NCBI GenBank assembly: GCA_028280845.1
Contig: JANQKZ010000038.1
Span: 124,001-188,000, forward strand
DNA from: Opitutales bacterium
Lineage (GTDB): Bacteria; Verrucomicrobiota; Verrucomicrobiia; Opitutales; JABSRG01
DNA: 64,000 nt
Direction of reading: 5' to 3'
Shown here: piece by piece, positions 1 through 64,000 of the stretch
Position numbering within the stretch: the stretch's first letter is position 1
Layout of the letters: each line of letters starts with the position of its first letter
Translations under genes and position numbers: made by a program
Notes under the pieces: model-generated
Database searches by the model: none
What the model saw: the letters and a program-made list of their open reading frames with translations, nothing else
What the model was told of the DNA's origin: nothing

Positions 1-119
1 AGCTCGATCTCATGGCCCGGATCGCCGGCATGACCCTCGAGCATCGCTGGTCCGGCTGGGACCGATCCCCCTTCACCGGTGAGAGCGACGCTGCAATCAG
101 TGTCTGGCAACGGGGATAG
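1..119 (+). CDS. C-terminal end of a class I SAM-dependent methyltransferase (partial)
   Basis: The reading frame entering from the left edge (first full codon at 3) runs 38 codons to TAG at 117-119. The peptide contains AGMTLEHRWSGW and then PFTGESDAAISVWQR. This is how many small class I SAM methyltransferases end: an 'aG...e...dW...pf' stretch and a last beta strand ending near '.svwqr'. The catalytic part lies outside the window, so neither substrate nor family can be given. The next gene starts about 100 bases downstream. The call rests on the C-terminal pattern only. Confidence 0.55.
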   Translation, partial: LDLMARIAGMTLEHRWSGWDRSPFTGESDAAISVWQRG

Positions 120-222
120 GAAAGCTGAGACGTTCATGCCTTCGCTGACTCCCTACCCTACAGGAAAAACACAAACTAAATCGAGAAACCTGAAAATCGA
201 GAAAGGTAATGGGTATTCCGCT

Positions 223-1122
223 ATGCTGCACGAAGGAGAAATCGAAGTAGATCAATCCGCTGTTCGTCAGCTGATTGCAGACCAGTTTCCCCAGTGGAAC
301 GCCTTCCCGCTGGAGCAGGTTGAATCCGAAGGGACAAGCAATGTCCTCTTTCGAATCGGGGACGAATGGATTGCCCGGTTTCCCCGAACCCGGGGGGCCG
401 CAGAGCAAATAGAAAAGGAATGGGCCTGGTTACCCTATTTAGCAAAACAGCTCCCCCTCCGAATCCCGACTCCCGTCGCTCAAGGTGCCCCCCAGGACCG
501 CTTTCCTCAAATCTGGTCGATTTACCAATGGCTGGAAGGGAACGCCTTCCCGGAATCCGGCGATATTGTACAGCCCGAATTCGCAAAGGACCTGGCCAGG
601 TTTATCCGGTGCCTGCAGAGCATTGACACAAAGGGAGGTCCTGCCCCGGGATCTCACAATTTCTATCGAGGTACTCCGCTCCGCTCGCGCGACAGACCCA
701 CCCGGGAAGCGATTCGTACCCTCAGCGGAAAGATTGATGAAAAGGCAGTCACCGCAGCCTGGGAAACCGCTCTCCTCGCCCCGGAAGACAACAATCCTAC
801 ATGGATACATGGGGACCTGTTACCCGGAAATCTGCTTTTTGATCACGGGCGATTGACTGGCGTGATCGATTTCGGGGGCTTGGGCGTCGGCGACCCGGCG
901 TGTGATTTGATGCCGGCATGGAATTTTTTCGCCCCGGAGACCCGGCAGATTTTCCGTAAGAGCCTGGAGGTCAACGAAACCGCCTGGGTTCGGGGACGAG
1001 GTTGGGCACTGTCTCAGGCGCTGATTTACATCCCCTACTACCTTGGTAAACGACCCCAAGGCGTTTCCCATGCATTCCGTGTGATCGATGAAATTGTTGC
1101 CGAACAGCAGAGCGAGGTCTAA
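223..1122 (+). CDS. Aminoglycoside phosphotransferase (APH) family protein
   Basis: A 299-residue small-molecule kinase of the APH/choline kinase fold, which transfers phosphate from ATP or GTP to a hydroxyl of an antibiotic or metabolite. The Brenner-type catalytic motif is at residues 196-203 (HGDLLPGN) and the metal-binding motif at 215-218 (IDFG), followed by GDPACDL. The N-terminal lobe has the usual nucleotide-binding strands (TSNVLFRIGDEWIARFPR). The frame is open from base 79, but the ATG at 223 fits the family start and avoids overlap with the upstream methyltransferase. No Shine-Dalgarno sequence precedes it. The substrate is unknown; macrolide and aminoglycoside kinases and metabolic kinases all share these motifs. 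It sits in a run of short unrelated forward genes. Confidence 0.8.
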   Translation: MLHEGEIEVDQSAVRQLIADQFPQWNAFPLEQVESEGTSNVLFRIGDEWIARFPRTRGAAEQIEKEWAWLPYLAKQLPLRIPTPVAQGAPQDRFPQIWSIYQWLEGNAFPESGDIVQPEFAKDLARFIRCLQSIDTKGGPAPGSHNFYRGTPLRSRDRPTREAIRTLSGKIDEKAVTAAWETALLAPEDNNPTWIHGDLLPGNLLFDHGRLTGVIDFGGLGVGDPACDLMPAWNFFAPETRQIFRKSLEVNETAWVRGRGWALSQALIYIPYYLGKRPQGVSHAFRVIDEIVAEQQSEV

Positions 1123-1180
1123 CCCATGGATAAACCCAAACGCTAACCACATCGGATCATCCGAGACATTCGACAGAAAA

Positions 1181-1615
1181 ATGGAATCAAGAATCAGCAT
1201 AATAACCCTCGGCGTATCAGACCTGGATCGATCAATTCGTTTTTACCGGGATGGCCTTGGATTCAGGACGAAGGCAAACGAAGGGGATGATATCGCTTTC
1301 TTCGGTCTCAACGGGACGGCACTCGCTCTATACCCATTGGAAAAACTTGCGGAAGATATCGGTCCGGATATTCGGCCATCCCCTTCTGGCTTTTCAGGAG
1401 TCACGATTGCTCATAATGTTCGTAACAAGTGTGAAGTAGCAGCTGTGCTCAGTTTGGCTGAAAAATCCGGAGGTGTAGTCGTAAAGCAAGCCCAAGATGT
1501 ATTCTGGGGCGGGCACAGCGGTTATTTCACCGATCCGGACGGTTACTACTGGGAAGTTGCCTGGGCTCCGAAAGCTACTTTCGATGAAAATGGAAACCTT
1601 GAGTTTGAGGGCTGA
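1181..1615 (+). CDS. VOC family (glyoxalase/bleomycin resistance-like) protein
   Basis: A 144-residue protein of the vicinal oxygen chelate fold: a first beta-alpha-beta-beta-beta module (IITLGVSDLDRSIRFYRDGLGF) and a second ending in GYFTDPDGYYWEVAW. The 'F.DPDG...E' signature is typical of the glyoxalase/dioxygenase/bleomycin-binding superfamily. The ATG at 1181 puts the first strand directly at the N-terminus; upstream codons in the same frame do not look like protein. Members bind metals or sequester drugs. The exact activity cannot be read from sequence. An attC-like repeat begins 8 bases after the stop. Confidence 0.85.
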   Translation: MESRISIITLGVSDLDRSIRFYRDGLGFRTKANEGDDIAFFGLNGTALALYPLEKLAEDIGPDIRPSPSGFSGVTIAHNVRNKCEVAAVLSLAEKSGGVVVKQAQDVFWGGHSGYFTDPDGYYWEVAWAPKATFDENGNLEFEG

Positions 1616-1622
1616 GCGTGAA

Positions 1623-1643
1623 TCGAACAAGCAGTTGGAGCCC
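1623..1643 (+). repeat. Degenerate attC-like repeat, copy A
   Basis: TCGAACAAGCAGTTGGAG and the next bases lie just after the VOC gene stop. The same pattern (TCGAACA, then two to six bases, then G(C/T)TGGA) recurs at 4173 and 7707, each at the 3' end of a short forward gene. It resembles the 5' half of integron attC sites, which often read (T)AACAAGGCGTTGGAG, but a matching 3' half ending in GTTRRRY is not clear. Confidence 0.4.
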
Positions 1644-1758
1644 AAAAATGTCTTCAAAACCACTTATCCTTAACAGATTTCTTCTTGCGCAAACAGGTCT
1701 CACCTAACATCCTCCTTACAGGGCCAAAGGGGCCGGTTATTCGCTTAAGCTACCAATT

Positions 1759-2478
1759 ATGAAGATAGTTAGACTTTTCTTATTCTATTTTGTTTCGGCT
1801 CTTCTGTCTTCGATTTCGTTGTCAGCGATAGTGACTCTATATAGCGAGAACTTCCAGGGTATGACCGTAGGAAATCCTCCTGTTGGCTGGACGGACACTA
1901 CCGCCAACGACTCTTTTGCGGAAGTAGTCAATAATCCATCGGCGAGCGGTATCAATACCAGCACGCGGGTGTTAGGATTTACCGACACAGGTTTCACTAA
2001 CTCCATAACCAGTGAAGCAATCGATATTACAGGCTTCAACCCCGGCACCTACACGTATACACTGTCCTTCGACGCCTACTCCGCGGGCACAACCGTCCAT
2101 GCAGGAATTTTTGGTCTGAAATCGGGCACTTCCTCTCAGATATACTGGTTGGGAAGTTCCACCGGCCGGTTGAGAGCCGGGGATGCAAACCTGGATTTTG
2201 ACTTCGCTGTAGCGAATACATGGGAAAATTTTAATTTCAATATCACTTCCGGAGTGTCAGTCTATCTCACCAACCTGAAAGGTGATGGTGCCCAGTCTCC
2301 TTCTGATTTTCGATTGGTTTTCCAATCCTGGGATGAAACGACTAACCCCCCCATTACCTATTTTGACAACGTCAGCCTGACCGTTGTGCCGGAACCGTCC
2401 ACCTATGCAATGCTGTTTGGCGTCCTGGCTCTCGTTTTCGCTCTGGTACGCCGCAGACTTGGCCGAACTAACTCATAA
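1759..2478 (+). CDS. PEP-CTERM sorting domain protein
   Basis: A 239-residue secreted protein. Residues 1-23 form a signal peptide (MKIVRLFLFYFVSALLSSIS). The middle is a beta-rich, low-cysteine region rich in T, S, N and G with aromatic strands, of the kind found in carbohydrate-binding jelly rolls. The C-terminus carries the full PEP-CTERM signal: VPEPSTYAML, a hydrophobic helix (FGVLALVFALV) and the basic tail RRRLG. Such proteins are cut and anchored or exported by an exosortase, usually together with exopolysaccharide. No exosortase is in this window, so it must be elsewhere in the genome. The function of the body is unknown. Confidence 0.85.
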   Translation: MKIVRLFLFYFVSALLSSISLSAIVTLYSENFQGMTVGNPPVGWTDTTANDSFAEVVNNPSASGINTSTRVLGFTDTGFTNSITSEAIDITGFNPGTYTYTLSFDAYSAGTTVHAGIFGLKSGTSSQIYWLGSSTGRLRAGDANLDFDFAVANTWENFNFNITSGVSVYLTNLKGDGAQSPSDFRLVFQSWDETTNPPITYFDNVSLTVVPEPSTYAMLFGVLALVFALVRRRLGRTNS

Positions 2479-2621
2479 AGGAATATCGCACGAGTTTCCT
2501 CGGCTTAACTATCCAACAGGGAGTGCAATATGGTTAATTCTGTCCCTTCGCTCCCGTTGTTTCTCAGGCTGTTGCGGACACTCCTGTCCAGCGGGTTGTG
2601 AATCCATTGCGATGTCGCTAG

Positions 2622-3074
2622 ATGGTCATGCCTTACCCCGCCGAATACCAACAAGCCTCGAGGGATTTTGCCGACTTTCTCTCGAGTGTGAAAGAGAACT
2701 GTATGTTCACGAGTAGCCACCAAGCTTATACCACGGCTCAAGGCGTGTTTCTCGTATTTCGAAACCGTATTTCAATTCCTGAAGCGATTCGGTTTGCCTC
2801 GCTGCTTCCCGCCGGTTTGCGAGCCCTGTTCGTGGCTGATTGGAATCCTGAAATGAAGCGAAAGAGTTTTGCCTCTAGAGAAGAAATGATCAGGGAGGTT
2901 CGATCCCTCCGTCATGCACACAATTTTTCTCCTGACTCCGCGATTGAAGCCGTTGCCCGTGCCCTAAGAAGCCATATTGACGAGCAGGCGTTGGATAGCC
3001 TCCTGAATGACTTTCCTGAAGGGGCGATCGACTATTGGTCAGTGGATCCCCCCTCGTCTACCCAAGAGGTGTAG
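2622..3074 (+). CDS. DUF2267 family protein
   Basis: A 150-residue, mostly helical protein with the two-repeat layout of DUF2267. The first half has a residue pattern ending in LLPAGLRALFVADW, matching the 'LP..lr.l....W' consensus. The second half repeats it with DSLLNDFPEGAIDYW. The first helix (YQQASRDFADFLSSV) supports a start at 2622 or at the ATG two codons later, rather than at the internal ATG at 2703. The function of the family is not known. The gene is isolated between short unrelated genes. Confidence 0.65.
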   Translation: MVMPYPAEYQQASRDFADFLSSVKENCMFTSSHQAYTTAQGVFLVFRNRISIPEAIRFASLLPAGLRALFVADWNPEMKRKSFASREEMIREVRSLRHAHNFSPDSAIEAVARALRSHIDEQALDSLLNDFPEGAIDYWSVDPPSSTQEV

Positions 3075-3185
3075 ATAACGCCGATAGTCGCACCTGACCA
3101 TTGACCTTGGGGTAGAATTAAAGCGAGGAACATGATGGGTTTCATACTGCAAAATCGATTTCAGGTATTAGGTTTAGGAAATCCG

Positions 3186-3563
3186 ATGAAAGAAAAAACA
3201 AATGCCATCAGCGGAGGATGTTTCTGTGGAGCGATTCGCTATCGATTCACTGAACCAAAGGGAACTTGCCTGTGTTACTGCGAGAACTGCCGCAAGGTGT
3301 CGGGTGCACAATCGCTCGCGTGGATCGGTATCAAGCGAACGGAACTCGAGATTATCAAAGGCGAACCAGCGACCTTCATCGCTCCCAATGGTACGACCTG
3401 GTCATTTTGCTCAAGCTGTGGCACAACGCTTTTCTGGAATCCGAAAGAAGCAGGACCATTCACTGTCACGATTGGAAGCCTCGACGATCCTGCCGCATTC
3501 CCTCCAGCCGATACAAGTTATGAAGAGGATCGCCTGTCCTGGGACCACCTTTACAAACCATAG
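3186..3563 (+). CDS. GFA family protein (glutathione-dependent formaldehyde-activating enzyme fold)
   Basis: A 125-residue zinc protein of the Mss4-like GFA/CENP-V family. It has all the cysteine groups: SGGCFCGAIRY near the N-terminus, CYCENCRKVSG, and FCSSCGTTLFW in the second half. These bind a structural and a catalytic zinc in the family prototype, which condenses glutathione with formaldehyde; most relatives have no proven activity. The start at 3186 gives the normal length; the frame is also open from 3132. Confidence is high for the family and low for the reaction. Confidence 0.85.
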   Translation: MKEKTNAISGGCFCGAIRYRFTEPKGTCLCYCENCRKVSGAQSLAWIGIKRTELEIIKGEPATFIAPNGTTWSFCSSCGTTLFWNPKEAGPFTVTIGSLDDPAAFPPADTSYEEDRLSWDHLYKP

Positions 3564-3689
3564 ATACCAGGGAAGTTTATTATAGCCGAATCAAATAATA
3601 GGGTGCAACTCCGATCAACCAACGACACCCGCAGAGCAAAGCGGACCACCAGGCACCATCAGCTTAACCAGATCGTCCGACGATAAAAA

Positions 3690-4274
3690 ATGAAGATTTC
3701 TGATTCCATAGATATCCGGGAAGCCCGACAGAACGATCTGCCATCCATTGTCAGACTGCTATCCGAAGATGATCTCGGACAAACCAGAGAGACGTTCAAG
3801 AACCCACTTCCCGCCCCTTATTTACAGGCATTTGAGGAAATAAATGCAAGTGATTCAAACGAACTAATCGTTACAACCTCGGAAAACAAAGTTATAGGGG
3901 TTTATCAGATCACCTACATCCCCTACCTGACCTATAGCGGAGGCAAACGAGCCACAATTGAAGGGGTGAGAGTTGATGTGAACTGGCGGTCACAAGGGGT
4001 CGGCCAAAAGATGATTCATGACGCGATCGAAAGAGCGAAAAGGAGGCAATGCCATATGATTCAGCTGACTTCCAATAAATGCCGTACAGCAGCCATACAA
4101 TTTTACCAATCACTCGGTTTTGAGCCCACCCATGAAGGATTAAAACTCAATTTACATGAAAACAAAGCCATCTCGAACACGCCGCTGGAACCAACTCAGC
4201 CGGTAATCTCCCCTACACAAAGTAACCGGTTCGAACCAGCCACTTCACCAAACTTGGACAAGCCGGTTTCCTAA
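3690..4274 (+). CDS. GNAT family N-acetyltransferase with an atypical C-terminal tail
   Basis: A 194-residue GNAT acetyltransferase. Beta 1 is near residue 8 (IDIREARQNDLPSIVRLL), strands 4 and 5 hold VIGVYQITYIPYL, and the acetyl-CoA pyrophosphate loop is RSQGVGQKM, close to the consensus Q/RxxGxG/A. It is followed by AIQFYQSLGF, the usual C-terminal GNAT helix. The conserved domain ends near residue 155. The last 40 residues (NTPLEPTQPV and onward) are rich in P, T and S and coincide with a degenerate repeat, so they were probably added by read-through into repeat DNA. The substrate is unknown. Confidence 0.8.
   Translation: MKISDSIDIREARQNDLPSIVRLLSEDDLGQTRETFKNPLPAPYLQAFEEINASDSNELIVTTSENKVIGVYQITYIPYLTYSGGKRATIEGVRVDVNWRSQGVGQKMIHDAIERAKRRQCHMIQLTSNKCRTAAIQFYQSLGFEPTHEGLKLNLHENKAISNTPLEPTQPVISPTQSNRFEPATSPNLDKPVS
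4173..4196 (+). repeat. Degenerate attC-like repeat, copy B
   Basis: TCGAACACGCCGCTGGAACC inside the 3' end of the GNAT gene, where it encodes the tail SNTPLEPT. It matches the copies at 1623 and 7707 in the TCGAACA and TGGA blocks. I recall NxxLEPT-type tails on unrelated hypothetical proteins of Verrucomicrobiota, which would fit a mobile or integron-derived repeat, but cannot verify this here. Confidence 0.4.
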
Positions 4275-4323
4275 GCCCGGCGTGACGAAAAAATCCCTTT
4301 CTCTGGCCGATTGGTTCAAGCCG

Positions 4324-6681
4324 TTAGCCACTGGTCCCGGCGCGAAGTCTTGAAGCAGCCTCGACCATGTTAATCAGGGACGGAGTCACCTCCTTCCACT
4401 GGCGGGTCTTGAGACCGCAGTCAGGATTTACCCAGAGGTTGCGTCGCGGAAGCACCGCTTCGGCCTTACCCATAAGATTGACCATCTCCTCTTCGGGCGG
4501 TACCCGCGGGGAGTGGATGTCGTAAACGCCCGGTCCGATTTCATTGGGATACTTGAAGCTTACGAAGGCATCAAGCAGCTCCATGTTCGAGCGGCTCGTC
4601 TCAATGGTGATGACATCGGCGTCCATATCGGCAATCGACTCAATGATATCGTTGAACTCCGAGTAGCACATGTGGGTGTGGATCTGGGTGTCGTCCTTCA
4701 CGCCACTGGCGCTGAGGCGGAAGGCATGCACCGCCCAATTGAGATAGTTTTCCCATTCGCTACGACGCAGGGGTAAACCTTCACGAAAAGCAGGTTCGTC
4801 AATCTGAATGGCAGCGATGCCGGCAGTTTCGAGGTCCACGACTTCATCGCGGATGGCAAGGGCGATCTGATTCGTGGTGACGGAGCGCGGCTGGTCATCA
4901 CGCACGAAGCTCCATTGCAGGATCGTCACCGGACCGGTAAGCATGCCTTTCATCGGTCGCTTGGTCAGCGACTGCGCATACTGCGACCAATAAACGGTCA
5001 TCGGCTCAGGGCGACTGACATCCCCGAAGATGATCGGTGGTTTCACATAACGGGAACCAAAGCTCTGCACCCAACCATTGCTGGTGAACGCGAAGCCTTC
5101 GAGGTGCTCACCGAAGTATTCCACCATATCATTGCGCTCGAATTCACCATGGACGGGCATGTCAATCCCGATTTCGTCCTGAAACGCGACACACCTGGCA
5201 GTTTCTTCTTTCAGGAATTTGTCGTAGTCGGCATCGCTTATCGCGCCTTTCTTCCACTGAGCGCGGGCCTGGCGCACTGCTTTCGTCTGGGGAAAGGAGC
5301 CGATGGTGGTGGTGGGGAACTCCGGAAGCCGGAGTTTTTCCCGTTGCTTGAGTTGACGGTGGGCGAACTCCGAGGCGCGGTCAAAGTCACTGGTTTTCAC
5401 GCCAGCCAGCCGGGATTTCACCGCTTCATTATGAATGCGCTTGCTGGTTTTGCGTGCAGCGGCGGCAGCACGATTGATGACCAGTGCCTCCTGGTCGCCC
5501 GTTCCGTCGAGAAGATGGCGGAGGTCCACAACTTCCATGAGCTTCTCGTCCGCGAATGCCAGCCAGCCCTTCAACTCTTCATCAAGCTTCTGTTCGTTCT
5601 GGAGGGTGACGGGGGAGTGCAAGAGCGAGCAGCTTGGAGCCACCCACAGCCGGTCGGCACCGACGGCGGCCTTGGCCTTCTGCAATACCGCCAGCGAGGC
5701 ATCATATGAGTTCTTCCAGACGTTGCGGCCTTCGACGACACCGGCGGAGAGAATTTTGTCCTTCGGGAAGTTCGCGAACACGGCCTCAATGTCCTCCACA
5801 CCACGCACAAAGTCGAAATGCAGGGCATCGACCGGCAGAGCGAGATACCTGGTAAGATTGTCCCGAACACCACCGAAATACGTGGTCACAAGTAGTTTGG
5901 CTGAGCCTTGGGCTTTCGAAAGCCGATCGTAAGCCGTCTTCAACGCAGCGCGCTGCTGGTCATTGAGATCAGTGGAGAGAATCGGCTCATCAAGCTGAAT
6001 CCACTCCGCCCCGGCGGCGGTGAGTTGGCCGATGATCGCTTCGTAGACGGCGACAAGGTTATCGAGCAAGGTGAACGGATCGAAGTCCGGGTTCTTCGAA
6101 TCCTGCACCTTGCCGAGGGAGAGATAGGTCACCGGACCGACAAATACTGGCTTGGCCTTGATGCCAAGCGCCTTGGCTTCCGCATACTCGTCGAAGACCT
6201 TACTGCTGCTCAACGAGAATTTCGTGTCTGCCCTGAACTCGGGCACAATGTAGTGATAGTTTGTGTCGAACCATTTCGTCATTTCGCTGGCAAAGGTGGA
6301 AACCTTACCCGTCTGACAGTCCTTTTCGTCCTCAACTAAAGAAGCGCCCCCTTGCGTGCCACGGGCGATGGTGAAAGCAATATCGGCATCGGTCCGGCCG
6401 CCTTCCCACTGAAATCTGGGGGGCACGTTGCCGAGCAGACAGCTCATATCGAGCACTTGGTCGTAGAAAGAGAAATCGTTGACCGGGATGAGGTCAATGC
6501 CGGCGGCCTGTTGCTTTTTCCAATTGATTTCCCGCAGGGTCTTGCCTGTGGCAAGAAGCCCGTTGAGAGGAAGTTCACCCTTCCAGTAGGCCTCAGTGGC
6601 TTTTTTCAATTCGCGCTTGGCCCCAATGCGCGGATACCCCAGCGAATGTGTTTTGACGGTGTTTTTGTTGTTCAATGGCAT
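4324..6681 (-). CDS. metE: Cobalamin-independent methionine synthase
   Basis: This 785-residue enzyme transfers the methyl group of 5-methyltetrahydropteroyl-triglutamate to homocysteine, the last step of methionine synthesis. The N-terminal signature LGYPRIGAKRELKKA starts at about residue 14. The C-terminal barrel keeps the four zinc ligands: H670 and C672 (IHTHMCYSEF), E694 (ITIETSRS) and C755 (NPDCGLKTR). Length is slightly above the 753 residues of the E. coli enzyme. It is transcribed divergently from a LysR-type regulator across an 82-base gap, the usual metE-metR arrangement. No riboswitch is visible in that gap. Confidence 0.97.
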   Translation of the reverse strand: MPLNNKNTVKTHSLGYPRIGAKRELKKATEAYWKGELPLNGLLATGKTLREINWKKQQAAGIDLIPVNDFSFYDQVLDMSCLLGNVPPRFQWEGGRTDADIAFTIARGTQGGASLVEDEKDCQTGKVSTFASEMTKWFDTNYHYIVPEFRADTKFSLSSSKVFDEYAEAKALGIKAKPVFVGPVTYLSLGKVQDSKNPDFDPFTLLDNLVAVYEAIIGQLTAAGAEWIQLDEPILSTDLNDQQRAALKTAYDRLSKAQGSAKLLVTTYFGGVRDNLTRYLALPVDALHFDFVRGVEDIEAVFANFPKDKILSAGVVEGRNVWKNSYDASLAVLQKAKAAVGADRLWVAPSCSLLHSPVTLQNEQKLDEELKGWLAFADEKLMEVVDLRHLLDGTGDQEALVINRAAAAARKTSKRIHNEAVKSRLAGVKTSDFDRASEFAHRQLKQREKLRLPEFPTTTIGSFPQTKAVRQARAQWKKGAISDADYDKFLKEETARCVAFQDEIGIDMPVHGEFERNDMVEYFGEHLEGFAFTSNGWVQSFGSRYVKPPIIFGDVSRPEPMTVYWSQYAQSLTKRPMKGMLTGPVTILQWSFVRDDQPRSVTTNQIALAIRDEVVDLETAGIAAIQIDEPAFREGLPLRRSEWENYLNWAVHAFRLSASGVKDDTQIHTHMCYSEFNDIIESIADMDADVITIETSRSNMELLDAFVSFKYPNEIGPGVYDIHSPRVPPEEEMVNLMGKAEAVLPRRNLWVNPDCGLKTRQWKEVTPSLINMVEAASRLRAGTSG

Positions 6682-6763
6682 GAAATGATATTAACAGACT
6701 TAACTGATGAATAAAAATGGTGTTAATTCATGAAATAATGAGTACAGCTCATTAAAAAAGCCC
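6682..6763. promoter_or_regulatory. metE-metR divergent control region with inverted repeats
   Basis: This AT-rich 82-base gap separates the two start codons. It holds a 7-bp inverted repeat TAATGAG/CTCATTA (6736-6742 and 6748-6754, 5-base spacer), the palindrome TTCATGAA (6727-6734), and a wider TGAAT...ATTCA pair (6708-6712 and 6726-6730). MetR of enteric bacteria binds TGAA-N5-TTCA type dyads, so these are reasonable LysR-family operator candidates. Which one is used is not known. Confidence 0.55.
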
Positions 6764-7663
6764 ATGACATTTCTCGAACGAATCCACCTTGAAATTATCC
6801 GTGCGGTTGATCGGCACGGGACGATGACGGCAGCGGCAGATGCGCTACACCTGACCCAATCGGCGTTGAGCCACAGCATGCGCAAACTGGAAGACCGGTT
6901 GGAGGTCAAGCTTTGGCACCGGGAAGGGCGGAATCTTCGCCCGACACAGGCGGGAGCACATCTCCTGGCTACGGCCAATCGCATGATTCCCCAGTTTGTC
7001 CGCGCGGAGGAACGCCTGGGGCAGTTCGCTCGCGGCGAGCGAGGTACGCTGCGCATCGGTATGGAGTGCCACCCCTGCTACCAGTGGCTCCAGAAAATCA
7101 CGATTCCCTACCTGAAAACCTGGCCGTCGGTGGATTTTGACGTCAAACAGGAATTCCAATTTGGCGGCATCGGAGCTCTCTTTGCTTATGAGATCGACTT
7201 GCTCGTGACTCCTGACCCTCTGCATAAGAAAGGGCTTCATTTTGAACCGGTCTTTGATTATGAACAAGTGCTGGTAGTGGGATCCGATCATCCGTTTCGG
7301 AAGGCGCATCACATCATTCCCCGACAACTCGGAGATGAAGTCCTTTTCACCTACCCGGTATCGCAGGATCGTCTCGATATTTACACCCGCTTTCTCACTC
7401 CCGGGGGGGTAACGGTCAGGCGGCAGAAAGTGGTCGAAACCACGGATATTATGCTTCAGATGGTGGCCTGTGGTCGGGGCGTGGCCGCCTTGCCCCGCTG
7501 GTTGGTCGAAGAATTTTCCGAAAAGTATCCCGTTCATGCGGTGCGTTTGGGACCTAAAGGCGTCCAAAAGCAAATCTTCCTGGGCGTCCGCCAAACCGAT
7601 CTCGAAGTCGATTATCTCAACGCTTTTATGGAGTTGGCTCGTAACTACTGCGAACATCCTTGA
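6764..7663 (+). CDS. metR: LysR-family transcriptional regulator of methionine synthesis (MetR-like)
   Basis: A 299-residue LysR-type regulator. The N-terminal winged helix-turn-helix covers residues 1-60 (GTMTAAADALHLTQSALSHSMRKLEDRLEVKLWHR), and the periplasmic-binding-protein-like effector domain follows from about residue 90. The family residues E100 to P104 (MECHPCYQWL) and the FxYPVSQDRLDIY segment are typical of MetR, which uses homocysteine as co-inducer. Its divergence from metE makes it the obvious activator of that gene. No Shine-Dalgarno motif precedes the ATG. The DNA-binding target is probably the dyads in the shared intergenic gap. Confidence 0.9.
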   Translation: MTFLERIHLEIIRAVDRHGTMTAAADALHLTQSALSHSMRKLEDRLEVKLWHREGRNLRPTQAGAHLLATANRMIPQFVRAEERLGQFARGERGTLRIGMECHPCYQWLQKITIPYLKTWPSVDFDVKQEFQFGGIGALFAYEIDLLVTPDPLHKKGLHFEPVFDYEQVLVVGSDHPFRKAHHIIPRQLGDEVLFTYPVSQDRLDIYTRFLTPGGVTVRRQKVVETTDIMLQMVACGRGVAALPRWLVEEFSEKYPVHAVRLGPKGVQKQIFLGVRQTDLEVDYLNAFMELARNYCEHP

Positions 7664-7706
7664 AAAGATTCGGATTGTTAGCGAGAAACAGAGCGACGGC
7701 GAATGG

Positions 7707-7726
7707 TCGAACAAGGCGTTGGACTC
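7707..7726 (+). repeat. Degenerate attC-like repeat, copy C
   Basis: TCGAACAAGGCGTTGGACTC lies 44 bases after the metR stop, in the gap before the TfoX-like gene. It is the copy closest to an attC 5' half: the AACAAGGCGTTGGA block is the one common in environmental integron cassettes. No clear complementary 3' half was found within 120 bases. Confidence 0.45.
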
Positions 7727-7769
7727 AAAGCGCTTTCGCAGGCCTCATCAGAACATCCACTCCAAAACC

Positions 7770-8069
7770 ATGCCAGACCGTAAACCGCAATCCAGTCGCC
7801 CTCGTAGGGTCAACGAATTACGCAACATTGGGACATTAATCGCTCAGCGCCTCAATGAGATTGGGGTAGTTACGGAGGATGATTTACGACGTGTGGGCGC
7901 TGTCGGGGCTCACCGGCGAATCAAGAACAACTACCCCGACAAAACGCTCTCAGTTTGCTACTACCTGTATTCATTTGAAGCCGCGCTCCGTGATATGCAT
8001 TGGGATGATCTTACTGAGGACGAAAAGAAGGACTTAAAACAGAAAGCCAGCGAACCGGCAGTTTTGTAG
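7770..8069 (+). CDS. TfoX/Sxy C-terminal domain protein
   Basis: A 99-residue protein made almost only of the TfoX C-terminal helical domain: ELRNIGTLIAQRLNEIGV, then EDDLRRVGAVGAHRRI and CYYLYSFEAALRDMHWDDL. The 'L.NiG...a..L...Gi....dL...Ga' pattern is a helix-hairpin-helix-like fold seen in the competence regulator Sxy/TfoX, but the N-terminal TfoX domain is absent. Stand-alone versions are common and of unknown role. The ATG at 7770 is the natural start; the frame is open upstream through the metR gene, which is a shadow. It lies 13 bases before a methyltransferase gene. Confidence 0.75.
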   Translation: MPDRKPQSSRPRRVNELRNIGTLIAQRLNEIGVVTEDDLRRVGAVGAHRRIKNNYPDKTLSVCYYLYSFEAALRDMHWDDLTEDEKKDLKQKASEPAVL

Positions 8070-8082
8070 GAAATAGCGTTCC

Positions 8083-8922
8083 ATGTTCAGGGAACTCGAA
8101 AAGATATTTCATCGACCTGAACCCTTTCAGTTTTACACAGCTGAAGAGCTGTGGACAGGCGATCATACCTCAAAACGTATGCTCGATTTCCATCTCAACC
8201 CCGAGATCAACGTATCATCTCGACGAATACAATTTATTGAAGATTCCGTTGCGTGGATAGTATCCCGGTTTCAGATCGGCCCGAATACTCGAATTGCCGA
8301 TTTCGGATGCGGCCCTGGGCTATACACAAATCGACTCGCCACGGTGGGCGCCCATGTAACGGGCATCGATTTTTCTCCACGCTCCATCAATCATGCGCGC
8401 GCCGTGGCAAAAGATCAGGGCCTGGCAGTTGAATACCATAATCAGGACTACCTGGATTTCGAAACTGACGAGCGCTTCGAGCTCATCATCATGATCATGT
8501 GCGATTTCTGTGCTCTAAGTCCGGCTCAGCGCAAGAAGATGCTCACAAAATTTGCCAGGTTACTGGCCCCTGGTGGTTCTGTATTGATGGATGTCTATTC
8601 CACCATGGCATTCGCGAAGCGGGAGGAAACTGTCAGCTGTGAGGAAAACCTCTTAAATGGATTCTGGTCACCCGACAAATATTTCGGATTTCTGAGAACC
8701 TTCAAATACGAGGAAGAGAAAGTAATCCTCGATAAGTATACCATCGTTGATCCAAAGGGCACGCGCACGGTATATAACTGGTTGCAGTACTATACAAAAG
8801 AATCCCTTCAGAGAGAATTTCAGGATGGAGGATTTTCCCGTTGCAAATTTTTTGGAGATGTTTCCGGCATCGATTACTCAGATTCACTCTCTGAGTTTGC
8901 CGTAGTTGCCACACGGAATTAG
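8083..8922 (+). CDS. Class I SAM-dependent methyltransferase
   Basis: A 279-residue methyltransferase. Motif I is ADFGCGPGLYTNRL (about residues 70-83), followed by the acidic end of strand 2 (VTGIDFSPRSI), motif II/III around YLDFETDERFELIIMI, and LLAPGGSVLMDVYS for motif IV. About 70 residues precede the Rossmann core and may form a lid. The substrate is not predictable; the fold group includes small-molecule and lipid methyltransferases. It starts 13 bases after the TfoX-like gene and may be co-transcribed with it. Confidence 0.85.
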   Translation: MFRELEKIFHRPEPFQFYTAEELWTGDHTSKRMLDFHLNPEINVSSRRIQFIEDSVAWIVSRFQIGPNTRIADFGCGPGLYTNRLATVGAHVTGIDFSPRSINHARAVAKDQGLAVEYHNQDYLDFETDERFELIIMIMCDFCALSPAQRKKMLTKFARLLAPGGSVLMDVYSTMAFAKREETVSCEENLLNGFWSPDKYFGFLRTFKYEEEKVILDKYTIVDPKGTRTVYNWLQYYTKESLQREFQDGGFSRCKFFGDVSGIDYSDSLSEFAVVATRN

Positions 8923-9100
8923 GAGGCCCCGTAAAAGATGATCGGATAAGGGAATTACGCCCCAACCCTTACCCAATCACCGATTCGCTCGAGTTGATGC
9001 CGAATCCAGACCCGAAACGATTGGAAGAAAAACGAATACCGGCACACTTTAAGTAACCCATACCCGCCCATCCAGAAGCACGCCTTGTCTGGCCGTTTTA

Positions 9101-10309
9101 TTAATCCAGGACCGACAACAGCACCTGACACACCCGCTCCACAGCCGCCCGATCGAGATCGGGGTGCATGGGCAAGCTGAGGATTTCCTTGCTGATTTGT
9201 TCACAAACCGGGAGAGACCCCGGCCCTTCACTGTATGCTGCGTGGGCGGGATGCATATGCAGCGGTTTCACATAATAGACAGCAGTTCCGATCCGGGCTT
9301 CCGTCATGGCCGCCCTCACTTTATCCCGGTTTTTCACCCGGATCGAATACTGAGACCAAGCTGACATGACGTTATCCGGACGAATCGGAATTTCGATCTT
9401 CCCTTTCAGGTAACTGTCGTAAGCCCGTGCAGCGACCTCCCGGCGGTAGATTTCTCCGTCCAAAGCCTGTAACTTTGCCAGGAGGATGGCGGCCTGAAGC
9501 GTATCCAGGCGACTGTTTAACCCCAGACGCACCGCCCCGGTCCGATCCCCAAGGGGGAAACCATGCTCACGAATGGACCGATACACTTCAGCGCGATCCA
9601 GATCATTGGTAAACAGCGCACCGCCATCGCCATACCCCCCCAGGGGTTTCGTGGGATAAAAGCTCGTGGTGCTCACCGGGGCCAACCCGCCGACCGGGTG
9701 CCCATCCAGCGTGCCTCCAAAGCTTTGGGCGGCGTCGGCCACCACAAACAGGCCATGCTCTTCGGCAATAGCATTGATACGCTCGTAGTTGGCTGGAAGT
9801 CCAAATAAGTCTACTGGCATTATCGCCCGCGGGTTTAATTTCCCATCTGCCTTTACCCTCTGGATTCGAGCCTCCAAGTCATCCGGATCCATATTAAAGG
9901 TCTTCGGGCGGATATCGACAAAAACCGGAGTAGCTCCCGTCAGCAGGATAGCTCCGGCGCTGGCGACATAAGTAAAACCGGAAACAAAAACAGCATCCCC
10001 CGGACCAATCCCCTCGGCCATCAAGGCAATCTGCAAGGCATCGGTTCCATTGCCCACCGTCACCACATCCGCAACCCGTGCGCGCTTGGCCAGAGCTTGC
10101 TCCAGCTCCAGCATCTCCGGGCCCTTGATAAACTGACCGTGGTCAAGGACTCCCAGGACCAGGCTACCAATCTCATCCCGCAAGCGCTCAAACTGGGGAC
10201 GCAAATCGAGCAGAGGAATTCGATCAAATTCCTCCTCGGCCCCGGTAAAGACATGGCCCTGGTTGAGTGGCGTTAACGGCGTATTGGTCTCGGACTCGGA
10301 TGTACTCAT
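9101..10309 (-). CDS. DegT/DnrJ/EryC1/StrS family PLP-dependent sugar aminotransferase
   Basis: A 402-residue fold-type I aminotransferase that aminates keto-sugars attached to nucleotides. Visible are the substrate loop GNGTDALQIALMA (86-98), the cofactor aspartate in VVADAAQS (D192), and the PLP lysine K221 in SFYPTKPLGGYGDGG. The C-terminal domain ends near residue 400. Its start codon overlaps the stop of the upstream oxidoreductase by 4 bases, so the two are translationally coupled. A 3-dehydrogenase followed by this aminotransferase is the classic pair for 3-amino-3-deoxy nucleotide sugars (WbpB/WbpE type). The first 28 residues are poorly conserved. Confidence 0.92.
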   Translation of the reverse strand: MSTSESETNTPLTPLNQGHVFTGAEEEFDRIPLLDLRPQFERLRDEIGSLVLGVLDHGQFIKGPEMLELEQALAKRARVADVVTVGNGTDALQIALMAEGIGPGDAVFVSGFTYVASAGAILLTGATPVFVDIRPKTFNMDPDDLEARIQRVKADGKLNPRAIMPVDLFGLPANYERINAIAEEHGLFVVADAAQSFGGTLDGHPVGGLAPVSTTSFYPTKPLGGYGDGGALFTNDLDRAEVYRSIREHGFPLGDRTGAVRLGLNSRLDTLQAAILLAKLQALDGEIYRREVAARAYDSYLKGKIEIPIRPDNVMSAWSQYSIRVKNRDKVRAAMTEARIGTAVYYVKPLHMHPAHAAYSEGPGSLPVCEQISKEILSLPMHPDLDRAAVERVCQVLLSVLD

Positions 10310-11289
10310 GAACGTGGTGATAAAAGATCTTCAATAATGAGGGCTGACTGCAGGGCTGCTAGCGCCGCAGGACCATCCACCTTAGGCCTGAGGGAAGCTG
10401 CGATACAATAAATGAAATGGGCAAAGGACTTTCCAACATAATCCAGGGGCTCAAATGGGTGAACCCCATAAAGATCGCTGGAAGGTGGAAGGTCCCGCGA
10501 ATAGGTCAACGGCTGCGTGGGGGCCTGGAATGAGCGCTCAATAAAATTGATATGATAGGGTTCAACCTCCCCATCAAGGGTAATTTCGGCCTCGCGGCAT
10601 CGCTCCGGATCCATCCGGCTTGTCTCGATGACGACAGGTATTTGCCGAGGCCCCACTTTTCCCGTAAGCCGGAGGGCTTCCACCAGCCCGGAGTCGCCCC
10701 AGGTGCCATCCACTTGCAGTGTTTCCAGCCCATTCCCGACAAAGGCATGAATCCAGTCGAGGTCATGGATAGTCAGATCCAATACCGCGCTACAATCCGG
10801 GGGCATGGGTGGAGGCGGGCCAAGCCGCCGAACCGTCAGCTGACGGACTGCCAGGGGATCCACACTCTGGAATAGCCCGATCTCCTCCAGGAAGTAGCGC
10901 TCCTGGTGATCCACTTGAAGAACTACCCCCTGTTGCTTCGCCAACGCAATTAAGGCCTCGGCGTCCTCAACAGTCGTGGAAATCGGTTTCTCGATAAACG
11001 CATGACATCCCCGTTTCATGGCCTGCCGCGCCAACATGGCATGCGTCCGTGCCGGCGTGGCAATTGTGACAAAGTCAAGGGCAACATCTACCTCCTCCAG
11101 CCCGGAAAAAGCCATTACATGGTATTCATCCGCCAACGCCCTCGCCAGCGATTCCCGAAGATCCACAATGCCGACAAAATTTACCCGTGGGTCTGCAGCC
11201 AGCTTTTGCGCGTGGAATTTTCCAAAGTGGCCCACACCGATAACGACTCCGTTGAGGCAACGAGACCTGGTAGCTTCAGATTGAGTCAT
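10306..11289 (-). CDS. Gfo/Idh/MocA family oxidoreductase
   Basis: A 327-residue NAD(P)-dependent dehydrogenase. The Rossmann motif VVIGVGHFGKFHAQ is near residue 15, the conserved EKP motif is in AFIEKPIS, and the catalytic-domain histidine region DLTIHDLDWIHAF follows in the second half. The ATG at 11289 gives the normal length; an in-frame start 51 bases upstream would lie in the region opposite the divergent nuclease gene. With the coupled aminotransferase it probably makes an amino sugar nucleotide for a surface glycan. The exact substrate is not known. Confidence 0.9.
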   Translation of the reverse strand: MTQSEATRSRCLNGVVIGVGHFGKFHAQKLAADPRVNFVGIVDLRESLARALADEYHVMAFSGLEEVDVALDFVTIATPARTHAMLARQAMKRGCHAFIEKPISTTVEDAEALIALAKQQGVVLQVDHQERYFLEEIGLFQSVDPLAVRQLTVRRLGPPPPMPPDCSAVLDLTIHDLDWIHAFVGNGLETLQVDGTWGDSGLVEALRLTGKVGPRQIPVVIETSRMDPERCREAEITLDGEVEPYHINFIERSFQAPTQPLTYSRDLPPSSDLYGVHPFEPLDYVGKSFAHFIYCIAASLRPKVDGPAALAALQSALIIEDLLSPRS

Positions 11290-11352
11290 GCTATTCAATA
11301 AGGGAGAGGACGGGGCTTGCTTGCAAGCGATCATCCTCAATATTCTCCATTC

Positions 11353-12333
11353 ATGGATTTGTCTACGGTGGCTGAAATCAAAACCCTTCCCCGGGAAGGT
11401 AATACGGATTTTATGGGAATTTTTATTCTCAAACGCGGGGAACTCCGAAAAACACGAGCCGGCAAAGATTTTCTATCGATCGAATTAGGGGATAAAACCG
11501 GTTCGTTCCGCACGAATTGCTGGGGGGATAGCCTCCTCTTTGAAGACCTCTCCCGGATCGCTCCCGGAGCCATTCTGGAGGTCTTTGGCCAAACCGACTA
11601 CTATAACGATTCCCTGTCCCCCAAGCTCGCCCGCCTTCGGGAGGTTCAACCGGAAGAGGCAGAACGGGAGGGATGGATGAATCAACTCGTCGCCACCTCG
11701 GTGGAACCGGCAGAAGTCCTCTGGAGTGAACTACTGGATCACATCGCCAACTTGGAAGACCCTGCCCTGCAGCAAGCTGTTCAGCTGGTCATCGATGACC
11801 ACGGAGCCCTGTTTCACGACAGTCCAGCTGCGATTGCGATGCACCATGCCTACCGAAGCGGTTTGCTCGAGCATACCGTGCGCATGTTGCGCTGTGCCAA
11901 AGCACTCTTCCCTCTCTATCCCATAGTTCAGAAAGATATTACCCTGGCCGGTATCATTCTCCATGACGTCGGAAAGATCCTGGAATACACGCAGGGCTTC
12001 GCCAGCGGAAAAACCCGCGCAGGTATCCTGCAGGGTCATGTCGTTTTGGGATACCGGATTGCACGCAAGGCGGCCATACAGGCCGGCCTCGCTGCGGATC
12101 AGATCGAACAGCTGGAGCACATCATTCTATCCCACCAGGGAGAATTGGAATGGGGCGCCGCCGTCAAAGCCGCCACCCCGGAAGCGGTTTTCGTCAGCAT
12201 GATCGACAATCTTGATGCCAAGATGGGCATGGTGGAAGATGCCCTCAAAAACACCCCGGAAGGGCAGGAATTTTCGGAATACCACCCGGGCCTGGGCTCC
12301 CAGGTGCTGATCCCCGATCCGACACAGGACTAA
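11353..12333 (+). CDS. YhaM-like 3'-5' exoribonuclease (OB fold plus HD domain)
   Basis: A 326-residue protein. Residues 1-95 form an OB fold of the tRNA anticodon-binding type (FMGIFILKRGELRKTRAGKDFLSIELGDKTG), followed by an HD metal-dependent domain with HHAYRSGLLEHTVRM, the IILHDVGKILEY doublet and a later SHQG histidine. This order is that of YhaM/CBF1 of Bacillus and Staphylococcus, a 3'-5' exoribonuclease that also degrades ssDNA. The ATG at 11353 starts right before the OB fold. Divergent from the oxidoreductase, 63 bases apart. Confidence 0.85.
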   Translation: MDLSTVAEIKTLPREGNTDFMGIFILKRGELRKTRAGKDFLSIELGDKTGSFRTNCWGDSLLFEDLSRIAPGAILEVFGQTDYYNDSLSPKLARLREVQPEEAEREGWMNQLVATSVEPAEVLWSELLDHIANLEDPALQQAVQLVIDDHGALFHDSPAAIAMHHAYRSGLLEHTVRMLRCAKALFPLYPIVQKDITLAGIILHDVGKILEYTQGFASGKTRAGILQGHVVLGYRIARKAAIQAGLAADQIEQLEHIILSHQGELEWGAAVKAATPEAVFVSMIDNLDAKMGMVEDALKNTPEGQEFSEYHPGLGSQVLIPDPTQD

Positions 12334-12433
12334 GGGAACACAAATTGCTCCCCATCGTAGGACTCGGGCTTGCCTGATGCCGGGAACGCAATTCACCGAC
12401 CAAAACACAGCACCGGACGAGGAACTGGCGGCG

Positions 12434-13288
12434 TTACCAACCAGCGTTGGACTGGGCTCTACTTGCGGAACCCTTGATTCGGAAATAGGGAAGGAACTGG
12501 AAGGCCTTGAATCCAAGCTTCTCTGCCAATCTGAAAGACCCACGGTTTTCAAGTCGGCAGGACCAAACGGGTTCATACCCCATCTCAAGGCAATATTGAA
12601 TTAAGTGGCTGCACACCCCGTAAGCAAATCCCCTTCCCTGGAATTCCTTTCGAGTTTCGATTCCCAATTCAAGTTTTTGATCGTGGATAAAAGCCGAAAA
12701 AGCAGTGGATGTGACGATTCCTTCGCAAAGAAGACTAAAGCCAATCCCATCCCGAAGAAATGCGTCCCGCCCCTTCCAAAAGTAATGTGGAATGACGCTT
12801 CCATGGAATTGGTCATAATCATCCTGTCTCGTCTTTCTGATGGAGATCGCGTCTGAGTTGAGGAAGGTCTCGTCCGGACCGGTAAACGCCAGGCGATTAA
12901 AGCTAAAGTTGACCCGCGTATGTTTCTCTATCATCTCCAAAGCTTCTGGAGCCCTGGCATTAACGAAAGCTCTACACTTATTTTCAAACTCAGTAGCTAG
13001 CGGTTCAGGCCATGCCTGCAACCATTCATCCTTAACCTCGCTGTGAGAATAGGCCTGGAGATAGCTCCAGAATGATTCCCAGTTCACGAAAACATCCTTA
13101 TTCCCAAAAACCAGGGACATCCCATAAGGGTGTTTGACGTAAAAGACTCTGGGGAAATTTGAGTTATCTACATAGACAACCCCATTGACACGCCCTTCGA
13201 GGACGGACCTGGCAAAAAAATGATTTATCTTAATCTCCTTCAATGCTGAAAGGAGGAGGGGGTAGTTCACTTCAGGAAGTCGCTTCAT
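12434..13288 (-). CDS. GNAT family acetyltransferase (GNAT_acetyltran/ZmaR-like layout)
   Basis: A 284-residue protein with a non-catalytic N-terminal half and a C-terminal GNAT domain, the layout of the Firmicutes GNAT_acetyltran family that includes the zwittermicin A self-resistance protein ZmaR. The N-terminal part has GVVYVDNSNFPRVFYVKHPYGMSLVFG. The C-terminal part has the acetyl-CoA loop TRKEFQGRGFAYGVCSHLI and the last strand ENRGSFRLAEKLGFKAF. The substrate is unknown. The tail after residue 275 (ASRAQSNAGW) ends over a sequence sharing GCGTTGGACT with repeat copy C. Single gene, convergent with the nuclease. Confidence 0.75.
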   Translation of the reverse strand: MKRLPEVNYPLLLSALKEIKINHFFARSVLEGRVNGVVYVDNSNFPRVFYVKHPYGMSLVFGNKDVFVNWESFWSYLQAYSHSEVKDEWLQAWPEPLATEFENKCRAFVNARAPEALEMIEKHTRVNFSFNRLAFTGPDETFLNSDAISIRKTRQDDYDQFHGSVIPHYFWKGRDAFLRDGIGFSLLCEGIVTSTAFSAFIHDQKLELGIETRKEFQGRGFAYGVCSHLIQYCLEMGYEPVWSCRLENRGSFRLAEKLGFKAFQFLPYFRIKGSASRAQSNAGW

Positions 13289-13374
13289 CCTTTAATCCGG
13301 TTTACTTTAAGTAGCTTCCCGTAAAGGAGAAGGCAACATTTCGCACAATCGGCCTGACACGTCCCTCCACCGGC

Positions 13375-14652
13375 TTACATGAAGCCGGAACGAATGACCT
13401 CAATAATGGGTAAAAACAAAGCAATCACGATGAACCCGACTACCACGGCGAGCAGCACGATCATCACAGGCTCAATGATCGATGTAATCCCGGCCACAGC
13501 ATTGTCCACGTCTTCATCATAGTTATCCGCAATGCGGCCTAACATATCCGGAAGCGCACCGGTCTCCTCACCAACCTCCACCATACTGGTGACCAAGGTC
13601 GGGAACACTGTCTCCCGCTCCATGGGAACAGAGACCGGTTCCCCGTCCCGAACCCGGTCGTGGATGCGCTCTACCGCGGTGCGATAGTTACTATTACCCA
13701 CGATATCCCGTGTTATTTTTAAGGCCTCCAGAATCGGAACCCCGCTGTCGAGGAGGGTCCCAAAGGTCCGGCTGAATACGGCCACATTGGCTTTTTGGAT
13801 TAATCCACCAAACCCGGGAACCATAAGCGAAAGTTTATCCATGAACTCTTGTCCGGCCCTGGTCTTTTTAAAGAGGCTAAACCCCATAATTGCCAAAATG
13901 AGCAGGCCGAGAGCAAGCATGAACTGATTCTTTACAAAGTTACTAAACGTGATAACTACCTGCGTGGGTGCCGGAAGGGGCGCGCCTTCCAGCAGTTCAG
14001 CAAAAATGTTCTGGAAGCTGGGAACAACAAACATCATTAAGCCCCCTACGATCACACAGGCTACGCCCATGACCACGATGGGATACACCATGGCCGACTG
14101 GATTTTTTTGGTTGTTTTCACTCCTTTTTCCATGAAGCGCGCCAGACCATCCAGCACTTCGGCCAGGTTACCTCCGGCCTCCCCCGCCACCACCATATTG
14201 ACAAATAAGCGGTTAAACACCTTGGGATGAGCCTGCAGAGCATCGGAAAACGTGCCCCCACCCTGAACCGTATCCGCCAGGTTTTCTAATACCGCTGAGA
14301 ACCGGCCATTGCGCTCCTGCCGAATCAACACCTCCAGAGATCGCAGCAGTGGTAATCCCGCGTAAAGCAAGGTAGCTAACTGGCGGGTAAAGATTGCCAG
14401 ATCCTCCCGATTAATAATGGGACCGATGGGTAGCCCACCCTTCTTTGCCGACTGAATATCCGGCGACCGGGTTTGGCCTTTTCTTGAAGCTCTTTTCTGT
14501 GACTTGGACTGCTCAATTTCGAGGGACATCTTGGTTGGCATCAGGCCCATGGAAGACACTTTCGCATGGGCTTCCTCGGTCGACTCAGCCTCCACGAGCC
14601 CAGTCTTTTGCTTCCCCGCCGTATCTATGGCCGAAAATCGGTACCGTCCCAT
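13375..14652 (-). CDS. pilC: Type IV pilus/type II secretion inner-membrane platform protein
   Basis: A 425-residue GspF/PilC protein, the membrane platform on which the pilus motor ATPases act. Two T2SSF domains are visible: residues about 95-220 (IFTRQLATLLYAGLPLLRSLEVL) and 300-420 (FSRTFGTLLDSGVPILEALKI). Each is followed by hydrophobic segments (VMGVACVIVGGLMMFVVPSF; MLALGLLILAIMGFSLF; IVLLAVVVGFIVIALFLPII). The sequence MGRYRFSAIDTAGKQKTGLVEA is the standard N-terminus. It is the last gene of a reverse-strand pilus block, but a terminator-like hairpin separates it from pilB. Confidence 0.93.
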   Translation of the reverse strand: MGRYRFSAIDTAGKQKTGLVEAESTEEAHAKVSSMGLMPTKMSLEIEQSKSQKRASRKGQTRSPDIQSAKKGGLPIGPIINREDLAIFTRQLATLLYAGLPLLRSLEVLIRQERNGRFSAVLENLADTVQGGGTFSDALQAHPKVFNRLFVNMVVAGEAGGNLAEVLDGLARFMEKGVKTTKKIQSAMVYPIVVMGVACVIVGGLMMFVVPSFQNIFAELLEGAPLPAPTQVVITFSNFVKNQFMLALGLLILAIMGFSLFKKTRAGQEFMDKLSLMVPGFGGLIQKANVAVFSRTFGTLLDSGVPILEALKITRDIVGNSNYRTAVERIHDRVRDGEPVSVPMERETVFPTLVTSMVEVGEETGALPDMLGRIADNYDEDVDNAVAGITSIIEPVMIVLLAVVVGFIVIALFLPIIEVIRSGFM

Positions 14653-14857
14653 ATTGGAGGGATTTAGATTGGCTTGTTTTCTGCGCCAAACCCTAATCCA
14701 TCAACCCGCTTAAAGTTCACCCGCCTGTAAAACTTGTCCCCTCCCCGTCATATTTCAAAACAGGAACCCAAAGCCCCGATCACAGACTCCAGACAGGAGT
14801 TTTCAGATATTCAAATCCAACATACACGATAGCGAAGCGAAGATCGCGGCATAGTTC

Positions 14858-14882
14858 AAAAAACGCAGCCGGGCTCCCGGCT
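14858..14882 (-). terminator. Rho-independent terminator after pilB
   Basis: On the reverse strand a 6-bp GC stem AGCCGG/CCGGCT (14877-14882 with 14867-14872, tetraloop) is followed by a run of six T (14863-14858). It lies 20 bases past the pilB stop and upstream of pilC, so pilC may have its own promoter in the 14653-14857 gap. Confidence 0.7.
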
Positions 14883-14902
14883 CCCAGTTCTCAACTCAAA
14901 AA

Positions 14903-16597
14903 TCAAGTAACTTTCAGCACCTCTTCTACGGTAGTTTGACCATCGAAGATCGCCCTCACCCCATTATCCCGAAGGGTGCGCATCCCCAACTGAAGGGCCT
15001 GCTGCTTCAGCTTAAGAGTGGGGGCCCGGTCGTTGATCAACTCGCGCAGGACATCATTGATGATGAACATTTCAAATAGCCCGATGCGCCCCCGATAACC
15101 GGTGAAATTATTGGCTTCTTGCGCTTTTCCATAATAAAATGGCTTTCCCGCCCGCCCCTCCTCGGCTATCCCCAGCAACTCCAATATGCCGGGTTCCGGT
15201 TCATAAGCCACGCGATGGTCGGGATCTATGCGACGCACCAAGCGTTGAGCTAAAACAGCCTCAAGGGAGGCTGATATCAAATACGGCTCCAACCCCATAT
15301 CAATCAGGCGGGTCACCGCGCCGGGCGCATCGTTTGTGTGGAGAGTGCTCAATACCACGTGACCCGTAAGGGCGGCCTGGACTGCAATTTGAGCAGTCTC
15401 CAGGTCGCGGATTTCCCCCACCATAATTTTATCGGGATCTTGCCGGAGAAAGGAACGTAGCGCTCTGGCAAAACTCAGCCCTACCTGATGATTCACCCCA
15501 ACCTGCATGATCCCATCGATTTCATACTCAACCGGGTCTTCCGCCGTCAGGATTTTGATCTCCGTTTGATTTACCTCCCTTAAAGCCGAGTACAATGTAG
15601 TGGTTTTTCCACTACCCGTCGGGCCGGTCACAATAAAGATCCCATTGGGCAATTTTACCATTTCCCGTACTCCTTTCAGGATATCCGGAGGCATACTCAA
15701 ATTATTCAAATCCAGGTTGATCACGGATTTGTCCAGGACCCGAATCACGACCGACTCCCCAAACTGGGTGGGCAGGGTCGACACACGCAGATCAACCGCT
15801 CTTCCGGCAATTGTGGTCTTGATGCGACCATCCTGGGGGATGCGACGCTCCGCAATATTCATATTGGACAGCACTTTTATCCGGGATATCACCGGCACGG
15901 ACAAATGCCGGGGCGGTGGCGCCATCTCGTAGAGAGCCCCGTCGATCCGATAGCGGATCCGGAATTGATCTTCGTAGGGCTCAAAGTGGATATCCGAAGC
16001 CTTATCCTTAATGGCCTGCTGGAGCACCAGGCTAACGAACCGAATGATGGGGGTTTCATTGGCCAGAGAGGTGAGCTCCGACCCGGACAGATCACTCGCC
16101 CCGGCTCCTTCCAATTCCGCCCCCTGGAATTCTCCCATCAATCGCTCCAGGCCCTGGTCCTCTTCTCCATAAATCTGCAGCAGGAGAGAGTCCAGGGCCT
16201 CGGGGTCACACACCACCAACTCCACATCCCGGGTCAGGGAAAAGGTGAGATCATCAATGATCCCGTTATTAAAGGGATCCCGAGCGAGGACAGTGATCCG
16301 GGTTTCGGAAGCCTCCAGGGGAACAATCGCATACATGCGGGCGACATGGGGCGCCACCACGGCCTTCGTTTCGCTGGGAATCTGTGCCGGCAGATCACTC
16401 ATGACCGGGTAACCCAAATAGTCGCCTACCCAATCCAACAGACCGTCTCGTGTAGCCAACCCCCTGTCAATGGCGAGCTTGGCCACCGGCGAACCGGTCT
16501 GCTCCACCGCGGTACGTAACGATTTTATATCCTCCGGGCTGAGGCCGGCCCGGCTTTCCAGGATTTCCAAAAGTGTTAAGTTATGATCTTCAAACAC
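14903..16597 (-). CDS. pilB: PilB/GspE-type assembly ATPase lacking the zinc tetracysteine
   Basis: A 564-residue secretion/pilus ATPase that drives pilin polymerisation. The N-terminal GspE-N domain (1-130) is followed by the ATPase core with Walker [19 protein letters not shown], the Asp box, Walker [17 protein letters not shown], and His box [16 protein letters not shown]. The usual CxxC...CxxC zinc subdomain is missing its cysteines: the equivalent positions read [11 protein letters not shown] and [15 protein letters not shown]. Translation appears to start at a GTG. It lies 39 bases downstream of pilT in a co-directional block. Confidence 0.92.
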
Positions 16598-16636
16598 TGA
16601 ATGCCCCCATTCACGTAAAGATCTCTGGGAAAGGGC

Positions 16637-17722
16637 TTACTCGACCGCCGATAAATCCGCCCCCATCTGTTCCAGTTTAGCCCGCATCTCTTCTGGATTT
16701 TGAGACTTGGTCAGGGCCTGGTCGGCCTTGATCAACCCCTTATTATACAAGCTCAGCAAGTGGGAATCGAGGGCGATCATGCCCAGGTTGCCGCCAGTCT
16801 GGATGTCCGAATTGATCCGAAAGGTCTTGTTTTCCCGAATCAACTGCGCAATCGAGTTCGTCGTTATCATGATCTCGAACGCAGCAATACGCCCACCTCC
16901 GACTTTTTTGCAGAGGACTTGTGATATAACCGCCACGATCGAGGAGGCCAACTGGGTACGGATCTGATCCTTGGTATCGGCCGGAAAGGCATCGACAATC
17001 CGGTCCACCGTGCGCGCAGCTCCCGTCGTATGCAGGGTGCCAAACACAAGGTGGCCCGTCTCTGCCGCGCTGACGGCAGCCTCAATAGTTTCCAAATCCC
17101 GCATTTCCCCGACCAGGATGACATCCGGGTCCTGGCGGAGAGCCCCGCGGATGGCTTCCGCAAAAGAGGTCACATCGTTGCCCACCTCCCGCTGGGTCAC
17201 GATACATTTCTTATGTTCGTGGTAATACTCAATCGGGTCCTCAATCGTGATGATATGCCCTTCCTCGTTTTCATTAATCCATTTAATCATCGAGGCCAGG
17301 GTCGTGGACTTGCCCGAACCAGTGGGGCCCGTAACCAGGATTAAGCCACGCGGGCGCAAGAGAAGCTCCTTGATCTTTTCAGGCAGACCAATTTCACGTA
17401 ACTTGAAAAAGGTGTTTGGGATTTGTCGGAGAACCATGCCGTAATGGCCCTTGGCCTTGAGGACGGATACCCGAAACCGCGCGCGATCGAGAAAGGCAAA
17501 ACCGAAGTCCGCACTTCCGGTCGTTTTCACCTTCTGCTGCTGGTGATCTCCGGTAATGGCTTTCATCAGGTCTTCCGTATCCACAGGTCCCAGGTCAGGA
17601 CCGTCAACGGGGGTCATAGAACCACTGAGGCGGAGCATGGGAGGCACCCCAACCTGTATATGAAGATCGGATGCACCGGCGTCACACATCAGATTGAGCA
17701 ACTCGTTCATTTCATAAGACAT
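16637..17722 (-). CDS. pilT: Type IV pilus retraction ATPase PilT
   Basis: A 361-residue PilT, the hexameric motor that depolymerises type IV pili for twitching. The N-terminal PAS-like domain contains [18 protein letters not shown], Walker A is [15 protein letters not shown], Walker B is [23 protein letters not shown], and the His box follows in [16 protein letters not shown]. The C-terminal AIRA-type motif region is present as AELR-like variations near residues 290-310. It lies between two PilB-type genes. A weak AGGA lies 7 bases before the ATG, one of the few SD-like sites here. Confidence 0.95.
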
Positions 17723-17817
17723 AGCGGTATCCTGGTAAAAGAGTTAGAGGGCTTCGAGTCCCTAAAGGATTAGAGTTTTACAGATTGTGGCAAGCCGGAG
17801 TTTTTCAGGGATCGGCG

Positions 17818-19581
17818 CTAGTGCGGTGTCAGGGAAATCCCGCTGGCTTCGACCGTAACGGTCAAAACTTCTTCCAGGGTGGTAATACCAGCCAGGACCT
17901 TACGGTATCCGTCCTCACGCATGCTACGCATACCCGATGCGCGCGCTTTCTGGCGAATGGCAACAAGCGACTGATTCTCGTAGATCATCTGTTGCAGATC
18001 CTCGTTCACCTGAAACAGTTCAAAGATCCCCTTTCGCCCGCGAAAGCCCGTATAGCCATTGGTGACGTGGGGCACGCCTTGTTTCATGTTTTCCCCGCCC
18101 TGCCCCGGGCTGATACCAAGGATCTGGCAATCTCCAGGGTTCGGAGTGTAGGGTTCATTCTGGTCCGGATCGATCTGGCGCACTAGCCGTTGGGCCAACA
18201 CCCCCCGTAAGGAAGCAGAAACCAGAAAGGGTTTCACTCCAATATTGACCAGACGACTGACCGCACTGGGAGCGTCATTCGTGTGCAGCGTACTGTAGAC
18301 CATATGCCCGGTTAGCGAAGCGTTGACGGCAATTTCTGCCGTCTCCAGATCACGAATTTCCCCAACCATGATGATATTGGGGGCTTGGCGTAGCATGGAG
18401 CGCAACGCGGCAGAGAAAGTCATTCCCACGTCCTCTTTTACCTGAACCTGGTTGATTCCGGATAACTCATACTCCACCGGGTCCTCCACCGTGATAATTT
18501 TGCGATCTGGTTGGTTAATGAAATTGAGTGCACTATAGAGGGTGGTCGATTTCCCGGAACCCGTCGGCCCTGTCACCAGAAAAATCCCGTCCGGCATTCT
18601 GATCAATTGCTCAAAGGTCGACTGGTCATCACTGAAAAATCCGAGCTGAGGCAGGCCGAGCCGAAGCCCCTCCTTATCCAGAATACGCATAACGATACTC
18701 TCCCCGTAGGCCGTTGGCAAACTGGAGACCCGCAGGTCGATCCGCTTGGTTTTGATCTGCATCGAAATCCGGCCGTCCTGCGGAATACGCCGCTCTGCAA
18801 TCGAAATATTCGACATGATTTTCAGCCGCGAAAGAATGGACGCCTGCAAGCGCTTCGGGGGACTTTCGACCTCCTGGAGCACCCCATCCACCCGGAAACG
18901 CACTCGAAACCGCTGCTCCAAGGGCTCGAGGTGGATATCGGAGGCCCGGCATTTGATCGCTTCCGTAATCAACATTTGGACATAACGAACGATGGGAGCC
19001 TCCTCATCCGAGACCTCAGGGTTGGCTCCCTTCCCGCCGGTCGAAGGTTCCAGAGCCCCTACTCGCTCCAACACGGATGTCGGATCCTTTGCCTCGGGGT
19101 CCCCATGAAAATCATCCAAGATGGATGAAATAGGCTCATCCCTCTCTGCTCCTTCGTAAGCCCGGTGAATGGCTTCCAGGATTGCCTCGCGGGAAGCGAG
19201 AAGGGCGTTCACGGGTTTTCCCACCCAATGGCTGATCGTATCAACCGGATCCATGTCCAGGGGATCACTAATGGCCAGATCGAGGCTGCTTTCATCTCCT
19301 CGCACGGGAAACACCGTCAACTGCTTTGCCGTCTTTAAAGGGACCGATTCGAGAACATCGGGCCCCGGACTTACCGACTGCAGGTCCACCACTTCCATGT
19401 GAAACGCTAGCGCTAGCGCTTCGGTTATCTGGTCTGGAGTGAGAGCCTCAATCGCAACCAGCTCGCGGATGACTTCCGTTGGGTTGTCGGGTAGGCCCGA
19501 TTTATAAGCTTGCGTGTGGGCATCGGGAAGAAGCCCCTGATCCTGCAGCACCTGCAGAACTAGGTCGTCAGCAGAGGTCAC
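17818..19581 (-). CDS. Second PilB/GspE-type ATPase, also without zinc cysteines
   Basis: A 587-residue paralogue of the pilB product. It has the GspE-N domain (1-150), a linker, and an ATPase core with [38 protein letters not shown] and [16 protein letters not shown]. The zinc-finger positions read [11 protein letters not shown] and [17 protein letters not shown], so the four cysteines of the family are absent here too. It starts at GTG, 37 bases after the rho stop, and is followed by pilT and pilB, giving two assembly ATPases in one block. It may serve a second pilus or a type II secretion-like system. Confidence 0.9.
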
Positions 19582-19618
19582 GATTCGACGCGTTAGGAGT
19601 AAGCGGGAGGGGGAAAGC

Positions 19619-21589
19619 TTATCGGCTCAGTGTCATGAGGAACTCGGCATTGGTCTTCGTCCGTTTGAGGCGAGCGATGAGCATTTCCATAGCTTCAGTA
19701 GACGGTATTCCCTTCATTGCGCGGCGCAAGGAGTAAATCTTCTGCATTTCGTCCGGGTGGTAGAGTAATTCCTCTTTCCGGGTACCACTCTTCTCGAAGC
19801 TCATGGCAGGGAAAATCCGCTTGTCGACCAGGGCGCGATCGAGGTGCAACTCCATATTGCCCGTGCCTTTGAACTCTTCAAAAATCACCTCATCCATCTT
19901 GCTCCCGGTTTCCACGAGGGCGGTCCCCAGAATGGTTAAGCTCCCTCCGTCCTCTATGTTGCGAGCGGATCCGAAGAAGCGTTTGGGCTTTTGCAGGGCG
20001 TTGGCTTCCACCCCACCGGAAAGGATTTTTCCGCTATTGGGCTGGGTGGTATTGTAGGCCCGGGCCAACCGTGTAATGGAATCCAGAAGGATGACCACGT
20101 CGCGGCCGCATTCGACCATCCGCCTTGCCTTGGCGATGACCATTTCAGCCGCATGGACATGGCTCTCTGCCGACTCATCGAAGGTGGAGGCAATCACCTC
20201 ACCCCGACACTGGCGGCGGAAGTCCGTCACTTCTTCCGGGCGTTCATCCACCAGCAGGATGATCAAGTGAGCGTCCGGGTAGTTGTTCTGGATACTGTTC
20301 GCGATACCCTGAAGGATAACCGTTTTACCGGTGCGCGGCGGAGCTACAATCAATCCCCGCTGACCAAACCCGATGGGAGCCATACAATCTATTGTGCGCA
20401 TCGATACATTGTCCCATTTAATCTCGAAATCCGATTCGGGGGTCGATTCGAGCAGGATGCGGGTCGTCGGGTAGTAAGGAACCCGCTCCTTAAAGGGAAC
20501 AATCGAAGTGATCGAATCCGGATCTCTCCCCATCACCGTATCCACCTTGACCAGGAAGGGGCAGGATTCGGTTTCACGTGGCGGATGCATCGTTCCCTTG
20601 ACGATATGCCCTTGCAATAGGCCGTAGTGGCGAATCAGGGCTAAAGGCACATAAACACTGAGTTCCTTCAGCCGGTAATTGTCCGACTGGAAAGCCAGAA
20701 CGCCCCCCTCGTCATCTTCCAGAATATCAAGAACGCCTTCCACTTCGATAGAGCGCTTTTCTTCGAACGCCTTCTCCATCAGGCGCTTGATCATCTGGTT
20801 CCGGTTTGGGGCGTTGCTGAACACCAGGCCCTCCGCTTCCACCCGCTCCAGCAGGTCCGGGAGGGCGAGTTGATAAGCCTCTACAAAATTCAAGGCCTCC
20901 TTTTCACCTTCCGCCAGAGTAGCGGCCAGCTCGGTAAGTTGCTCAAAAGTCTGCAGATTCTGGTCAACCGGGAGTTCACCATAATTGATGGTGGGCTCAT
21001 CATCGATGCGGCGGCGGGGTTTGCGCTGCTTCTGCTTTTGCTTCTGCTGCTGTTGCGGTTTCCCCTTCTGCTTCTTGTTATTCTTGTTGAACGGCTGTTT
21101 CTGATGCTGCTTATTATGACCTTTCTGCCGTTGCTGATGTTGATGCTGAGCCTTGCCGTCCTGCCGGCCGTTGGATCCTGAATGTTGGGCAGAGACGGCC
21201 TCCTCTTTCGGTCTGGGGTCGCGGTTCCCTTCCGCTTCACCGGCCTCCTGCTTTGGAGCTGCTTCCTCTGCCGCGGGTAGCTTCTCTTCGTTAGACAGGG
21301 CTGCCTTGGATTCCGCCTCAGCCGAAGTGTCACCCGGGTACTCTTTATCAAAGTCCCCATCACCGTCAGAACTGTAGAGCAATTCCCCCTGGCTCGGCTC
21401 AGACGAAGGCTCCACCTCCTCAGACGGGGCTGCTTTTTTTACGGCTTTTTTCGCCGCAGTCTTCTTTTTCGCCGCCCGCTTCTTTTTCGCCGCAGCTTTT
21501 TTCGGTGCCGGTGCAGGCGGGACTTCCGATTCCAAGGGCTTACTGGCTTCGGATTCGATAGGTGATTCAATATCTTCGGGAGTAGTCAT
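19619..21589 (-). CDS. rho: Transcription termination factor Rho with long disordered N-terminus
   Basis: A 656-residue Rho helicase; the E. coli protein has 419. Residues 1-200 are an added low-complexity region: alternating A and K ([19 protein letters not shown]), an acidic stretch, then a Q/K/N-rich part ending in RKPRRR. After that come the RNA-binding cold-shock-like domain ([22 protein letters not shown]), Walker A PPRTGKT, Walker [17 protein letters not shown] and the R loop region [19 protein letters not shown]. It terminates transcripts genome-wide. The ATG at 21589 is preferred over the upstream GTG-type codon at 21610. It is flanked by coaE and the pilus genes. Confidence 0.97.
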
Positions 21590-21599
21590 GGGTCCAGGA

Positions 21600-21617
21600 T
21601 TAAGCCTCAAGGCTTAA
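21600..21617 (-). promoter_or_regulatory. Hairpin in the rho leader
   Basis: A perfect 7-bp stem TTAAGCC/GGCTTAA with a TCAA tetraloop lies 10 bases upstream of the rho start codon, between coaE and rho. It has no T-run on the reverse strand, so it is not a simple terminator. rho genes are often autoregulated by attenuation in the leader; whether this stem takes part is inference. Confidence 0.45.
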
Positions 21618-21660
21618 ATTGAGATGGCCGGTAAGTGGGGATACTAAAAAAAAAGATCCC

Positions 21661-22308
21661 TCAGGGGGTTGAGGCCAAGTTACGAATTAATAACAGAGTT
21701 TGTTGGCGTAAGAAAGTGATGGAGCCGTTATTGGAAAGGACATAATCGGCGCGGCGAACTTTTTCGTGGATGTCGAGTTGACGTCGAATTCGGGGGAGGG
21801 CCCACTCCGGTGAAATCCCCTTTGCCGCTAATCGCTCGAGTTGAACGGATAGCCGAGTCTCTATACAAACAGTGAAATCGAAGTGCTTTTCAAGGTTTTT
21901 TTCGAATAACAAGGGAATCTCAAGCAGGGCTGGCCGATCCCGAACCGCAGCCATTTCCGAGGTCCAAATCTCCCGGACTTTGGGATGCAGGAGCCCTTCC
22001 AGCCACTGCAATTCATCCGCATCCTGAAAGACAATCTGAGCCAGGGCTTTTCGATTGATGACCGTCGGTGTTTCACGCTGCACAATCTCCAGGCCGAAAT
22101 GGTCGACCAGGGCGCGTTTCAGGCCCTCATCCTGCGTGAGCAGCTCCCTGACAATACCATCCGAATCCCGAGTCCACCAACCTGCTTCCTTGAATAACTC
22201 CCGGGCAGTCGATTTTCCACCTCCCATACTGCCAGTTAAGCCAACCCGCAAATGGGGTGGGCGGGTCCGTTCCTCCTGCGTTTCCCTACCTGTAACCTCT
22301 AGACTCAT
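21661..22308 (-). CDS. coaE: Dephospho-CoA kinase
   Basis: A 215-residue kinase for the last step of coenzyme A synthesis, phosphorylating the 3' hydroxyl of the dephospho-CoA ribose. The P-loop is GLTGSMGGGKST (23-34), followed by the dephospho-CoA site (WTRDSDGIVRELL, in place of DAD), the ALLEIPLLFEK segment and the ERL.. lid helix (QLERLAAKGISPEWA). About 20 extra residues precede the first strand. coaE directly upstream of rho is a recurring order in several phyla. No SD is visible. Confidence 0.93.
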   Translation of the reverse strand: MSLEVTGRETQEERTRPPHLRVGLTGSMGGGKSTARELFKEAGWWTRDSDGIVRELLTQDEGLKRALVDHFGLEIVQRETPTVINRKALAQIVFQDADELQWLEGLLHPKVREIWTSEMAAVRDRPALLEIPLLFEKNLEKHFDFTVCIETRLSVQLERLAAKGISPEWALPRIRRQLDIHEKVRRADYVLSNNGSITFLRQQTLLLIRNLASTP

Positions 22309-22418
22309 ATAAATAACTGAAAATCAATAGTATAATAAAGCTCCCGAAAGTCGAATTTCAATCTTTCGCCTTTAACTCAGGAGAAAAACCTCTTTAACTG
22401 AATCATACAGATTCTCGC

Positions 22419-23306
22419 ATGTTGTATTCTCTCAAAGATATCAACACTCGGGATTTTTCGGCCGTTAAAACTTACATCGCCGAAGCATACCTCCAGCAGT
22501 TCCCGGGTGCTGATTCTAGTTTTATTGATCCACTGTTGGATACTGTGGAACTGATGTTCGACGGACGCTACAAAAACTTTGGAGAGTTTCGCACCAAGTA
22601 CCATGACCGGGAACACACGTTGCAAGCCTCTATCTGCATGAACCGGCTCATGCAAGGGCGTATCCTCTCCGGGGAATCCCCTCCCCTCACGGCTGACCAC
22701 TTTCGCATCGGACTCACCGCCATCCTGATGCATGATGTGGGATACATGCAGGATCAGGATGATCACGAGGGAACCGGAGCCAAATACACCCTCGAACATG
22801 AACAAAGGAGTTGTGATATTACGGCAAAATTTCTCCAGGAATCCGGATGGTCAGGCCATGACATCCAATGGGTTCAGCACCTGATCAACTGCACCGGTCC
22901 CCGAAGTTTGATCAATGTCATTGAGTTCGAAAATGAAACCGAACGCTTCCTCGGTCAGGCGGTCTGCACCGCCGATTACCTCGGACAGATGGCGGACTAT
23001 CAATACATCCGGAAACTGCCGGTCCTCTTCCAGGAGTTTAAAGAATCGGATGATTACCAGGGAATCCCTGAAGCAAAACGGATGTTTTCCAGTGCAGGGG
23101 ATTTAATCAGCAAAACGCCGGGCTTCTGGGGATTCGTCCAGAAAAAGGTCCTCGAAGGTGACTGTGGAAATGTCTTTCGATACCTGGCCCGCCCGGTCCC
23201 CGATGGCTGCAATCCTTACCTTGAAAAAATCAATCGAACCATGAGCAAGCTCGACCGCATGATTACCAATAACGAGGTCGAAGCTCTGGTCGCCGAATTG
23301 AGCTAA
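22419..23306 (+). CDS. HD domain metal-dependent phosphohydrolase
   Basis: A 295-residue HD-superfamily protein. Metal ligands are the H of KYHDREHTLQ (about residue 64-70), the HD pair in ILMHDVGYM (about 106), and a later HLINCTGP and CTADYLGQMADY aspartate. The spacing fits cyclic nucleotide phosphodiesterase-like HD domains, but no GYP extension is present, so a cyclic-di-GMP role is not supported. The substrate is unknown. It is divergent from coaE across 110 bases. Confidence 0.75.
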   Translation: MLYSLKDINTRDFSAVKTYIAEAYLQQFPGADSSFIDPLLDTVELMFDGRYKNFGEFRTKYHDREHTLQASICMNRLMQGRILSGESPPLTADHFRIGLTAILMHDVGYMQDQDDHEGTGAKYTLEHEQRSCDITAKFLQESGWSGHDIQWVQHLINCTGPRSLINVIEFENETERFLGQAVCTADYLGQMADYQYIRKLPVLFQEFKESDDYQGIPEAKRMFSSAGDLISKTPGFWGFVQKKVLEGDCGNVFRYLARPVPDGCNPYLEKINRTMSKLDRMITNNEVEALVAELS

Positions 23307-23353
23307 CTCTGCGAAGTGGGCCCCGTTGCTCACAGCGTGGCCGAACCCACCCC

Positions 23354-24208
23354 CTAGTTCCCATCGAGGCGGCGCATCCCTTCCGGGGCGGGCCCCAGCA
23401 ACCCCTTTCTGTCCAGGATTTTAAGCGTCAACGCTTCCCGCATGCCCGCCTGGGTTTCCTCCATGTCCATATTGAGCGCGAAGAAATATACATTCTCATG
23501 CGCTTCCAGATAGCCCACATACCAGCCGAGGTCGCGACCATCCCTTAGAGCCCACCCTGTTTTGGCTCGAAGGATATAGTTTCGAGTCTCCTGTTTAATC
23601 ATCATCCGTTTGACCTGCTCCTGGTGTTGGGTCCTAAATGGAAGCTCATTGAAGTAAAGTCGCTTTAAAAATCGGACTTGCTCATTGGCCGAGATGGTCA
23701 CACCTCCTTCCAGCCAGAAGGTGTCGACTTCGCCTCGCACCTGGCCGGATCCATACTTGCTTTCCTTCACGTAAGCATTCATCCGCTCCATTCCAACTTC
23801 TCGCGCAATTTCCTGGTAGACCCAGACCGCCGAGACTTTGAAGGCCGAATCGAGGGTTTGGTCCCGATTCCACGGCTTGGCGAATCGCTTGACCCCATCC
23901 CACTTGAAAAACGTCTCCGGGGATTCCACCACCCCCGTCTCCAGGCCAATCAGCGAATTGAGAATTTTAAATGTAGAAGCCGGTGTATACCGACGATCCA
24001 TGCGGCCCTTGTTGTGGATCCACGATTCGTCAAAATCCAGATCAAACAGGACAAACGTGCCCGTGATTCCAGCTTCATTAAAGATAGCTGTTATCTCCGG
24101 ATCATCCCGGAGCAGATAAGCGTGCGCTGGTCCGGGGAATATCACCGACGCCGCTAACAAGCGAATGAGGACCACGCCATTCCAGGTTCGGCGACCCTTA
24201 CAAATCAT
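23354..24208 (-). CDS. Class D (OXA-type) beta-lactamase
   Basis: A 284-residue secreted serine beta-lactamase. A signal peptide covers about 1-30 (VVLIRLLAASVIF, cut after AHA). The class D motifs are all present: S78-T-F-K81 (PASTFK), S126-A-V128, Y152-G-S154 where most OXA enzymes have YGN, and K216-T-G218-W. K81 would be the carboxylated lysine. The ATG at 24208 lets the gene overlap the upstream membrane-protein gene by 11 bases, implying coupled translation; the frame is also open to 24298. No transposon or integron surrounds it, so it looks like a resident chromosomal gene. Confidence 0.88.
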   Translation of the reverse strand: MICKGRRTWNGVVLIRLLAASVIFPGPAHAYLLRDDPEITAIFNEAGITGTFVLFDLDFDESWIHNKGRMDRRYTPASTFKILNSLIGLETGVVESPETFFKWDGVKRFAKPWNRDQTLDSAFKVSAVWVYQEIAREVGMERMNAYVKESKYGSGQVRGEVDTFWLEGGVTISANEQVRFLKRLYFNELPFRTQHQEQVKRMMIKQETRNYILRAKTGWALRDGRDLGWYVGYLEAHENVYFFALNMDMEETQAGMREALTLKILDRKGLLGPAPEGMRRLDGN

Positions 24209-24899
24209 GGATAGCTTCCGGGTAAATCTGACCATTATCCCTGATTTTAAAGATATAGATAAGGCCGGGCTGCATTCGCAAATAAAGGGCATTCCCATAG
24301 ATTGCTGAAACCCCCAGAGGTTCCAATCGATTCGGGTCGTTGGCCAGCTCCCAGATCTCTGACCAGAAGAGGGTCTGGTGTTTCACCGGCAACTTGCTCA
24401 GCCAGCCTTTGTAACGTTCCGGAGAATATCCTTCCTTTTCCATGGGAACCCCGGCCTCCGGGCTGATCTTGTCACTGAAGACGCGCCGCCACAGGTAGAG
24501 TGCGCGCTCCCTGCCATCCATGATGAGCGGGTCCCCGAACTTCACCACCAAGGCATCAAAATAAATGGTGTCTCCCGGCAGAGAGAATTCGCGCTCTAGA
24601 ATACGCTGGGTCGGGTCGTCCCGATCGGTTTCCACAAACAGGATGCGGCTCATCAGCTGCCCATCCGCCGAGACCGTCTGCTCAACCACTTTTGCATAGC
24701 CGATTTGACTTTCCCGTGTCAGCCCTTCAATCGCCGCCGTCAGCTGCTCATTCTCCATCAGCAGGTCCTCAATCGTCGTTATGGCTTTAAACGCTATCAA
24801 CGCCCATACCAATAGGACAACCAGCACCAACACCCCAACGGTGGTTGCAATCACTCGGTTCACAAGGGAATCCAAATATAAACCCTCTATTCTGTCCAT
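24198..24899 (-). CDS. Membrane-anchored protein of unknown function coupled to the beta-lactamase
   Basis: I do not recognise this 233-residue protein. It has one strong membrane segment (residues about 17-37, ATTVGVLVLVVLLVWALIA), a short coiled-coil stretch after it (IEDLLMENEQLTAAIEGL), then a roughly 180-residue soluble domain rich in beta strands, probably periplasmic. The stop overlaps the beta-lactamase start by 11 bases. Mapping one product to the inner membrane and the other to the periplasm suggests a shared envelope role, but nothing links it to known BlaR-type sensors. Confidence 0.7.
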   Translation of the reverse strand: MDRIEGLYLDSLVNRVIATTVGVLVLVVLLVWALIAFKAITTIEDLLMENEQLTAAIEGLTRESQIGYAKVVEQTVSADGQLMSRILFVETDRDDPTQRILEREFSLPGDTIYFDALVVKFGDPLIMDGRERALYLWRRVFSDKISPEAGVPMEKEGYSPERYKGWLSKLPVKHQTLFWSEIWELANDPNRLEPLGVSAIYGNALYLRMQPGLIYIFKIRDNGQIYPEAIHDL

Positions 24900-25008
24900 G
24901 AAGAACCGGCACCATATAGGATGCCCAGGGAAACAGGGTGGCCCAGGGCGCCTTCACGAATTCTAAGCCGTGACGATTGGCTGGGAGAGTAACGCAGCGC
25001 AAATTATC

Positions 25009-26391
25009 CTAAGTCAAAAGCGGCAGGAAAAATGTAGCTAATCCGAGAATCAACATGAACCCGCACATATCTGTAATCGTCGTCAGAATCGGACCTGAAG
25101 CGAGGGCAGGGTCTTGACGTGCAGCCTTTAATAAAAGCGGCACCAAGCCCCCAACGCAGACGGCGATCAAGGTATTGAGGGCCATGGCAACTCCAACCAC
25201 TAATCCAAGAAATGGATTCCCTTTCCAGATATAAGCAATGATGCCGATGAGTATGCCGAGGGTGGTCCCATTCAGGAGGCCGATCATGGACTCCTTGTAT
25301 AATACCCGGCCAAACTCCAGTGGACTGATTAAACCCAGAGTCAACTCGCGCATGGAAACTGCTACCGCCTGATTGCCCGAGCAACCGGACATGTCGGAAA
25401 TAATGGGGAGAAATACGGCCAGAGCGATGACGGCTTCCAGAGTGCCCTGGAAAAAGGCGATTACACTCGCTGAGATCAGATTGAGCACGATATTAATGCT
25501 CAGCCAGGATAAGCGCCTCCGTGATCGTGTAGCCAGCGGCATCGACCTGAGTTCCTCCTTCCCCATCAATCCCTGCACTTTAAGCAGGTCTTCCATGGCC
25601 GCCTCCTGCTGAGCTTCCCGTGGAGCCTCCCGGTCTACAATTCCCAGTAGCTTGCCTTCAGTATCAACCACCGGCAGCCCCAGGTAGTTAAACTCCTCAA
25701 ATATTTGTTGCAGCTCCTCCAAACTGGTCTCGGGAAAAACGGTCACCGGATCGCGAAGCATGATTTCCTGTGCCGCATGGGTCGGCTTTGCAAACAACAG
25801 GTTCCGGGCAGGAAGGACTCCACTCAGCCGTTTCCCCGGCCCCAGAATATACGCATATTGAATTCCATAAGCACTATAAGCATCCCGGTTAGTTTGGAGA
25901 TCCCTCAGAATATCTGCGACTGTAAGGTGTTGAGGAAATGAAAGGAACTCCCTGTACATGCAAGAACCAGCCGTTCCGTCCGGGTAAGCCATTAACTGCC
26001 GGGTATCTTCCGCTACATCCTCCTCAAATCGATCAAGAATCGCAGCCGATTCATCGGATCCCATCTCATTCAAATAATCTGCCCGGTCATCGCTGTCGAC
26101 TAGAGCTAGGATTGGTGCAACGACCTTGGGCTTCAATCCATCCAGTAAATGAGACCCCTGCGAAAAGTGGAGCGTTTCCAGGAGACTCGCACTGATTTCG
26201 GGACTAACCAACTCAAATAGGGACCCCTTCTCCTCAGGTGACAAACGATCCACCAATCGACCAAGCTCCTCTTTAGGAATTGTCTCTAACAATTTGACCA
26301 CAGCTCCCTGGTCTTCCGCAGATAGGGCTGCGCTCAATGGGTCCAGACTATTCGTTACAGATTCGGATAAAGTCGGAGTCGTGTCTTCCAT
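25009..26391 (-). CDS. mgtE: Magnesium transporter MgtE
   Basis: A 460-residue MgtE Mg2+ channel. The N domain (about 15-150) has the repeats LLETIPKEELGRLVDRLSPEEKGSLFELV. Two CBS domains follow (about 155-280; HLTVADILRDLQTNRD and MLRDPVTVFPETSLEELQQIF). The five-helix membrane domain starts near residue 305, with PIISDMSGCSGNQAVAVSMREL, the family's pore signature, at about 350. The ATG is divergent from comM across 157 bases. I found no M-box riboswitch in that leader. Confidence 0.95.
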   Translation of the reverse strand: MEDTTPTLSESVTNSLDPLSAALSAEDQGAVVKLLETIPKEELGRLVDRLSPEEKGSLFELVSPEISASLLETLHFSQGSHLLDGLKPKVVAPILALVDSDDRADYLNEMGSDESAAILDRFEEDVAEDTRQLMAYPDGTAGSCMYREFLSFPQHLTVADILRDLQTNRDAYSAYGIQYAYILGPGKRLSGVLPARNLLFAKPTHAAQEIMLRDPVTVFPETSLEELQQIFEEFNYLGLPVVDTEGKLLGIVDREAPREAQQEAAMEDLLKVQGLMGKEELRSMPLATRSRRRLSWLSINIVLNLISASVIAFFQGTLEAVIALAVFLPIISDMSGCSGNQAVAVSMRELTLGLISPLEFGRVLYKESMIGLLNGTTLGILIGIIAYIWKGNPFLGLVVGVAMALNTLIAVCVGGLVPLLLKAARQDPALASGPILTTITDMCGFMLILGLATFFLPLLT

Positions 26392-26548
26392 AAACTGAAA
26401 TAGTAAAATAATGCTTACAGGGCTGCCCGTTTGAACGAGCTCTGAGCTGCGACGATGGGCTCAAACGATAAGAAAACCAAAGATGAACAAGGATCCTTAA
26501 CCCGAGAAAAGCTTTGCTATTCCTGCTAGCTAAAGCAAGTTTTCACCT

Positions 26549-28087
26549 ATGCTTGCTTTCGCCTCATCTGCGGCGTTGCAGGGCATCGACGCCAAACTGG
26601 TGCAAGTGGAGGTCAACACAGGGGAATCGGGGGAACCCAAGATGGTCCTGGTCGGACTTCCGGATGCGGCAGTAAAGGAATCCATCAACCGCGTCTCCAG
26701 TGCCCTGGCCAACTCCGGTTTTCAACTCCATCGGACGCATACCACGGTAAATCTGGCCCCGGGCGACCTTCGCAAAGAGGGCCCCATTTTTGACCTTCCC
26801 ATCGCCCTTGCCTTCCTCGCAGCCTCATCCCAACAAGACCTGCCCCACTTGAAGGATTTTCTCGTGGCCGGAGAATTGAGCCTCTCGGGCAAGGTCCGAC
26901 CCGTCCGGGGAGCGCTCTCCATGGCCAGGCTCGCCGCCCAACAGGGCTTGGAAGGCATTCTGCTCCCGCCTGAATCAGCCGAGGAGGCGGCCCTCGTGGA
27001 GAACTGCCGGGTATATCCCGTCGAATCCCTATCCCATGCGGCAGGATTTCTTTCCGGCAAGGTGGAAATCCCGCCCCTTGCGCCAGAGTCCAGTGCATTC
27101 ACTCAGACTCCCAGTTCGGATTTCGCCACCGACTTTGCCGACATAAAGGGGCAACAGGCCCTTCGGCGGGCGGTGGAGATCGCCGTCGCCGGCGGGCACA
27201 ATCTCCTCATGATCGGCCCGCCAGGATCCGGAAAAAGCATGATTGCGAAGCGAATCCCCACCATCATGCCGGAGCCGACCCGGGAGGAGTTCCTCGAAAT
27301 CCTCAGCATTCATTCCGCCGCTGGCATAACTATCGAGGAATCCGAGCGCGCCTTTCAACGCCCCTTTCGGTCCCCCCACCACACCATCAGCGATGTCGGC
27401 TTGCTGGGAGGTGGGACTATTCCCGGTCCCGGTGAAATCTCCCTCGCCCACAATGGGGTGCTGTTTCTTGATGAACTCCCCGAGTTTCGTCGCTCCACCC
27501 TCGAGGTCCTCCGCCAACCCATGGAGGATGCTCAGGTCACCATTTCAAGAAGTGCCGGAAAGATCACCCTGCCCTGTTCCTTCATGCTGATCGCCGCCAT
27601 GAACCCCACCCCGGGTGGATTCGGTCTGAACGACGACCGCAGCCGCCAGAATACCCCTGCGCAAATCCAGCGATACCGGAGCAAGATCAGCGGTCCGCTC
27701 CTCGATCGCGTCGACATTCACATCGAGGCGCCCGCCCTCAGCATCAATGAACTCAGGCAGGCCCAACCGGGTGAATCCTCCGCTTCCATTCGGTCGCGCG
27801 TGGTAGCAGCCCGCGCCCTTCAGCTCGATCGCTTTCGATCCACGTCCATCCTCTGCAATGCGCGCATGGGTCATGCGGCGATCCGGAAATACTGTGCCAT
27901 CCAGCAGTCCCTGGGAGACCTGCTCGAGCACGCCATGAAGGAATTGGAACTATCCGCCCGGGCCTATGACCGGATCCTCAAAGTGGCACGAACCATCGCC
28001 GACCTGGCGGAGGCCCGAGAGATCGAAGCCCCCCACCTGTTGGAGGCGATTCAATATCGATCTTTAGACCGCAAGGTGTTTTATTAA
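26549..28087 (+). CDS. comM: YifB/ComM family AAA+ ATPase (Mg chelatase-like)
   Basis: A 512-residue protein of the ComM family, a hexameric helicase that promotes branch migration during integration of DNA in natural transformation. The N-terminal Lon-S5-like domain covers 1-180 ([29 protein letters not shown]), the AAA+ core has Walker [10 protein letters not shown], Walker [13 protein letters not shown], and [21 protein letters not shown] sensor region. The C-terminal Mg_chelatase_C domain ends with [18 protein letters not shown]. It is complete. It is followed 19 bases later by an unrelated SRPBCC gene. Confidence 0.95.
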
Positions 28088-28106
28088 CTGACCTGACCCC
28101 TTTGAT

Positions 28107-28565
28107 ATGAATCCATACGAACGTGAAATCCGGCTAAATCACACCGTGGCGGCTCCCCTTCCCCAGGTCTGGGATAAGTGGACGACCCGCGAGGGCCTGC
28201 TTTCCTTTTTTGCCCGCGATGTGAATCTCGAACTGAAGATCGATGGAAAGTATGAAATTCTATTCCTCCTCGACAATGAGCCGGGACTGCAAGGTGCCGA
28301 GACCTGTCGCATCATTCGCCTGGAACCCCATACCCGCCTGGCCTTCACCTGGAATGCCCCCCCACATCTACCAACCGTCCGTCCACAGCACACCGTCTGC
28401 GAGATTCGGTTTACCCCCGCAACGGACACGACAACCGGTCTCGAATTTGTCCATACCGGTTGGGGCGACTCCGAGGAGTGGGACCAGGCCTTTGAATATT
28501 TCACCAAGGCCTGGCCACGGGTATTTCAGGCTCTGGAGGATTCGTTCAACCCACCCAAGCATTAA
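28107..28565 (+). CDS. SRPBCC (AHSA1-like) domain protein
   Basis: A 152-residue START/Bet v1-like protein of the AHSA1 type. The pattern is IRLNHTVAAPLPQVWDKWTTREGLLSFFA at the start, RIIRLEPHTRLAFTW in the middle, and GLEFVHTGWGDSEEWDQAFEYF with AWPRVFQAL at the end, which is the 'h.gw.....W......y...gW...l..L' signature. These bind hydrophobic ligands; the physiological ligand is unknown. It is convergent with the downstream glycosidase gene, 15 bases apart. Confidence 0.85.
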   Translation: MNPYEREIRLNHTVAAPLPQVWDKWTTREGLLSFFARDVNLELKIDGKYEILFLLDNEPGLQGAETCRIIRLEPHTRLAFTWNAPPHLPTVRPQHTVCEIRFTPATDTTTGLEFVHTGWGDSEEWDQAFEYFTKAWPRVFQALEDSFNPPKH

Positions 28566-28580
28566 AGGTGGAATAAAGCT

Positions 28581-30095
28581 TTATTTAAAGGATAGAGCGC
28601 TTGCTTCACCCTCCACCCACAGCAAACCCTCCTCCGGCTTATCTTGCTTCGGGTCGGTCCCAACCACCGGATTCCCATCGAGGGTCATATTGATAATCCG
28701 GATGTCCTCAAAGTCCCCGTCAACCAGGTAAGACCGGCCAAACTGAGCCTCGCCGTGCGTCCCTGATCTGAGCTCTACATCTTTTATCGTGAAATGCCGG
28801 TAGGTCCCGCCCAGGGCATTGAGCCCGATAAAGCCATGACACCCATTGTCGATGTATAACCCATCCCACAGGTTGTTTTCCGTGACATTGCCCTTCCGCC
28901 CGCGCCGGGCGTTGATCACTGTGGTGTTGTGGATTGGCCGGGGTTGCTTAAAGCCGCTATAAACGATGTAGGTATCTTTCATTACGTTGTGATCCCCGTT
29001 TTGATTACTCCATGAAAACTGAAAGGGCGCTCCATTCATGCCTTGAAACATTGTGTTATTCTCATGGTAGCAATGGTCGCTGTAGACCTTGATAAAATCG
29101 TCCATCACTTTGAAAAAGCAGTTGCGTACGATGGAGCGATCTCCCGTTACGGTGCCATCTGTCTGGTGCCACCAACCGAACATCTTCACATTGTCTATGA
29201 CACACTGGCCCCGTACGGTGAGATTAAAATGCGGGGGACACACCGATACAAACCCCTCCATCACCTGGTCAATTTCGGTTTCCCCGGTCCCATGAACCAT
29301 GGAAAAGGGAATCGATTCCGGCCCGGGCAAGCGCTCCAATCCACAGGCAGAAATTACCCCACGGCCGTAGACTTTCCAGTGGCTTTGATTCGTGGCTTCA
29401 AAGGTCCCAATGACGTAGGCCCCTCCAGGGATATATATTCGCTTCCCTTCTAGAATCGGCATGCGATACCCTGGGTAGTCTCGGTCGGTCCTATCCCCCC
29501 AGCGATGAATGCCCGGTTTAAAGACAATGGTCGAGGATGGCCCTTCGAGGGCGGCATAAACCGACTCTATCGAATCTCCTGGTTGAATGACTGTCACCGC
29601 TGGATCCTGAAGATCCGGGACATCCGTCTCTTCAGGGTCGGCAAAAATCAGGAGAACTTGCATGGCAGGTCCCCCTACATCCACCCAAAGTTGAAGAGGA
29701 AGTTGATCGTCCCGAATGGTAAAGTTAGCCCTCCCATTTTCCACCCTGGCACTGACCGCCTTCTTTAACGGATAAATGGTACAGGCCTCAATCGGCACCC
29801 CATCCAGCCGTTCCACCACAACCTCCACTTCCCCCGAGAAGGAAAAGTTGGTCCAGTGGTGGTCCGGATTCGCTTTCAGGTTCCCCCCGTGGTGACGTTC
29901 CTGGTTCCAGTCGTACATTACATAGGCCTCCCTGGGCTCACCATCCTGGCTGACCAGGACCCGGTAGAGCTCCGACCTCCGGTTTATTCCCAGATCACCG
30001 TCTACGAGCACATCCGGGTAGGAATACACCGCGACATCCCCCCAGACAGTCACCCCTAATCCAAAGACGGCAAAACAAACAATAGATCTAAGCAT
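28581..30095 (-). CDS. Secreted GH49-like beta-helix glycoside hydrolase
   Basis: A 504-residue secreted enzyme with a signal peptide (about 1-19) and a beta-sandwich N-terminal domain (20-160) resembling that of dextranase/isopullulanase. A right-handed beta-helix (160-500) follows. The three acidic residues fit family 49 catalysis: D313 (HQTDG), D332 and D333 (KVMDDFIKVY). Their spacing, 19 and 20, equals that of Asp353/372/373 in A. niger isopullulanase as I recall it. Such enzymes hydrolyse alpha-1,6 or alpha-1,4 glucan bonds by inversion; pectin-type activity of the GH28 fold cannot be excluded. The ATG is at 30095. Confidence 0.75.
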   Translation of the reverse strand: MLRSIVCFAVFGLGVTVWGDVAVYSYPDVLVDGDLGINRRSELYRVLVSQDGEPREAYVMYDWNQERHHGGNLKANPDHHWTNFSFSGEVEVVVERLDGVPIEACTIYPLKKAVSARVENGRANFTIRDDQLPLQLWVDVGGPAMQVLLIFADPEETDVPDLQDPAVTVIQPGDSIESVYAALEGPSSTIVFKPGIHRWGDRTDRDYPGYRMPILEGKRIYIPGGAYVIGTFEATNQSHWKVYGRGVISACGLERLPGPESIPFSMVHGTGETEIDQVMEGFVSVCPPHFNLTVRGQCVIDNVKMFGWWHQTDGTVTGDRSIVRNCFFKVMDDFIKVYSDHCYHENNTMFQGMNGAPFQFSWSNQNGDHNVMKDTYIVYSGFKQPRPIHNTTVINARRGRKGNVTENNLWDGLYIDNGCHGFIGLNALGGTYRHFTIKDVELRSGTHGEAQFGRSYLVDGDFEDIRIINMTLDGNPVVGTDPKQDKPEEGLLWVEGEASALSFK

Positions 30096-30231
30096 GACCA
30101 AACTCTAGGGCTTCCTCCGTCCCACTCAACCCGGACTTCCCTGTCCGGTCATCCATTTTCCTTCAATCTCACATTTTCTCCTACCATTCCTCATTTAAGT
30201 GTGTTTAACTCCACCCGTCTCCCAATTACCT

Positions 30232-30906
30232 ATGGCTGAAAGACCTACGCTCACCCAGGAAGAACTCCGAGTTTTAGGATGCCTCATGGAGAAAGAATGG
30301 CTTAACCCCAAGTCTTACCCCATGACCACCAAAGCGTTACTCACTGCATGTAACCAGACAACGGACCGTGACCCGGTTGTTGATTATCCAGAGACCAAGG
30401 TTCAGAATGCCCTGGACATGCTGGTCGCCCGTGAGCTGGTGGAATCCTTACAAGAAGAGGGGTCCCGAGTACCTCGCTTCATGCACCGTGCCTCCCAGTT
30501 TTTTGGTATCACGATGCAGGAACAGGCCATCCTGTGCGCCCTGCTGCTTCGGGGGCCCCTTACATTGGAAGAACTTTTTGAAGCCGCCTCCGGGCTATGT
30601 CCGTTCGACGATCTGGACGACCTGATCGAGGTCCTGCATGCTGTGGCTATTCATGTAGCCCCTATCGTGTCCACCTTCCCCCCTGCTCCCGGTGAAACGG
30701 AAGGCCGCTACTGGCACCTTCTGACCTATCAGAAGAAAAGTGAAACCCGCAGCCCGCTTAAAGCAGCCAAAACAAGCAGTGGAACGAAGATTCGTCAGGC
30801 CTCGGAAAAAGACGCCATTATCCAGGAGCTCCGGTTAAAAATCCGTCGCCTGGAGCGGGTTATTGAGGCCCAGGCGGAAGAGCTGGAAGCACTCAAGGAA
30901 GGTTGA
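30232..30906 (+). CDS. yceH: YceH family (DUF480) protein
   Basis: A 224-residue protein. It contains the tandem winged-helix DUF480 unit: LTQEELRVLGCLMEKEW, then SYPMTTKALLTACNQTTDRDPVVDY, LDMLVARELVES and RYWHLLTY. The C-terminal 40 residues form a basic coiled coil (IIQELRLKIRRLERVIEAQAEELEAL). The start at 30232 removes a leader without similarity. Function is unknown despite wide distribution in Gram-negative bacteria. Confidence 0.92.
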   Translation: MAERPTLTQEELRVLGCLMEKEWLNPKSYPMTTKALLTACNQTTDRDPVVDYPETKVQNALDMLVARELVESLQEEGSRVPRFMHRASQFFGITMQEQAILCALLLRGPLTLEELFEAASGLCPFDDLDDLIEVLHAVAIHVAPIVSTFPPAPGETEGRYWHLLTYQKKSETRSPLKAAKTSSGTKIRQASEKDAIIQELRLKIRRLERVIEAQAEELEALKEG

Positions 30907-31013
30907 ATTTGCTCTCCTGAGCTCTCCTTTAGGATCAGGTTAATTTTATAAGCCTTGAAAACCGGGCCACTTTATTCCTTGTCGGTTGCTGCATTCCGCT
31001 ACATATCAGGCAC

Positions 31014-32624
31014 ATGAACGAAGAGGTTCGGTGGTTCGCGTGTCTTTGTATTGAGTCTGGATTATTGAATAAACAGGGCGTTCGCATGGTCCATAAATCC
31101 CTGGGGGACAAAGCCGACCTCCTTGAATTTGGAGAACGCGTATTGGACCTCGGCATTACGGATGATGTGGAGATGGTCCAAAAGCTCCTTGATGATGCCT
31201 GCGACAAAGTCGATGCCCAAGACCCCCTTCCCTTCGACCCCTTCTCCGCTCCCAAGACGCCGGTTGGCGACCAGGGGCACCGCTTGACCACACGACCCCC
31301 CATACCAGCGGAATCTCCGGAGCCGGCCGCGCCACCGCCAGAACCGGAGCCTGCCCCCACACCAGTTCCTCCCGCACCCCAACCTACTCCAGAACCGGAG
31401 CCACAACCAACCCCGCCGCCACCGCCTCCCCCCCCGACTCCGGAAGAGATACCCGTGGGTAAATTACATGAGGGCCGCAAACCCCCCGAAAACCTGGTCC
31501 CGGCTGATGGTCTGAGCGCCACACTTCCTGATTTTAAGAACATCATGGAGATGCCCGAAAACCAACTTCGGGCCTCGGTGATCGGATTGCTCAAGCGATG
31601 CACTGAAACCGGCGTCAGCGACCTCCATCTCTGTGCGGATGCCAAGCCTTTTGAACGCAAGGACCGCGAAAATGAATACTTGTCCGATGCCCCGCTCTCG
31701 GCCGAAGAATCCCACCGATTAAACACCATTCTCCTCAACCAGACCCAGATGGAATACCTGGACCGGGAGAAAGACTATGATTGTGCGATTCCTTTTAGCA
31801 CCGGTGAGCGATATCGGGTAAACCTTATGTTTCACAAAAACGGCATGGCGGGCACTTACCGCATGGTTCCTCCGAAAATCAATTCACTCGAAGGGCTCGG
31901 GTTTAAAAATGCCGAGGTCATCAAAAAACTCCTCACCTATCACAATGGCCTGATTCTGGTAACAGGTCCGGTCGGGAGTGGAAAAACCGCTACGCTGGCC
32001 TCGCTGGTCCACGAAATGAATGAAAACCGGGAGGACCATATCATCACCGTGGAAGAGCCCATTGAGGTCGTCCAGGTGTCCAATAAATGCTCAATTACTC
32101 AGCGTGGAGTCGGGCCGCATACCAACTCCTTTCGCAGTGCTTTGAAGGGAGCCCTTCGCCAGGACCCGGACATCATCGTGATTGGGGAGATGCGAGACCT
32201 CGAGACCATCGAAATGGCCATCAGCGCATCCGAAACCGGTCACCTTGTCATTGGCACCATGCACACGAGTGACGCCGGAACAACCTTGAACCGGCTCCTG
32301 GATGTATTTCCCCCTGCCCAGCAAACCCAGATCCGTGCCATGGTAGCCGAAAGTCTACGCGGCATCATCTGTCAACGTCTGCTCCCCGCCAAGGCCGGCG
32401 GCGTAGTCCTGGCGTGTGAGCTCCTGCTCCGGAATACCGCCGTATCCTCTCTCATACGCGAAGGAAAAACCCAAGGCCTCAGCAATGTAATGGAAACCGG
32501 AAAGGCCGACGGGATGGTGCAAATGGATGCCTCCATTCTGGAACTCTGGCGCGAAGGCATTATATCCGCAGACGTGGCTAAAGAGAATATCATGAATGAT
32601 ATGCTGAAGCTGCAGATCAATTAA
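31014..32624 (+). CDS. PilT-type ATPase with N-terminal domain and proline-rich linker
   Basis: A 536-residue motor ATPase of the PilT group. It has a helical N-terminal domain (1-65, LLNKQGVRMVHKSLGDKADL), then a long linker of alternating P, E, A and T (about 75-145, PEPEPAPTPVPPAPQPTPEP), and a PilT core starting near residue 180. The core has Walker A GPVGSGKTATLASL, Walker [21 protein letters not shown], and IGTMHTSDAGTTLNRLLD. The linker suggests the N-domain swings free of the hexamer. It sits 41 bases before another PilT gene. The partner bound by the N-domain is unknown. Confidence 0.85.
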   Translation: MNEEVRWFACLCIESGLLNKQGVRMVHKSLGDKADLLEFGERVLDLGITDDVEMVQKLLDDACDKVDAQDPLPFDPFSAPKTPVGDQGHRLTTRPPIPAESPEPAAPPPEPEPAPTPVPPAPQPTPEPEPQPTPPPPPPPPTPEEIPVGKLHEGRKPPENLVPADGLSATLPDFKNIMEMPENQLRASVIGLLKRCTETGVSDLHLCADAKPFERKDRENEYLSDAPLSAEESHRLNTILLNQTQMEYLDREKDYDCAIPFSTGERYRVNLMFHKNGMAGTYRMVPPKINSLEGLGFKNAEVIKKLLTYHNGLILVTGPVGSGKTATLASLVHEMNENREDHIITVEEPIEVVQVSNKCSITQRGVGPHTNSFRSALKGALRQDPDIIVIGEMRDLETIEMAISASETGHLVIGTMHTSDAGTTLNRLLDVFPPAQQTQIRAMVAESLRGIICQRLLPAKAGGVVLACELLLRNTAVSSLIREGKTQGLSNVMETGKADGMVQMDASILELWREGIISADVAKENIMNDMLKLQIN

Positions 32625-32665
32625 CCCGCCCCTTCCTCCGAACCTTTACAACCAACTTACACCCT

Positions 32666-33724
32666 ATGGCCATCATCGACGAATACCTCAGGAAAATGCT
32701 GGATGAAGGTGGATCTGATCTTCATCTCAACGTGGGGTCTCCTCCGAAAATTCGAACGAGCGGAAGAATTACCCCGCTCAATGCCCCCGTGCTGACGGCC
32801 CAATCGCTGAATGGTATGCTCCAGGAAATTTCTAATCCGGAGCGGTGGGATCATTACGTGACTCATAATGATCTCGACATGGCTTACGAAATTGCAGGTC
32901 TGGCTCGATTTCGTGGCAGTTACCTGCGCAACCACTGGGGCCCGGCGGCCGTCTTCCGGCAGATTCCAGCTGAAATTCTATCTTTCGATTTCCTCAAGTT
33001 GCCTGAAGTCCTTAAAGAAGTTTGTGCCTACAAAGAGGGCCTCGTTTTTGTCACCGGGCCAACCGGCAGCGGCAAATCGACCACCCTCGCCGCGATGATT
33101 GATTATATTAACGACAACTATCAGAAACACATCATCACCATTGAGGACCCGATTGAATTTGTGCACCCCAAAAAGAAAAGTGTGATTGTTCACCGGGAAG
33201 TCGGCGAACATTCTCATTCCTTTGGAAATGCCCTGCGGGGTGCAATGCGTGCAGACCCGGACATTGTTCTCGTCGGCGAGATGCGGGAACTCGAAACCAT
33301 CAAACTGGCCCTGAACTGTGCCTCTATGGGCATGTTGGTTTTTGGAACCCTGCATACCAATAATGCTCCTAAAACCATCGACCGGATCATCGATGCCTTC
33401 CCCGCTGAAGAGCAGGCCCAGATCCGGGTCATGCTCTCCAGCTGCCTGTCCTGCGTCGTCTCCCAGTTGCTCTGCAAGCGCCAACCCAAAGGCCGGGTCG
33501 CGGTGCACGAGATCCTTCTCAAACATGACGCCCTCCCTAACACCATTCGAACTGGGAAAATCAGCGCAATCCGGGGGATCATTGAAAGTAGCCGTGCGCG
33601 CGGCATGATCACTATGGACGCCTCTATTAAGAAGTGCCTCGACGAAGAACTCATCACCCCGGAAGAGGCTTACATGAAAGCCAGTGATAAGGAGGCCTTT
33701 CTCCCTTTTCTCAAGCAAGCTTGA
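32666..33724 (+). CDS. PilT/PilU-type pilus retraction ATPase
   Basis: A 352-residue PilT-family ATPase. The N-terminal domain begins MAIIDEYLRKMLDEGGSDLH, Walker A is [15 protein letters not shown], Walker B IVLVGEMRELETIKLALNCASMG (E in place of the usual D of the RDLET box), and the His box is FGTLHTNNAPKTIDRIID. It differs clearly from the pilT gene at 16637, so it may be a PilU equivalent or a second retraction motor. It forms a pair with the larger gene just upstream. A heptamer repeat lies between its stop and the next start. Confidence 0.9.
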   Translation: MAIIDEYLRKMLDEGGSDLHLNVGSPPKIRTSGRITPLNAPVLTAQSLNGMLQEISNPERWDHYVTHNDLDMAYEIAGLARFRGSYLRNHWGPAAVFRQIPAEILSFDFLKLPEVLKEVCAYKEGLVFVTGPTGSGKSTTLAAMIDYINDNYQKHIITIEDPIEFVHPKKKSVIVHREVGEHSHSFGNALRGAMRADPDIVLVGEMRELETIKLALNCASMGMLVFGTLHTNNAPKTIDRIIDAFPAEEQAQIRVMLSSCLSCVVSQLLCKRQPKGRVAVHEILLKHDALPNTIRTGKISAIRGIIESSRARGMITMDASIKKCLDEELITPEEAYMKASDKEAFLPFLKQA

Positions 33725-33761
33725 CCGCGCCCTCCCCATTTTTGGGATTGGAATATGCCTG

Positions 33762-33796
33762 TTTCTAGTTTCCGCTTTCCGATTTCCGACTTCTAA
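33762..33796 (+). repeat. Degenerate heptamer tandem repeat before trhO
   Basis: Five 7-base units in register: TTTCTAG, TTTCCGC, TTTCCGA, TTTCCGA, CTTCTAA. The block ends 4 bases before the trhO ATG at 33801. No Shine-Dalgarno sequence lies in the leader. Three similar blocks occur before other starts (see 49262, 50721, 63708). Confidence 0.75.
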
Positions 33797-33800
33797 TCCC

Positions 33801-34565
33801 ATGTCTTGGACCGTCGCCACGTTTTATAAATTTGTGCCCTTCCATGATTGCCGCGAATGGGCGGAGTCCCTCTTGGAGCAGGGGCAAACCCTCGGCCTCT
33901 GCGGCACCTTTATCCTCGCGGAGGAGGGGCTGAACACCACCATCGCCGGACAGGGAAATTCCATTTCCCAAATCCTCGCCTTCATCCAGTCAGACGAACG
34001 TTTCGCTGTCCTGGTCGTGAAAACCTCAACCTGTAAGGAGAAGCCCTTTCCCAAATACAAGGTGAAGGTTAAACGAGAGATCGTCACCTTTCGTCAGCCT
34101 GGCATCGACCCAACCCGACAGGTCGGCGAATATGTGTCCCCTCAGGAATGGAACCGGCTCATTCAAGATCCGGAAGTCGTGGTCGTGGACACCCGGAACG
34201 ACTACGAAGTGGATGTCGGGAAGTTCAGGGGAGCGATTGACCCGAAAATCAAAGACTTCACCGCCTTTGGTGATTATGTCGACCAACAGCTGGACCCCAA
34301 GCGGCATAAAAAGGTGGCAATGTACTGCACCGGAGGCATTCGGTGTGAGAAAGCCTCGGCTCACCTGTTGAATAAGGGGTTCGAAAATGTTTATCACCTT
34401 GAGGGCGGTATTTTGAAGTACTTGGAAGAGGTCCCAAAATCGGATAGCATGTGGGAAGGAGATTGTTTCGTCTTCGATTGGCGGGTTGCGCTCAACCACG
34501 ACTTGAAGCCCGGGGGCTGGCACATCAGCCCGGTGACCCACAACCCGGAGAAAATCGAATCCTGA
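33801..34565 (+). CDS. trhO: tRNA uridine(34) hydroxylase (rhodanese-type)
   Basis: A 254-residue member of the TrhO (YceA) family, which makes 5-hydroxyuridine at wobble position 34 of tRNAs with O2 as oxidant. The N-terminal acylphosphatase-like domain has ATFYKFVPFHDCREW and ILAEEGLNTTIAG. The rhodanese domain contains DTRNDYEVDVGKFRGAIDP and the catalytic cysteine loop MYCTGGIRCEKASAHL. Two further conserved cysteines of the usual C-terminal zinc region are not visible beyond GDCFVFDWR, so it ends slightly short. The frame is open to 33684, within the PilT gene; ATG at 33801 is correct. Confidence 0.93.
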   Translation: MSWTVATFYKFVPFHDCREWAESLLEQGQTLGLCGTFILAEEGLNTTIAGQGNSISQILAFIQSDERFAVLVVKTSTCKEKPFPKYKVKVKREIVTFRQPGIDPTRQVGEYVSPQEWNRLIQDPEVVVVDTRNDYEVDVGKFRGAIDPKIKDFTAFGDYVDQQLDPKRHKKVAMYCTGGIRCEKASAHLLNKGFENVYHLEGGILKYLEEVPKSDSMWEGDCFVFDWRVALNHDLKPGGWHISPVTHNPEKIES

Positions 34566-34643
34566 GATAAATTTAGGGATAGCTGGAATTTTTCCCAGAT
34601 TCAGGACTCCAACTATCGAACCATTGGACAACTGAACCGTATA

Positions 34644-35084
34644 ATGAAAATTCCATACACTAAATTTATCGTGGCTCCCATCGCCGTCTTGCTCTTTTCC
34701 CTCAATGCCGCATTCGCTGGTGGCGGGGTTAAGTTTAACTATGTGACTGATGAGGCCACCTATTCCAAACTCATCGCCAAAGCGGAAAAAGAAGGAAAGC
34801 CGGTCGTGCTCGACTTCTACACCGAGTGGTGTGGCTGGTGTAAGAAAATGGATAAGGACACCTTTGCCCAATCCGAAGTCGGCGACTTCATGAATCAAAA
34901 TTTTGTATCCATCAAGCTGGATGCGGAGCAGGACTTCGGCGGCGAAATGGCCTTGAAATATGATGTCAGCGGTTTCCCCACCTTTGTGGTCCTGGACCCG
35001 AAAACCAAAACCACCACCAGCATCGTCGGTTACTTTCCCCCCGAAAAGTGGGTCGCCACCCTGCAAGCCCACACCCAGGGCTAA
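34644..35084 (+). CDS. Secreted thioredoxin-like protein
   Basis: A 146-residue periplasmic thioredoxin-fold protein. A signal peptide covers residues 1-25 (IAVLLFSLNAAFAG). The redox motif is WCGWCKK near residues 63-69 and the cis-proline loop is YDVSGFPTFVVLD. The variant WCGWCK is typical of DsbD-gamma/thioredoxin_7 type domains that keep periplasmic cysteines reduced. It is a single gene, followed by a clear terminator at 35116. The partner is not known. Confidence 0.9.
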   Translation: MKIPYTKFIVAPIAVLLFSLNAAFAGGGVKFNYVTDEATYSKLIAKAEKEGKPVVLDFYTEWCGWCKKMDKDTFAQSEVGDFMNQNFVSIKLDAEQDFGGEMALKYDVSGFPTFVVLDPKTKTTTSIVGYFPPEKWVATLQAHTQG

Positions 35085-35115
35085 TCGCTTTTAATTTATT
35101 CTCCATTAGCTTCCC

Positions 35116-35154
35116 ACCCCCGGTGCAATCTTAGTGCCCGGGGGTTTTCTTTTT
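35116..35154 (+). terminator. Rho-independent terminator after the thioredoxin gene
   Basis: A stem ACCCCCGG/CCGGGGGT (35116-35123 with 35138-35145, 14-base loop) is followed by TTTTCTTTTT. It ends transcripts of the thioredoxin gene 30-70 bases after its stop. Confidence 0.8.
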
Positions 35155-35164
35155 CCCATTCCAA

Positions 35165-35218
35165 CACTTCAGGACTCCCGCGGAGGCGGGGAGACCGGGG
35201 TCCCCCCGACCTAAAGTG
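35165..35218. repeat. GC-rich inverted repeat between convergent genes
   Basis: Outer arms CACTTCAGG (35165-35173) and CCTAAAGTG (35210-35218) pair with one mismatch, and the 36 bases between them are GC-rich with further dyads (GACC GG GGTC). It lies between the thioredoxin terminator and the convergent MFS gene end, and may be a second, bidirectional structure or a REP-like element. Confidence 0.45.
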
Positions 35219-35264
35219 AGGGGAAACCATAAACGGGCCGATTCCAATCGGTCTTGTGTCTGCT

Positions 35265-36536
35265 TTAAAATGGAGGCATGGTTCCCCGGGGTTCCGAAAT
35301 TTTCCGAATATAAATCAACGAACACCCCAACAGAATAGCCGCAGATATGGCCACTGGTTCAATTCCCGGAAGATAGGTTTTCAAGGTAGTGCTTAAAACG
35401 GAGACCCCGAGCAACACGATAAAATTGACGGCCGAGAGGAAGGCAACAAAGGTCGGGCGCCGAGAGGGTTCACAGATTTCGAGCGTTAAAATCATTCGAC
35501 CGATCATGTTGGTAAAAAACCCGAATCCATAGAGGAAAAACAGGGCAAAGAATCCAAGCTCCGACTCGATAAACAGAATCCCGATACACAAGATCAGGAA
35601 GAAGACTCGACTGATGATCAGGAGAACTCGACCACCAAAACGATCTCCCAGATATCCCGCGATTACGTTACCCAATAAACTGCCGCTCATTTGCGCGGTC
35701 ACAAAGGCTCCCAGGAAGCTCTCTGGCCGCCCAGTCACCTCGAGCGCATGTAAACTCATGTATGGCGTCAGGATGAAGATCCCCGTGCTGCATACGGCCA
35801 TCATAGTAAAGTTCTTCAACTGGGGATTCCCCAATACCAGGCCGGGCATACTCCTCACATTCCCGAGGAGACTCTTACGTGGTTTCGGCCTCGCATCGAG
35901 GACGTCCGCCGGCTCTACGATGAGGAAGAACAATATATAAGATCCAAGTAACGAACAAAACGTGGACAGGTGCAACATCCCATACCCCAGGGGCCCGGGA
36001 AACGCACTCAGTACCCACAAGACCACTGGTCCCACCCCCAGGCCCATCAGGGTCCCAATGATATTACGCATGGCGTGCAACGACGCACGTTTTTCGGCAG
36101 GAATCGATTTCGCCACCAGCTCCATCCATGCCGTCATCGATACTCCGCCCATCATTCCGGAGATAAAAGGTGTAGTGACTGCTAGCAGGAGCAACACCCA
36201 GGGAATGGGGCTTTCCCAAAACACCATGACTAATCCTGTAATGAGATACGGGATTCTCTGGAAAAACCCGGTGATCAGGACAAAGGGCTTCACCTTTGGT
36301 AACATCTCTACCCAATGGGCCGTCAACAGCGGGGGCCCCATGAAGCCGAGCATCATCATCATGGGCATAATGGAGATCAACCAGGTGCTCCCTCCCAGGG
36401 ATCGAATCATCGCCGGCAGCACCATTTCAGCCGACAGGAAGGCGATCCCCCCGATAAAGAGGGCCCCCTCTGCCCCATGGAGCACGTAGTTCCGCCGGAA
36501 ATGCCGTTGTCGATCAGTAGCCAAGCCACCAATCAA
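35265..36536 (-). CDS. Major facilitator superfamily transporter
   Basis: A 423-residue membrane transporter with about 12 hydrophobic segments (for example FIGGIAFLSAEMVLPAMI, GLVMVFWESPIPWVLLLLAV, FVAFLSAVNFIVLLGVSVLS). The loop after helix 8 region has GYLGDRFGGRVLLIISRVFF, the MFS 'GxLaDrfGrR' motif, here in the second half. No charged substrate-specific signature is visible. The substrate is unknown. It runs convergent to the thioredoxin gene and divergent from the sigma-factor gene. Confidence 0.85.
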   Translation of the reverse strand: MIGGLATDRQRHFRRNYVLHGAEGALFIGGIAFLSAEMVLPAMIRSLGGSTWLISIMPMMMMLGFMGPPLLTAHWVEMLPKVKPFVLITGFFQRIPYLITGLVMVFWESPIPWVLLLLAVTTPFISGMMGGVSMTAWMELVAKSIPAEKRASLHAMRNIIGTLMGLGVGPVVLWVLSAFPGPLGYGMLHLSTFCSLLGSYILFFLIVEPADVLDARPKPRKSLLGNVRSMPGLVLGNPQLKNFTMMAVCSTGIFILTPYMSLHALEVTGRPESFLGAFVTAQMSGSLLGNVIAGYLGDRFGGRVLLIISRVFFLILCIGILFIESELGFFALFFLYGFGFFTNMIGRMILTLEICEPSRRPTFVAFLSAVNFIVLLGVSVLSTTLKTYLPGIEPVAISAAILLGCSLIYIRKISEPRGTMPPF

Positions 36537-36728
36537 TCGCTCAAGATTTCGTTCTCCAAGCTATTTTTTGTCGGATTGTCAACCAGCCCGCCGTGGCCGG
36601 CATGCAAAATGATGCATTCAACCACATCAATCCTCCACGACCTGTCGCTTGGCCAGAAAACCAGAGGGATAAACAGGCCGCTCTGATCATAAGTTGCCAC
36701 CGTAAATTCTACACGACCAGCTTGGCTT

Positions 36729-36761
36729 CAATCATGGCAACGGTCGCTATCTCCATGATTG
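36729..36761. promoter_or_regulatory. Inverted repeat upstream of the sigma-factor gene
   Basis: A perfect 9-bp inverted repeat, CAATCATGG (36729-36737) and CCATGATTG (36753-36761), with a 15-base spacer. It ends 33 bases before the sigma-factor start and could be an operator, or a hairpin in the leader. Confidence 0.4.
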
Positions 36762-36794
36762 CATTTTAGGCGACAAGCCACACAACTGTTCTCC

Positions 36795-37478
36795 ATGTCA
36801 CTGTCGAAGGAAGATGATGTAAGGTGGGCGCAAGCCTGTCTGGAGGGCAATACCGAAGCGGTCGAGGCCTTTCAGGAAACATTTTCTCCCAATTTAGTCG
36901 GATACCTCATCACCAAGGGAGCCCTCCCATCCGACGCCGAAGACATCGTAGCCGACCTCATTAAGGAGTGCCTCTACGGTAAAGAAGGCCGTGAACCCAA
37001 ACTGATAAATTATCAGCCCGTCGGCCGTCTGGAAGCCTGGTTGAACACCTGCGCCTACAATAAATTTCGAGATTTTATTCGCAGGAAAAACCGTGAAATT
37101 CCACTGCAACCTCAACCCCTGGAAAACGAAGAAACCACAGGCATTCAATTAGACCATGTTCAACATACTGAACCGGATGATCCTGCGACCGATGAAACGG
37201 TGGAGCATCTGAGAGTCGCTCTCCAGACAGCCCTGGAACGCATCGACGAAGAGGCGCTTCTTCTCCTTCGCCTCGTTTTCATTCACGGAGTATCGCAGCG
37301 TTCCCTTTCTCGTGTCTGGCAATGCCACGAAGCCACCATTAGCCGGAAAATCTCCGCGGGCATGCAAGCCCTTCGAGAGCATACGTTAACCTACCTGAAC
37401 AATGTAGAGACGAATTTCAGTTTTTCGTGGGAAGATTGTATCAGGCTATGTAGTAAACACCAACAGCTCTTCCTTTAG
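36795..37478 (+). CDS. ECF-like RNA polymerase sigma factor
   Basis: A 227-residue sigma-70 family protein lacking regions 1 and 3. Region 2 is residues 10-95 (AVEAFQETFSPNLVGYLI to AWLNTCAYNKFRDFIRRKNRE). Region 4 is residues 140-205 (ALERIDEEALLLLRLVFIHGVSQRSLSRVWQCHEATISRKI), a recognisable helix-turn-helix. The C-terminal 25 residues (ETNFSFSWEDCIRLC) are extra. The start at 36795 gives a normal region 2. Fifteen bases downstream lies a small acidic gene that may encode its regulator. Its target promoters are not known. Confidence 0.8.
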   Translation: MSLSKEDDVRWAQACLEGNTEAVEAFQETFSPNLVGYLITKGALPSDAEDIVADLIKECLYGKEGREPKLINYQPVGRLEAWLNTCAYNKFRDFIRRKNREIPLQPQPLENEETTGIQLDHVQHTEPDDPATDETVEHLRVALQTALERIDEEALLLLRLVFIHGVSQRSLSRVWQCHEATISRKISAGMQALREHTLTYLNNVETNFSFSWEDCIRLCSKHQQLFL

Positions 37479-37493
37479 GCCCCCTTCACTGCT

Positions 37494-37724
37494 ATGGACG
37501 ACCCTCAGGATTTCCAAACTATCCTTTCCTTCTTAGGGGAGGCCCATGATGTCACCGGACAAAGCCACTCTGCCCCCCCGGAGCCCTACTTGCAACAACT
37601 CAAACAACTCGTTCAGGGCGGTCTAAGTGAAGAAGAGCGAACTTCCCTCTTCCGGTTTCTTAAAGCTAACCCACAGTGGGTAGGTTTGCTCGCGGAAGAA
37701 ATTCGAGCCCTCCCCGAGGATTAG
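37494..37724 (+). CDS. Small acidic protein following the sigma factor
   Basis: A 76-residue protein I do not recognise. It is acidic and helical (PYLQQLKQLVQGGLSEEERTSLFRFLKANPQWVGLLAEEIRALPED) with no membrane segment or zinc motif. The 'SEEER..l..fL..NP.w...la..i' pattern resembles the cytoplasmic part of some anti-sigma factors. Starting 15 bases after the sigma gene, it is probably co-transcribed and may be its partner; that is inference. It ends 2 bases before the convergent TrkA-N/RyR gene. Confidence 0.6.
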   Translation: MDDPQDFQTILSFLGEAHDVTGQSHSAPPEPYLQQLKQLVQGGLSEEERTSLFRFLKANPQWVGLLAEEIRALPED

Positions 37725-37726
37725 TC

Positions 37727-39616
37727 TCACCCCTTTTGGCCCACAGCCCGGAGGTAGTTCGGGATCTCGAGCAACACCCGGATATCCTTATCAATATCCA
37801 CAGTATCCAAGGCCTTAAATCCTTCGAAAACCAAAGGTACCGGTCCATCCCAATTCCACGGAACCAGCTTGTCGTGTAGCTTTCGTTTATTGTCACGTTG
37901 GGGCCCCGGTAACCATCCATCCAGTAGCTTGTCCGCCATCCACCGGTCGTGCTCACTCTTTGCTAAGGGAATTAAGGTTTCGTTCTCTATCTGTGCCTTA
38001 AGCTTTTCTTCCACATGGTTTGCGAGGCCTGCAAGGTCCATATTTGACTTGGAGCTCAATTCAACGCCCAACCAGGCTAATTTGAACCATAAGTGATCCG
38101 CCGCCGCCCGGTTGGTGTCGCGAAACGGTTCTCCAAGATGTTCCCACGGGCGAAGTGCAGGAGTATCCGTAACTCCATCCAGATTGGACAAATACGTCTC
38201 ATGCAAGGTGCGAGCCATTAAATCGATCTCTGGCTGAACCAGGGCGTCCCACCGCCCCTGCTCTTCAGCCATACCAAAGGGGATCATTGCGGAATCCCGG
38301 GCCTCGCGCAGTGGGTCCTGTTGAAGAATCAATTCATCCAGGAAATTACCCACCTCTGAGGCCTTCCGATGCAAACGGAAATAGATACGGTTAAACACGG
38401 GGGTTTCGGAATGGTGTAAAAAACTGGCTAGCGAATAATTCTCAATGATCTCGCCCAGGCTGATAATCGCACAATCGTAATCCGCAGCATCCGGTTCCAA
38501 ACGGAGGTAATCATTGTAGAAAACTTCCGCAGATTGGCAACGGAACTCCACCTTGGGAAAGTGCATATCGCGGAACAAGATACGCACTTGGCCTTCCATC
38601 GGCGCCCCGGTTTCCCCATCCAGGTATCGCAAGATTGGAAAGTCATTCAACATGGACTGAATCTGATCCCGATTGGGTTCAACCACTTGAATTTCGAGCG
38701 CCGGGAGGTCAGGAAGATACCATTGGCGCAATATTTGTTCAAGGACCCGGCTTCCCAGCTTACCCAGACCAATAAGAAGCAATCGCTGAGGAGTAGGCTC
38801 ACCGCCTGCCCGTCGCCTGAGGTCGGTCAGGACCTGCCGGACCAGGCTGCGGGCCAACCGGTCATAAGGATCGAAGATCTCCAGGTGAAAGAAATCGCCA
38901 AGAGCCTCAAGCTTGCGATCCGCCTTGATCTGTTGGATTAGAGAGGGTCGTGCGAGTTGCATATACCCGGCAGTTTTTACCGACTCCCCACGGCGGACCG
39001 CGGCCACACCCATCTGAAAAACCAAAATTGATGATAAAACATTTTCCTCATCCTTCTCGTTGAGGAAAAAAACTTCTTTCGCCCGGTTAATTTTTGCTTT
39101 TTCCAAAACACTGCTGTGCAAAGTAGAACCCTGTATCGGGATGAGCCGGGGCTGGCGCAGGATGTCCTTGGGATAAGATGCCAGGGGGTCACCAGCCACC
39201 AGAATAACCCGTTTCTTTCGCTCAAGCAGGTCTCGGACGAGGACCTCAGTGAGCTGTCCCTTCCCTAGAACCACCGAATGATTCCGATAGAATAAGGCGA
39301 TCCGCATCCGGCGAAACAGGTTCTGCACGATCAGACTGAATGCCCCGAGGAGCGTGACAATCGTCACCAGGGGAGCAAGGAAGCGCGCAACTTGTAACTT
39401 CAGACTAGGTTCCCACACTTCGGGAAGCCCCCAGGCCTGCTGCATTGCCGGATCAAAAAAGTCCATGGCAAACAACCGCATGGTCTGATAGACCGTTTCC
39501 GTCAGTCTATGCGAAACCGAGTAAGAGCCTGGTATCAGCTCGTAGTAGCCCCAAAAACCTAGAATCACAGACAGCCCCGCAATCAGAGCTATTAAGACAT
39601 TCAGATTTCGATTCAT
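37727..39616 (-). CDS. TrkA-N/RCK-type membrane protein with a C-terminal RyR domain
   Basis: A 629-residue protein. Two N-terminal membrane segments are near 8-28 (VLIALIAGLSVILGFWGYYEL) and 78-98 (LAPLVTIVTLLGAFSLIV). Two Rossmann domains follow: residues about 112-230 (HSVVLGKGQLTEVLVRDLL) and 275-400 (RLLLIGLGKLGSRVLEQIL). A RyR domain lies at about 553-590 (KSEHDRWMADKLLDGW, LHDKLVPW). TrkA-N domains bind NAD or nucleotides and gate K+ flux; RyR domains occur in predicted nucleotide-sensing conflict proteins. The pore itself is not obvious. It may be co-transcribed with the small gene upstream. Confidence 0.8.
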   Translation of the reverse strand: MNRNLNVLIALIAGLSVILGFWGYYELIPGSYSVSHRLTETVYQTMRLFAMDFFDPAMQQAWGLPEVWEPSLKLQVARFLAPLVTIVTLLGAFSLIVQNLFRRMRIALFYRNHSVVLGKGQLTEVLVRDLLERKKRVILVAGDPLASYPKDILRQPRLIPIQGSTLHSSVLEKAKINRAKEVFFLNEKDEENVLSSILVFQMGVAAVRRGESVKTAGYMQLARPSLIQQIKADRKLEALGDFFHLEIFDPYDRLARSLVRQVLTDLRRRAGGEPTPQRLLLIGLGKLGSRVLEQILRQWYLPDLPALEIQVVEPNRDQIQSMLNDFPILRYLDGETGAPMEGQVRILFRDMHFPKVEFRCQSAEVFYNDYLRLEPDAADYDCAIISLGEIIENYSLASFLHHSETPVFNRIYFRLHRKASEVGNFLDELILQQDPLREARDSAMIPFGMAEEQGRWDALVQPEIDLMARTLHETYLSNLDGVTDTPALRPWEHLGEPFRDTNRAAADHLWFKLAWLGVELSSKSNMDLAGLANHVEEKLKAQIENETLIPLAKSEHDRWMADKLLDGWLPGPQRDNKRKLHDKLVPWNWDGPVPLVFEGFKALDTVDIDKDIRVLLEIPNYLRAVGQKG

Positions 39617-39663
39617 GAGTTAGGACACCTCTCGTTATCCGAAAAGGCGTGATCATACCAGTC

Positions 39664-39894
39664 TCAAGAACCTTGAGATATGTTTCCAGCCATTTCCGCT
39701 CCACCTTTGGATTCAGTCTCGGTGGTGGCGAGAGGAGGACGAGTCCCCCATGGTTTATTCGTCAACCGGAAGAGTTCCTCCATTTTAGAGAATAGGATTC
39801 CGCCCAGACTGTCATTGCTATTTTCCTCCTCCGCTAACGCCGCTCGAATCAAAGCATCATTGGCCGGTTTCCACGCCGTCAGGTTATGGCTCAT
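39664..39894 (-). CDS. Small hypothetical protein upstream of the TrkA-N/RyR gene
   Basis: A 76-residue frame, no recognised family. It is helical in the middle (DALIRAALAEEENSNDSLGGILFSKMEELFRLTNKPWG). A GAGG lies 13 bases before the ATG. It runs in the same direction as the TrkA-N/RyR gene and ends 47 bases before it. The opposite strand is also open here, so the coding status is uncertain. Confidence 0.4.
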   Translation of the reverse strand: MSHNLTAWKPANDALIRAALAEEENSNDSLGGILFSKMEELFRLTNKPWGTRPPLATTETESKGGAEMAGNISQGS

Positions 39895-40161
39895 GATTTT
39901 TAAAACCTCACATCGCTAATCGATTCTCTAAGGCCCATCCCCATCCACGATAATATCAATAGGCTGCGAGAAGGAACAGCGATGTGCTTAGGATAGGGAA
40001 ATGCTTTTTCTTTCTGGCCGCAGCAGTCATTCTAGATGTGCAGGATCATTACAACCAACTGGTCTAGTCAAGAGAGCAAATCTTACTTCCCTCCGCGCTT
40101 GTCATCCCCTTCCATTGCTGCTTCCGTTAAGCTTTCCGCAAATGGGTTTTTCCTTAAGTTT

Positions 40162-40524
40162 ATGAATCCCCAGGTCTATTACTTACTACACATCACTGGA
40201 GGCCTTTTGGTCTTCCTTTCTTATGGCTTGCTGATAGCCCGCAGCTGGTTGTCAGATGACAACCGGTCTCTTCGGAAGTTTGGAGGGCTTATGGCGGGTA
40301 TCGGCCTGTTTCTCATCCTCCTGGGAGGGTTCGGACTTCTGGCCCGGGTGTACCAAAACCAATGGTATCCATGGGTCATCCTCAAGCTGGTCATCTGGGT
40401 CATCCTTGGAGGTCTGATCGCTCTGATTAATCGTAAACCTGGCCTCAGCAAAGTCTGGTATTGGGTCACCCTCTTCCTCGGTCTCACCGCGGCCTGGGCC
40501 GCCTACTTTAAGCCCGGCATGTGA
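40162..40524 (+). CDS. Small four-helix membrane protein
   Basis: A 120-residue integral membrane protein with about four helices: YYLLHITGGLLVFLSYGLLI, GLMAGIGLFLILLGGFGLLA, WVILKLVIWVILGGLIALI and VWYWVTLFLGLTAAWAAYF. A histidine in helix 1 (LLHITGG) and K in helix 3 give it a look like SirB/CopD-type haem or ion proteins, but no family is certain. ATG at 40162 is chosen because helix 1 begins there. It lies 48 bases before the yqeY gene. Confidence 0.65.
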   Translation: MNPQVYYLLHITGGLLVFLSYGLLIARSWLSDDNRSLRKFGGLMAGIGLFLILLGGFGLLARVYQNQWYPWVILKLVIWVILGGLIALINRKPGLSKVWYWVTLFLGLTAAWAAYFKPGM

Positions 40525-40572
40525 TCATCCCTTCTCGCCTACCCATAGCGGCAACCCAACCCCCACCAGGTT

Positions 40573-41019
40573 ATGCTCTACGAACAACTCCGATCCGACA
40601 TTATCGCGGCAGCCAAAGCCCGCGACATGAAAAAAGTGACTGCGTTGCGAACTATCGATGGCGCCATCCAGAAAGTGGCGATCGACGATAACAAGGAAAT
40701 CGATGACGCCTTGGTCATTTCCTCTCTGAAAAAAGCCGTGAAAGACCTTAAAGGCGCGAATGAGCAATTTGCTAAAGGAGGCCGCCAGGACCTGATCGAT
40801 AATAACCTGGAGGAAATGAAAATCTTGGAAGTCTACCTCCCCCGGGAAATGGATGCCACAACCTTGGAGTCCCTGGTTGATTCAGCCATCGCGGAAACCC
40901 AGGCCAAAGCGAAAAAAGACATGGGACGGATCATGGGGGTCTTGAAAAAGCACCCCGATGCAGAATCCATAAACTTTGGTCAAGCGAATAAGCTCATCCA
41001 AAGCAAACTGCTGGCTTGA
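40573..41019 (+). CDS. yqeY: GatB/YqeY domain protein
   Basis: A 148-residue YqeY protein: MLYEQLRSDIIAAAKARDMKKVTALRTI at the start, then NLEEMKILEVYLPREM and the helical tail domain ending GRIMGVLKKHPDAESINFGQANKLIQSKL. The family shares the C-terminal domain of the GatB amidotransferase subunit, which contacts tRNA. A tRNA-related role is commonly supposed but not shown. The length is normal for the family. It precedes the kinase gene by 55 bases. Confidence 0.93.
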   Translation: MLYEQLRSDIIAAAKARDMKKVTALRTIDGAIQKVAIDDNKEIDDALVISSLKKAVKDLKGANEQFAKGGRQDLIDNNLEEMKILEVYLPREMDATTLESLVDSAIAETQAKAKKDMGRIMGVLKKHPDAESINFGQANKLIQSKLLA

Positions 41020-41074
41020 TTCGTGCTCTACTGAGAGACCAGACTCATAAAATGCAGAATTCACAGTTCCTCAG

Positions 41075-43327
41075 GTGCCAGGAAGTATCAGTAAATTAAA
41101 CATCGGTGACACGGTTTTTCACCGTTACCGTTTAAAACGCCTGCTGGGTCGAGGTGGCATGGGAGTAGTCTGGCTGGCCCACGACCTCGAACTGGAAAAA
41201 GACATCGCTCTCAAGTTCCTTGCGGAACACCTCACCTATGATACTTCCGCCATCTCAGACCTGAAAAAGGAAACCCGGCGGGGCATGGAGCTCGCCCACC
41301 CCAATATTTTACGGGTCTATGGCTTCTTTACAGAGGACAGCTTCGCCGCCATCGCCATGGAATATGTCGAGGGCAATCCCATTTCTGCCCTTCGGTCGAC
41401 TCGGTCCGACAACAGCTTTGATGTCGAGGAAATCGAGGCGTGGACTGCGCAACTCTGCAGTGCCCTGCATTACGCCCACTTCCAAGCTGAAATCGTTCAC
41501 CGGGACCTCAAGCCGGCCAACTTGATGGTGGATTTAAAGAATCAGCTGAAAATCGCCGATTTCGGGATCGCCAGCAGCCTGAACGACGCCCTTACCCGCT
41601 ATACCGGGGCCACCAACACCAAGGGTACCCTCTCCTACATGAGCCCGCAACAGCTCTTGGGTCAGCGTCCCTATATTTCCCATGATATTTACAGCCTGGG
41701 GGCCACCTTGTATGACCTGTTGACCGGGAAGCCGCCGTTTTACTCAGGGGACATCAGCCTGCAGATCAGAGAAGTCGCCCCTCCGAGCATGACCGAGCGG
41801 CGTAATGAGCTCTCCCTCGAAAATCACCGGCCGATCCCACCACATTGGGAGGCAACCATCATGGCCTGCCTGGAAAAAGAGGCCTCGCTCCGTCCAAGAT
41901 CTACGGAGGAAGTTGCGGCCCAACTGAACTTACCCACCGGTGGGATTAGCTTTACGGGGTCGCTATCCGTCCCTCCAATCCCCACGATGGGGACTATTCC
42001 GCCTGCCCCGGTCTCCACAACCACGGCGGAAACCCAGGTGTATACCCCCCCGCCCACTTCGAATCCCCCGCCTTCAGATTCTACCCTGCCCGTAGGTTCG
42101 GCCTCCACTCAGCCCGAAGCTACGACCCAGCCTACTGCCCCCATCGTTCTAGAATCTGGCAAATCCAACTGGATCCTCGGACTGGTGATTTCCCTGGCCC
42201 TCGTTTCCGTCCTCGTTGGCGGTGGAGTCGCGTTCTATGCCTTGAACCTGGCAAAACAGAATCAAAGCGGATCCCTGCCTGCCAACGATGCCTTGCAGGC
42301 CTCGGAGTCCCCCGAAGCCCCAGGCGACCGCCCTTCCGATGATCCCCGGATCTTATCCGCCGAGGAGCGGGAACGTCGCCAGGAATTTGACAGTGGTGAA
42401 CTGAATAGAATGCCCCCACCCCGCCAGCGAAGCTCAAGTGATCAAGCCGATTCAAGAAGCCGCCCCAACATGGGCCCGGGAAGCGGACTCGGTATGTCCA
42501 GATCTGCCCAGACACCTGGCAAACCACCCCCGCGTGGAGAAAACCCCGGGCCGGAGCCCCTTCCTGAGTTCTATAATCGGCCCGTTGAGAAACACCCCTT
42601 TATTATTCATGATACCGGTATCGAATTGATCTGGATCCCCCCGGGCAGATGGATTCACGGCGCTCCTCCTTTCGAGAACAGGGCTTTCGAGAATGAGCAC
42701 CCAGCCACCTGGATCACCCACAATCAGGGCTTCTGGATCGGCCAGCGCGAAATTACCCAACGCCAGTTCCAGCTCATTATGGACATGAACCCGAGCCTTT
42801 ATCCTCAGGGGCCAACTTATCCCATTGAGAATATCTCATGGCATGACGCTATGGAGTTTTGTCGTCGAATTACCCAAACGGAGCAGGCGGCCGGCCGACT
42901 CCCGGAGGGCTACGTCTATTCCCTCCCCACCGAGTTCCAATGGGAATACGCCGCTGCCTCCGGATACCAAGGTAAGCACGGCAGCATTTCCAACTACGCC
43001 AGCGCCGCCTGGTCTGCTAACAATTTACTGGATGCTCCCCGTGCAGTGGGAGAAAAGGAACCGACCGCCTGGAACCTCTATGATGTCTATGGAAACGTGG
43101 CCGAGTGGACCTTTTCCTATTATACCGACACCCTCCCCGGCGGAAGAACGGAGGACTACATTGGCCCCGCCGGTGGAACGCTCAAAGTGGTCAAGGGAGG
43201 TTCTTTTCGCGATGACAAGTGGAATAGCCGGGCATCCGTTAGAGTGCCCTACAAACCAACGGAGATGGCAGGAACCGTCGGCTTTCGTATTGCACTTATT
43301 CCGCGATCGGAACAACATAACTACTGA
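41075..43327 (+). CDS. Transmembrane Ser/Thr protein kinase with periplasmic SUMF1-type domain
   Basis: A 750-residue receptor-like kinase starting at GTG. The kinase domain covers residues 18-285: glycine loop GRGGMG (25-30), K47, HRDLKPAN (142-149), DFG (162-164), SYMSPQQ and DIYSLG. A proline- and threonine-rich linker follows, a membrane helix at 366-390, a second disordered linker and then a SUMF1/formylglycine-like domain at about 515-745 (ELIWIPPGRWIHGAP, LPTEFQWEYAAASGY, VVKGGSFRD). The two cysteines needed for formylglycine synthesis are absent, so the domain is more likely a binding module. An FHA gene follows at 32 bases. Confidence 0.92.
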   Translation: MPGSISKLNIGDTVFHRYRLKRLLGRGGMGVVWLAHDLELEKDIALKFLAEHLTYDTSAISDLKKETRRGMELAHPNILRVYGFFTEDSFAAIAMEYVEGNPISALRSTRSDNSFDVEEIEAWTAQLCSALHYAHFQAEIVHRDLKPANLMVDLKNQLKIADFGIASSLNDALTRYTGATNTKGTLSYMSPQQLLGQRPYISHDIYSLGATLYDLLTGKPPFYSGDISLQIREVAPPSMTERRNELSLENHRPIPPHWEATIMACLEKEASLRPRSTEEVAAQLNLPTGGISFTGSLSVPPIPTMGTIPPAPVSTTTAETQVYTPPPTSNPPPSDSTLPVGSASTQPEATTQPTAPIVLESGKSNWILGLVISLALVSVLVGGGVAFYALNLAKQNQSGSLPANDALQASESPEAPGDRPSDDPRILSAEERERRQEFDSGELNRMPPPRQRSSSDQADSRSRPNMGPGSGLGMSRSAQTPGKPPPRGENPGPEPLPEFYNRPVEKHPFIIHDTGIELIWIPPGRWIHGAPPFENRAFENEHPATWITHNQGFWIGQREITQRQFQLIMDMNPSLYPQGPTYPIENISWHDAMEFCRRITQTEQAAGRLPEGYVYSLPTEFQWEYAAASGYQGKHGSISNYASAAWSANNLLDAPRAVGEKEPTAWNLYDVYGNVAEWTFSYYTDTLPGGRTEDYIGPAGGTLKVVKGGSFRDDKWNSRASVRVPYKPTEMAGTVGFRIALIPRSEQHNY

Positions 43328-43358
43328 CTCCAAAACAACGTATTTCTCCTAATCTACC

Positions 43359-43676
43359 ATGGATTCCGATTCTACTACTATCGAACCAGGTCTGAAAATT
43401 ACCGTGGAAGGCCTCACTTATATCGCCCACGACGGAGACGTCATCGGCCGCAAAGGAAATATCGCGAAGCATTACTTTGAGGAGATTCCCACGGTGTCCC
43501 GGGTCCATGTTCGGATCTCAAAGAAAGAGGCTCGCTGGTATGTAACCGTGCCGGCTGCGGTAAATAACAACACCACCCTCGATGGTGTGGAAATCCCTCG
43601 CGATGAACCCCAACTGGTTTCCGGACCACGCATTCTCAAACTGGCCAGCGACTGTGTCGTTCATTTAGACGTGTAA
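43359..43676 (+). CDS. FHA domain protein
   Basis: A 105-residue protein consisting of one forkhead-associated domain, which binds phosphothreonine peptides. The conserved features are GDVIGRKGNIAKHYF (the R of the GR motif), TVSRVHVRIS with the S and H of the SRxH-type motif, and NNTTLDGVEI for the NGT-type strand. It lies 31 bases after the kinase gene and is followed by a terminator. It is the natural reader of that kinase's phosphorylated sites; that link is inference from position and domains. Confidence 0.88.
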   Translation: MDSDSTTIEPGLKITVEGLTYIAHDGDVIGRKGNIAKHYFEEIPTVSRVHVRISKKEARWYVTVPAAVNNNTTLDGVEIPRDEPQLVSGPRILKLASDCVVHLDV

Positions 43677-43705
43677 GAATAGCTTACATTTTTCTTAAGA
43701 AAAGG

Positions 43706-43739
43706 CCGGTCCCTCTCTAAAGGGATCGGACTTTTTTTT
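43706..43739 (+). terminator. Rho-independent terminator after the FHA gene
   Basis: A 9-bp stem CCGGTCCCT/AGGGATCGG (43706-43714 with 43721-43729, one wobble pair) is followed by eight T (43732-43739). It ends the yqeY-kinase-FHA transcript. Confidence 0.85.
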
Positions 43740-43796
43740 AGAAATCGGATCAGTCTCAAGGATTACGCAGGATCGACGATAGAATTCCGCAATTAC

Positions 43797-43818
43797 GCGA
43801 CCCCCCGGGGTCGCTTTT
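43797..43818. terminator. GC-rich hairpin between the FHA terminator and ftsH
   Basis: GCGACCC/GGGTCGC with a short loop (43797-43814) followed by TTTT on the forward strand. It may be a second forward-strand terminator. The reverse strand has no T-run, so it is not a clear ftsH terminator. Confidence 0.4.
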
Positions 43819-43860
43819 GGAACCCCCAAACCGCCAGCCAGGATCGCCATCAACAATCCA

Positions 43861-45921
43861 CTACGCCGGTGCACCCGCAGGCTCACCGCCGGGATCGAGG
43901 CCTTCGTCTTCCTTTTTCTTGGGCTCAGGCTTCTCTGCCGGAGTCGGCGCTTCCTCTACGGATTCGTCCTTAGACTCGCCAAGGGTAATGGGAGACTGGA
44001 TCTCACCGTGCTCGATGATTTCCTTCACATGAATCCCTTCCAGGGTCTCATACTCCAGCAAGGCCTCAGCTAACGTGTCCATGGCAGCCCGATACTCATT
44101 CAGGATTTCGAGGGCACGCTGGTGCTGCCCTTCGACCATGTCATGGATTTCCTTATCGATAAGTTGGGCCGTTTTCTCGCTGTAGTTTTGATCACGGGAA
44201 ATTTCTTTTCCAAGAAATATATGGTCCTGGTTCTCTCCGTAGGCGATGGGGCCCAGCGGACTCATCCCCCAATCACAAACCATCCGACGGGCTAACTTGG
44301 TCGCCATTTTGATATCACCGGATGCGCCACTGGTGATGTCCTCAAACTGGATTTCTTCAGCCGAACGCCCGCCCATAAGGGTGCACAGGCGATCGATCGC
44401 CCGCTTCTTCGACTCATTTAAAATGTCCTTCTTTGGCATCATCATCGTGCTGCCGAGGCTTTGCCCCCGGGGAATGATCGTCACCTTGTGTACCGGCATA
44501 TATCCGTCATCGAGCACGGCCTGGATGATCGCATGTCCGGCTTCGTGCCAAGCAGTGATTTTCTTGTCCTCATCGTCCATGAGGCGCTTCCGCTCGCGGC
44601 CGTAGGCAATCTTATCCCGGGCCTCATCAAGCTCACGGTTGGAGACCTCTTTCCGGTTTTTGCGTGCCGCTATCAAGGCGCCTTCATTCAGCAAATTCGC
44701 CAGATCCGCCCCGCTGAACCCCGGCGTGTTGCGAGCTACCGATTTCAGGTCAATGTCTTTGGACAGTGTGATCTTCTTTGCGTGAACGCGGAGAATCGCC
44801 TCACGACCTTCAAGGTCTGGTAGATCAATCACCACCTGACGGTCGAAACGGCCTGGCCGCAGCAAAGCATTATCAAGCACATCGGGTCGGTTGGTTGCCG
44901 CGATGATGATCACCCCTTCGTGCCCGTCAAACCCATCCATTTCCACAAGGAGCGAGTTTAAGGTCTGTTCACGTTCATCGTTGCCGCCACCCAGACCTGC
45001 GCCCCGTTGACGACCAACTGCGTCAATTTCATCGATGAAAATCAGGCAGGGGGCATTCTTTCGTCCCTGCTCAAACATATCCCGGACCCGGGCAGCTCCC
45101 ACCCCGACAAACATTTCCACAAAGTCCGAGCCGCTGATACTGAAAAAAGGCACATCGGCCTCACCGGCCACAGCACGGGCCAGCAACGTTTTACCCGTTC
45201 CCGGAGGCCCTACCATGAGCACTCCCTTGGGAATGCGACCGCCGATTTTCTGAAATTTCTTCGGGTCTTTGAGGAAGTCGACTACCTCCGACACCTCTTC
45301 TTTCGCCTCATCGCAACCTGCCACATCTTTAAAAGTAATCTTTTCGCGGTCACGAGTAAGCATCTTAGCCTTGCTCTTGCCAAAGCTCATAGCACCTTTG
45401 CCGGCCTGGCGAATCTGGCGGAGGAAAAGGAAATACAGAATCGCTATAATGATTATAAAAGGTAAGAGGCTGATGAGCACATTCATCAACATTGTGCTGG
45501 CTGGCCGCTCGTCCAGCTTCTCGCGAAGCAAAACATAATCGTCTTCCATTACACGCCCGGAAGCCTGGAACTTGACCGATCCGGACCCCAGGGTCGTAGC
45601 CCCGGAAATTTCCGGACCCTCATCTTCAATAGCCGATCCACTGACCGGTGCCTTTAAGTAGCCATCAATCTGGTAATACTCCGGGCCGGCATTCGGGTCT
45701 GGCTTTATGATCCCGCGCTCCACATTGCCGGCCTTGATCTGGCGAACCACATCGACGATGCGCAGTTGTTGCACATTGGTTTGCTGGCTTTCGGTTACGG
45801 ACCAGATACCAATGATGGCAGCAAAGATAACCAGCCAGATAAGCAGGACTTTCGGCTGAAATCGATCAGGCGGGCCTTGGCGGCCAGCATTCGAGTTACG
45901 ATTGTTTTCAGAATCGGACAT
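43861..45921 (-). CDS. ftsH: ATP-dependent zinc metalloprotease FtsH
   Basis: A 686-residue membrane protease that removes damaged membrane proteins and regulatory targets. Two membrane segments are near 28-46 ([17 protein letters not shown]) and 145-165 ([19 protein letters not shown]). The AAA core has Walker [20 protein letters not shown], Walker [16 protein letters not shown] and [22 protein letters not shown]. The zinc site is HEAGH in [12 protein letters not shown]. An extra acidic, proline-rich tail follows residue 640. The N-terminal periplasmic insert (about 50-140) is longer than in E. coli. It is 9 bases downstream of tilS. Confidence 0.97.
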
Positions 45922-45930
45922 GAGTAGGGT

Positions 45931-47442
45931 CTAAGACGCTGTCGAGGTATCCTGGTAAGTCAACCAAAGAGCTTTGTCAGTCGTGTGCGTCACTTTGTGT
46001 TGATCAGCGGGTAATAAACCCGGACACCATAAAATTTGATTGTTCTCCTGCAAGCAGACAATCGGCCTCTGGTTTCGTTCCCTGCGGGAGATTCCACGGT
46101 CCGTGAAGCTGTCTTGCAATTTTTGGGTTCCCGGGGAGCCTAGGGGACGGTATCGATCCCCGGCTTTCCACCGTCGCAGTAATACACTACCCGAATACCC
46201 CGATTTTCTCAAGCTATCCAGGTCGAGAATACAGACTTTGCCAGGATCCAGCATTCCGGATTGAACTTGATTTATAAGATCCTTGTTCACAACAACTTCC
46301 ATACACTGAATTTGAGCCCCGGTCCTCAGCAGATGAAGGTCTCCTGGCACCAGTCGTACAGGGGACCACGCCACGGCTGGGAGGTCGACCGCTTTCTCCA
46401 ATCGCCCACCCTGAATCACGATAAAATCCGCTGCCCCCGCACTCCTGCGAATTTTGGTCTCAGGGTCCGCATGACGCATTTGGTAGAGCAGTTCCTCTAT
46501 GCCCTCCCCGGAGAACACCCCCCCCAGATCCTGGGCGTTCAGCCACCGGTGCAGAACTCGACGCCAGATTGCTTTGGGTTTTCCGCGAAGCGGGTGAAGA
46601 GGCAAGGCCTCCCCTTCTCCGGGAAATGAGTCATAAAGGCTGTCTACCCAGGCGTTCAGGGCAGTTGCATCCTCCTCGAGTAGTTGGCGGCTCAGTTCAA
46701 ACCCGGGAAGAGGTGAAGTGGGCGCTGCTCGTTCCAGGACGGGAAGAACTTCATTGCGGACCCGGTTCCGAAAGAAAAACGCCTCCTGGTTCGACAGATC
46801 CTCTCTCCAAGATAGACCCAACTCCTGGAGCGCCTGTCGAATCGCTTCCTTGGTCCAGTTTAACAGGGGTCGCACCAGGGTCAACCCGCGCATAGTTTCG
46901 GTGACAGGCCGAGGGGCAGACATCCCATCCGAACTACTGCCCCGGGTCAGCCGCATGATCTGCGTTTCGGCCACATCATTCAGGTGGTGACCAGTCACAA
47001 CCAGGCGCTGCCGAATGGGGTTGGGGAACGGAATATCCTGGTAAAACAAAATCCGGGATTCCCTGAGCACTTCTTCATTAACGGTTTCTTCTCGGTCCCA
47101 GGTAAGTTCGGACTCATGATACGGCACCTCCATCCACGCTGCCAGGTGACGGACAAACCGTGCATCCGCTTCACCCGCCACACCTCGTAACCCATGGTTC
47201 AAGTGAGCAAGAATGACCTGGTCTCGCCGACCGTTAAATGCCGCCCAAGTGCATAGCGCAGCCGCTACGGAATCAGACCCGCCCGAGCAGGCTATTACCA
47301 CCCCCTGCGACAGATCGTCACGGGCTGCCATCAACACATCCTGGATTGCCGGTTTAAGTTGGGAAAAGGGAAAAACCTGACCGGCCTTTTCCAGAGTCTC
47401 GGCCCTCTCGGGAAACTCCGGCACCTGATTTGATACATTCAA
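45931..47442 (-). CDS. tilS: tRNA(Ile)-lysidine synthetase
   Basis: A 503-residue enzyme that ligates lysine to C34 of the AUA-decoding tRNA-Ile. The PP-loop is SGGSDS (53-58), followed by HLNHGLRGVAGEADARFVRHLA and GHHLNDVAETQIMRLTRG, which are conserved in the family. The C-terminal substrate-binding domain (SVLLRRWKAGDRYRPLGSPG, then KLQDSFTDRGISRRERNQRP) is present, so the protein is full length. It lies between serS (3 bases) and ftsH (9 bases) in a tight operon. Confidence 0.94.
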   Translation of the reverse strand: MNVSNQVPEFPERAETLEKAGQVFPFSQLKPAIQDVLMAARDDLSQGVVIACSGGSDSVAAALCTWAAFNGRRDQVILAHLNHGLRGVAGEADARFVRHLAAWMEVPYHESELTWDREETVNEEVLRESRILFYQDIPFPNPIRQRLVVTGHHLNDVAETQIMRLTRGSSSDGMSAPRPVTETMRGLTLVRPLLNWTKEAIRQALQELGLSWREDLSNQEAFFFRNRVRNEVLPVLERAAPTSPLPGFELSRQLLEEDATALNAWVDSLYDSFPGEGEALPLHPLRGKPKAIWRRVLHRWLNAQDLGGVFSGEGIEELLYQMRHADPETKIRRSAGAADFIVIQGGRLEKAVDLPAVAWSPVRLVPGDLHLLRTGAQIQCMEVVVNKDLINQVQSGMLDPGKVCILDLDSLRKSGYSGSVLLRRWKAGDRYRPLGSPGTQKLQDSFTDRGISRRERNQRPIVCLQENNQILWCPGLLPADQHKVTHTTDKALWLTYQDTSTAS

Positions 47443-47445
47443 AAC

Positions 47446-48723
47446 TTAACCGATATCTTTTAATCCAATGGAATCATCATTGTAGAGCGGCCGTAAGACC
47501 TCTGGCACAAAGACAGTCTCCGTATCAGGATCCCAGTTATTCTCCAGGATAGCCGCCAACGTCCGGGCCAGGCCTAAGCCCGATCCATTGAGGGTGTGGA
47601 CAAAATAGAGTTTTCCATCGCTGTCACGATAACGGATGTTTGCCCGCCGAGCCTGAAAATCAGTGAAATTACTGCAGCTGGAGACCTCGAGCCATTTTTG
47701 TTGGCCAGCCGCCCAAACCTCCATGTCGTACTGGCGGTGATGCGGGAACCCGATATCGCCGGCACACATCAGTAGGGTCCGGTACGGGAGCTCCAGCTTC
47801 TCCAGAATGCCTTCAACGTATGCGCGAAGCGACTCCAATTCAGCGGCACTCTCCTCTTTGGCCGTCCATTTCACCAGTTCAACTTTATCAAACTGGTGCA
47901 GACGATTCAGTCCGCGGACATCCGCTCCCCAGCTGCCTGCTTCCCGCCGGAAACATGGGGTGTAAGCAGAGCAGTAGATGGGAAGCCGCTCCTTATCGAT
48001 GACTTCATCTCTCAAAAAATTCGTAACCGGCACCTCCGCCGTAGGAATGAGATAGAGGTTGTCCTGCTCATCCCAGTACATCTGGCCTTCCTTGTCCGGA
48101 AGCTGCCCCGTGGCCAGGGCGCTATCCTCGTTTACCAGGAGCGGAGGGATGACTAATTGGTATCCCGCGCTCTCCGCTTCGTTCATCAGGAACCATACCA
48201 GGCTTCGGGCCAGGCGGGCCATCCCCCCCAGAATGAAAGGAAAACCTGCCCCGGTCACTTTCACCCCGCGCTTCATATCGATTAAGGTGTCGATCCAAGG
48301 AATATCCCAGTGCGCGATGGCGTTGGGGTATGCCTCTATGTTGCCCCAGGACTGAACCAGGCGGTTGTCTGCTTCGGTCGTTCCGTCAGGTATTTCCGGA
48401 TCCGGCAGGTTCGGGATACTCATCATCCCCTCCTTAAAGGCCTGATCCAACTCCTTGGCCTTGGCCTCCAGGCTTTTCGCCTCGGCAGACAGCGCCTTCA
48501 TCGCTTTGATCTTTTCCTGAAATTCCGGGGATTTTTTGTCCAGGGAAGCCATCTCCTGATTGGCAGCTTTTTGTAGCGCCCGGGTCTGCTCCGCCTCCTG
48601 GATTGCTGACCGACGTGCTTCATCCAAAGCCAATACTGCCGGCACATTCACCTCGAATTTTTTTCGAGAGACGGCCTGCTGCACCATTTCCGGGTTTTCG
48701 CGAAGGAATTTTACGTCAATCAT
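47446..48723 (-). CDS. serS: Seryl-tRNA synthetase
   Basis: A 425-residue class II synthetase. The N-terminal antiparallel coiled coil (residues 25-105) contacts the tRNA-Ser extra arm. The catalytic core has motif 2 FRREAGSWGADVRGLNRLHQF and motif 3 LNGSGLGLARTLAAILEN, both slight variants of the usual sequence. ATG at 48723 (MIDVKFLRENPEMV) is the family start; the frame is open to 48921 through the divergent MEKHLA gene. It is the first gene of the serS-tilS-ftsH operon. Confidence 0.95.
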   Translation of the reverse strand: MIDVKFLRENPEMVQQAVSRKKFEVNVPAVLALDEARRSAIQEAEQTRALQKAANQEMASLDKKSPEFQEKIKAMKALSAEAKSLEAKAKELDQAFKEGMMSIPNLPDPEIPDGTTEADNRLVQSWGNIEAYPNAIAHWDIPWIDTLIDMKRGVKVTGAGFPFILGGMARLARSLVWFLMNEAESAGYQLVIPPLLVNEDSALATGQLPDKEGQMYWDEQDNLYLIPTAEVPVTNFLRDEVIDKERLPIYCSAYTPCFRREAGSWGADVRGLNRLHQFDKVELVKWTAKEESAAELESLRAYVEGILEKLELPYRTLLMCAGDIGFPHHRQYDMEVWAAGQQKWLEVSSCSNFTDFQARRANIRYRDSDGKLYFVHTLNGSGLGLARTLAAILENNWDPDTETVFVPEVLRPLYNDDSIGLKDIG

Positions 48724-48783
48724 AAGCTGCTCAACGTGGCCGACTCCCGCTTTTCGGTCAATCAAGATTAAACCGCCTTCCCT

Positions 48784-49233
48784 GTGGATATCGAAAGTCA
48801 TCTCACTCTGCTCACCCGAAGCTTTCAGCACTGGATCAAACGCCCTCTCGACGAGGGCCGACCCGCTGATCAATCCCTGGCCGAGTTCTTCGACAAGGTC
48901 CCCTTCTGCCTCTTGTCCCACAACACGGCCTCAGACCCCCTCCTGAACTATGCCAACCATACCGCGCTCCACCTCTTTCAGCTGACCTGGGAGGAAATGG
49001 TCATCATGCCCTCCCGGCTCACCGCCGAAGCCCCCAACCGGGAAAAACGCGCACGACTCCTCGACCGTGTATCACGCTATGGGCATATCGGGGATTACAC
49101 AGGTGTGCGCATTTCCAAAACCGGACAACGCTTTCAAATCCATCAAGCCATCGTCTGGAACCTCGTGTCTCCAAATGGTGAATACATGGGACAAGCCGCC
49201 ATCTTTTCAGATTGGACTCCCCTCCCCGCATAA
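48784..49233 (+). CDS. MEKHLA domain protein
   Basis: A 149-residue PAS-like protein. The sequence SHNTASDPLLNYANHTALHLFQLTWEEMVIMPSRLTAE matches the MEKHLA consensus ('d..f.Y.N..alelfe..weel...PSr.saE'), and the later GYTGVRISKTGQRFQIHQAIVWNL-like region is also characteristic. The domain is shared with plant HD-ZIP III proteins and many bacterial single-domain proteins of unknown role. It is divergent from serS across 60 bases. Confidence 0.85.
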   Translation: MDIESHLTLLTRSFQHWIKRPLDEGRPADQSLAEFFDKVPFCLLSHNTASDPLLNYANHTALHLFQLTWEEMVIMPSRLTAEAPNREKRARLLDRVSRYGHIGDYTGVRISKTGQRFQIHQAIVWNLVSPNGEYMGQAAIFSDWTPLPA

Positions 49234-49261
49234 CCTAAGCATAACCCTTATCTACCATAGA

Positions 49262-49289
49262 CATCCCGCATCTCGCATCTCGTATCCCG
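49262..49289 (+). repeat. Degenerate heptamer tandem repeat before the acyltransferase gene
   Basis: Four 7-base units: CATCCCG, CATCTCG, CATCTCG, TATCCCG. It ends 15 bases before the GTG start at 49305. The leader has no Shine-Dalgarno sequence. Confidence 0.75.
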
Positions 49290-49304
49290 CACCACACAAC
49301 TACC

Positions 49305-50705
49305 GTGACCACCTCTGACCTCAGTCCGCCTCCCCTGGCCCCCCCTCCCCTTTGGATCAGACTTGCGGTCTATCCGATAGCCTTTCTTCTGGCCAAACTG
49401 CCAACTCCTTTTCGCCGGGGTATATGTATCAGCTTAGGTTGGCTCATTTATTACGGCATGCCTAAGCGTCGCCGGTTAGCCCATTCCAACTTACATCATG
49501 CCTTTCCAGATTGGGATAGGGACAAGCGATCCCGCATAGCCAGGCGTTCCAGTGTAAGCCTCGTAGAACTAGGGGCCTTCAGCCTAGTCTCCCCCTTTCT
49601 CAGTAAAAAATGGCTCACTACCCACATCCGGGTTCCCTCAACCTCCAGGGTCACCATTGATGAGGCCTTCACCAACGGAAAACCTACCGTCATTTTCATC
49701 CCGCATGTCGCGATGATTGAGGCCCTCGCCGTGTTTCCAATTCTTCACCCCCTGATCCACGTGGGCGGACTTTATCGCCCCCTTAACCAAAAGGCCCTCA
49801 ATCAATACGTCGTATATTCCCGAGCCAAGCACGGCCTGGAGCTGCTCTCCCGCAAAGAGGGTTTCAGCCGGTGCCTGACCCTGCTTCGAAACAGGGCCGC
49901 AGTCTTTATCCTGTTTGATCAGGCCGCCGGTAACCCGGGGGCCACCACGCTGTTCCTCAACCGGGTCTGCTCGGCCACAGACCTGCCGGGAATCCTTGCC
50001 GAAAAGTTCCAAGCCAACCTGCTCATGGTTTATCCCCGTCGCACTCGGGGCTGGAATGTGGAAATCGAAGCGACTCTGCTCGAAGCAGAGCCCAATACTC
50101 GGGATATCACCCGGGTCAGTAATGCCTGGGTGGAACAAATGGTCCAACGTAGCGAAGCCGAATGCGCAGATTGGCAATGGCTCCATAACCGGTGGAAAAT
50201 TCATCACCTTCCGACCGACCGTCTGCGTTTTATCCAGAAAAAATCGTTCCTGCCCGACACCTTGCCCCCATCCTACCGCATCTGGATCGACTGCCCCGAG
50301 TCGATCGAAAACCCGGCGCACCTGGAGGACTTTTGTCAGGCAATTCTCAAGTCTCGACCCGATGCAGAGATCACCCTCATGGGATCACCCCGTCTTCTTG
50401 AAAATCCGGCCATCCTCTCTCCTCATCATCTCCTGAAGATGTCACCGTCACAGGATGCCGGATATTTCAAAGCATATCGGGAGTCCTTCCCCGATTTGTA
50501 TTTGAATCTCCATGACACCCCTGACTTCGATCAGCGAGGGATCTGGTTGGATATTCCCGAACGGTTCGGATGGAGTCACGAAAAAGGCGATCGCCCCCAC
50601 CTGTCCCACACCTTTGCCATTCCCGACCCGGCTGCATGGGAAGCCCTTCCTGAACTGGAACGCTGGCTCACCTTCGCCCGCCACTTCGGCCTCAGAAATG
50701 AGTAA
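49305..50705 (+). CDS. LpxL/HtrB-type lipid A acyltransferase with a C-terminal GT9-like domain
   Basis: A 466-residue protein starting at GTG. The first 310 residues are a lysophospholipid/lipid A late acyltransferase: membrane segment near 20-32, the catalytic H134-X4-E139 motif (PHVAMIEAL), the YRPLNQKALNQYV loop and DQAAGNPGATTLFLNR. The last 150 residues (WIDCPESIENPAHLEDFCQAI, then ITLMGSPRLL) resemble part of a heptosyltransferase (GT9) domain but are shorter than a full one. It probably finishes lipid A acylation at the inner membrane. It is followed by an MsbA-like exporter. Confidence 0.8.
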   Translation: MTTSDLSPPPLAPPPLWIRLAVYPIAFLLAKLPTPFRRGICISLGWLIYYGMPKRRRLAHSNLHHAFPDWDRDKRSRIARRSSVSLVELGAFSLVSPFLSKKWLTTHIRVPSTSRVTIDEAFTNGKPTVIFIPHVAMIEALAVFPILHPLIHVGGLYRPLNQKALNQYVVYSRAKHGLELLSRKEGFSRCLTLLRNRAAVFILFDQAAGNPGATTLFLNRVCSATDLPGILAEKFQANLLMVYPRRTRGWNVEIEATLLEAEPNTRDITRVSNAWVEQMVQRSEAECADWQWLHNRWKIHHLPTDRLRFIQKKSFLPDTLPPSYRIWIDCPESIENPAHLEDFCQAILKSRPDAEITLMGSPRLLENPAILSPHHLLKMSPSQDAGYFKAYRESFPDLYLNLHDTPDFDQRGIWLDIPERFGWSHEKGDRPHLSHTFAIPDPAAWEALPELERWLTFARHFGLRNE

Positions 50706-50720
50706 ATCTTTCCTCGCACT

Positions 50721-50748
50721 AAAGACGAAGTATTAAGTATTAAGATCT
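50721..50748 (+). repeat. Degenerate heptamer tandem repeat before the ABC exporter gene
   Basis: Units AAAGACG, AAGTATT, AAGTATT, AAGATCT in 7-base register, ending 3 bases before the TTG start at 50752. The two AAGTATT copies are exact. Confidence 0.65.
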
Positions 50749-50751
50749 ACT

Positions 50752-52485
50752 TTGAACCGCTTCCGACCATATTACCGATTTTTCAAACCGTATCGCGGGG
50801 CGTTTGCGGGCGCCATGATCTGCGCCGTGATCTACGGCTTATCTTCTGGTTTTGGGATTGCCTACATGCTGGAAAAGGTGATCCCCCCCCTGTTTGAAGA
50901 GACCGCCGAGCGCATTGACACCCCCACCCTCTTTCTCCTCGCCTCCCTGATTCCATTGGCCTTCCTCGCTCGTGGGCTTTCCGGCTTTTTCAACACCTAC
51001 CTGATCAATGTTGTCGGGCTCAATATTCTCAAAGATCTGAGAAAGGAACTGTTCGACAAACTTCAACAGCTCCAACTGGCCTTTTACAAGAAATCCCCTT
51101 CAGGGGAACTCCTCTCCCGCCTCAGCGCGGATACCACCATGGTCCAGCAGACCCTGACCACGGTAGCCAACGACATCATTAAACAGCCTGCGGTCCTCGT
51201 CTTCGCCCTGGGTTTCATTGTTTATGCCTCCATCGTGAATCGGGAAATGATTTTCGTGCTGGCCAGCATATCGGTTATCCCCCTGTGCGTCCTGCCTGTC
51301 CGCTATTTCGGAAAACGCCTCCTCAAACGCGCGCGGCAACAGCAGGATATGGTGGGGGACCTCACCGATGTCATGGCCGAAAACATTTCGGGGGTTCGCG
51401 AGGTCCGGGCGTTCTCACTTCAGGATCAACAATCCAAAAAATTCAGCGAGCGGGTGATGACCCTCCTCACCACTCAGCTGAAAGTGGTGAAGTATTATCA
51501 CATCCTGTCCCCCACGATTGAAATCGTCACCTCGGTGGGAGTCGCCCTGGCCTTTGTCTTTGCCTACCAGAAGGGGGTCTCCCTCAGTACCTTCATGACC
51601 CTGATGCCGGTGCTCTACTTCAGCTACGATTCTATCAAACGGATCGGCAATATCTACAACCAGATCCAGGCGGGAACCGGCGCCCTCGAACGCTTGGAAG
51701 AAATTCTGTATGAACCGGTCACGATTACCGACCCCGAAACTCCGCGCACCGTGAAGACCCCCCAGGGCGCCGTGGCCTTCCAAGAGGTGTCTTTTCAATA
51801 CGGGGAAGAACCCGTCCTCCGTGATGTGTCTATCGATATCCCGGCCGGTAGTACGGTCGCCATCGTTGGCCCGAGCGGTGCGGGCAAATCGACGTTCATC
51901 AGCCTGATCCCCCGCTTCTACGAGGCCAATTCCGGAGAAATCACCATCGACGGTGTCTCGATCAAAGCAATGACCCAGACCCACCTCCGCAGTATGATGG
52001 CCGTTGTGCCCCAGGATTCCTTTCTTTTCCGGGATACCCTCCTGAGCAATATCCGCCTTGGCCGACCTGACGCTACCGACGAAGAGGTCTACGCCGCTGC
52101 CCGCCACGCGCATATTCATGACTTCATCGAAACACTACCCCGGGGATACCAGACGATGGCAGGCGAGCGAGGCTCTCAACTGAGCGGTGGTCAACGCCAG
52201 CGCATCGCTCTTGCCCGCGCCTTCCTGCGCGACGCCCCCATCCTCATTCTGGATGAAGCGACTTCCTCCCTCGACTCGGAAAGCGAATTAAAAATCCAGG
52301 AAGCCCTCGAGGAGTTAGTGAAGGACAAGACTGTATTCATCGTCGCGCACCGGTTCAGCACGATACGCCAAGCCAATTTAATTCTTCTTTTTGAAGCGGG
52401 ACGAATCGTCGCCCAGGGTGACCTGCAATCCCTCATGAAGAACCCAACCTTTAAGCGGCTCTACGAGAATCAACTGATTCTCTAG
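50752..52485 (+). CDS. msbA: MsbA-like ABC exporter
   Basis: A 577-residue half transporter that flips lipid A-core or similar lipids across the inner membrane. The six-helix membrane domain covers about 15-320. The nucleotide-binding domain has Walker A GPSGAGKSTFISLIP, the Q-loop VVPQDSFLFRDTL, signature LSGGQRQRIALARAF, Walker B LILDEATSSLDSES and the H-loop VAHRFSTI. It begins at TTG just after a heptamer repeat. Linkage to the acyltransferase upstream fits a lipopolysaccharide role; the substrate is inferred. Confidence 0.88.
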   Translation: MNRFRPYYRFFKPYRGAFAGAMICAVIYGLSSGFGIAYMLEKVIPPLFEETAERIDTPTLFLLASLIPLAFLARGLSGFFNTYLINVVGLNILKDLRKELFDKLQQLQLAFYKKSPSGELLSRLSADTTMVQQTLTTVANDIIKQPAVLVFALGFIVYASIVNREMIFVLASISVIPLCVLPVRYFGKRLLKRARQQQDMVGDLTDVMAENISGVREVRAFSLQDQQSKKFSERVMTLLTTQLKVVKYYHILSPTIEIVTSVGVALAFVFAYQKGVSLSTFMTLMPVLYFSYDSIKRIGNIYNQIQAGTGALERLEEILYEPVTITDPETPRTVKTPQGAVAFQEVSFQYGEEPVLRDVSIDIPAGSTVAIVGPSGAGKSTFISLIPRFYEANSGEITIDGVSIKAMTQTHLRSMMAVVPQDSFLFRDTLLSNIRLGRPDATDEEVYAAARHAHIHDFIETLPRGYQTMAGERGSQLSGGQRQRIALARAFLRDAPILILDEATSSLDSESELKIQEALEELVKDKTVFIVAHRFSTIRQANLILLFEAGRIVAQGDLQSLMKNPTFKRLYENQLIL

Positions 52486-52514
52486 AGAATCCCTGGCCCT
52501 CCCCGGCACCAGCT

Positions 52515-53213
52515 ATGAATTGCGCATCCCTTGAAGTCGTCAGTTTTGATGCCGGAGGTACGCTCATGGACCCCTTCCCCTCCGTCGGCGGGGTCTATGC
52601 TGAGTTTCTCCCTCAGTTTGGAGGGAGCGCAGAGCCGGAAACATTGGAAAAGCGTTTCTGGGCCGCGTTTACGTCCCTCTCCGACGGGTCCACCCGTCGC
52701 CCAGGATCGGACCGTGAGTTCTGGAAGGCAGTCGTGCTGGAATCCGTTGCCCCCTTTGTGGACCCTTCCGCACAGATCCCTCTATTTGAAGCCCTTTACG
52801 AAGCCTTTTCTCATGCCGAGCGCTGGAAACTGCGGCACGGGGTCAGGGAAACCCTAACCCAGCTCAAGGCAAAAGGCCTTCGCCTTATCGTGCTCTCCAA
52901 TAATGACCATCGCCTGCATACGATCTTACGGGAATTCGAGCTGGATGCACAATTTGAACAGGTTTTCGTGTCCGAGACCCTGGGGATGGAAAAACCGGAC
53001 CCCGCTCTCTTTCGCCATGTCCAGTCCACCCTCCAAGTAGCTCCTGGCGCTATCCTTCATATCGGCGACAGTCTTGTTTCGGACGGCCGAGGACCCATCC
53101 AGGCCGGTTGGCAAGCCTGCCTTCTTGCTCCCGCCAGCGACCCCGAAGGCATTATCCCGGCGGTCCCCGACATCCCTGCCCTGGTGGAGCATGTGGGGTC
53201 AATCGCCCCCTGA
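52515..53213 (+). CDS. HAD family hydrolase
   Basis: A 232-residue HAD phosphatase. Motif I is SFDAGGTLMDPF with D in the first position and A-G-G-T in place of DxDGT, so the second aspartate of DxD is replaced. Motif II is LRLIVLSNND, motif III is EKPDPALFRHV and motif IV GDSLVSDGRGPIQAGW. The motif I change suggests a phosphatase variant or altered chemistry. It lies 29 bases after the exporter and 6 bases before the glycosyltransferase, in the same operon. Confidence 0.85.
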   Translation: MNCASLEVVSFDAGGTLMDPFPSVGGVYAEFLPQFGGSAEPETLEKRFWAAFTSLSDGSTRRPGSDREFWKAVVLESVAPFVDPSAQIPLFEALYEAFSHAERWKLRHGVRETLTQLKAKGLRLIVLSNNDHRLHTILREFELDAQFEQVFVSETLGMEKPDPALFRHVQSTLQVAPGAILHIGDSLVSDGRGPIQAGWQACLLAPASDPEGIIPAVPDIPALVEHVGSIAP

Positions 53214-53219
53214 CACAGC

Positions 53220-54506
53220 ATGGATATTTTTATCGTCTCCCTGGGATCGCGTGGCGATGTCCAACCCTATCTGGCCCTGGCTGTGAGGCTCCAGGCCCGG
53301 GGACATCGCGTCCTCTTTTCGGCCCCTGAACGATTCCAGGGCTTCGTGGAGGAGCAGGACATCGCCTACGCCTTCATGAGGGATGATTTCCTCCAGATCA
53401 TGGACACCGATATCGGAAAAGAAGTAATGGAGGACGGCAAGGGAGCCTGGACCGCAATCAAAGCCACCCTTCAACTCTACCGACGCCTCAAACCCATGGT
53501 ACTGTCCATAATTGAGGATATGTGGAGAGCCGCCCGGGACTTTCAGCCCGGGTTGATCATTGCCGGGTCCAAGGGTGGCCTGGTTGAGCCCGTTGCCGAT
53601 ATCCTGAATTGTCCCCTGATCTATGCCATGCCCGTTATGCAAATGGTACCCACGGGCGAACAACCCGCTGTCGGCTTTCCTCTGGTGTTCGGCAAGCGCT
53701 ACAACCGGTTTTCCTACAGCATAGTCAACACCTTCATGGGGCTATATCTGGGGTGGTTGAATGAGTTTCGTGCACGAGCCGGAAATCTGCCGCGCAAGCC
53801 CAGGAGGTTGAAATTGACCCAGCGTATGGATGGCTCCTTCGCCCCGGTCCTCCACTGCTTTTCCGGGCATCTCTGCCCACGCCCCAACGATTGGCCTGAA
53901 TATGCTCAGGTCAACGGATTCTGGATCCTCGACACCCAGTCCCACTTTGTGCCCCCTGCCGATCTTCTCAAATTCCTTGAAGCCGGAGACCCTCCCCTGT
54001 ACGTCGGATTTGGGAGCATCTCCGGGAAAAACCCGGAGCGCACGACTCGGATCATAGTGGAAGCTGTCCAGAACGTCGGCGCCCGGTGCATCCTCGCCAC
54101 CGGCTGGGGCGGAATGGCCGACCTGGGGAAATTGCCTGATACGGTTTTCCGCCTCCAACAGGTACCCCACGACTGGCTCTTCCCCCGCGTGGCCGCCGTC
54201 GTGCACCACGGAGGAGCCGGCACCACCGCCGCCGGCCTGCGCGCCGGCCGTCCCACTCTCATCTGCCCCTTCTTTGCCGATCAACCCTTCTGGGGAAACC
54301 AAGTCCACCTCGCCGGGGCCGGTCCTGCTCCCATCCCTCAGAAAAAATTGTCAGTCGATCGCCTCACCCACGCTCTCCACACCCTCCTCTTCGACCCTTC
54401 CATGAGGGTCCGCGCCGCCGAAATTCAACAACGTCTCCTCAACGAAGACGGTCTCACTTCCACCGCCGAATTCATCGAATCCTGGACCTCTACCACCCCC
54501 CGGTAA
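53220..54506 (+). CDS. GT1-family glycosyltransferase (sterol/macrolide glucosyltransferase-like)
   Basis: A 428-residue GT-B enzyme of the UGT/erythromycin-type group. The N-terminal part has MDIFIVSLGSRGDVQPYLALA, and the C-terminal nucleotide-sugar motif is AAVVHHGGAGTTAAGLRAG, then PFFADQPFWGNQV. This is closest to sterol 3-beta-glucosyltransferases and carotenoid or lipid glycosyltransferases. A lycopene cyclase-type protein is encoded two genes downstream, so a carotenoid or lipid acceptor is possible but not shown. Confidence 0.88.
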   Translation: MDIFIVSLGSRGDVQPYLALAVRLQARGHRVLFSAPERFQGFVEEQDIAYAFMRDDFLQIMDTDIGKEVMEDGKGAWTAIKATLQLYRRLKPMVLSIIEDMWRAARDFQPGLIIAGSKGGLVEPVADILNCPLIYAMPVMQMVPTGEQPAVGFPLVFGKRYNRFSYSIVNTFMGLYLGWLNEFRARAGNLPRKPRRLKLTQRMDGSFAPVLHCFSGHLCPRPNDWPEYAQVNGFWILDTQSHFVPPADLLKFLEAGDPPLYVGFGSISGKNPERTTRIIVEAVQNVGARCILATGWGGMADLGKLPDTVFRLQQVPHDWLFPRVAAVVHHGGAGTTAAGLRAGRPTLICPFFADQPFWGNQVHLAGAGPAPIPQKKLSVDRLTHALHTLLFDPSMRVRAAEIQQRLLNEDGLTSTAEFIESWTSTTPR

Positions 54507-54517
54507 TATCTCCCGCA

Positions 54518-54557
54518 GGTGTCAATACACTGCGTATATACACAGTGTATTGACACC
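54518..54557. promoter_or_regulatory. Perfect 15-bp inverted repeat before dciA
   Basis: GGTGTCAATACACTG (54518-54532) and CAGTGTATTGACACC (54543-54557) are perfect inverted repeats around a 10-base AT-rich centre. No T-run follows, so it is not a standard terminator. It lies 11 bases after the glycosyltransferase stop and 54 bases before the dciA start. It could be an operator or a replication-linked site, or a stable leader hairpin. Confidence 0.6.
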
Positions 54558-54611
54558 CGCTCGTGCCTGGAGGAGAGGGCCTGGAGAGGAGGACGAATTT
54601 CCTTTTCCTCG

Positions 54612-55004
54612 ATGGAGGCTTCCTGGTTTAATTCGACCATCAAATTTTCGAAACCAGCCGAAAACCTGATCGCAAATCTCCGAGGCTTTCCGGAGAACCG
54701 GTCTAAAGCGGTCATCCGCCAGCCGATTCCCCTGGATAACCTGATGACCGTCCTGGTCGAGCAATACCGCATCAATAAGACCAGTTTCCACCAGGTCCTG
54801 ACTCATCAATGGCAGGATATTGTGGGCCCGCAATATCACGAACGCTGTTCGCCCTCAAACGTCAGGAAAGGGATTTTATATATCAAGGTCTCCAACCCTA
54901 CCCTTCGGCAGGAACTGTATTTCCAGAAGCGGGATGTCCTCAAACGTATTCAACTGCTTCCGGGTGCCCAGGAGATCAGGGAAGTCCGTTTCGTCACGGG
55001 TTGA
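54612..55004 (+). CDS. dciA: DciA family protein (DUF721), replicative helicase loader
   Basis: A 130-residue protein with the DciA (DUF721) domain. Residues 35-125 hold LDNLMTVLVEQYRINKTSFHQVLTHQWQDIVGPQYHERCSPSNV, then GILYIKVSNPTLRQELYFQKRDVLKRI, matching the family's 'W..ivG......t.p.......L.v...s..w..eL'. DciA interacts with DnaB and is the ancestral bacterial helicase operator. ATG at 54612 avoids translating the inverted repeat at 54518, although the frame is open from 54519. Confidence 0.85.
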   Translation: MEASWFNSTIKFSKPAENLIANLRGFPENRSKAVIRQPIPLDNLMTVLVEQYRINKTSFHQVLTHQWQDIVGPQYHERCSPSNVRKGILYIKVSNPTLRQELYFQKRDVLKRIQLLPGAQEIREVRFVTG

Positions 55005-55040
55005 TTTGACAAGCCGACCGCACCCGTCACCTTCCACACT

Positions 55041-55409
55041 GTGACCTATTGGGGCTATCATCTCATATTTACCTTACCGCTGATCCTGATCCTCGGGTTC
55101 ATGGTTCGGAAGCAATTACGCCTCGCCCATGTCCTCTCCTGGTTGGCCGTCTGTTTAATTGTATTCGTTTTCACGACCCCATGGGACAATTATGCGGTTT
55201 TCCTCGGAATCTGGGGATTTGGGGAAGGCGTATCCCTCGGATATCCCCTGGCTCACCTTGCGCTGACCGAATCGAACCCGGACGGGCTTCCCTGGCTCGG
55301 CCTTATCCCCTTCGAGGAGTACTCCTTCTTCATCATAGAGAGCACCTTAGTCTGCCTCGCCCTGCTTAAGTTTCTCCCCCGGCCAGCCGATACAACTGGT
55401 ACTGAATAG
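55041..55409 (+). CDS. Single lycopene cyclase domain membrane protein
   Basis: A 122-residue membrane protein starting at GTG. Helices are near 5-22, 32-48 ([18 protein letters not shown]) and 95-113. The PWDNYAV motif and [13 protein letters not shown] are those of the CrtYc/CrtYd-type lycopene cyclase domain, which forms beta-rings on carotenoids. Active enzymes normally have two such domains, either fused or as two subunits; only one is encoded here, so the partner would lie elsewhere or the domain serves another role. Confidence 0.75.
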
Positions 55410-55553
55410 GCACTTTTTTGCTTGCGAAAGCAGGATTCCTGAACGATTTTCCACCTTTCGCGCGAGAAGGCTGTTCCCCAAAACACCTTCCTCAACCCCC
55501 TGCATCCCAAGCTGCAGGTTGAGCGGCAGAACCAGCGACGAGCTGAATCTGCG

Positions 55554-55571
55554 ATTTCACCCACGTGAAAT
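55554..55571 (+). promoter_or_regulatory. Hairpin in the rpsO leader
   Basis: A 7-bp stem ATTTCAC/GTGAAAT with CCAC loop ends 23-29 bases before the rpsO start. A second potential stem with arms CAACC...TGCA and TGCAGGTTG lies upstream near 55493-55522. S15 commonly represses its own mRNA by binding leader structure; these are candidates. Confidence 0.4.
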
Positions 55572-55599
55572 TCAATGGATTGAGCACCAATACATGAAC

Positions 55600-55866
55600 A
55601 TGTCAGAAGCAATAGATAAACAGAACATCATCGCGGACTACAAGACGCATGACTCCGACACCGGGTCCTGCGAAGTCCAAATCGCCCTGCTATCCGCACG
55701 GATTGCACACCTTACCGACCACCTGCGGTCCCACCGCAAGGACTTTCACAGCCGCCGCGGCCTGATCAAGATGACCAGCCGTCGCCGGAAGCTGTTGGAT
55801 TACCTGAAGCGTCACGACCTGGATAAATATACTGAAATTATTCAGCGCCTGAACCTCCGTCGATAA
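55600..55866 (+). CDS. rpsO: 30S ribosomal protein S15
   Basis: An 88-residue S15, a primary 16S rRNA-binding protein of the platform. The conserved helices [59 protein letters not shown] are complete to the C-terminal LNLRR. Either ATG 55594 (MNMSEAI) or 55600 (MSEAIDK) is possible; 55600 gives the common length. rpsO directly before pnp is an old, conserved gene order. A terminator follows at 55897. Confidence 0.97.
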
Positions 55867-55896
55867 CGGCCCTTTCGCATCTCACCCCGTGTTCGC

Positions 55897-55918
55897 CCAA
55901 TCCAAGATTGGTTTTTTT
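55897..55918 (+). terminator. Rho-independent terminator after rpsO
   Basis: Stem CCAATC/GATTGG (55897-55902 with 55906-55911, CAA loop) followed by seven T (55912-55918). Confidence 0.85.
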
Positions 55919-55972
55919 GAGCTTGGCCTATGGCCATGTTCAAAGGCGACGCATCTCGACTAACCTTTAACC

Positions 55973-56014
55973 CGCACCGGGCGCTCCTCAGCGGGGAGCC
56001 CGGTGCGATTTTTT
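55973..56014 (+). terminator. Second terminator-like hairpin between rpsO and pnp
   Basis: A long GC stem with arms CGCACCGGG and CCCGGTGCG plus an inner CTCC/GGAG step (55973-56007) is followed by ATTTTTT (56008-56014). It is stronger than the one at 55897 and may separate rpsO from pnp. Confidence 0.8.
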
Positions 56015-56054
56015 AACAACGCACCAACCGATTTCCGGTTCTTCGCCTAGGCAT

Positions 56055-56120
56055 TATCTTAATCACAATCTCAGGGGTCATCCCCTTTCCGGCATGAGCT
56101 TTGAGATTTGGATTAAGATA
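56055..56120 (+). promoter_or_regulatory. Long imperfect hairpin in the pnp leader (putative RNase III site)
   Basis: Outer stem TATCTTAATC (56055-56064) with GATTAAGATA (56111-56120), a 2x2 internal loop, then AATCTCA (56067-56073) with TGAGATT (56102-56108), 17 paired bases in all. The interior includes an AGGGG/CCCCT hairpin near 56073-56086. It lies 62 bases before the pnp start, where E. coli pnp mRNA carries its RNase III-cleaved, PNPase-autoregulated stem. Confidence 0.6.
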
Positions 56121-56182
56121 GATACAAGTCCGAGAGGAGAAAACGGAAGTCGGTTCAACCCCAATAAATAGAAAGACTTCCT

Positions 56183-58372
56183 ATGAAACAGGAGTTCTCC
56201 GTAAATGTAGAAAATATGGGGATCCAGATCTCGACTGGATCCATCGCTAACCTCGCCAGCGGCTCGGTCACCATTTCCATGGGTGAAACCAATGTGATCG
56301 TTTCCGCCTGCGCTGCGTCTGAAGTCCGTGAAGGCCAGGACTTTTTCCCGCTAACCGTTGACTATCGTGAAAAGTTTTCCGCGGCCGGGAAATTCCCCGG
56401 AGGCTACTTCAAACGCGAAGGGCGTCCCAATGAAAAAGAAATCCTGACTTCCCGCCTGTGTGACCGCCCGCTACGGCCGCTCTTTCCCAAGGGCTTCCTC
56501 AATGAAGTTCAGGTCATCGGTCTCCTCCTCAGTACGGATGGCGTGCATGAGCCGGATATCCTCATGGTCAACGGCGCCTCCGCCGCCATGCTCATTTCCG
56601 ACATTCCCTGGAATGGCCCCATCGGTTGTATCCGCCTCGGCGAAATTGATGGCGAATTTGTCGTGAACCCCACCCATGAGCAGCAATTCGACTCTGATCT
56701 CGACCTCATCTATGTAGGTAATGAAAACGAAATGATGATGATCGAGGGATCCGCCGACCAGATCTCAGAAGCGCGGTTCATCGAAGCCCTGGAATATGCC
56801 CAGGAAGCGATCCAGCCCCTCATCCGGGCCCAAAAGGAATTAGCCGGGCTCTGCGGCAAGCAAAAATCTGAATTTGAGCTCGTGAAGGTCGACCCGAAGG
56901 TCCTCGAGCTCTGTGAAAACTATGCCGAGGGCAAACTCGAAGAGGCTGTCCTTATCGATAACTATCCGGAGCGGAAAAAGGCGGTTGGCGTAATCGTTGA
57001 AGACGCTTCTGCTGTCGTCCTCGAAGCGGTCGGGGAAGAGGAATTCGATGAAAACCAGGTCTCGATGGCCTTTGAGGTCTTGCAGGAAAAGGTCTACCGC
57101 GACCGCATTCTGGAACAAGGCAAGCGCGTCGATGGCCGCGGCCCGGCTGATCTACGCGAGATCACCTCCGAAACGAGCTCCCTCCCCCGCGTCCATGGGT
57201 CCGCCGTGTTCAAACGGGGCGAAACCCAAGCCCTGGTGATCGCTACGCTCGGCACCAGCAAGGACACTCAGGAGATGGACGGCCTGACCGGAGGAGCCAA
57301 GGAGAAATCCTTTATCCTCCATTATAACTTCCCGCCCTTCTCCACCGGGGAAACCGGGCGGTTCGGGTTTACCGGTCGCCGGGAAATCGGCCATGGTGCC
57401 CTCGCAGAGCGCTCCCTCCTGCCCATTATCCCCAGCGAGGACGAGTTCCCCTACGCCATTCGCCTCGTGTCCGAGGTGATGAGCTCGAATGGATCCACCT
57501 CCATGGCCTCCATTTGCGGGGGTACCTTGAGCCTGATGGACGCCGGGGTTCCCATCATTGCTCCCGTCGCCGGCATTTCTGCTGGCATGGTATCCAGCCG
57601 GGGCGAAGATGGACAAATTAACAAACACGTCGTCCTGACCGACATCCTTGGCGCGGAAGACCACTTCGGGGACATGGACTTTAAAATTGCCGGAACCCGC
57701 GAAGGAATAACCGGGTTTCAGTTGGACTTGAAAATCCAGGGCCTTCCCTTTGACATCGCGCGTGAAGCTATCCAGCAGGCCACGGAAGCGCGTTACCGGA
57801 TCCTGGACTCGATGGAAGCCACTATCCCCGAATCCCGCCCGGAGCTTAAAGAATCTGCCCCTCGTATAGAAACCATCCAGATCGATCCCGACAAGATCGG
57901 TGCGCTGATCGGCCCCGGGGGGAAAAATATCCGGCGTATTGTCGAGGTTTCCGGTGCCGAAATCGACATCAATGAGGACAATTCCGGCCGCGTAGCCATC
58001 TACGCCACAAGCGGAGACGCCATGGCGCGCGCAATCGAAGAAATTGAAATGTGTACCGGTGAAATTGAGGTGGGTAAAACCTACCGTGGGGTCGTGCGTG
58101 GGGTGAAAGAATTCGGCGCCTTTGTCGAGTGTCTGCCCGGCAAGGAAGGCCTCGTTCACATTTCAGAGTTGGCTGATTTCCGGGTTCGCAAAACCGAAGA
58201 CGTGGTCAAGCTGGGCGACGAAATCCTGGTCAAATGCATCGGCATCGATGACAAGGGCCGCGTCAAGCTGAGCCGCAAGGCTGCCATGGCTGAAGCTATG
58301 GCTGAATCGGAAGATGGCGAAAATGGAGACGCTCCCGAAGCCTCCGACGACGCTGAAACCGAAAAGAGCTAA
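56183..58372 (+). CDS. pnp: Polyribonucleotide nucleotidyltransferase (PNPase)
   Basis: A 729-residue 3'-5' phosphorolytic exoribonuclease of the RNA degradosome. The first RNase PH domain (1-140) holds [23 protein letters not shown], a helical linker follows (about 145-310), the second RNase PH domain (315-550) carries the catalytic [21 protein letters not shown] and [14 protein letters not shown]. The KH domain (about 565-620) has [10 protein letters not shown] and the S1 domain (about 630-700) follows. A short acidic tail ends the protein. All domains are intact. It may be regulated through the hairpin in its leader. Confidence 0.98.
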
Positions 58373-58389
58373 TCTCCCGGACCCGTTCC

Positions 58390-59169
58390 ATGCCCAAGCC
58401 AACGGCACTGATCACGAACGACGACGGAATCGATTCCTTTTTCCTGCATGCTCTCATCCGGGGCATGCAGGAATATTTCGATGTCACGGTAGCCGCCCCG
58501 GCCGGAGAACAAAGCTGGGTTAGTCGCCGGATGACACGACATGGGAAAGTGGCAATCGAGGCCGTTGATGGGTTCGATTGTCCGGCCTGGAAGTTGCATG
58601 GAACCCCAAGCGACTGTGTCAATATCGCCTTGGGTCACCTCATGGAGGAAAAACCGGATGTCGTCGTATCCGGAATCAATATCGGGTACAATGCCACCGA
58701 CACCCTGATCTTCAGCTCTGGCACCGTTGCCGGCGCCCTGGAAGCAGCGGTCTGGCGCATCCCCGCCCTCGCCGTGAGTAAATGGTTACCCAAGGAGATC
58801 TGGGAGGCTGCCCGCCTCGGCAAGCCCGAAGCTGAGCAAGTGCATGCCTCTGTCGATGCCGATGGTCGCCGCGCCGGGACCTTTGCCACCACCCTGGTAG
58901 GGAAAACAAGCGATGACATGCTGGTCCACAACCTGAATTTTCCAATCGAGTCGAACATGGATACCCCCATCGTGGAAACCCGCCCGGCTCCTCTCTTTCT
59001 CGGCTCCCTCTTTGAACGTAAACCCGAGGGGCATTTCGAATTTACCTACGCCAAGGGAGAGGTCCTGGACCAGTCCGATAACACCGATATCGCGACCATT
59101 TTTGCAGGTAAAATCAGTTATTCCCTCCTCAATTTTTCTGCCGTGGGCAGAGCCGTGGTGAACAATTGA
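58390..59169 (+). CDS. surE: 5'/3'-nucleotidase SurE
   Basis: A 259-residue metal-dependent nucleotidase. The N-terminus has LITNDDGIDSFFLHAL with the metal ligands D-D in NDDG, then APAGEQSWVSRRMT, and DVVVSGINIGYNATDTLIFSSGTVAGALEAA, the family's SGxNxGxN and S-GT-V-A-A motifs. The residues W..K-L.GTPSDCVNIAL are also typical. Starts 17 bases after pnp, so probably in the same operon. It removes phosphate from nucleoside monophosphates, with a proposed stress role. Confidence 0.92.
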   Translation: MPKPTALITNDDGIDSFFLHALIRGMQEYFDVTVAAPAGEQSWVSRRMTRHGKVAIEAVDGFDCPAWKLHGTPSDCVNIALGHLMEEKPDVVVSGINIGYNATDTLIFSSGTVAGALEAAVWRIPALAVSKWLPKEIWEAARLGKPEAEQVHASVDADGRRAGTFATTLVGKTSDDMLVHNLNFPIESNMDTPIVETRPAPLFLGSLFERKPEGHFEFTYAKGEVLDQSDNTDIATIFAGKISYSLLNFSAVGRAVVNN

Positions 59170-59205
59170 CCCTTTTCTGCAGTCTGCCCTAATACCAATC
59201 CAAGT

Positions 59206-60465
59206 ATGCGTTTTCCACATCAACTGATTAAGAGTCTCCTCGTCCTGTCCCTGATTGGAGGGGGTTTCCCTGCATTTTCCCAGGAAACCAAGGAAGAGTT
59301 TGAAGCGCTGTATCAAGCGCCATGGGAGATCACCACAGATTCCGGCACCTCCCTCTACATCATTGTTAAAAAAGGCGGGCTGGCTTCGTTCTTCTATGCG
59401 GACCGGAACGACAACACGGTCTATAACGGCAAGTGGGAAGTCTTTGGAGATGCTCTTTTTATTGAGTGGGAAACCGGACGGACCGATGTCCTCCGAGCCA
59501 TTGATTCCAGCAATTTCCGCATTGCTATGTTCAACACTGGTTATACCGGCGATGAACAGCCGGACGATGTGGGCATCTCGAAAAAACTGCCTGAGTCCGA
59601 AGTCGGCACCTGGACGGTTCCACCGGAGGAGCTTCAGCGCATGTCCACTGCCCGGGAAGAGGTTGAAGGCTTCTTTGGCACCTGGGAAGTCAGATTGGAC
59701 GATGGGTATACCTACTACATCGTCATTAATGATGATCGCACCGCAGCCAGCTCGTACTCCCGGACACGCAAAGGAGTAGAGGGCTTGCAAGGCGTGTGGA
59801 ACCGGCAGGGGGCCGAGCTTCACATCCAGTGGGATACCGGGCATTACCAGATTATCCGTGAGCTTAACAATTATCACGACACCGAGCTTTTTGCCGATGC
59901 CACGGATCTCAAGCAGGAAGCAACCCGGATCCGAACCCGCCGGGTAGACCAGATGACCGCCACCAAATGGCTGGCCGCCAATGAAGAAGAATCCACGGTC
60001 ATTGCCCGAGTCAACGCCTTCCGCAGCCGTAAAGAGGTGAACGCTTTTTTCCGTGGCCGCTGGTTTCTTATCGTGGATGGAGAACCGGTACAGGAAATCG
60101 ATATCGGTCGTTACGGTGATATCGAAATCGTAGACTCCAACATGAAAGGGGAATGGCGCTCTCAGACCGATTCCATGTATCTCTACTGGAACGACGGGTT
60201 CCGGGCGATTCTCAAGCCGGTCTACCTCAGTTTCACCGTCTCCATTTACGCCCCGGGACAACCCTTCGACGGCACCCCGACCCGTATCTATTCTGCGATC
60301 CCGGCAGACCCGGAGAAAATGACGATTTACCAGACCCTCAAAGAAGACGCGACCCTTCGCCTGAAGTTTTTCCGCGAAGTTCAGGAGCGGATCGATGCCC
60401 TGCCTCCTGAACCCAAAGAAAGAAGGAAAAGAAAGTGGTGGCAGGTCGATGTCTGGCCGTTCTAG
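59206..60465 (+). CDS. Secreted protein with three tandem beta-rich repeats, unknown function
   Basis: I do not recognise this 419-residue protein. Residues 1-25 are a signal peptide (SLLVLSLIGGGFPAFSQ). Three repeats of about 60 residues lie at 39-98, 158-219 and 283-338, each with a 'W-x-hydrophobic strand', a Y/F-rich middle and a closing G-x-W...L-x-I/L-x-W-x-(T/D)-G pattern (WEVFGDALFIEWETG, WNRQGAELHIQWDTG, WRSQTDSMYLYWNDG). Between repeats are charged helices. The C-terminus is basic (KERRKRKWWQVDVW). A binding scaffold outside the cytoplasm is plausible. It follows surE by 36 bases. Confidence 0.7.
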   Translation: MRFPHQLIKSLLVLSLIGGGFPAFSQETKEEFEALYQAPWEITTDSGTSLYIIVKKGGLASFFYADRNDNTVYNGKWEVFGDALFIEWETGRTDVLRAIDSSNFRIAMFNTGYTGDEQPDDVGISKKLPESEVGTWTVPPEELQRMSTAREEVEGFFGTWEVRLDDGYTYYIVINDDRTAASSYSRTRKGVEGLQGVWNRQGAELHIQWDTGHYQIIRELNNYHDTELFADATDLKQEATRIRTRRVDQMTATKWLAANEEESTVIARVNAFRSRKEVNAFFRGRWFLIVDGEPVQEIDIGRYGDIEIVDSNMKGEWRSQTDSMYLYWNDGFRAILKPVYLSFTVSIYAPGQPFDGTPTRIYSAIPADPEKMTIYQTLKEDATLRLKFFREVQERIDALPPEPKERRKRKWWQVDVWPF

Positions 60466-60559
60466 ACCAGGATCCAAGTCCACGGGTAACGGGTGCCCCC
60501 AGAACCGACTGGCAATTATGACTTGAGCGAGAGGGAAGCTTGCGGTTCCATGCATCACC

Positions 60560-60979
60560 ATGAAAAAATTCCTATCTCTCCTGCTGCCCCTCGCTCTCTT
60601 CCTTGTCACTGGACCCTCCGCACAAGCGCAGGAGCCCATGATCGGGGAAATCCGTATGTTTGCCGGCAACTTCGCACCACGCGGATTTGCGTTTTGTAAC
60701 GGCCAGCTTCTCCCTATTTCCCAATACACCGCCCTCTTTTCCATCCTGGGCACGACCTATGGAGGGGATGGCAGAACAACCTTTGCTCTCCCCGATTTAC
60801 GGGGGCGCGTGCCTATGCATCATGGATCAGGGCCTGGGCTAGATCCGATCCGACTCGGCCAGAAAACGAAAAAATACATTTCAGGTCTTCCAGGAAAAGA
60901 GCGCATCGGCGAAACCCAGTCCGGGCTCGCGATCAGTTACATCATCGCTCTAAACGGGATATTTCCTTCACGAAACTAA
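60560..60979 (+). CDS. Tail collar domain protein with an internal deletion
   Basis: A 139-residue protein. A signal peptide (1-24, SLLLPLALFLVTGPSAQA) is followed by the phage tail collar/MdpB pattern GEIRMFAGNFAPRGFAFCNGQLLPISQYTALFSILGTTYGGDGRTTFALPDLRGR in segments, then the usual C-terminal end YIIALNGIFPS. Full-length relatives are about 170-190 residues; here the stretch between RLGQK and the C-terminal block, normally with histidine-rich loops, is reduced to about 18 residues. No phage genes surround it. A deleted or degenerating copy, or a minimal variant. Confidence 0.75.
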   Translation: MKKFLSLLLPLALFLVTGPSAQAQEPMIGEIRMFAGNFAPRGFAFCNGQLLPISQYTALFSILGTTYGGDGRTTFALPDLRGRVPMHHGSGPGLDPIRLGQKTKKYISGLPGKERIGETQSGLAISYIIALNGIFPSRN

Positions 60980-61094
60980 GAGAAAATCGACCCGCAGGTA
61001 TTGCTGCTTTACCTTTTTAGCCAGAGAGAACGCCTTCGCCTGAGAGGGTTTCGGTCCAAGACCCGCGCTTGCGCTTGGCTATAGCGTTCTGCGC

Positions 61095-62546
61095 CTACGA
61101 CACCACTTCACATGGCAGCATTGCCGCATCACTCATACCGTGAATAATCTTTTTATCCGCGGGGCAGAAAGTAGCCAGAATTCCGCTGAGCTTGGACTCA
61201 TTCTGGTTCACAAAATAATACGGACATAACCGCAACCGGCCTTGCATGGAATAGGTCTGTTCCTCTTCTCCCTCCCTCGGGCTGTAGATCGGGTGACTCA
61301 TACGCTTTGGTTTGTGGTAATCCTGAAGGACAAAGAGCGATTGATCCGCCATCTCAATTGCGTGGTCAATCGCCTCCGCCCATTCCTCTCGGCTGCTGTC
61401 GGATCCCAGGGTCACGCTCCGGGCCCCCCAGGCATTTTCATGGAAACCGCTCAGCTTGATGATCAAGTTGCGCTCCCTCTGGGAGGCATGAGTCAATTCC
61501 CGCCATTCCCGAATGGGTTTCCCTCCAATATAGGGAGCATCGAGGACCGCATTGGGTGGCAGTTCAACCGGGTCCATGATCCACGACATGGGGATGACTT
61601 TCTTGAGCCGACGGAAGGCTTTCTTGCTCAGATTCTCCCGCCAGAACCGTTCGAGGATGTGGTGGTGGAACAGCGCCAGATTTAACTTCTCTTCCTGAAA
61701 GGCCTTCATCGGCGGAGTGATCGACACCATCGATTCGTTCCAGGCATCCAGAACATACTTGGCGATTGGCACATGGGCTAAATCAAACAATTCCCAGAAG
61801 CGGTAGATGACATCAATCTGCTGAGGGTTGCCCCCCATATCGACACAGAGGGTATCCCCCAGTGGCATGACATCCCCCGGATGGAAGGTGAAGACCCGCT
61901 TCCCCATGCGTTGCAGTTCCGAAGACAGCCACTCCATTTCGGGGCGATAGGTAGACGCCTCATCGCTGACTAAAATTGCGATAAAGGGAAGCGTTTTATG
62001 AGGAGCCCGCAAAGCCAAACCCTGATAAAACAAGTCCAGCATAGCACCCTTCCCGCCGATGATGTTCGGGTTGGCTCCCTCCTTTTCATAGAGGCGATTC
62101 AGAAAAGCCGTGAGACCGATTCCACCCGGAACAGAATCCAGTTCACTTAAGACAAACCCTTCTTCCGTCAGCAGAAGATCTGGCCGGATGACCATCGGCA
62201 TGGCGCCCTGTAAACGTTTCGACACCGCATGCATGAGGAGGTTATCTGGCTTGCCACGATTCAGGTAGGTGGCGACCCAAGGCGCTTTCAACTCCTGGTT
62301 CCTCAGCAAGTTCTTTCCCTGGACCGAACGCATGTAGAGCAGATCGAGCGCACGATAAAACTCCAGGCAAGCTTGACCGATTTCTTCGATCTCCGCCAAC
62401 TGCTCTTCGGTGATCGGAAAGGCCCGGGGAGACAGACGCCAGGTTTTATTGTCAAATAGCGGCTGAACGTCCAACGCCTCCCGGATGTCTTTCTGGGCGA
62501 CTGAACAGCTGTCCTCGGTGCCTGCCCCCTGCTCTGCTGTGTCCAT
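61095..62546 (-). CDS. Hypothetical ATP-grasp-like protein
   Basis: I do not know the family of this 483-residue protein. The central part (PMVIRPDLLLTEEGFVLSELDSVPGGIGLTAFLN) looks like the nucleotide-lid strands of ATP-grasp enzymes of the glutathionylspermidine-synthase kind. The N-terminal region (1-60) is poorly conserved and the C-terminal part holds ANENAWGARSVTLG-like and FVLQDYHKPKR segments. It begins 3 bases after the prfB stop, so it is probably translated together with prfB. Conserved linkage would be worth testing; function is not proposed beyond a possible ligase. Confidence 0.6.
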   Translation of the reverse strand: MDTAEQGAGTEDSCSVAQKDIREALDVQPLFDNKTWRLSPRAFPITEEQLAEIEEIGQACLEFYRALDLLYMRSVQGKNLLRNQELKAPWVATYLNRGKPDNLLMHAVSKRLQGAMPMVIRPDLLLTEEGFVLSELDSVPGGIGLTAFLNRLYEKEGANPNIIGGKGAMLDLFYQGLALRAPHKTLPFIAILVSDEASTYRPEMEWLSSELQRMGKRVFTFHPGDVMPLGDTLCVDMGGNPQQIDVIYRFWELFDLAHVPIAKYVLDAWNESMVSITPPMKAFQEEKLNLALFHHHILERFWRENLSKKAFRRLKKVIPMSWIMDPVELPPNAVLDAPYIGGKPIREWRELTHASQRERNLIIKLSGFHENAWGARSVTLGSDSSREEWAEAIDHAIEMADQSLFVLQDYHKPKRMSHPIYSPREGEEEQTYSMQGRLRLCPYYFVNQNESKLSGILATFCPADKKIIHGMSDAAMLPCEVVS

Positions 62547-62549
62547 GTC

Positions 62550-63693
62550 CTAAACTTCTACTTTTATGTCTTTATTTCGGTGTTTGGGCTGACCCGCGCG
62601 TAACCACGCATGGACAAAAGTGTCCAGGTCACCATCCATCACTGCTTGGACATTGCCATTCTCTACGCCGGTTCGCAAATCCTTAACGAGCTGATAGGGC
62701 TGGAAAACATAGCTGCGGATCTGGTTTCCCCAACCAATCTCTCCTTTCTCACCATAAAAGCGCTCCATTTCTGCCCGCTTCTCGTCCTCCATCTTTTCAT
62801 AGAGCTTAGACTTGAGCATCTTCATCGCAGTAGCCTTGTTTTTATGCTGGGATCGCTCTGCCTGACAGGCGGCCACCACGCCGGTCGGTAAATGGGTCAA
62901 GCGCACTGCCGAGTCCGTTTTGTTAACATGCTGGCCACCCTTCCCGCTGGAGCGATAGGTATCGATCCGCAGGTCGTCTTCCTTAATCTCAATGTCGATC
63001 TCATCCTCGATTTCGGCAATCACATCTACTGCGGAGAAACTGGTATGTCGCCGGGCATTGGAATCAAAGGGACTGATCCGCACCAGTCGGTGAACTCCGC
63101 GCTCCGCCTTGGCATAGCCATAGGCATTGGGTCCCTCCAGGCGAATAGTCGCGCTGCTGATCCCAGCCTCTTCCCCCATGGTGACATCCTGAACTTCAAC
63201 TTTAAACTCCGATCGTTCCCCCCAGCGGGTATACATGCGCAACAGCATATCGGCCCAATCGCAGGACTCCGTGCCGCCGGCCCCCGCGTTGATACTGAGG
63301 ATGGCGTTATTTCCATCCAGTTTCCCGCTGAGAAAGGACTGGATTTCCAACTCGTCCAAGGCTGCATACAGCTGCGGAACCGTTTGGGAGAGCTCAGTTT
63401 CATAATCGGCCGCCTCATCGGACCCAAGCTCCTCAATCAATTCCATCATGGCCTGGACATCTTCGACTTCAGGCCGGAATTTCAAGATCCCTGCAATGGA
63501 TCGCTTAAGCTGATTGGACTCGGATATCACTTGTTGCGCGGTTTCCTGGCTATTCCAAAACGCCGGGTCCGCCATCTGCTCTTCCAATTCCTTGATCTTC
63601 ACCTGCTTGTTATCGACGTCAAAGATACCTCCACAAATGGCCGGAGCGCTTTATGATTTCTTCAAACTGCGAACGAATTTCAGGTGTCAACAT
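62550..63693 (-). CDS. prfB: Peptide chain release factor 2 with programmed +1 frameshift
   Basis: RF2 recognises UGA and UAA stops. The ATG is at 63693-63691; the first 24 codons end in CTT followed by an in-frame TGA (63621-63619). A +1 shift at CTT-TGA-C lets ribosomes continue as [20 protein letters not shown]. The total is about 380 residues. The bases before the site are TGGAGGTATCTTTGAC, including an SD-like GGAGG 3 bases upstream of the CTT, as in E. coli. GGQ is in [15 protein letters not shown]; the SPF tripeptide in [10 protein letters not shown]. Low UGA-RF2 activity promotes its own synthesis. Confidence 0.96.
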
Positions 63694-63707
63694 AGCTTAC
63701 TTTTTTC

Positions 63708-63723
63708 AATAGATAATAGATAA
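63708..63723 (-). repeat. Heptamer tandem repeat before prfB
   Basis: On the reverse strand ATCTATT is repeated exactly twice with a partial third unit (forward-strand AATAGAT at 63708-63714 and 63715-63721). It lies 15 bases before the prfB ATG and is followed by an A-rich stretch. Confidence 0.6.
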
Positions 63724-63834
63724 CCGAATCCATAGGGTGGCCCAGCCACAACCGCTCTTTCAAGCCGATTGTGCTGCATTCTATAAAACCTTTAGTCCGG
63801 CCAGAGCTTCCCCTGCGTGAGTGCCTTCGCCGGG

Positions 63835-64000
63835 TCAGATCTGATAGTCTACCTGGCCACTGGCCTCATGCAGGCCACACTCCCGTTTCAGCCCACTGAA
63901 ACGAGTCTCCTCAGCCTGCATGCCGGCCCCCAGCGGCGAGGTACTATGCCAGTCGCCCACGGAGACATATCCTTTTTCCCAAAGCGGGTGATACGGAAGA
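63835..64000 (-). CDS. cysH: C-terminal end of phosphoadenylyl-sulfate reductase (partial)
   Basis: The last 54 residues of a reverse-strand gene cut by the window edge; the stop is at 63835-63837. The peptide [20 protein letters not shown], then [19 protein letters not shown], is the C-terminal signature of CysH, including the conserved catalytic cysteine in KRECGLH. CysH reduces (phospho)adenylyl sulfate to sulfite with thioredoxin in sulfate assimilation. A protein reading of 12 residues follows the KRECGLH core before the stop. Confidence 0.9.

What the first reader, a model, noticed from the sequence alone, without database searches (positions are those of the whole stretch)
37727..39616. 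TrkA-N/RyR fusion membrane protein
Two membrane segments, two NAD-binding type Rossmann domains and a C-terminal RyR domain in one protein. RyR and TrkA-N modules have been noted together in predicted nucleotide-centred conflict or signalling systems, but the physiological role in bacteria is unknown. Adjacent genes (ECF sigma, small acidic protein and a 76-residue frame) could belong to the same system.
Basis: partly seen in the sequence, partly recalled or inferred. Interest (0 to 1): 0.6.

Follow-up and report, generated by a model that had tools for sequence, protein, structure and literature searches.

The report
Bacterial RyR-domain channel-like membrane protein
A bacterial membrane protein joins a potassium-channel-like pore, stripped of its potassium filter, to a ryanodine-receptor sensor domain that keeps the residues known to hold ADP-ribose-type immune signals; it looks like a signal-gated membrane effector whose relatives usually sit beside immune genes, although this copy stands alone.

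Summary
The 629-aa ORF (37727-39616, minus strand) has two membrane helices, two tandem RCK-type Rossmann domains and a C-terminal RyR domain above Pfam's cut-off. It belongs to a sparse, highly divergent family found in Verrucomicrobiota, Planctomycetota, Chloroflexota, Actinomycetota and Sinorhizobium plasmids.

New here:
(1) The membrane part is homologous to 2TM-RCK K+ channels, but the TVGYG filter is gone. An acidic residue is usual in its place.
(2) The C-terminus is a tandem RyR repeat, like the R12 module of animal RyR.
(3) The residues by which the phage RyR protein RyDEP holds cyclic ADP-ribose (H, W, H, D) are all present: H556, W559, H581, D611.
(4) In 12 of 17 family loci a TIR, STAND/DUF4062, TPR or AAA-RyR gene lies within three genes.

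The window copy has no such partner. The neighbouring sigma factor and 76-aa gene form a pair that persists without the RyR gene in a same-family genome, so they are probably unrelated to it.

Best reading: a channel-like membrane effector gated by an ADPR-type nucleotide, probably for defence.

The parts
37727..39616 (-). TM-RCK-RCK-RyR-RyR protein, 629 aa
   Evidence: ORF; Pfam TrkA_N and RyR above cut-off; full-length family alignment A4
39536..39604 (-). TM1 (about aa 5-27)
   Evidence: hydropathy; profile alignment to 2TM-RCK channels
39449..39499 (-). pore-helix equivalent and filter position (aa 40-56, containing TVYQTMRLFAMD); K+ filter TVGYG absent
   Evidence: hhalign with 2TM-RCK K+ channels of the same order, prob 99.4; column table
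39311..39403 (-). TM2 (about aa 72-102), begins with the family motif LQxARFLAP (R78 invariant)
   Evidence: hydropathy and alignment
38831..39289 (-). first Rossmann/RCK N-lobe (aa 110-262)
   Evidence: Pfam TrkA_N; hhalign E 1.1e-23 to channel RCK domains
38252..38791 (-). second Rossmann/RCK N-lobe (aa 276-455), GLGKLG at aa 283-288
   Evidence: hhalign to the first Rossmann E 1.2e-9 and to channel RCK E 2.4e-6; not called by Pfam in this protein
38063..38233 (-). degenerate RyR repeat 1 (aa 462-518), family motif LHExY...PWxxL...NRxxADHxxxKLxxLG
   Evidence: hhalign R1 vs R2 E 8e-9, score 46 against at most 12.6 in 40 column shuffles; Pfam RyR E 4e-4 and 1e-3 on the same repeat of L077 and L081
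37739..37984 (-). RyR repeat 2 (aa 545-626) with H556, W559, K563, R574, H581, D611
   Evidence: Pfam RyR; residue table; ligand residues of RyDEP and RyR R12 from PMC13232231 and PMC12627627
39664..39894 (-). 76-aa frame upstream on the same strand, 47 bp before the RyR gene; uncertain gene, not counted as part of the system
   Evidence: ORF only; no Pfam match; no relative in any locus
36759..37724 (+). ECF-type sigma factor and a 76-aa partner, convergent; judged NOT part of the RyR system
   Evidence: pair conserved without RyR in same-family genome G001; NCBIfam sigma70-ECF 53.2 bits

Best explanation
The protein is a membrane-anchored, ligand-gated effector. Two transmembrane helices with a pore-helix-like segment derive from the 2TM-RCK K+ channel fold, but the K+ filter is lost. 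Two tandem RCK-type Rossmann domains would form a gating ring (inferred from MthK, GsuK and CASTOR). A tandem RyR module at the C-terminus binds an adenine/ADP-ribose-type nucleotide; the residues are shown here, the binding is inferred. In family loci with partners, a TIR or STAND protein senses an attack (inferred), a nucleotide signal is made or altered, the RyR module binds it, and the membrane part opens a non-K+-selective pore or otherwise damages the membrane, stopping growth or killing the cell (inferred). In this genome the gene stands alone. It would have to respond to a signal made elsewhere, such as by the single unlinked TIR gene, or to ordinary ADPR/NAD metabolites.
For: Pore homology without the K+ filter: hhalign probability 99.4 to 2TM-RCK channels that carry GYGE at that position, while the family has mostly FxxExG there. 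Two RCK-like domains. Tandem RyR repeats with a shuffle control. H556, W559, H581 and D611 match the RyDEP ligand residues H75, W78, H100 and D117 (spacings 3 and 22 exact; the third, 17, is lengthened by a clade-specific insert); K563 and R574 match the phosphate contacts of RyR R12. TIR, STAND/DUF4062, TPR or AAA-RyR genes within three genes in 12 of 17 loci, against one weak AAA hit among 43 neighbours of eight ordinary 2TM-RCK channels. Sparse distribution and extreme divergence. Precedent: TM-macro ThsA is a two-helix membrane effector that binds ADPR-type nucleotides (PMC11204291).
Against: The window copy has no TIR, STAND or AAA-RyR neighbour, and no PADLOC model matches it. The filter-position acid is D in the query, S in its nearest relative and absent in several others. 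An invariant Arg at the start of TM2 is unusual for a cation pore. The ligand histidine is Ser or Asn in the AAA-RyR-linked clade and neighbours, so the family may not share one ligand. No activity of any TM-RCK-RyR protein has been measured in the papers held.
Confidence: 0.45

Rival explanations
1. Housekeeping ion channel or transport regulator: an RCK-gated channel in which the RyR module senses ADP/ATP or NAD(H) energy state and adjusts ion flux, with no role in conflict.
For: Homology to 2TM-RCK channels and TrkA. Animal RyR R12 binds ATP/ADP (PMC12627627). The window copy sits among housekeeping genes (ftsH, tilS, yqeY) with ordinary GC3. L037 lies next to a Na+/H+ exchanger-TrkA_N gene.
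Against: K+ filter absent; very sparse distribution (8 of 373 genomes of the order); partners elsewhere are TIR/STAND/DUF4062/AAA-RyR; divergence far above neighbouring genes (28% against 64% for ComM between the window and L034).
Confidence: 0.25
2. Signal-degrading or signal-sequestering enzyme on the membrane: the RyR module hydrolyses or soaks up cADPR, as phage RyDEP does, to switch off TIR signalling; the membrane part only anchors it.
For: The catalytic dyad equivalents H556 and D611 are both present; H is in 16 of 16 family members and D in 14 of 16. RyDEP is a glycosidase or sponge (PMC13232231).
Against: Conserved pore-helix and filter-region motif, RCK tandem and TM2 motif suggest gating rather than anchoring; the other tested phage homologues bind or do nothing but do not cleave; no reason for an RCK ring in an enzyme.
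Confidence: 0.13
3. The RyR gene, the convergent sigma factor and the small genes form one stress or conflict system.
For: Gene ends are 2 bp apart (37724/37727); the sigma factor is of ECF type.
Against: Convergent orientation; the sigma-76aa pair is kept in G001 without RyR; no sigma gene was seen beside RyR homologues among the neighbours examined.
Confidence: 0.05
4. A decayed or orphan remnant of a conflict island with no present function.
For: No partner gene; long branch (1.54).
Against: Intact 629-codon frame with all motif residues kept, including ligand residues.
Confidence: 0.12

Closest known systems
2TM-RCK K+ channels (MthK, GsuK; PF02254)
   Same: TM1, pore-helix segment, TM2, RCK N-lobe in the same order; hhalign 99.4%, MthK E 2.6e-13 and GsuK-type E 1e-17 by profile
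   Different: TVGYG/GYGE filter absent; no RCK C-lobe called by Pfam; tandem RyR module added
CASTOR/POLLUX/DMI1 plant nuclear channels
   Same: Two-TM pore without TVGYG plus two tandem RCK domains (PMC6697748)
   Different: No RyR module described in CASTOR; no direct sequence match was tested; CASTOR is a shown Ca2+ channel, this protein is not
Ryanodine receptor R12 (Repeat12) module and bacterial stand-alone RyR proteins (3nrt, 6uag)
   Same: Tandem RyR repeats; conserved W, K/R and R contacts of the adenine nucleotide (PMC12627627); profile E 1e-34
   Different: First repeat lacks the GW-YG-RD loop; sits on an RCK channel rather than the RyR scaffold
Phage RyDEP (RyR-domain cADPR glycosidase/sponge)
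   Same: H, W, H, D ligand residues (PMC13232231)
   Different: RyDEP is a soluble phage homodimer; this is a chromosomal membrane protein
Thoeris TM-macro ThsA effectors
   Same: Two TM helices fused to an ADPR-type sensor, TIR partner (PMC11204291); a 'works like' comparison
   Different: Macro domain instead of RyR and no RCK domains; here TIR is adjacent only in some relatives

Membership tests
RyR domain (PF02026) | profile score above the curated cut-off | tested here: met
   29.1 bits against 27.4; family profile E 1e-34 to RyR structures
R12-like tandem RyR module | two RyR repeats in tandem | tested here: met
   R1 vs R2 E 8e-9, score 46 against at most 12.6 in shuffles; R1 matches Pfam RyR in L077 and L081, below cut-off
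cADPR/adenine-nucleotide-binding RyR module (RyDEP, RyR3 R12) | H, W, H, D ligand residues and K/R + R phosphate contacts | tested here: met
   H556, W559, H581, D611, K563, R574; a sequence test only
cADPR/adenine-nucleotide-binding RyR module (RyDEP, RyR3 R12) | measured ligand binding or cleavage | not testable with these tools
   needs protein
RCK-gated K+ channel | 2TM pore plus RCK N-lobe | tested here: met
RCK-gated K+ channel | K+ selectivity filter TxGYG | tested here: not met
   absent in the query and all 15 relatives
CASTOR/POLLUX channels | two complete RCK domains with C-lobes | tested here: inconclusive
   two Rossmann N-lobes found; C-lobes not identifiable by sequence, no structure available
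Thoeris defence system | TIR (ThsB) gene beside a ThsA effector | tested here: not met
   no TIR gene near the window copy; one unlinked TIR gene in the genome; L034 does have an adjacent TIR gene
Known anti-phage system (PADLOC) | match to a curated model | tested here: not met
   no match for this protein or three neighbours

The most novel reading that the evidence does not exclude
A bacterial ion channel gated by TIR-made cyclic ADP-ribose through a ryanodine-receptor-type module: a cation-conducting, non-K+ pore (acidic filter FxxExG in most members) that kills or arrests infected cells. It would be a prokaryotic counterpart of the long-debated cADPR control of ryanodine receptors.
Probability: 0.17. 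Interest if true: 0.85.

Novelty: new variant of a known kind. Interest (0 to 1): 0.55.

Why it matters
RyR domains were shown only in 2026 (preprint PMC13232231) to be cADPR-handling modules in phages. If host bacteria carry channels with the same module next to TIR and STAND genes, that gives a candidate target for the signal that phage RyDEP proteins destroy. It also gives a simple system for asking whether RyR modules translate cADPR into ion flux, an old open question for animal ryanodine receptors.

Tried and rejected
Rejected: that the sigma factor and small ORFs are partners, and that the 76-aa frame at 39664 is a conserved partner. Nothing found: viral contigs (no relative); phages for the whole protein (none); plasmids (two Sinorhizobium megaplasmids only); PADLOC. 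The first alignment was too divergent for a contig scan; a narrower one gave six loci. Burroughs et al. 2015 (10.1093/nar/gkv1267) and the TIR-systems preprint 10.64898/2025.12.03.692087 are not held, so whether either already describes this architecture could not be checked. I looked for phage DyoEdafos gp78 among phage records to align it directly; it was not among the 60 best of 269 listed, so the residue mapping to RyDEP rests on motif spacing.

Full report
1. The observation. The ORF at 37727-39616 (minus strand, 629 aa) is intact. Pfam gives TrkA_N at aa 115-199 and RyR at aa 550-588, both above cut-off, the RyR only just (29.1 against 27.4 bits). With a profile of 16 full-length members (A4) the RyR part matches ryanodine-receptor structures at E 1e-34. 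The Rossmann part matches TrkA/GsuK-type chains at 1e-17 to 1e-19, and the stretch covering TM1, pore, TM2 and RCK matches MthK at 2.6e-13. Two hydrophobic segments stand at the N-terminus.

2. The membrane part. Profile-profile comparison with ordinary 2TM-RCK K+ channels of the same order aligns TM1, the pore helix, TM2 and the RCK domain (probability 99.4). Those channels carry GYGE in the filter. The family keeps the pore-helix motif LYxxLQLF, but the filter position reads FxxExG in most members: Glu in 11 of 16, Asp in the query, Ser in its nearest relative. TM2 begins with the motif LQxARFLAP, and its Arg is invariant. So the K+-channel signature was tested and is not met. What, if anything, passes is unknown.

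3. The cytosolic part. The second Rossmann domain, not called by Pfam, aligns to the first (E 1.2e-9) and to channel RCK domains (E 2.4e-6). The region before the Pfam RyR hit is a second, degenerate RyR repeat. Repeat 1 against repeat 2 gives E 8e-9 and score 46, against at most 12.6 in 40 column shuffles and 14.2 for the reversed profile. Isolated repeat 1 of L077 and L081 matches Pfam RyR at E 4e-4 and 1e-3 (below cut-off), though repeat 1 of the query itself does not. The module therefore resembles R12 of animal RyR.

4. The ligand residues. Crystal structures show RyR R12 stacking adenine on Trp881 with phosphate contacts four and fifteen residues on (PMC12627627). Phage RyDEP holds cADPR with H75, W78, H100 and D117 (PMC13232231). 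By motif spacing these are H556, W559, H581 and D611 in the query, with K563 and R574 as phosphate contacts; all are present. The last spacing (17) is lengthened by a clade-specific insert, and the conserved Asp was placed by alignment. In the AAA-RyR-linked clade and neighbours His581 is Ser or Asn, and Trp559 is Phe in three proteins, so ligands may differ among clades.

5. The neighbourhood. In 12 of 17 family loci a conflict-type gene lies within three genes: TIR (L034); TIR-DUF4062 and nSTAND1 directly upstream (L038, L040); TIR-NPHP3-TPR (L041); DUF4062/NACHT/TPR (L081); DUF4062-AAA/NB-ARC-TPR overlapping the gene by 4 bp (L032/L033); AAA or AAA-RyR (L077, L078, L079, L080); RelA_SpoT-RyR with a weak SLOG match (L035); TPR (L039, the weakest case). 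No such gene was seen for the window, L037, L082, L083 or L087. Among 43 neighbours of eight ordinary 2TM-RCK channels only one weak AAA match was found. The control is small, and its Pfam list was cut at 25 of 80 families.

6. The window copy. Its neighbours are housekeeping genes and the sigma-76aa pair. That pair persists as adjacent genes in G001, the same-family genome, which lacks the RyR gene. Its nearest relative, L034 (Opitutaceae MAG), forms a supported clade with it (99/98) and has a TIR gene ending 5 bp away. The genome holds one other RyR gene (with TPR-S, contig C21) and one unlinked TIR gene.

7. Distribution. Full-length members occur in 8 of 373 genomes of the order, counting the window's own and one fused form, with others in Planctomycetota, Chloroflexota, Actinomycetota and Oligosphaera, and in two of 72,556 plasmids. 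None was found in phages or viral contigs by whole-protein search.

8. Mechanism. Shown by sequence: the domain order, loss of the K+ filter, tandem RyR repeats, ligand residues, and neighbourhood association for the family. Inferred: tetrameric pore, ligand identity, gating, membrane damage, defence role, and that the lone window copy works as its relatives do. A two-helix membrane effector sensing ADPR-type nucleotides has precedent in TM-macro ThsA (PMC11204291).

9. Limits. Two papers likely to bear on priority are not held.

Noticed in passing
G000 contig C21 (L050:3256-5541): The same genome has a second RyR protein (RyR + TPR-S, 761 aa) directly after an ABC-transporter ATPase with a C-terminal cyclic-nucleotide-binding-like domain (read by eye); a lone RyR gene beside a TPR-like protein also occurs in L006.
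   Followed up: partly
window 36759-37724: ECF-type sigma factor followed by a 76-aa gene; the pair is conserved at about 26% identity in a same-family genome (L112), so the small protein may be its dedicated regulator.
   Followed up: partly
window 41075-43676: Ser/Thr kinase fused to an FGE-sulfatase-type domain, followed by a 105-aa protein that reads like an FHA domain (by eye).
   Followed up: no
L083:3265-8424: 1719-aa protein: N-terminal TrkA_N repeats and RyR fused to a 949-aa C-terminus without any Pfam match.
   Followed up: partly
L078:3282-6644, L036:6309-9119, L044:4427-7342, L045:8088-10901: Family of 936-1120 aa AAA-ATPase proteins ending in a RyR domain; such genes lie next to the TM-RCK-RyR gene in several phyla.
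   Followed up: partly
L035:6126-8783: RelA_SpoT domain, weak SLOG (LSDAT) match and RyR in one 885-aa protein, next to a TM-RCK-RyR gene.
   Followed up: no
window 26549-28087 and L034:4604-6142: The ComM-like gene lies about 10 kb from the RyR gene in the window and about 1.2 kb from it in L034, its nearest relative; shared ancestral position or coincidence.
   Followed up: no
G000 contig C46 (L138:5892-8240): The only TIR_2 gene found in the genome (782 aa), with a secondary ThsB_TIR match.
   Followed up: partly
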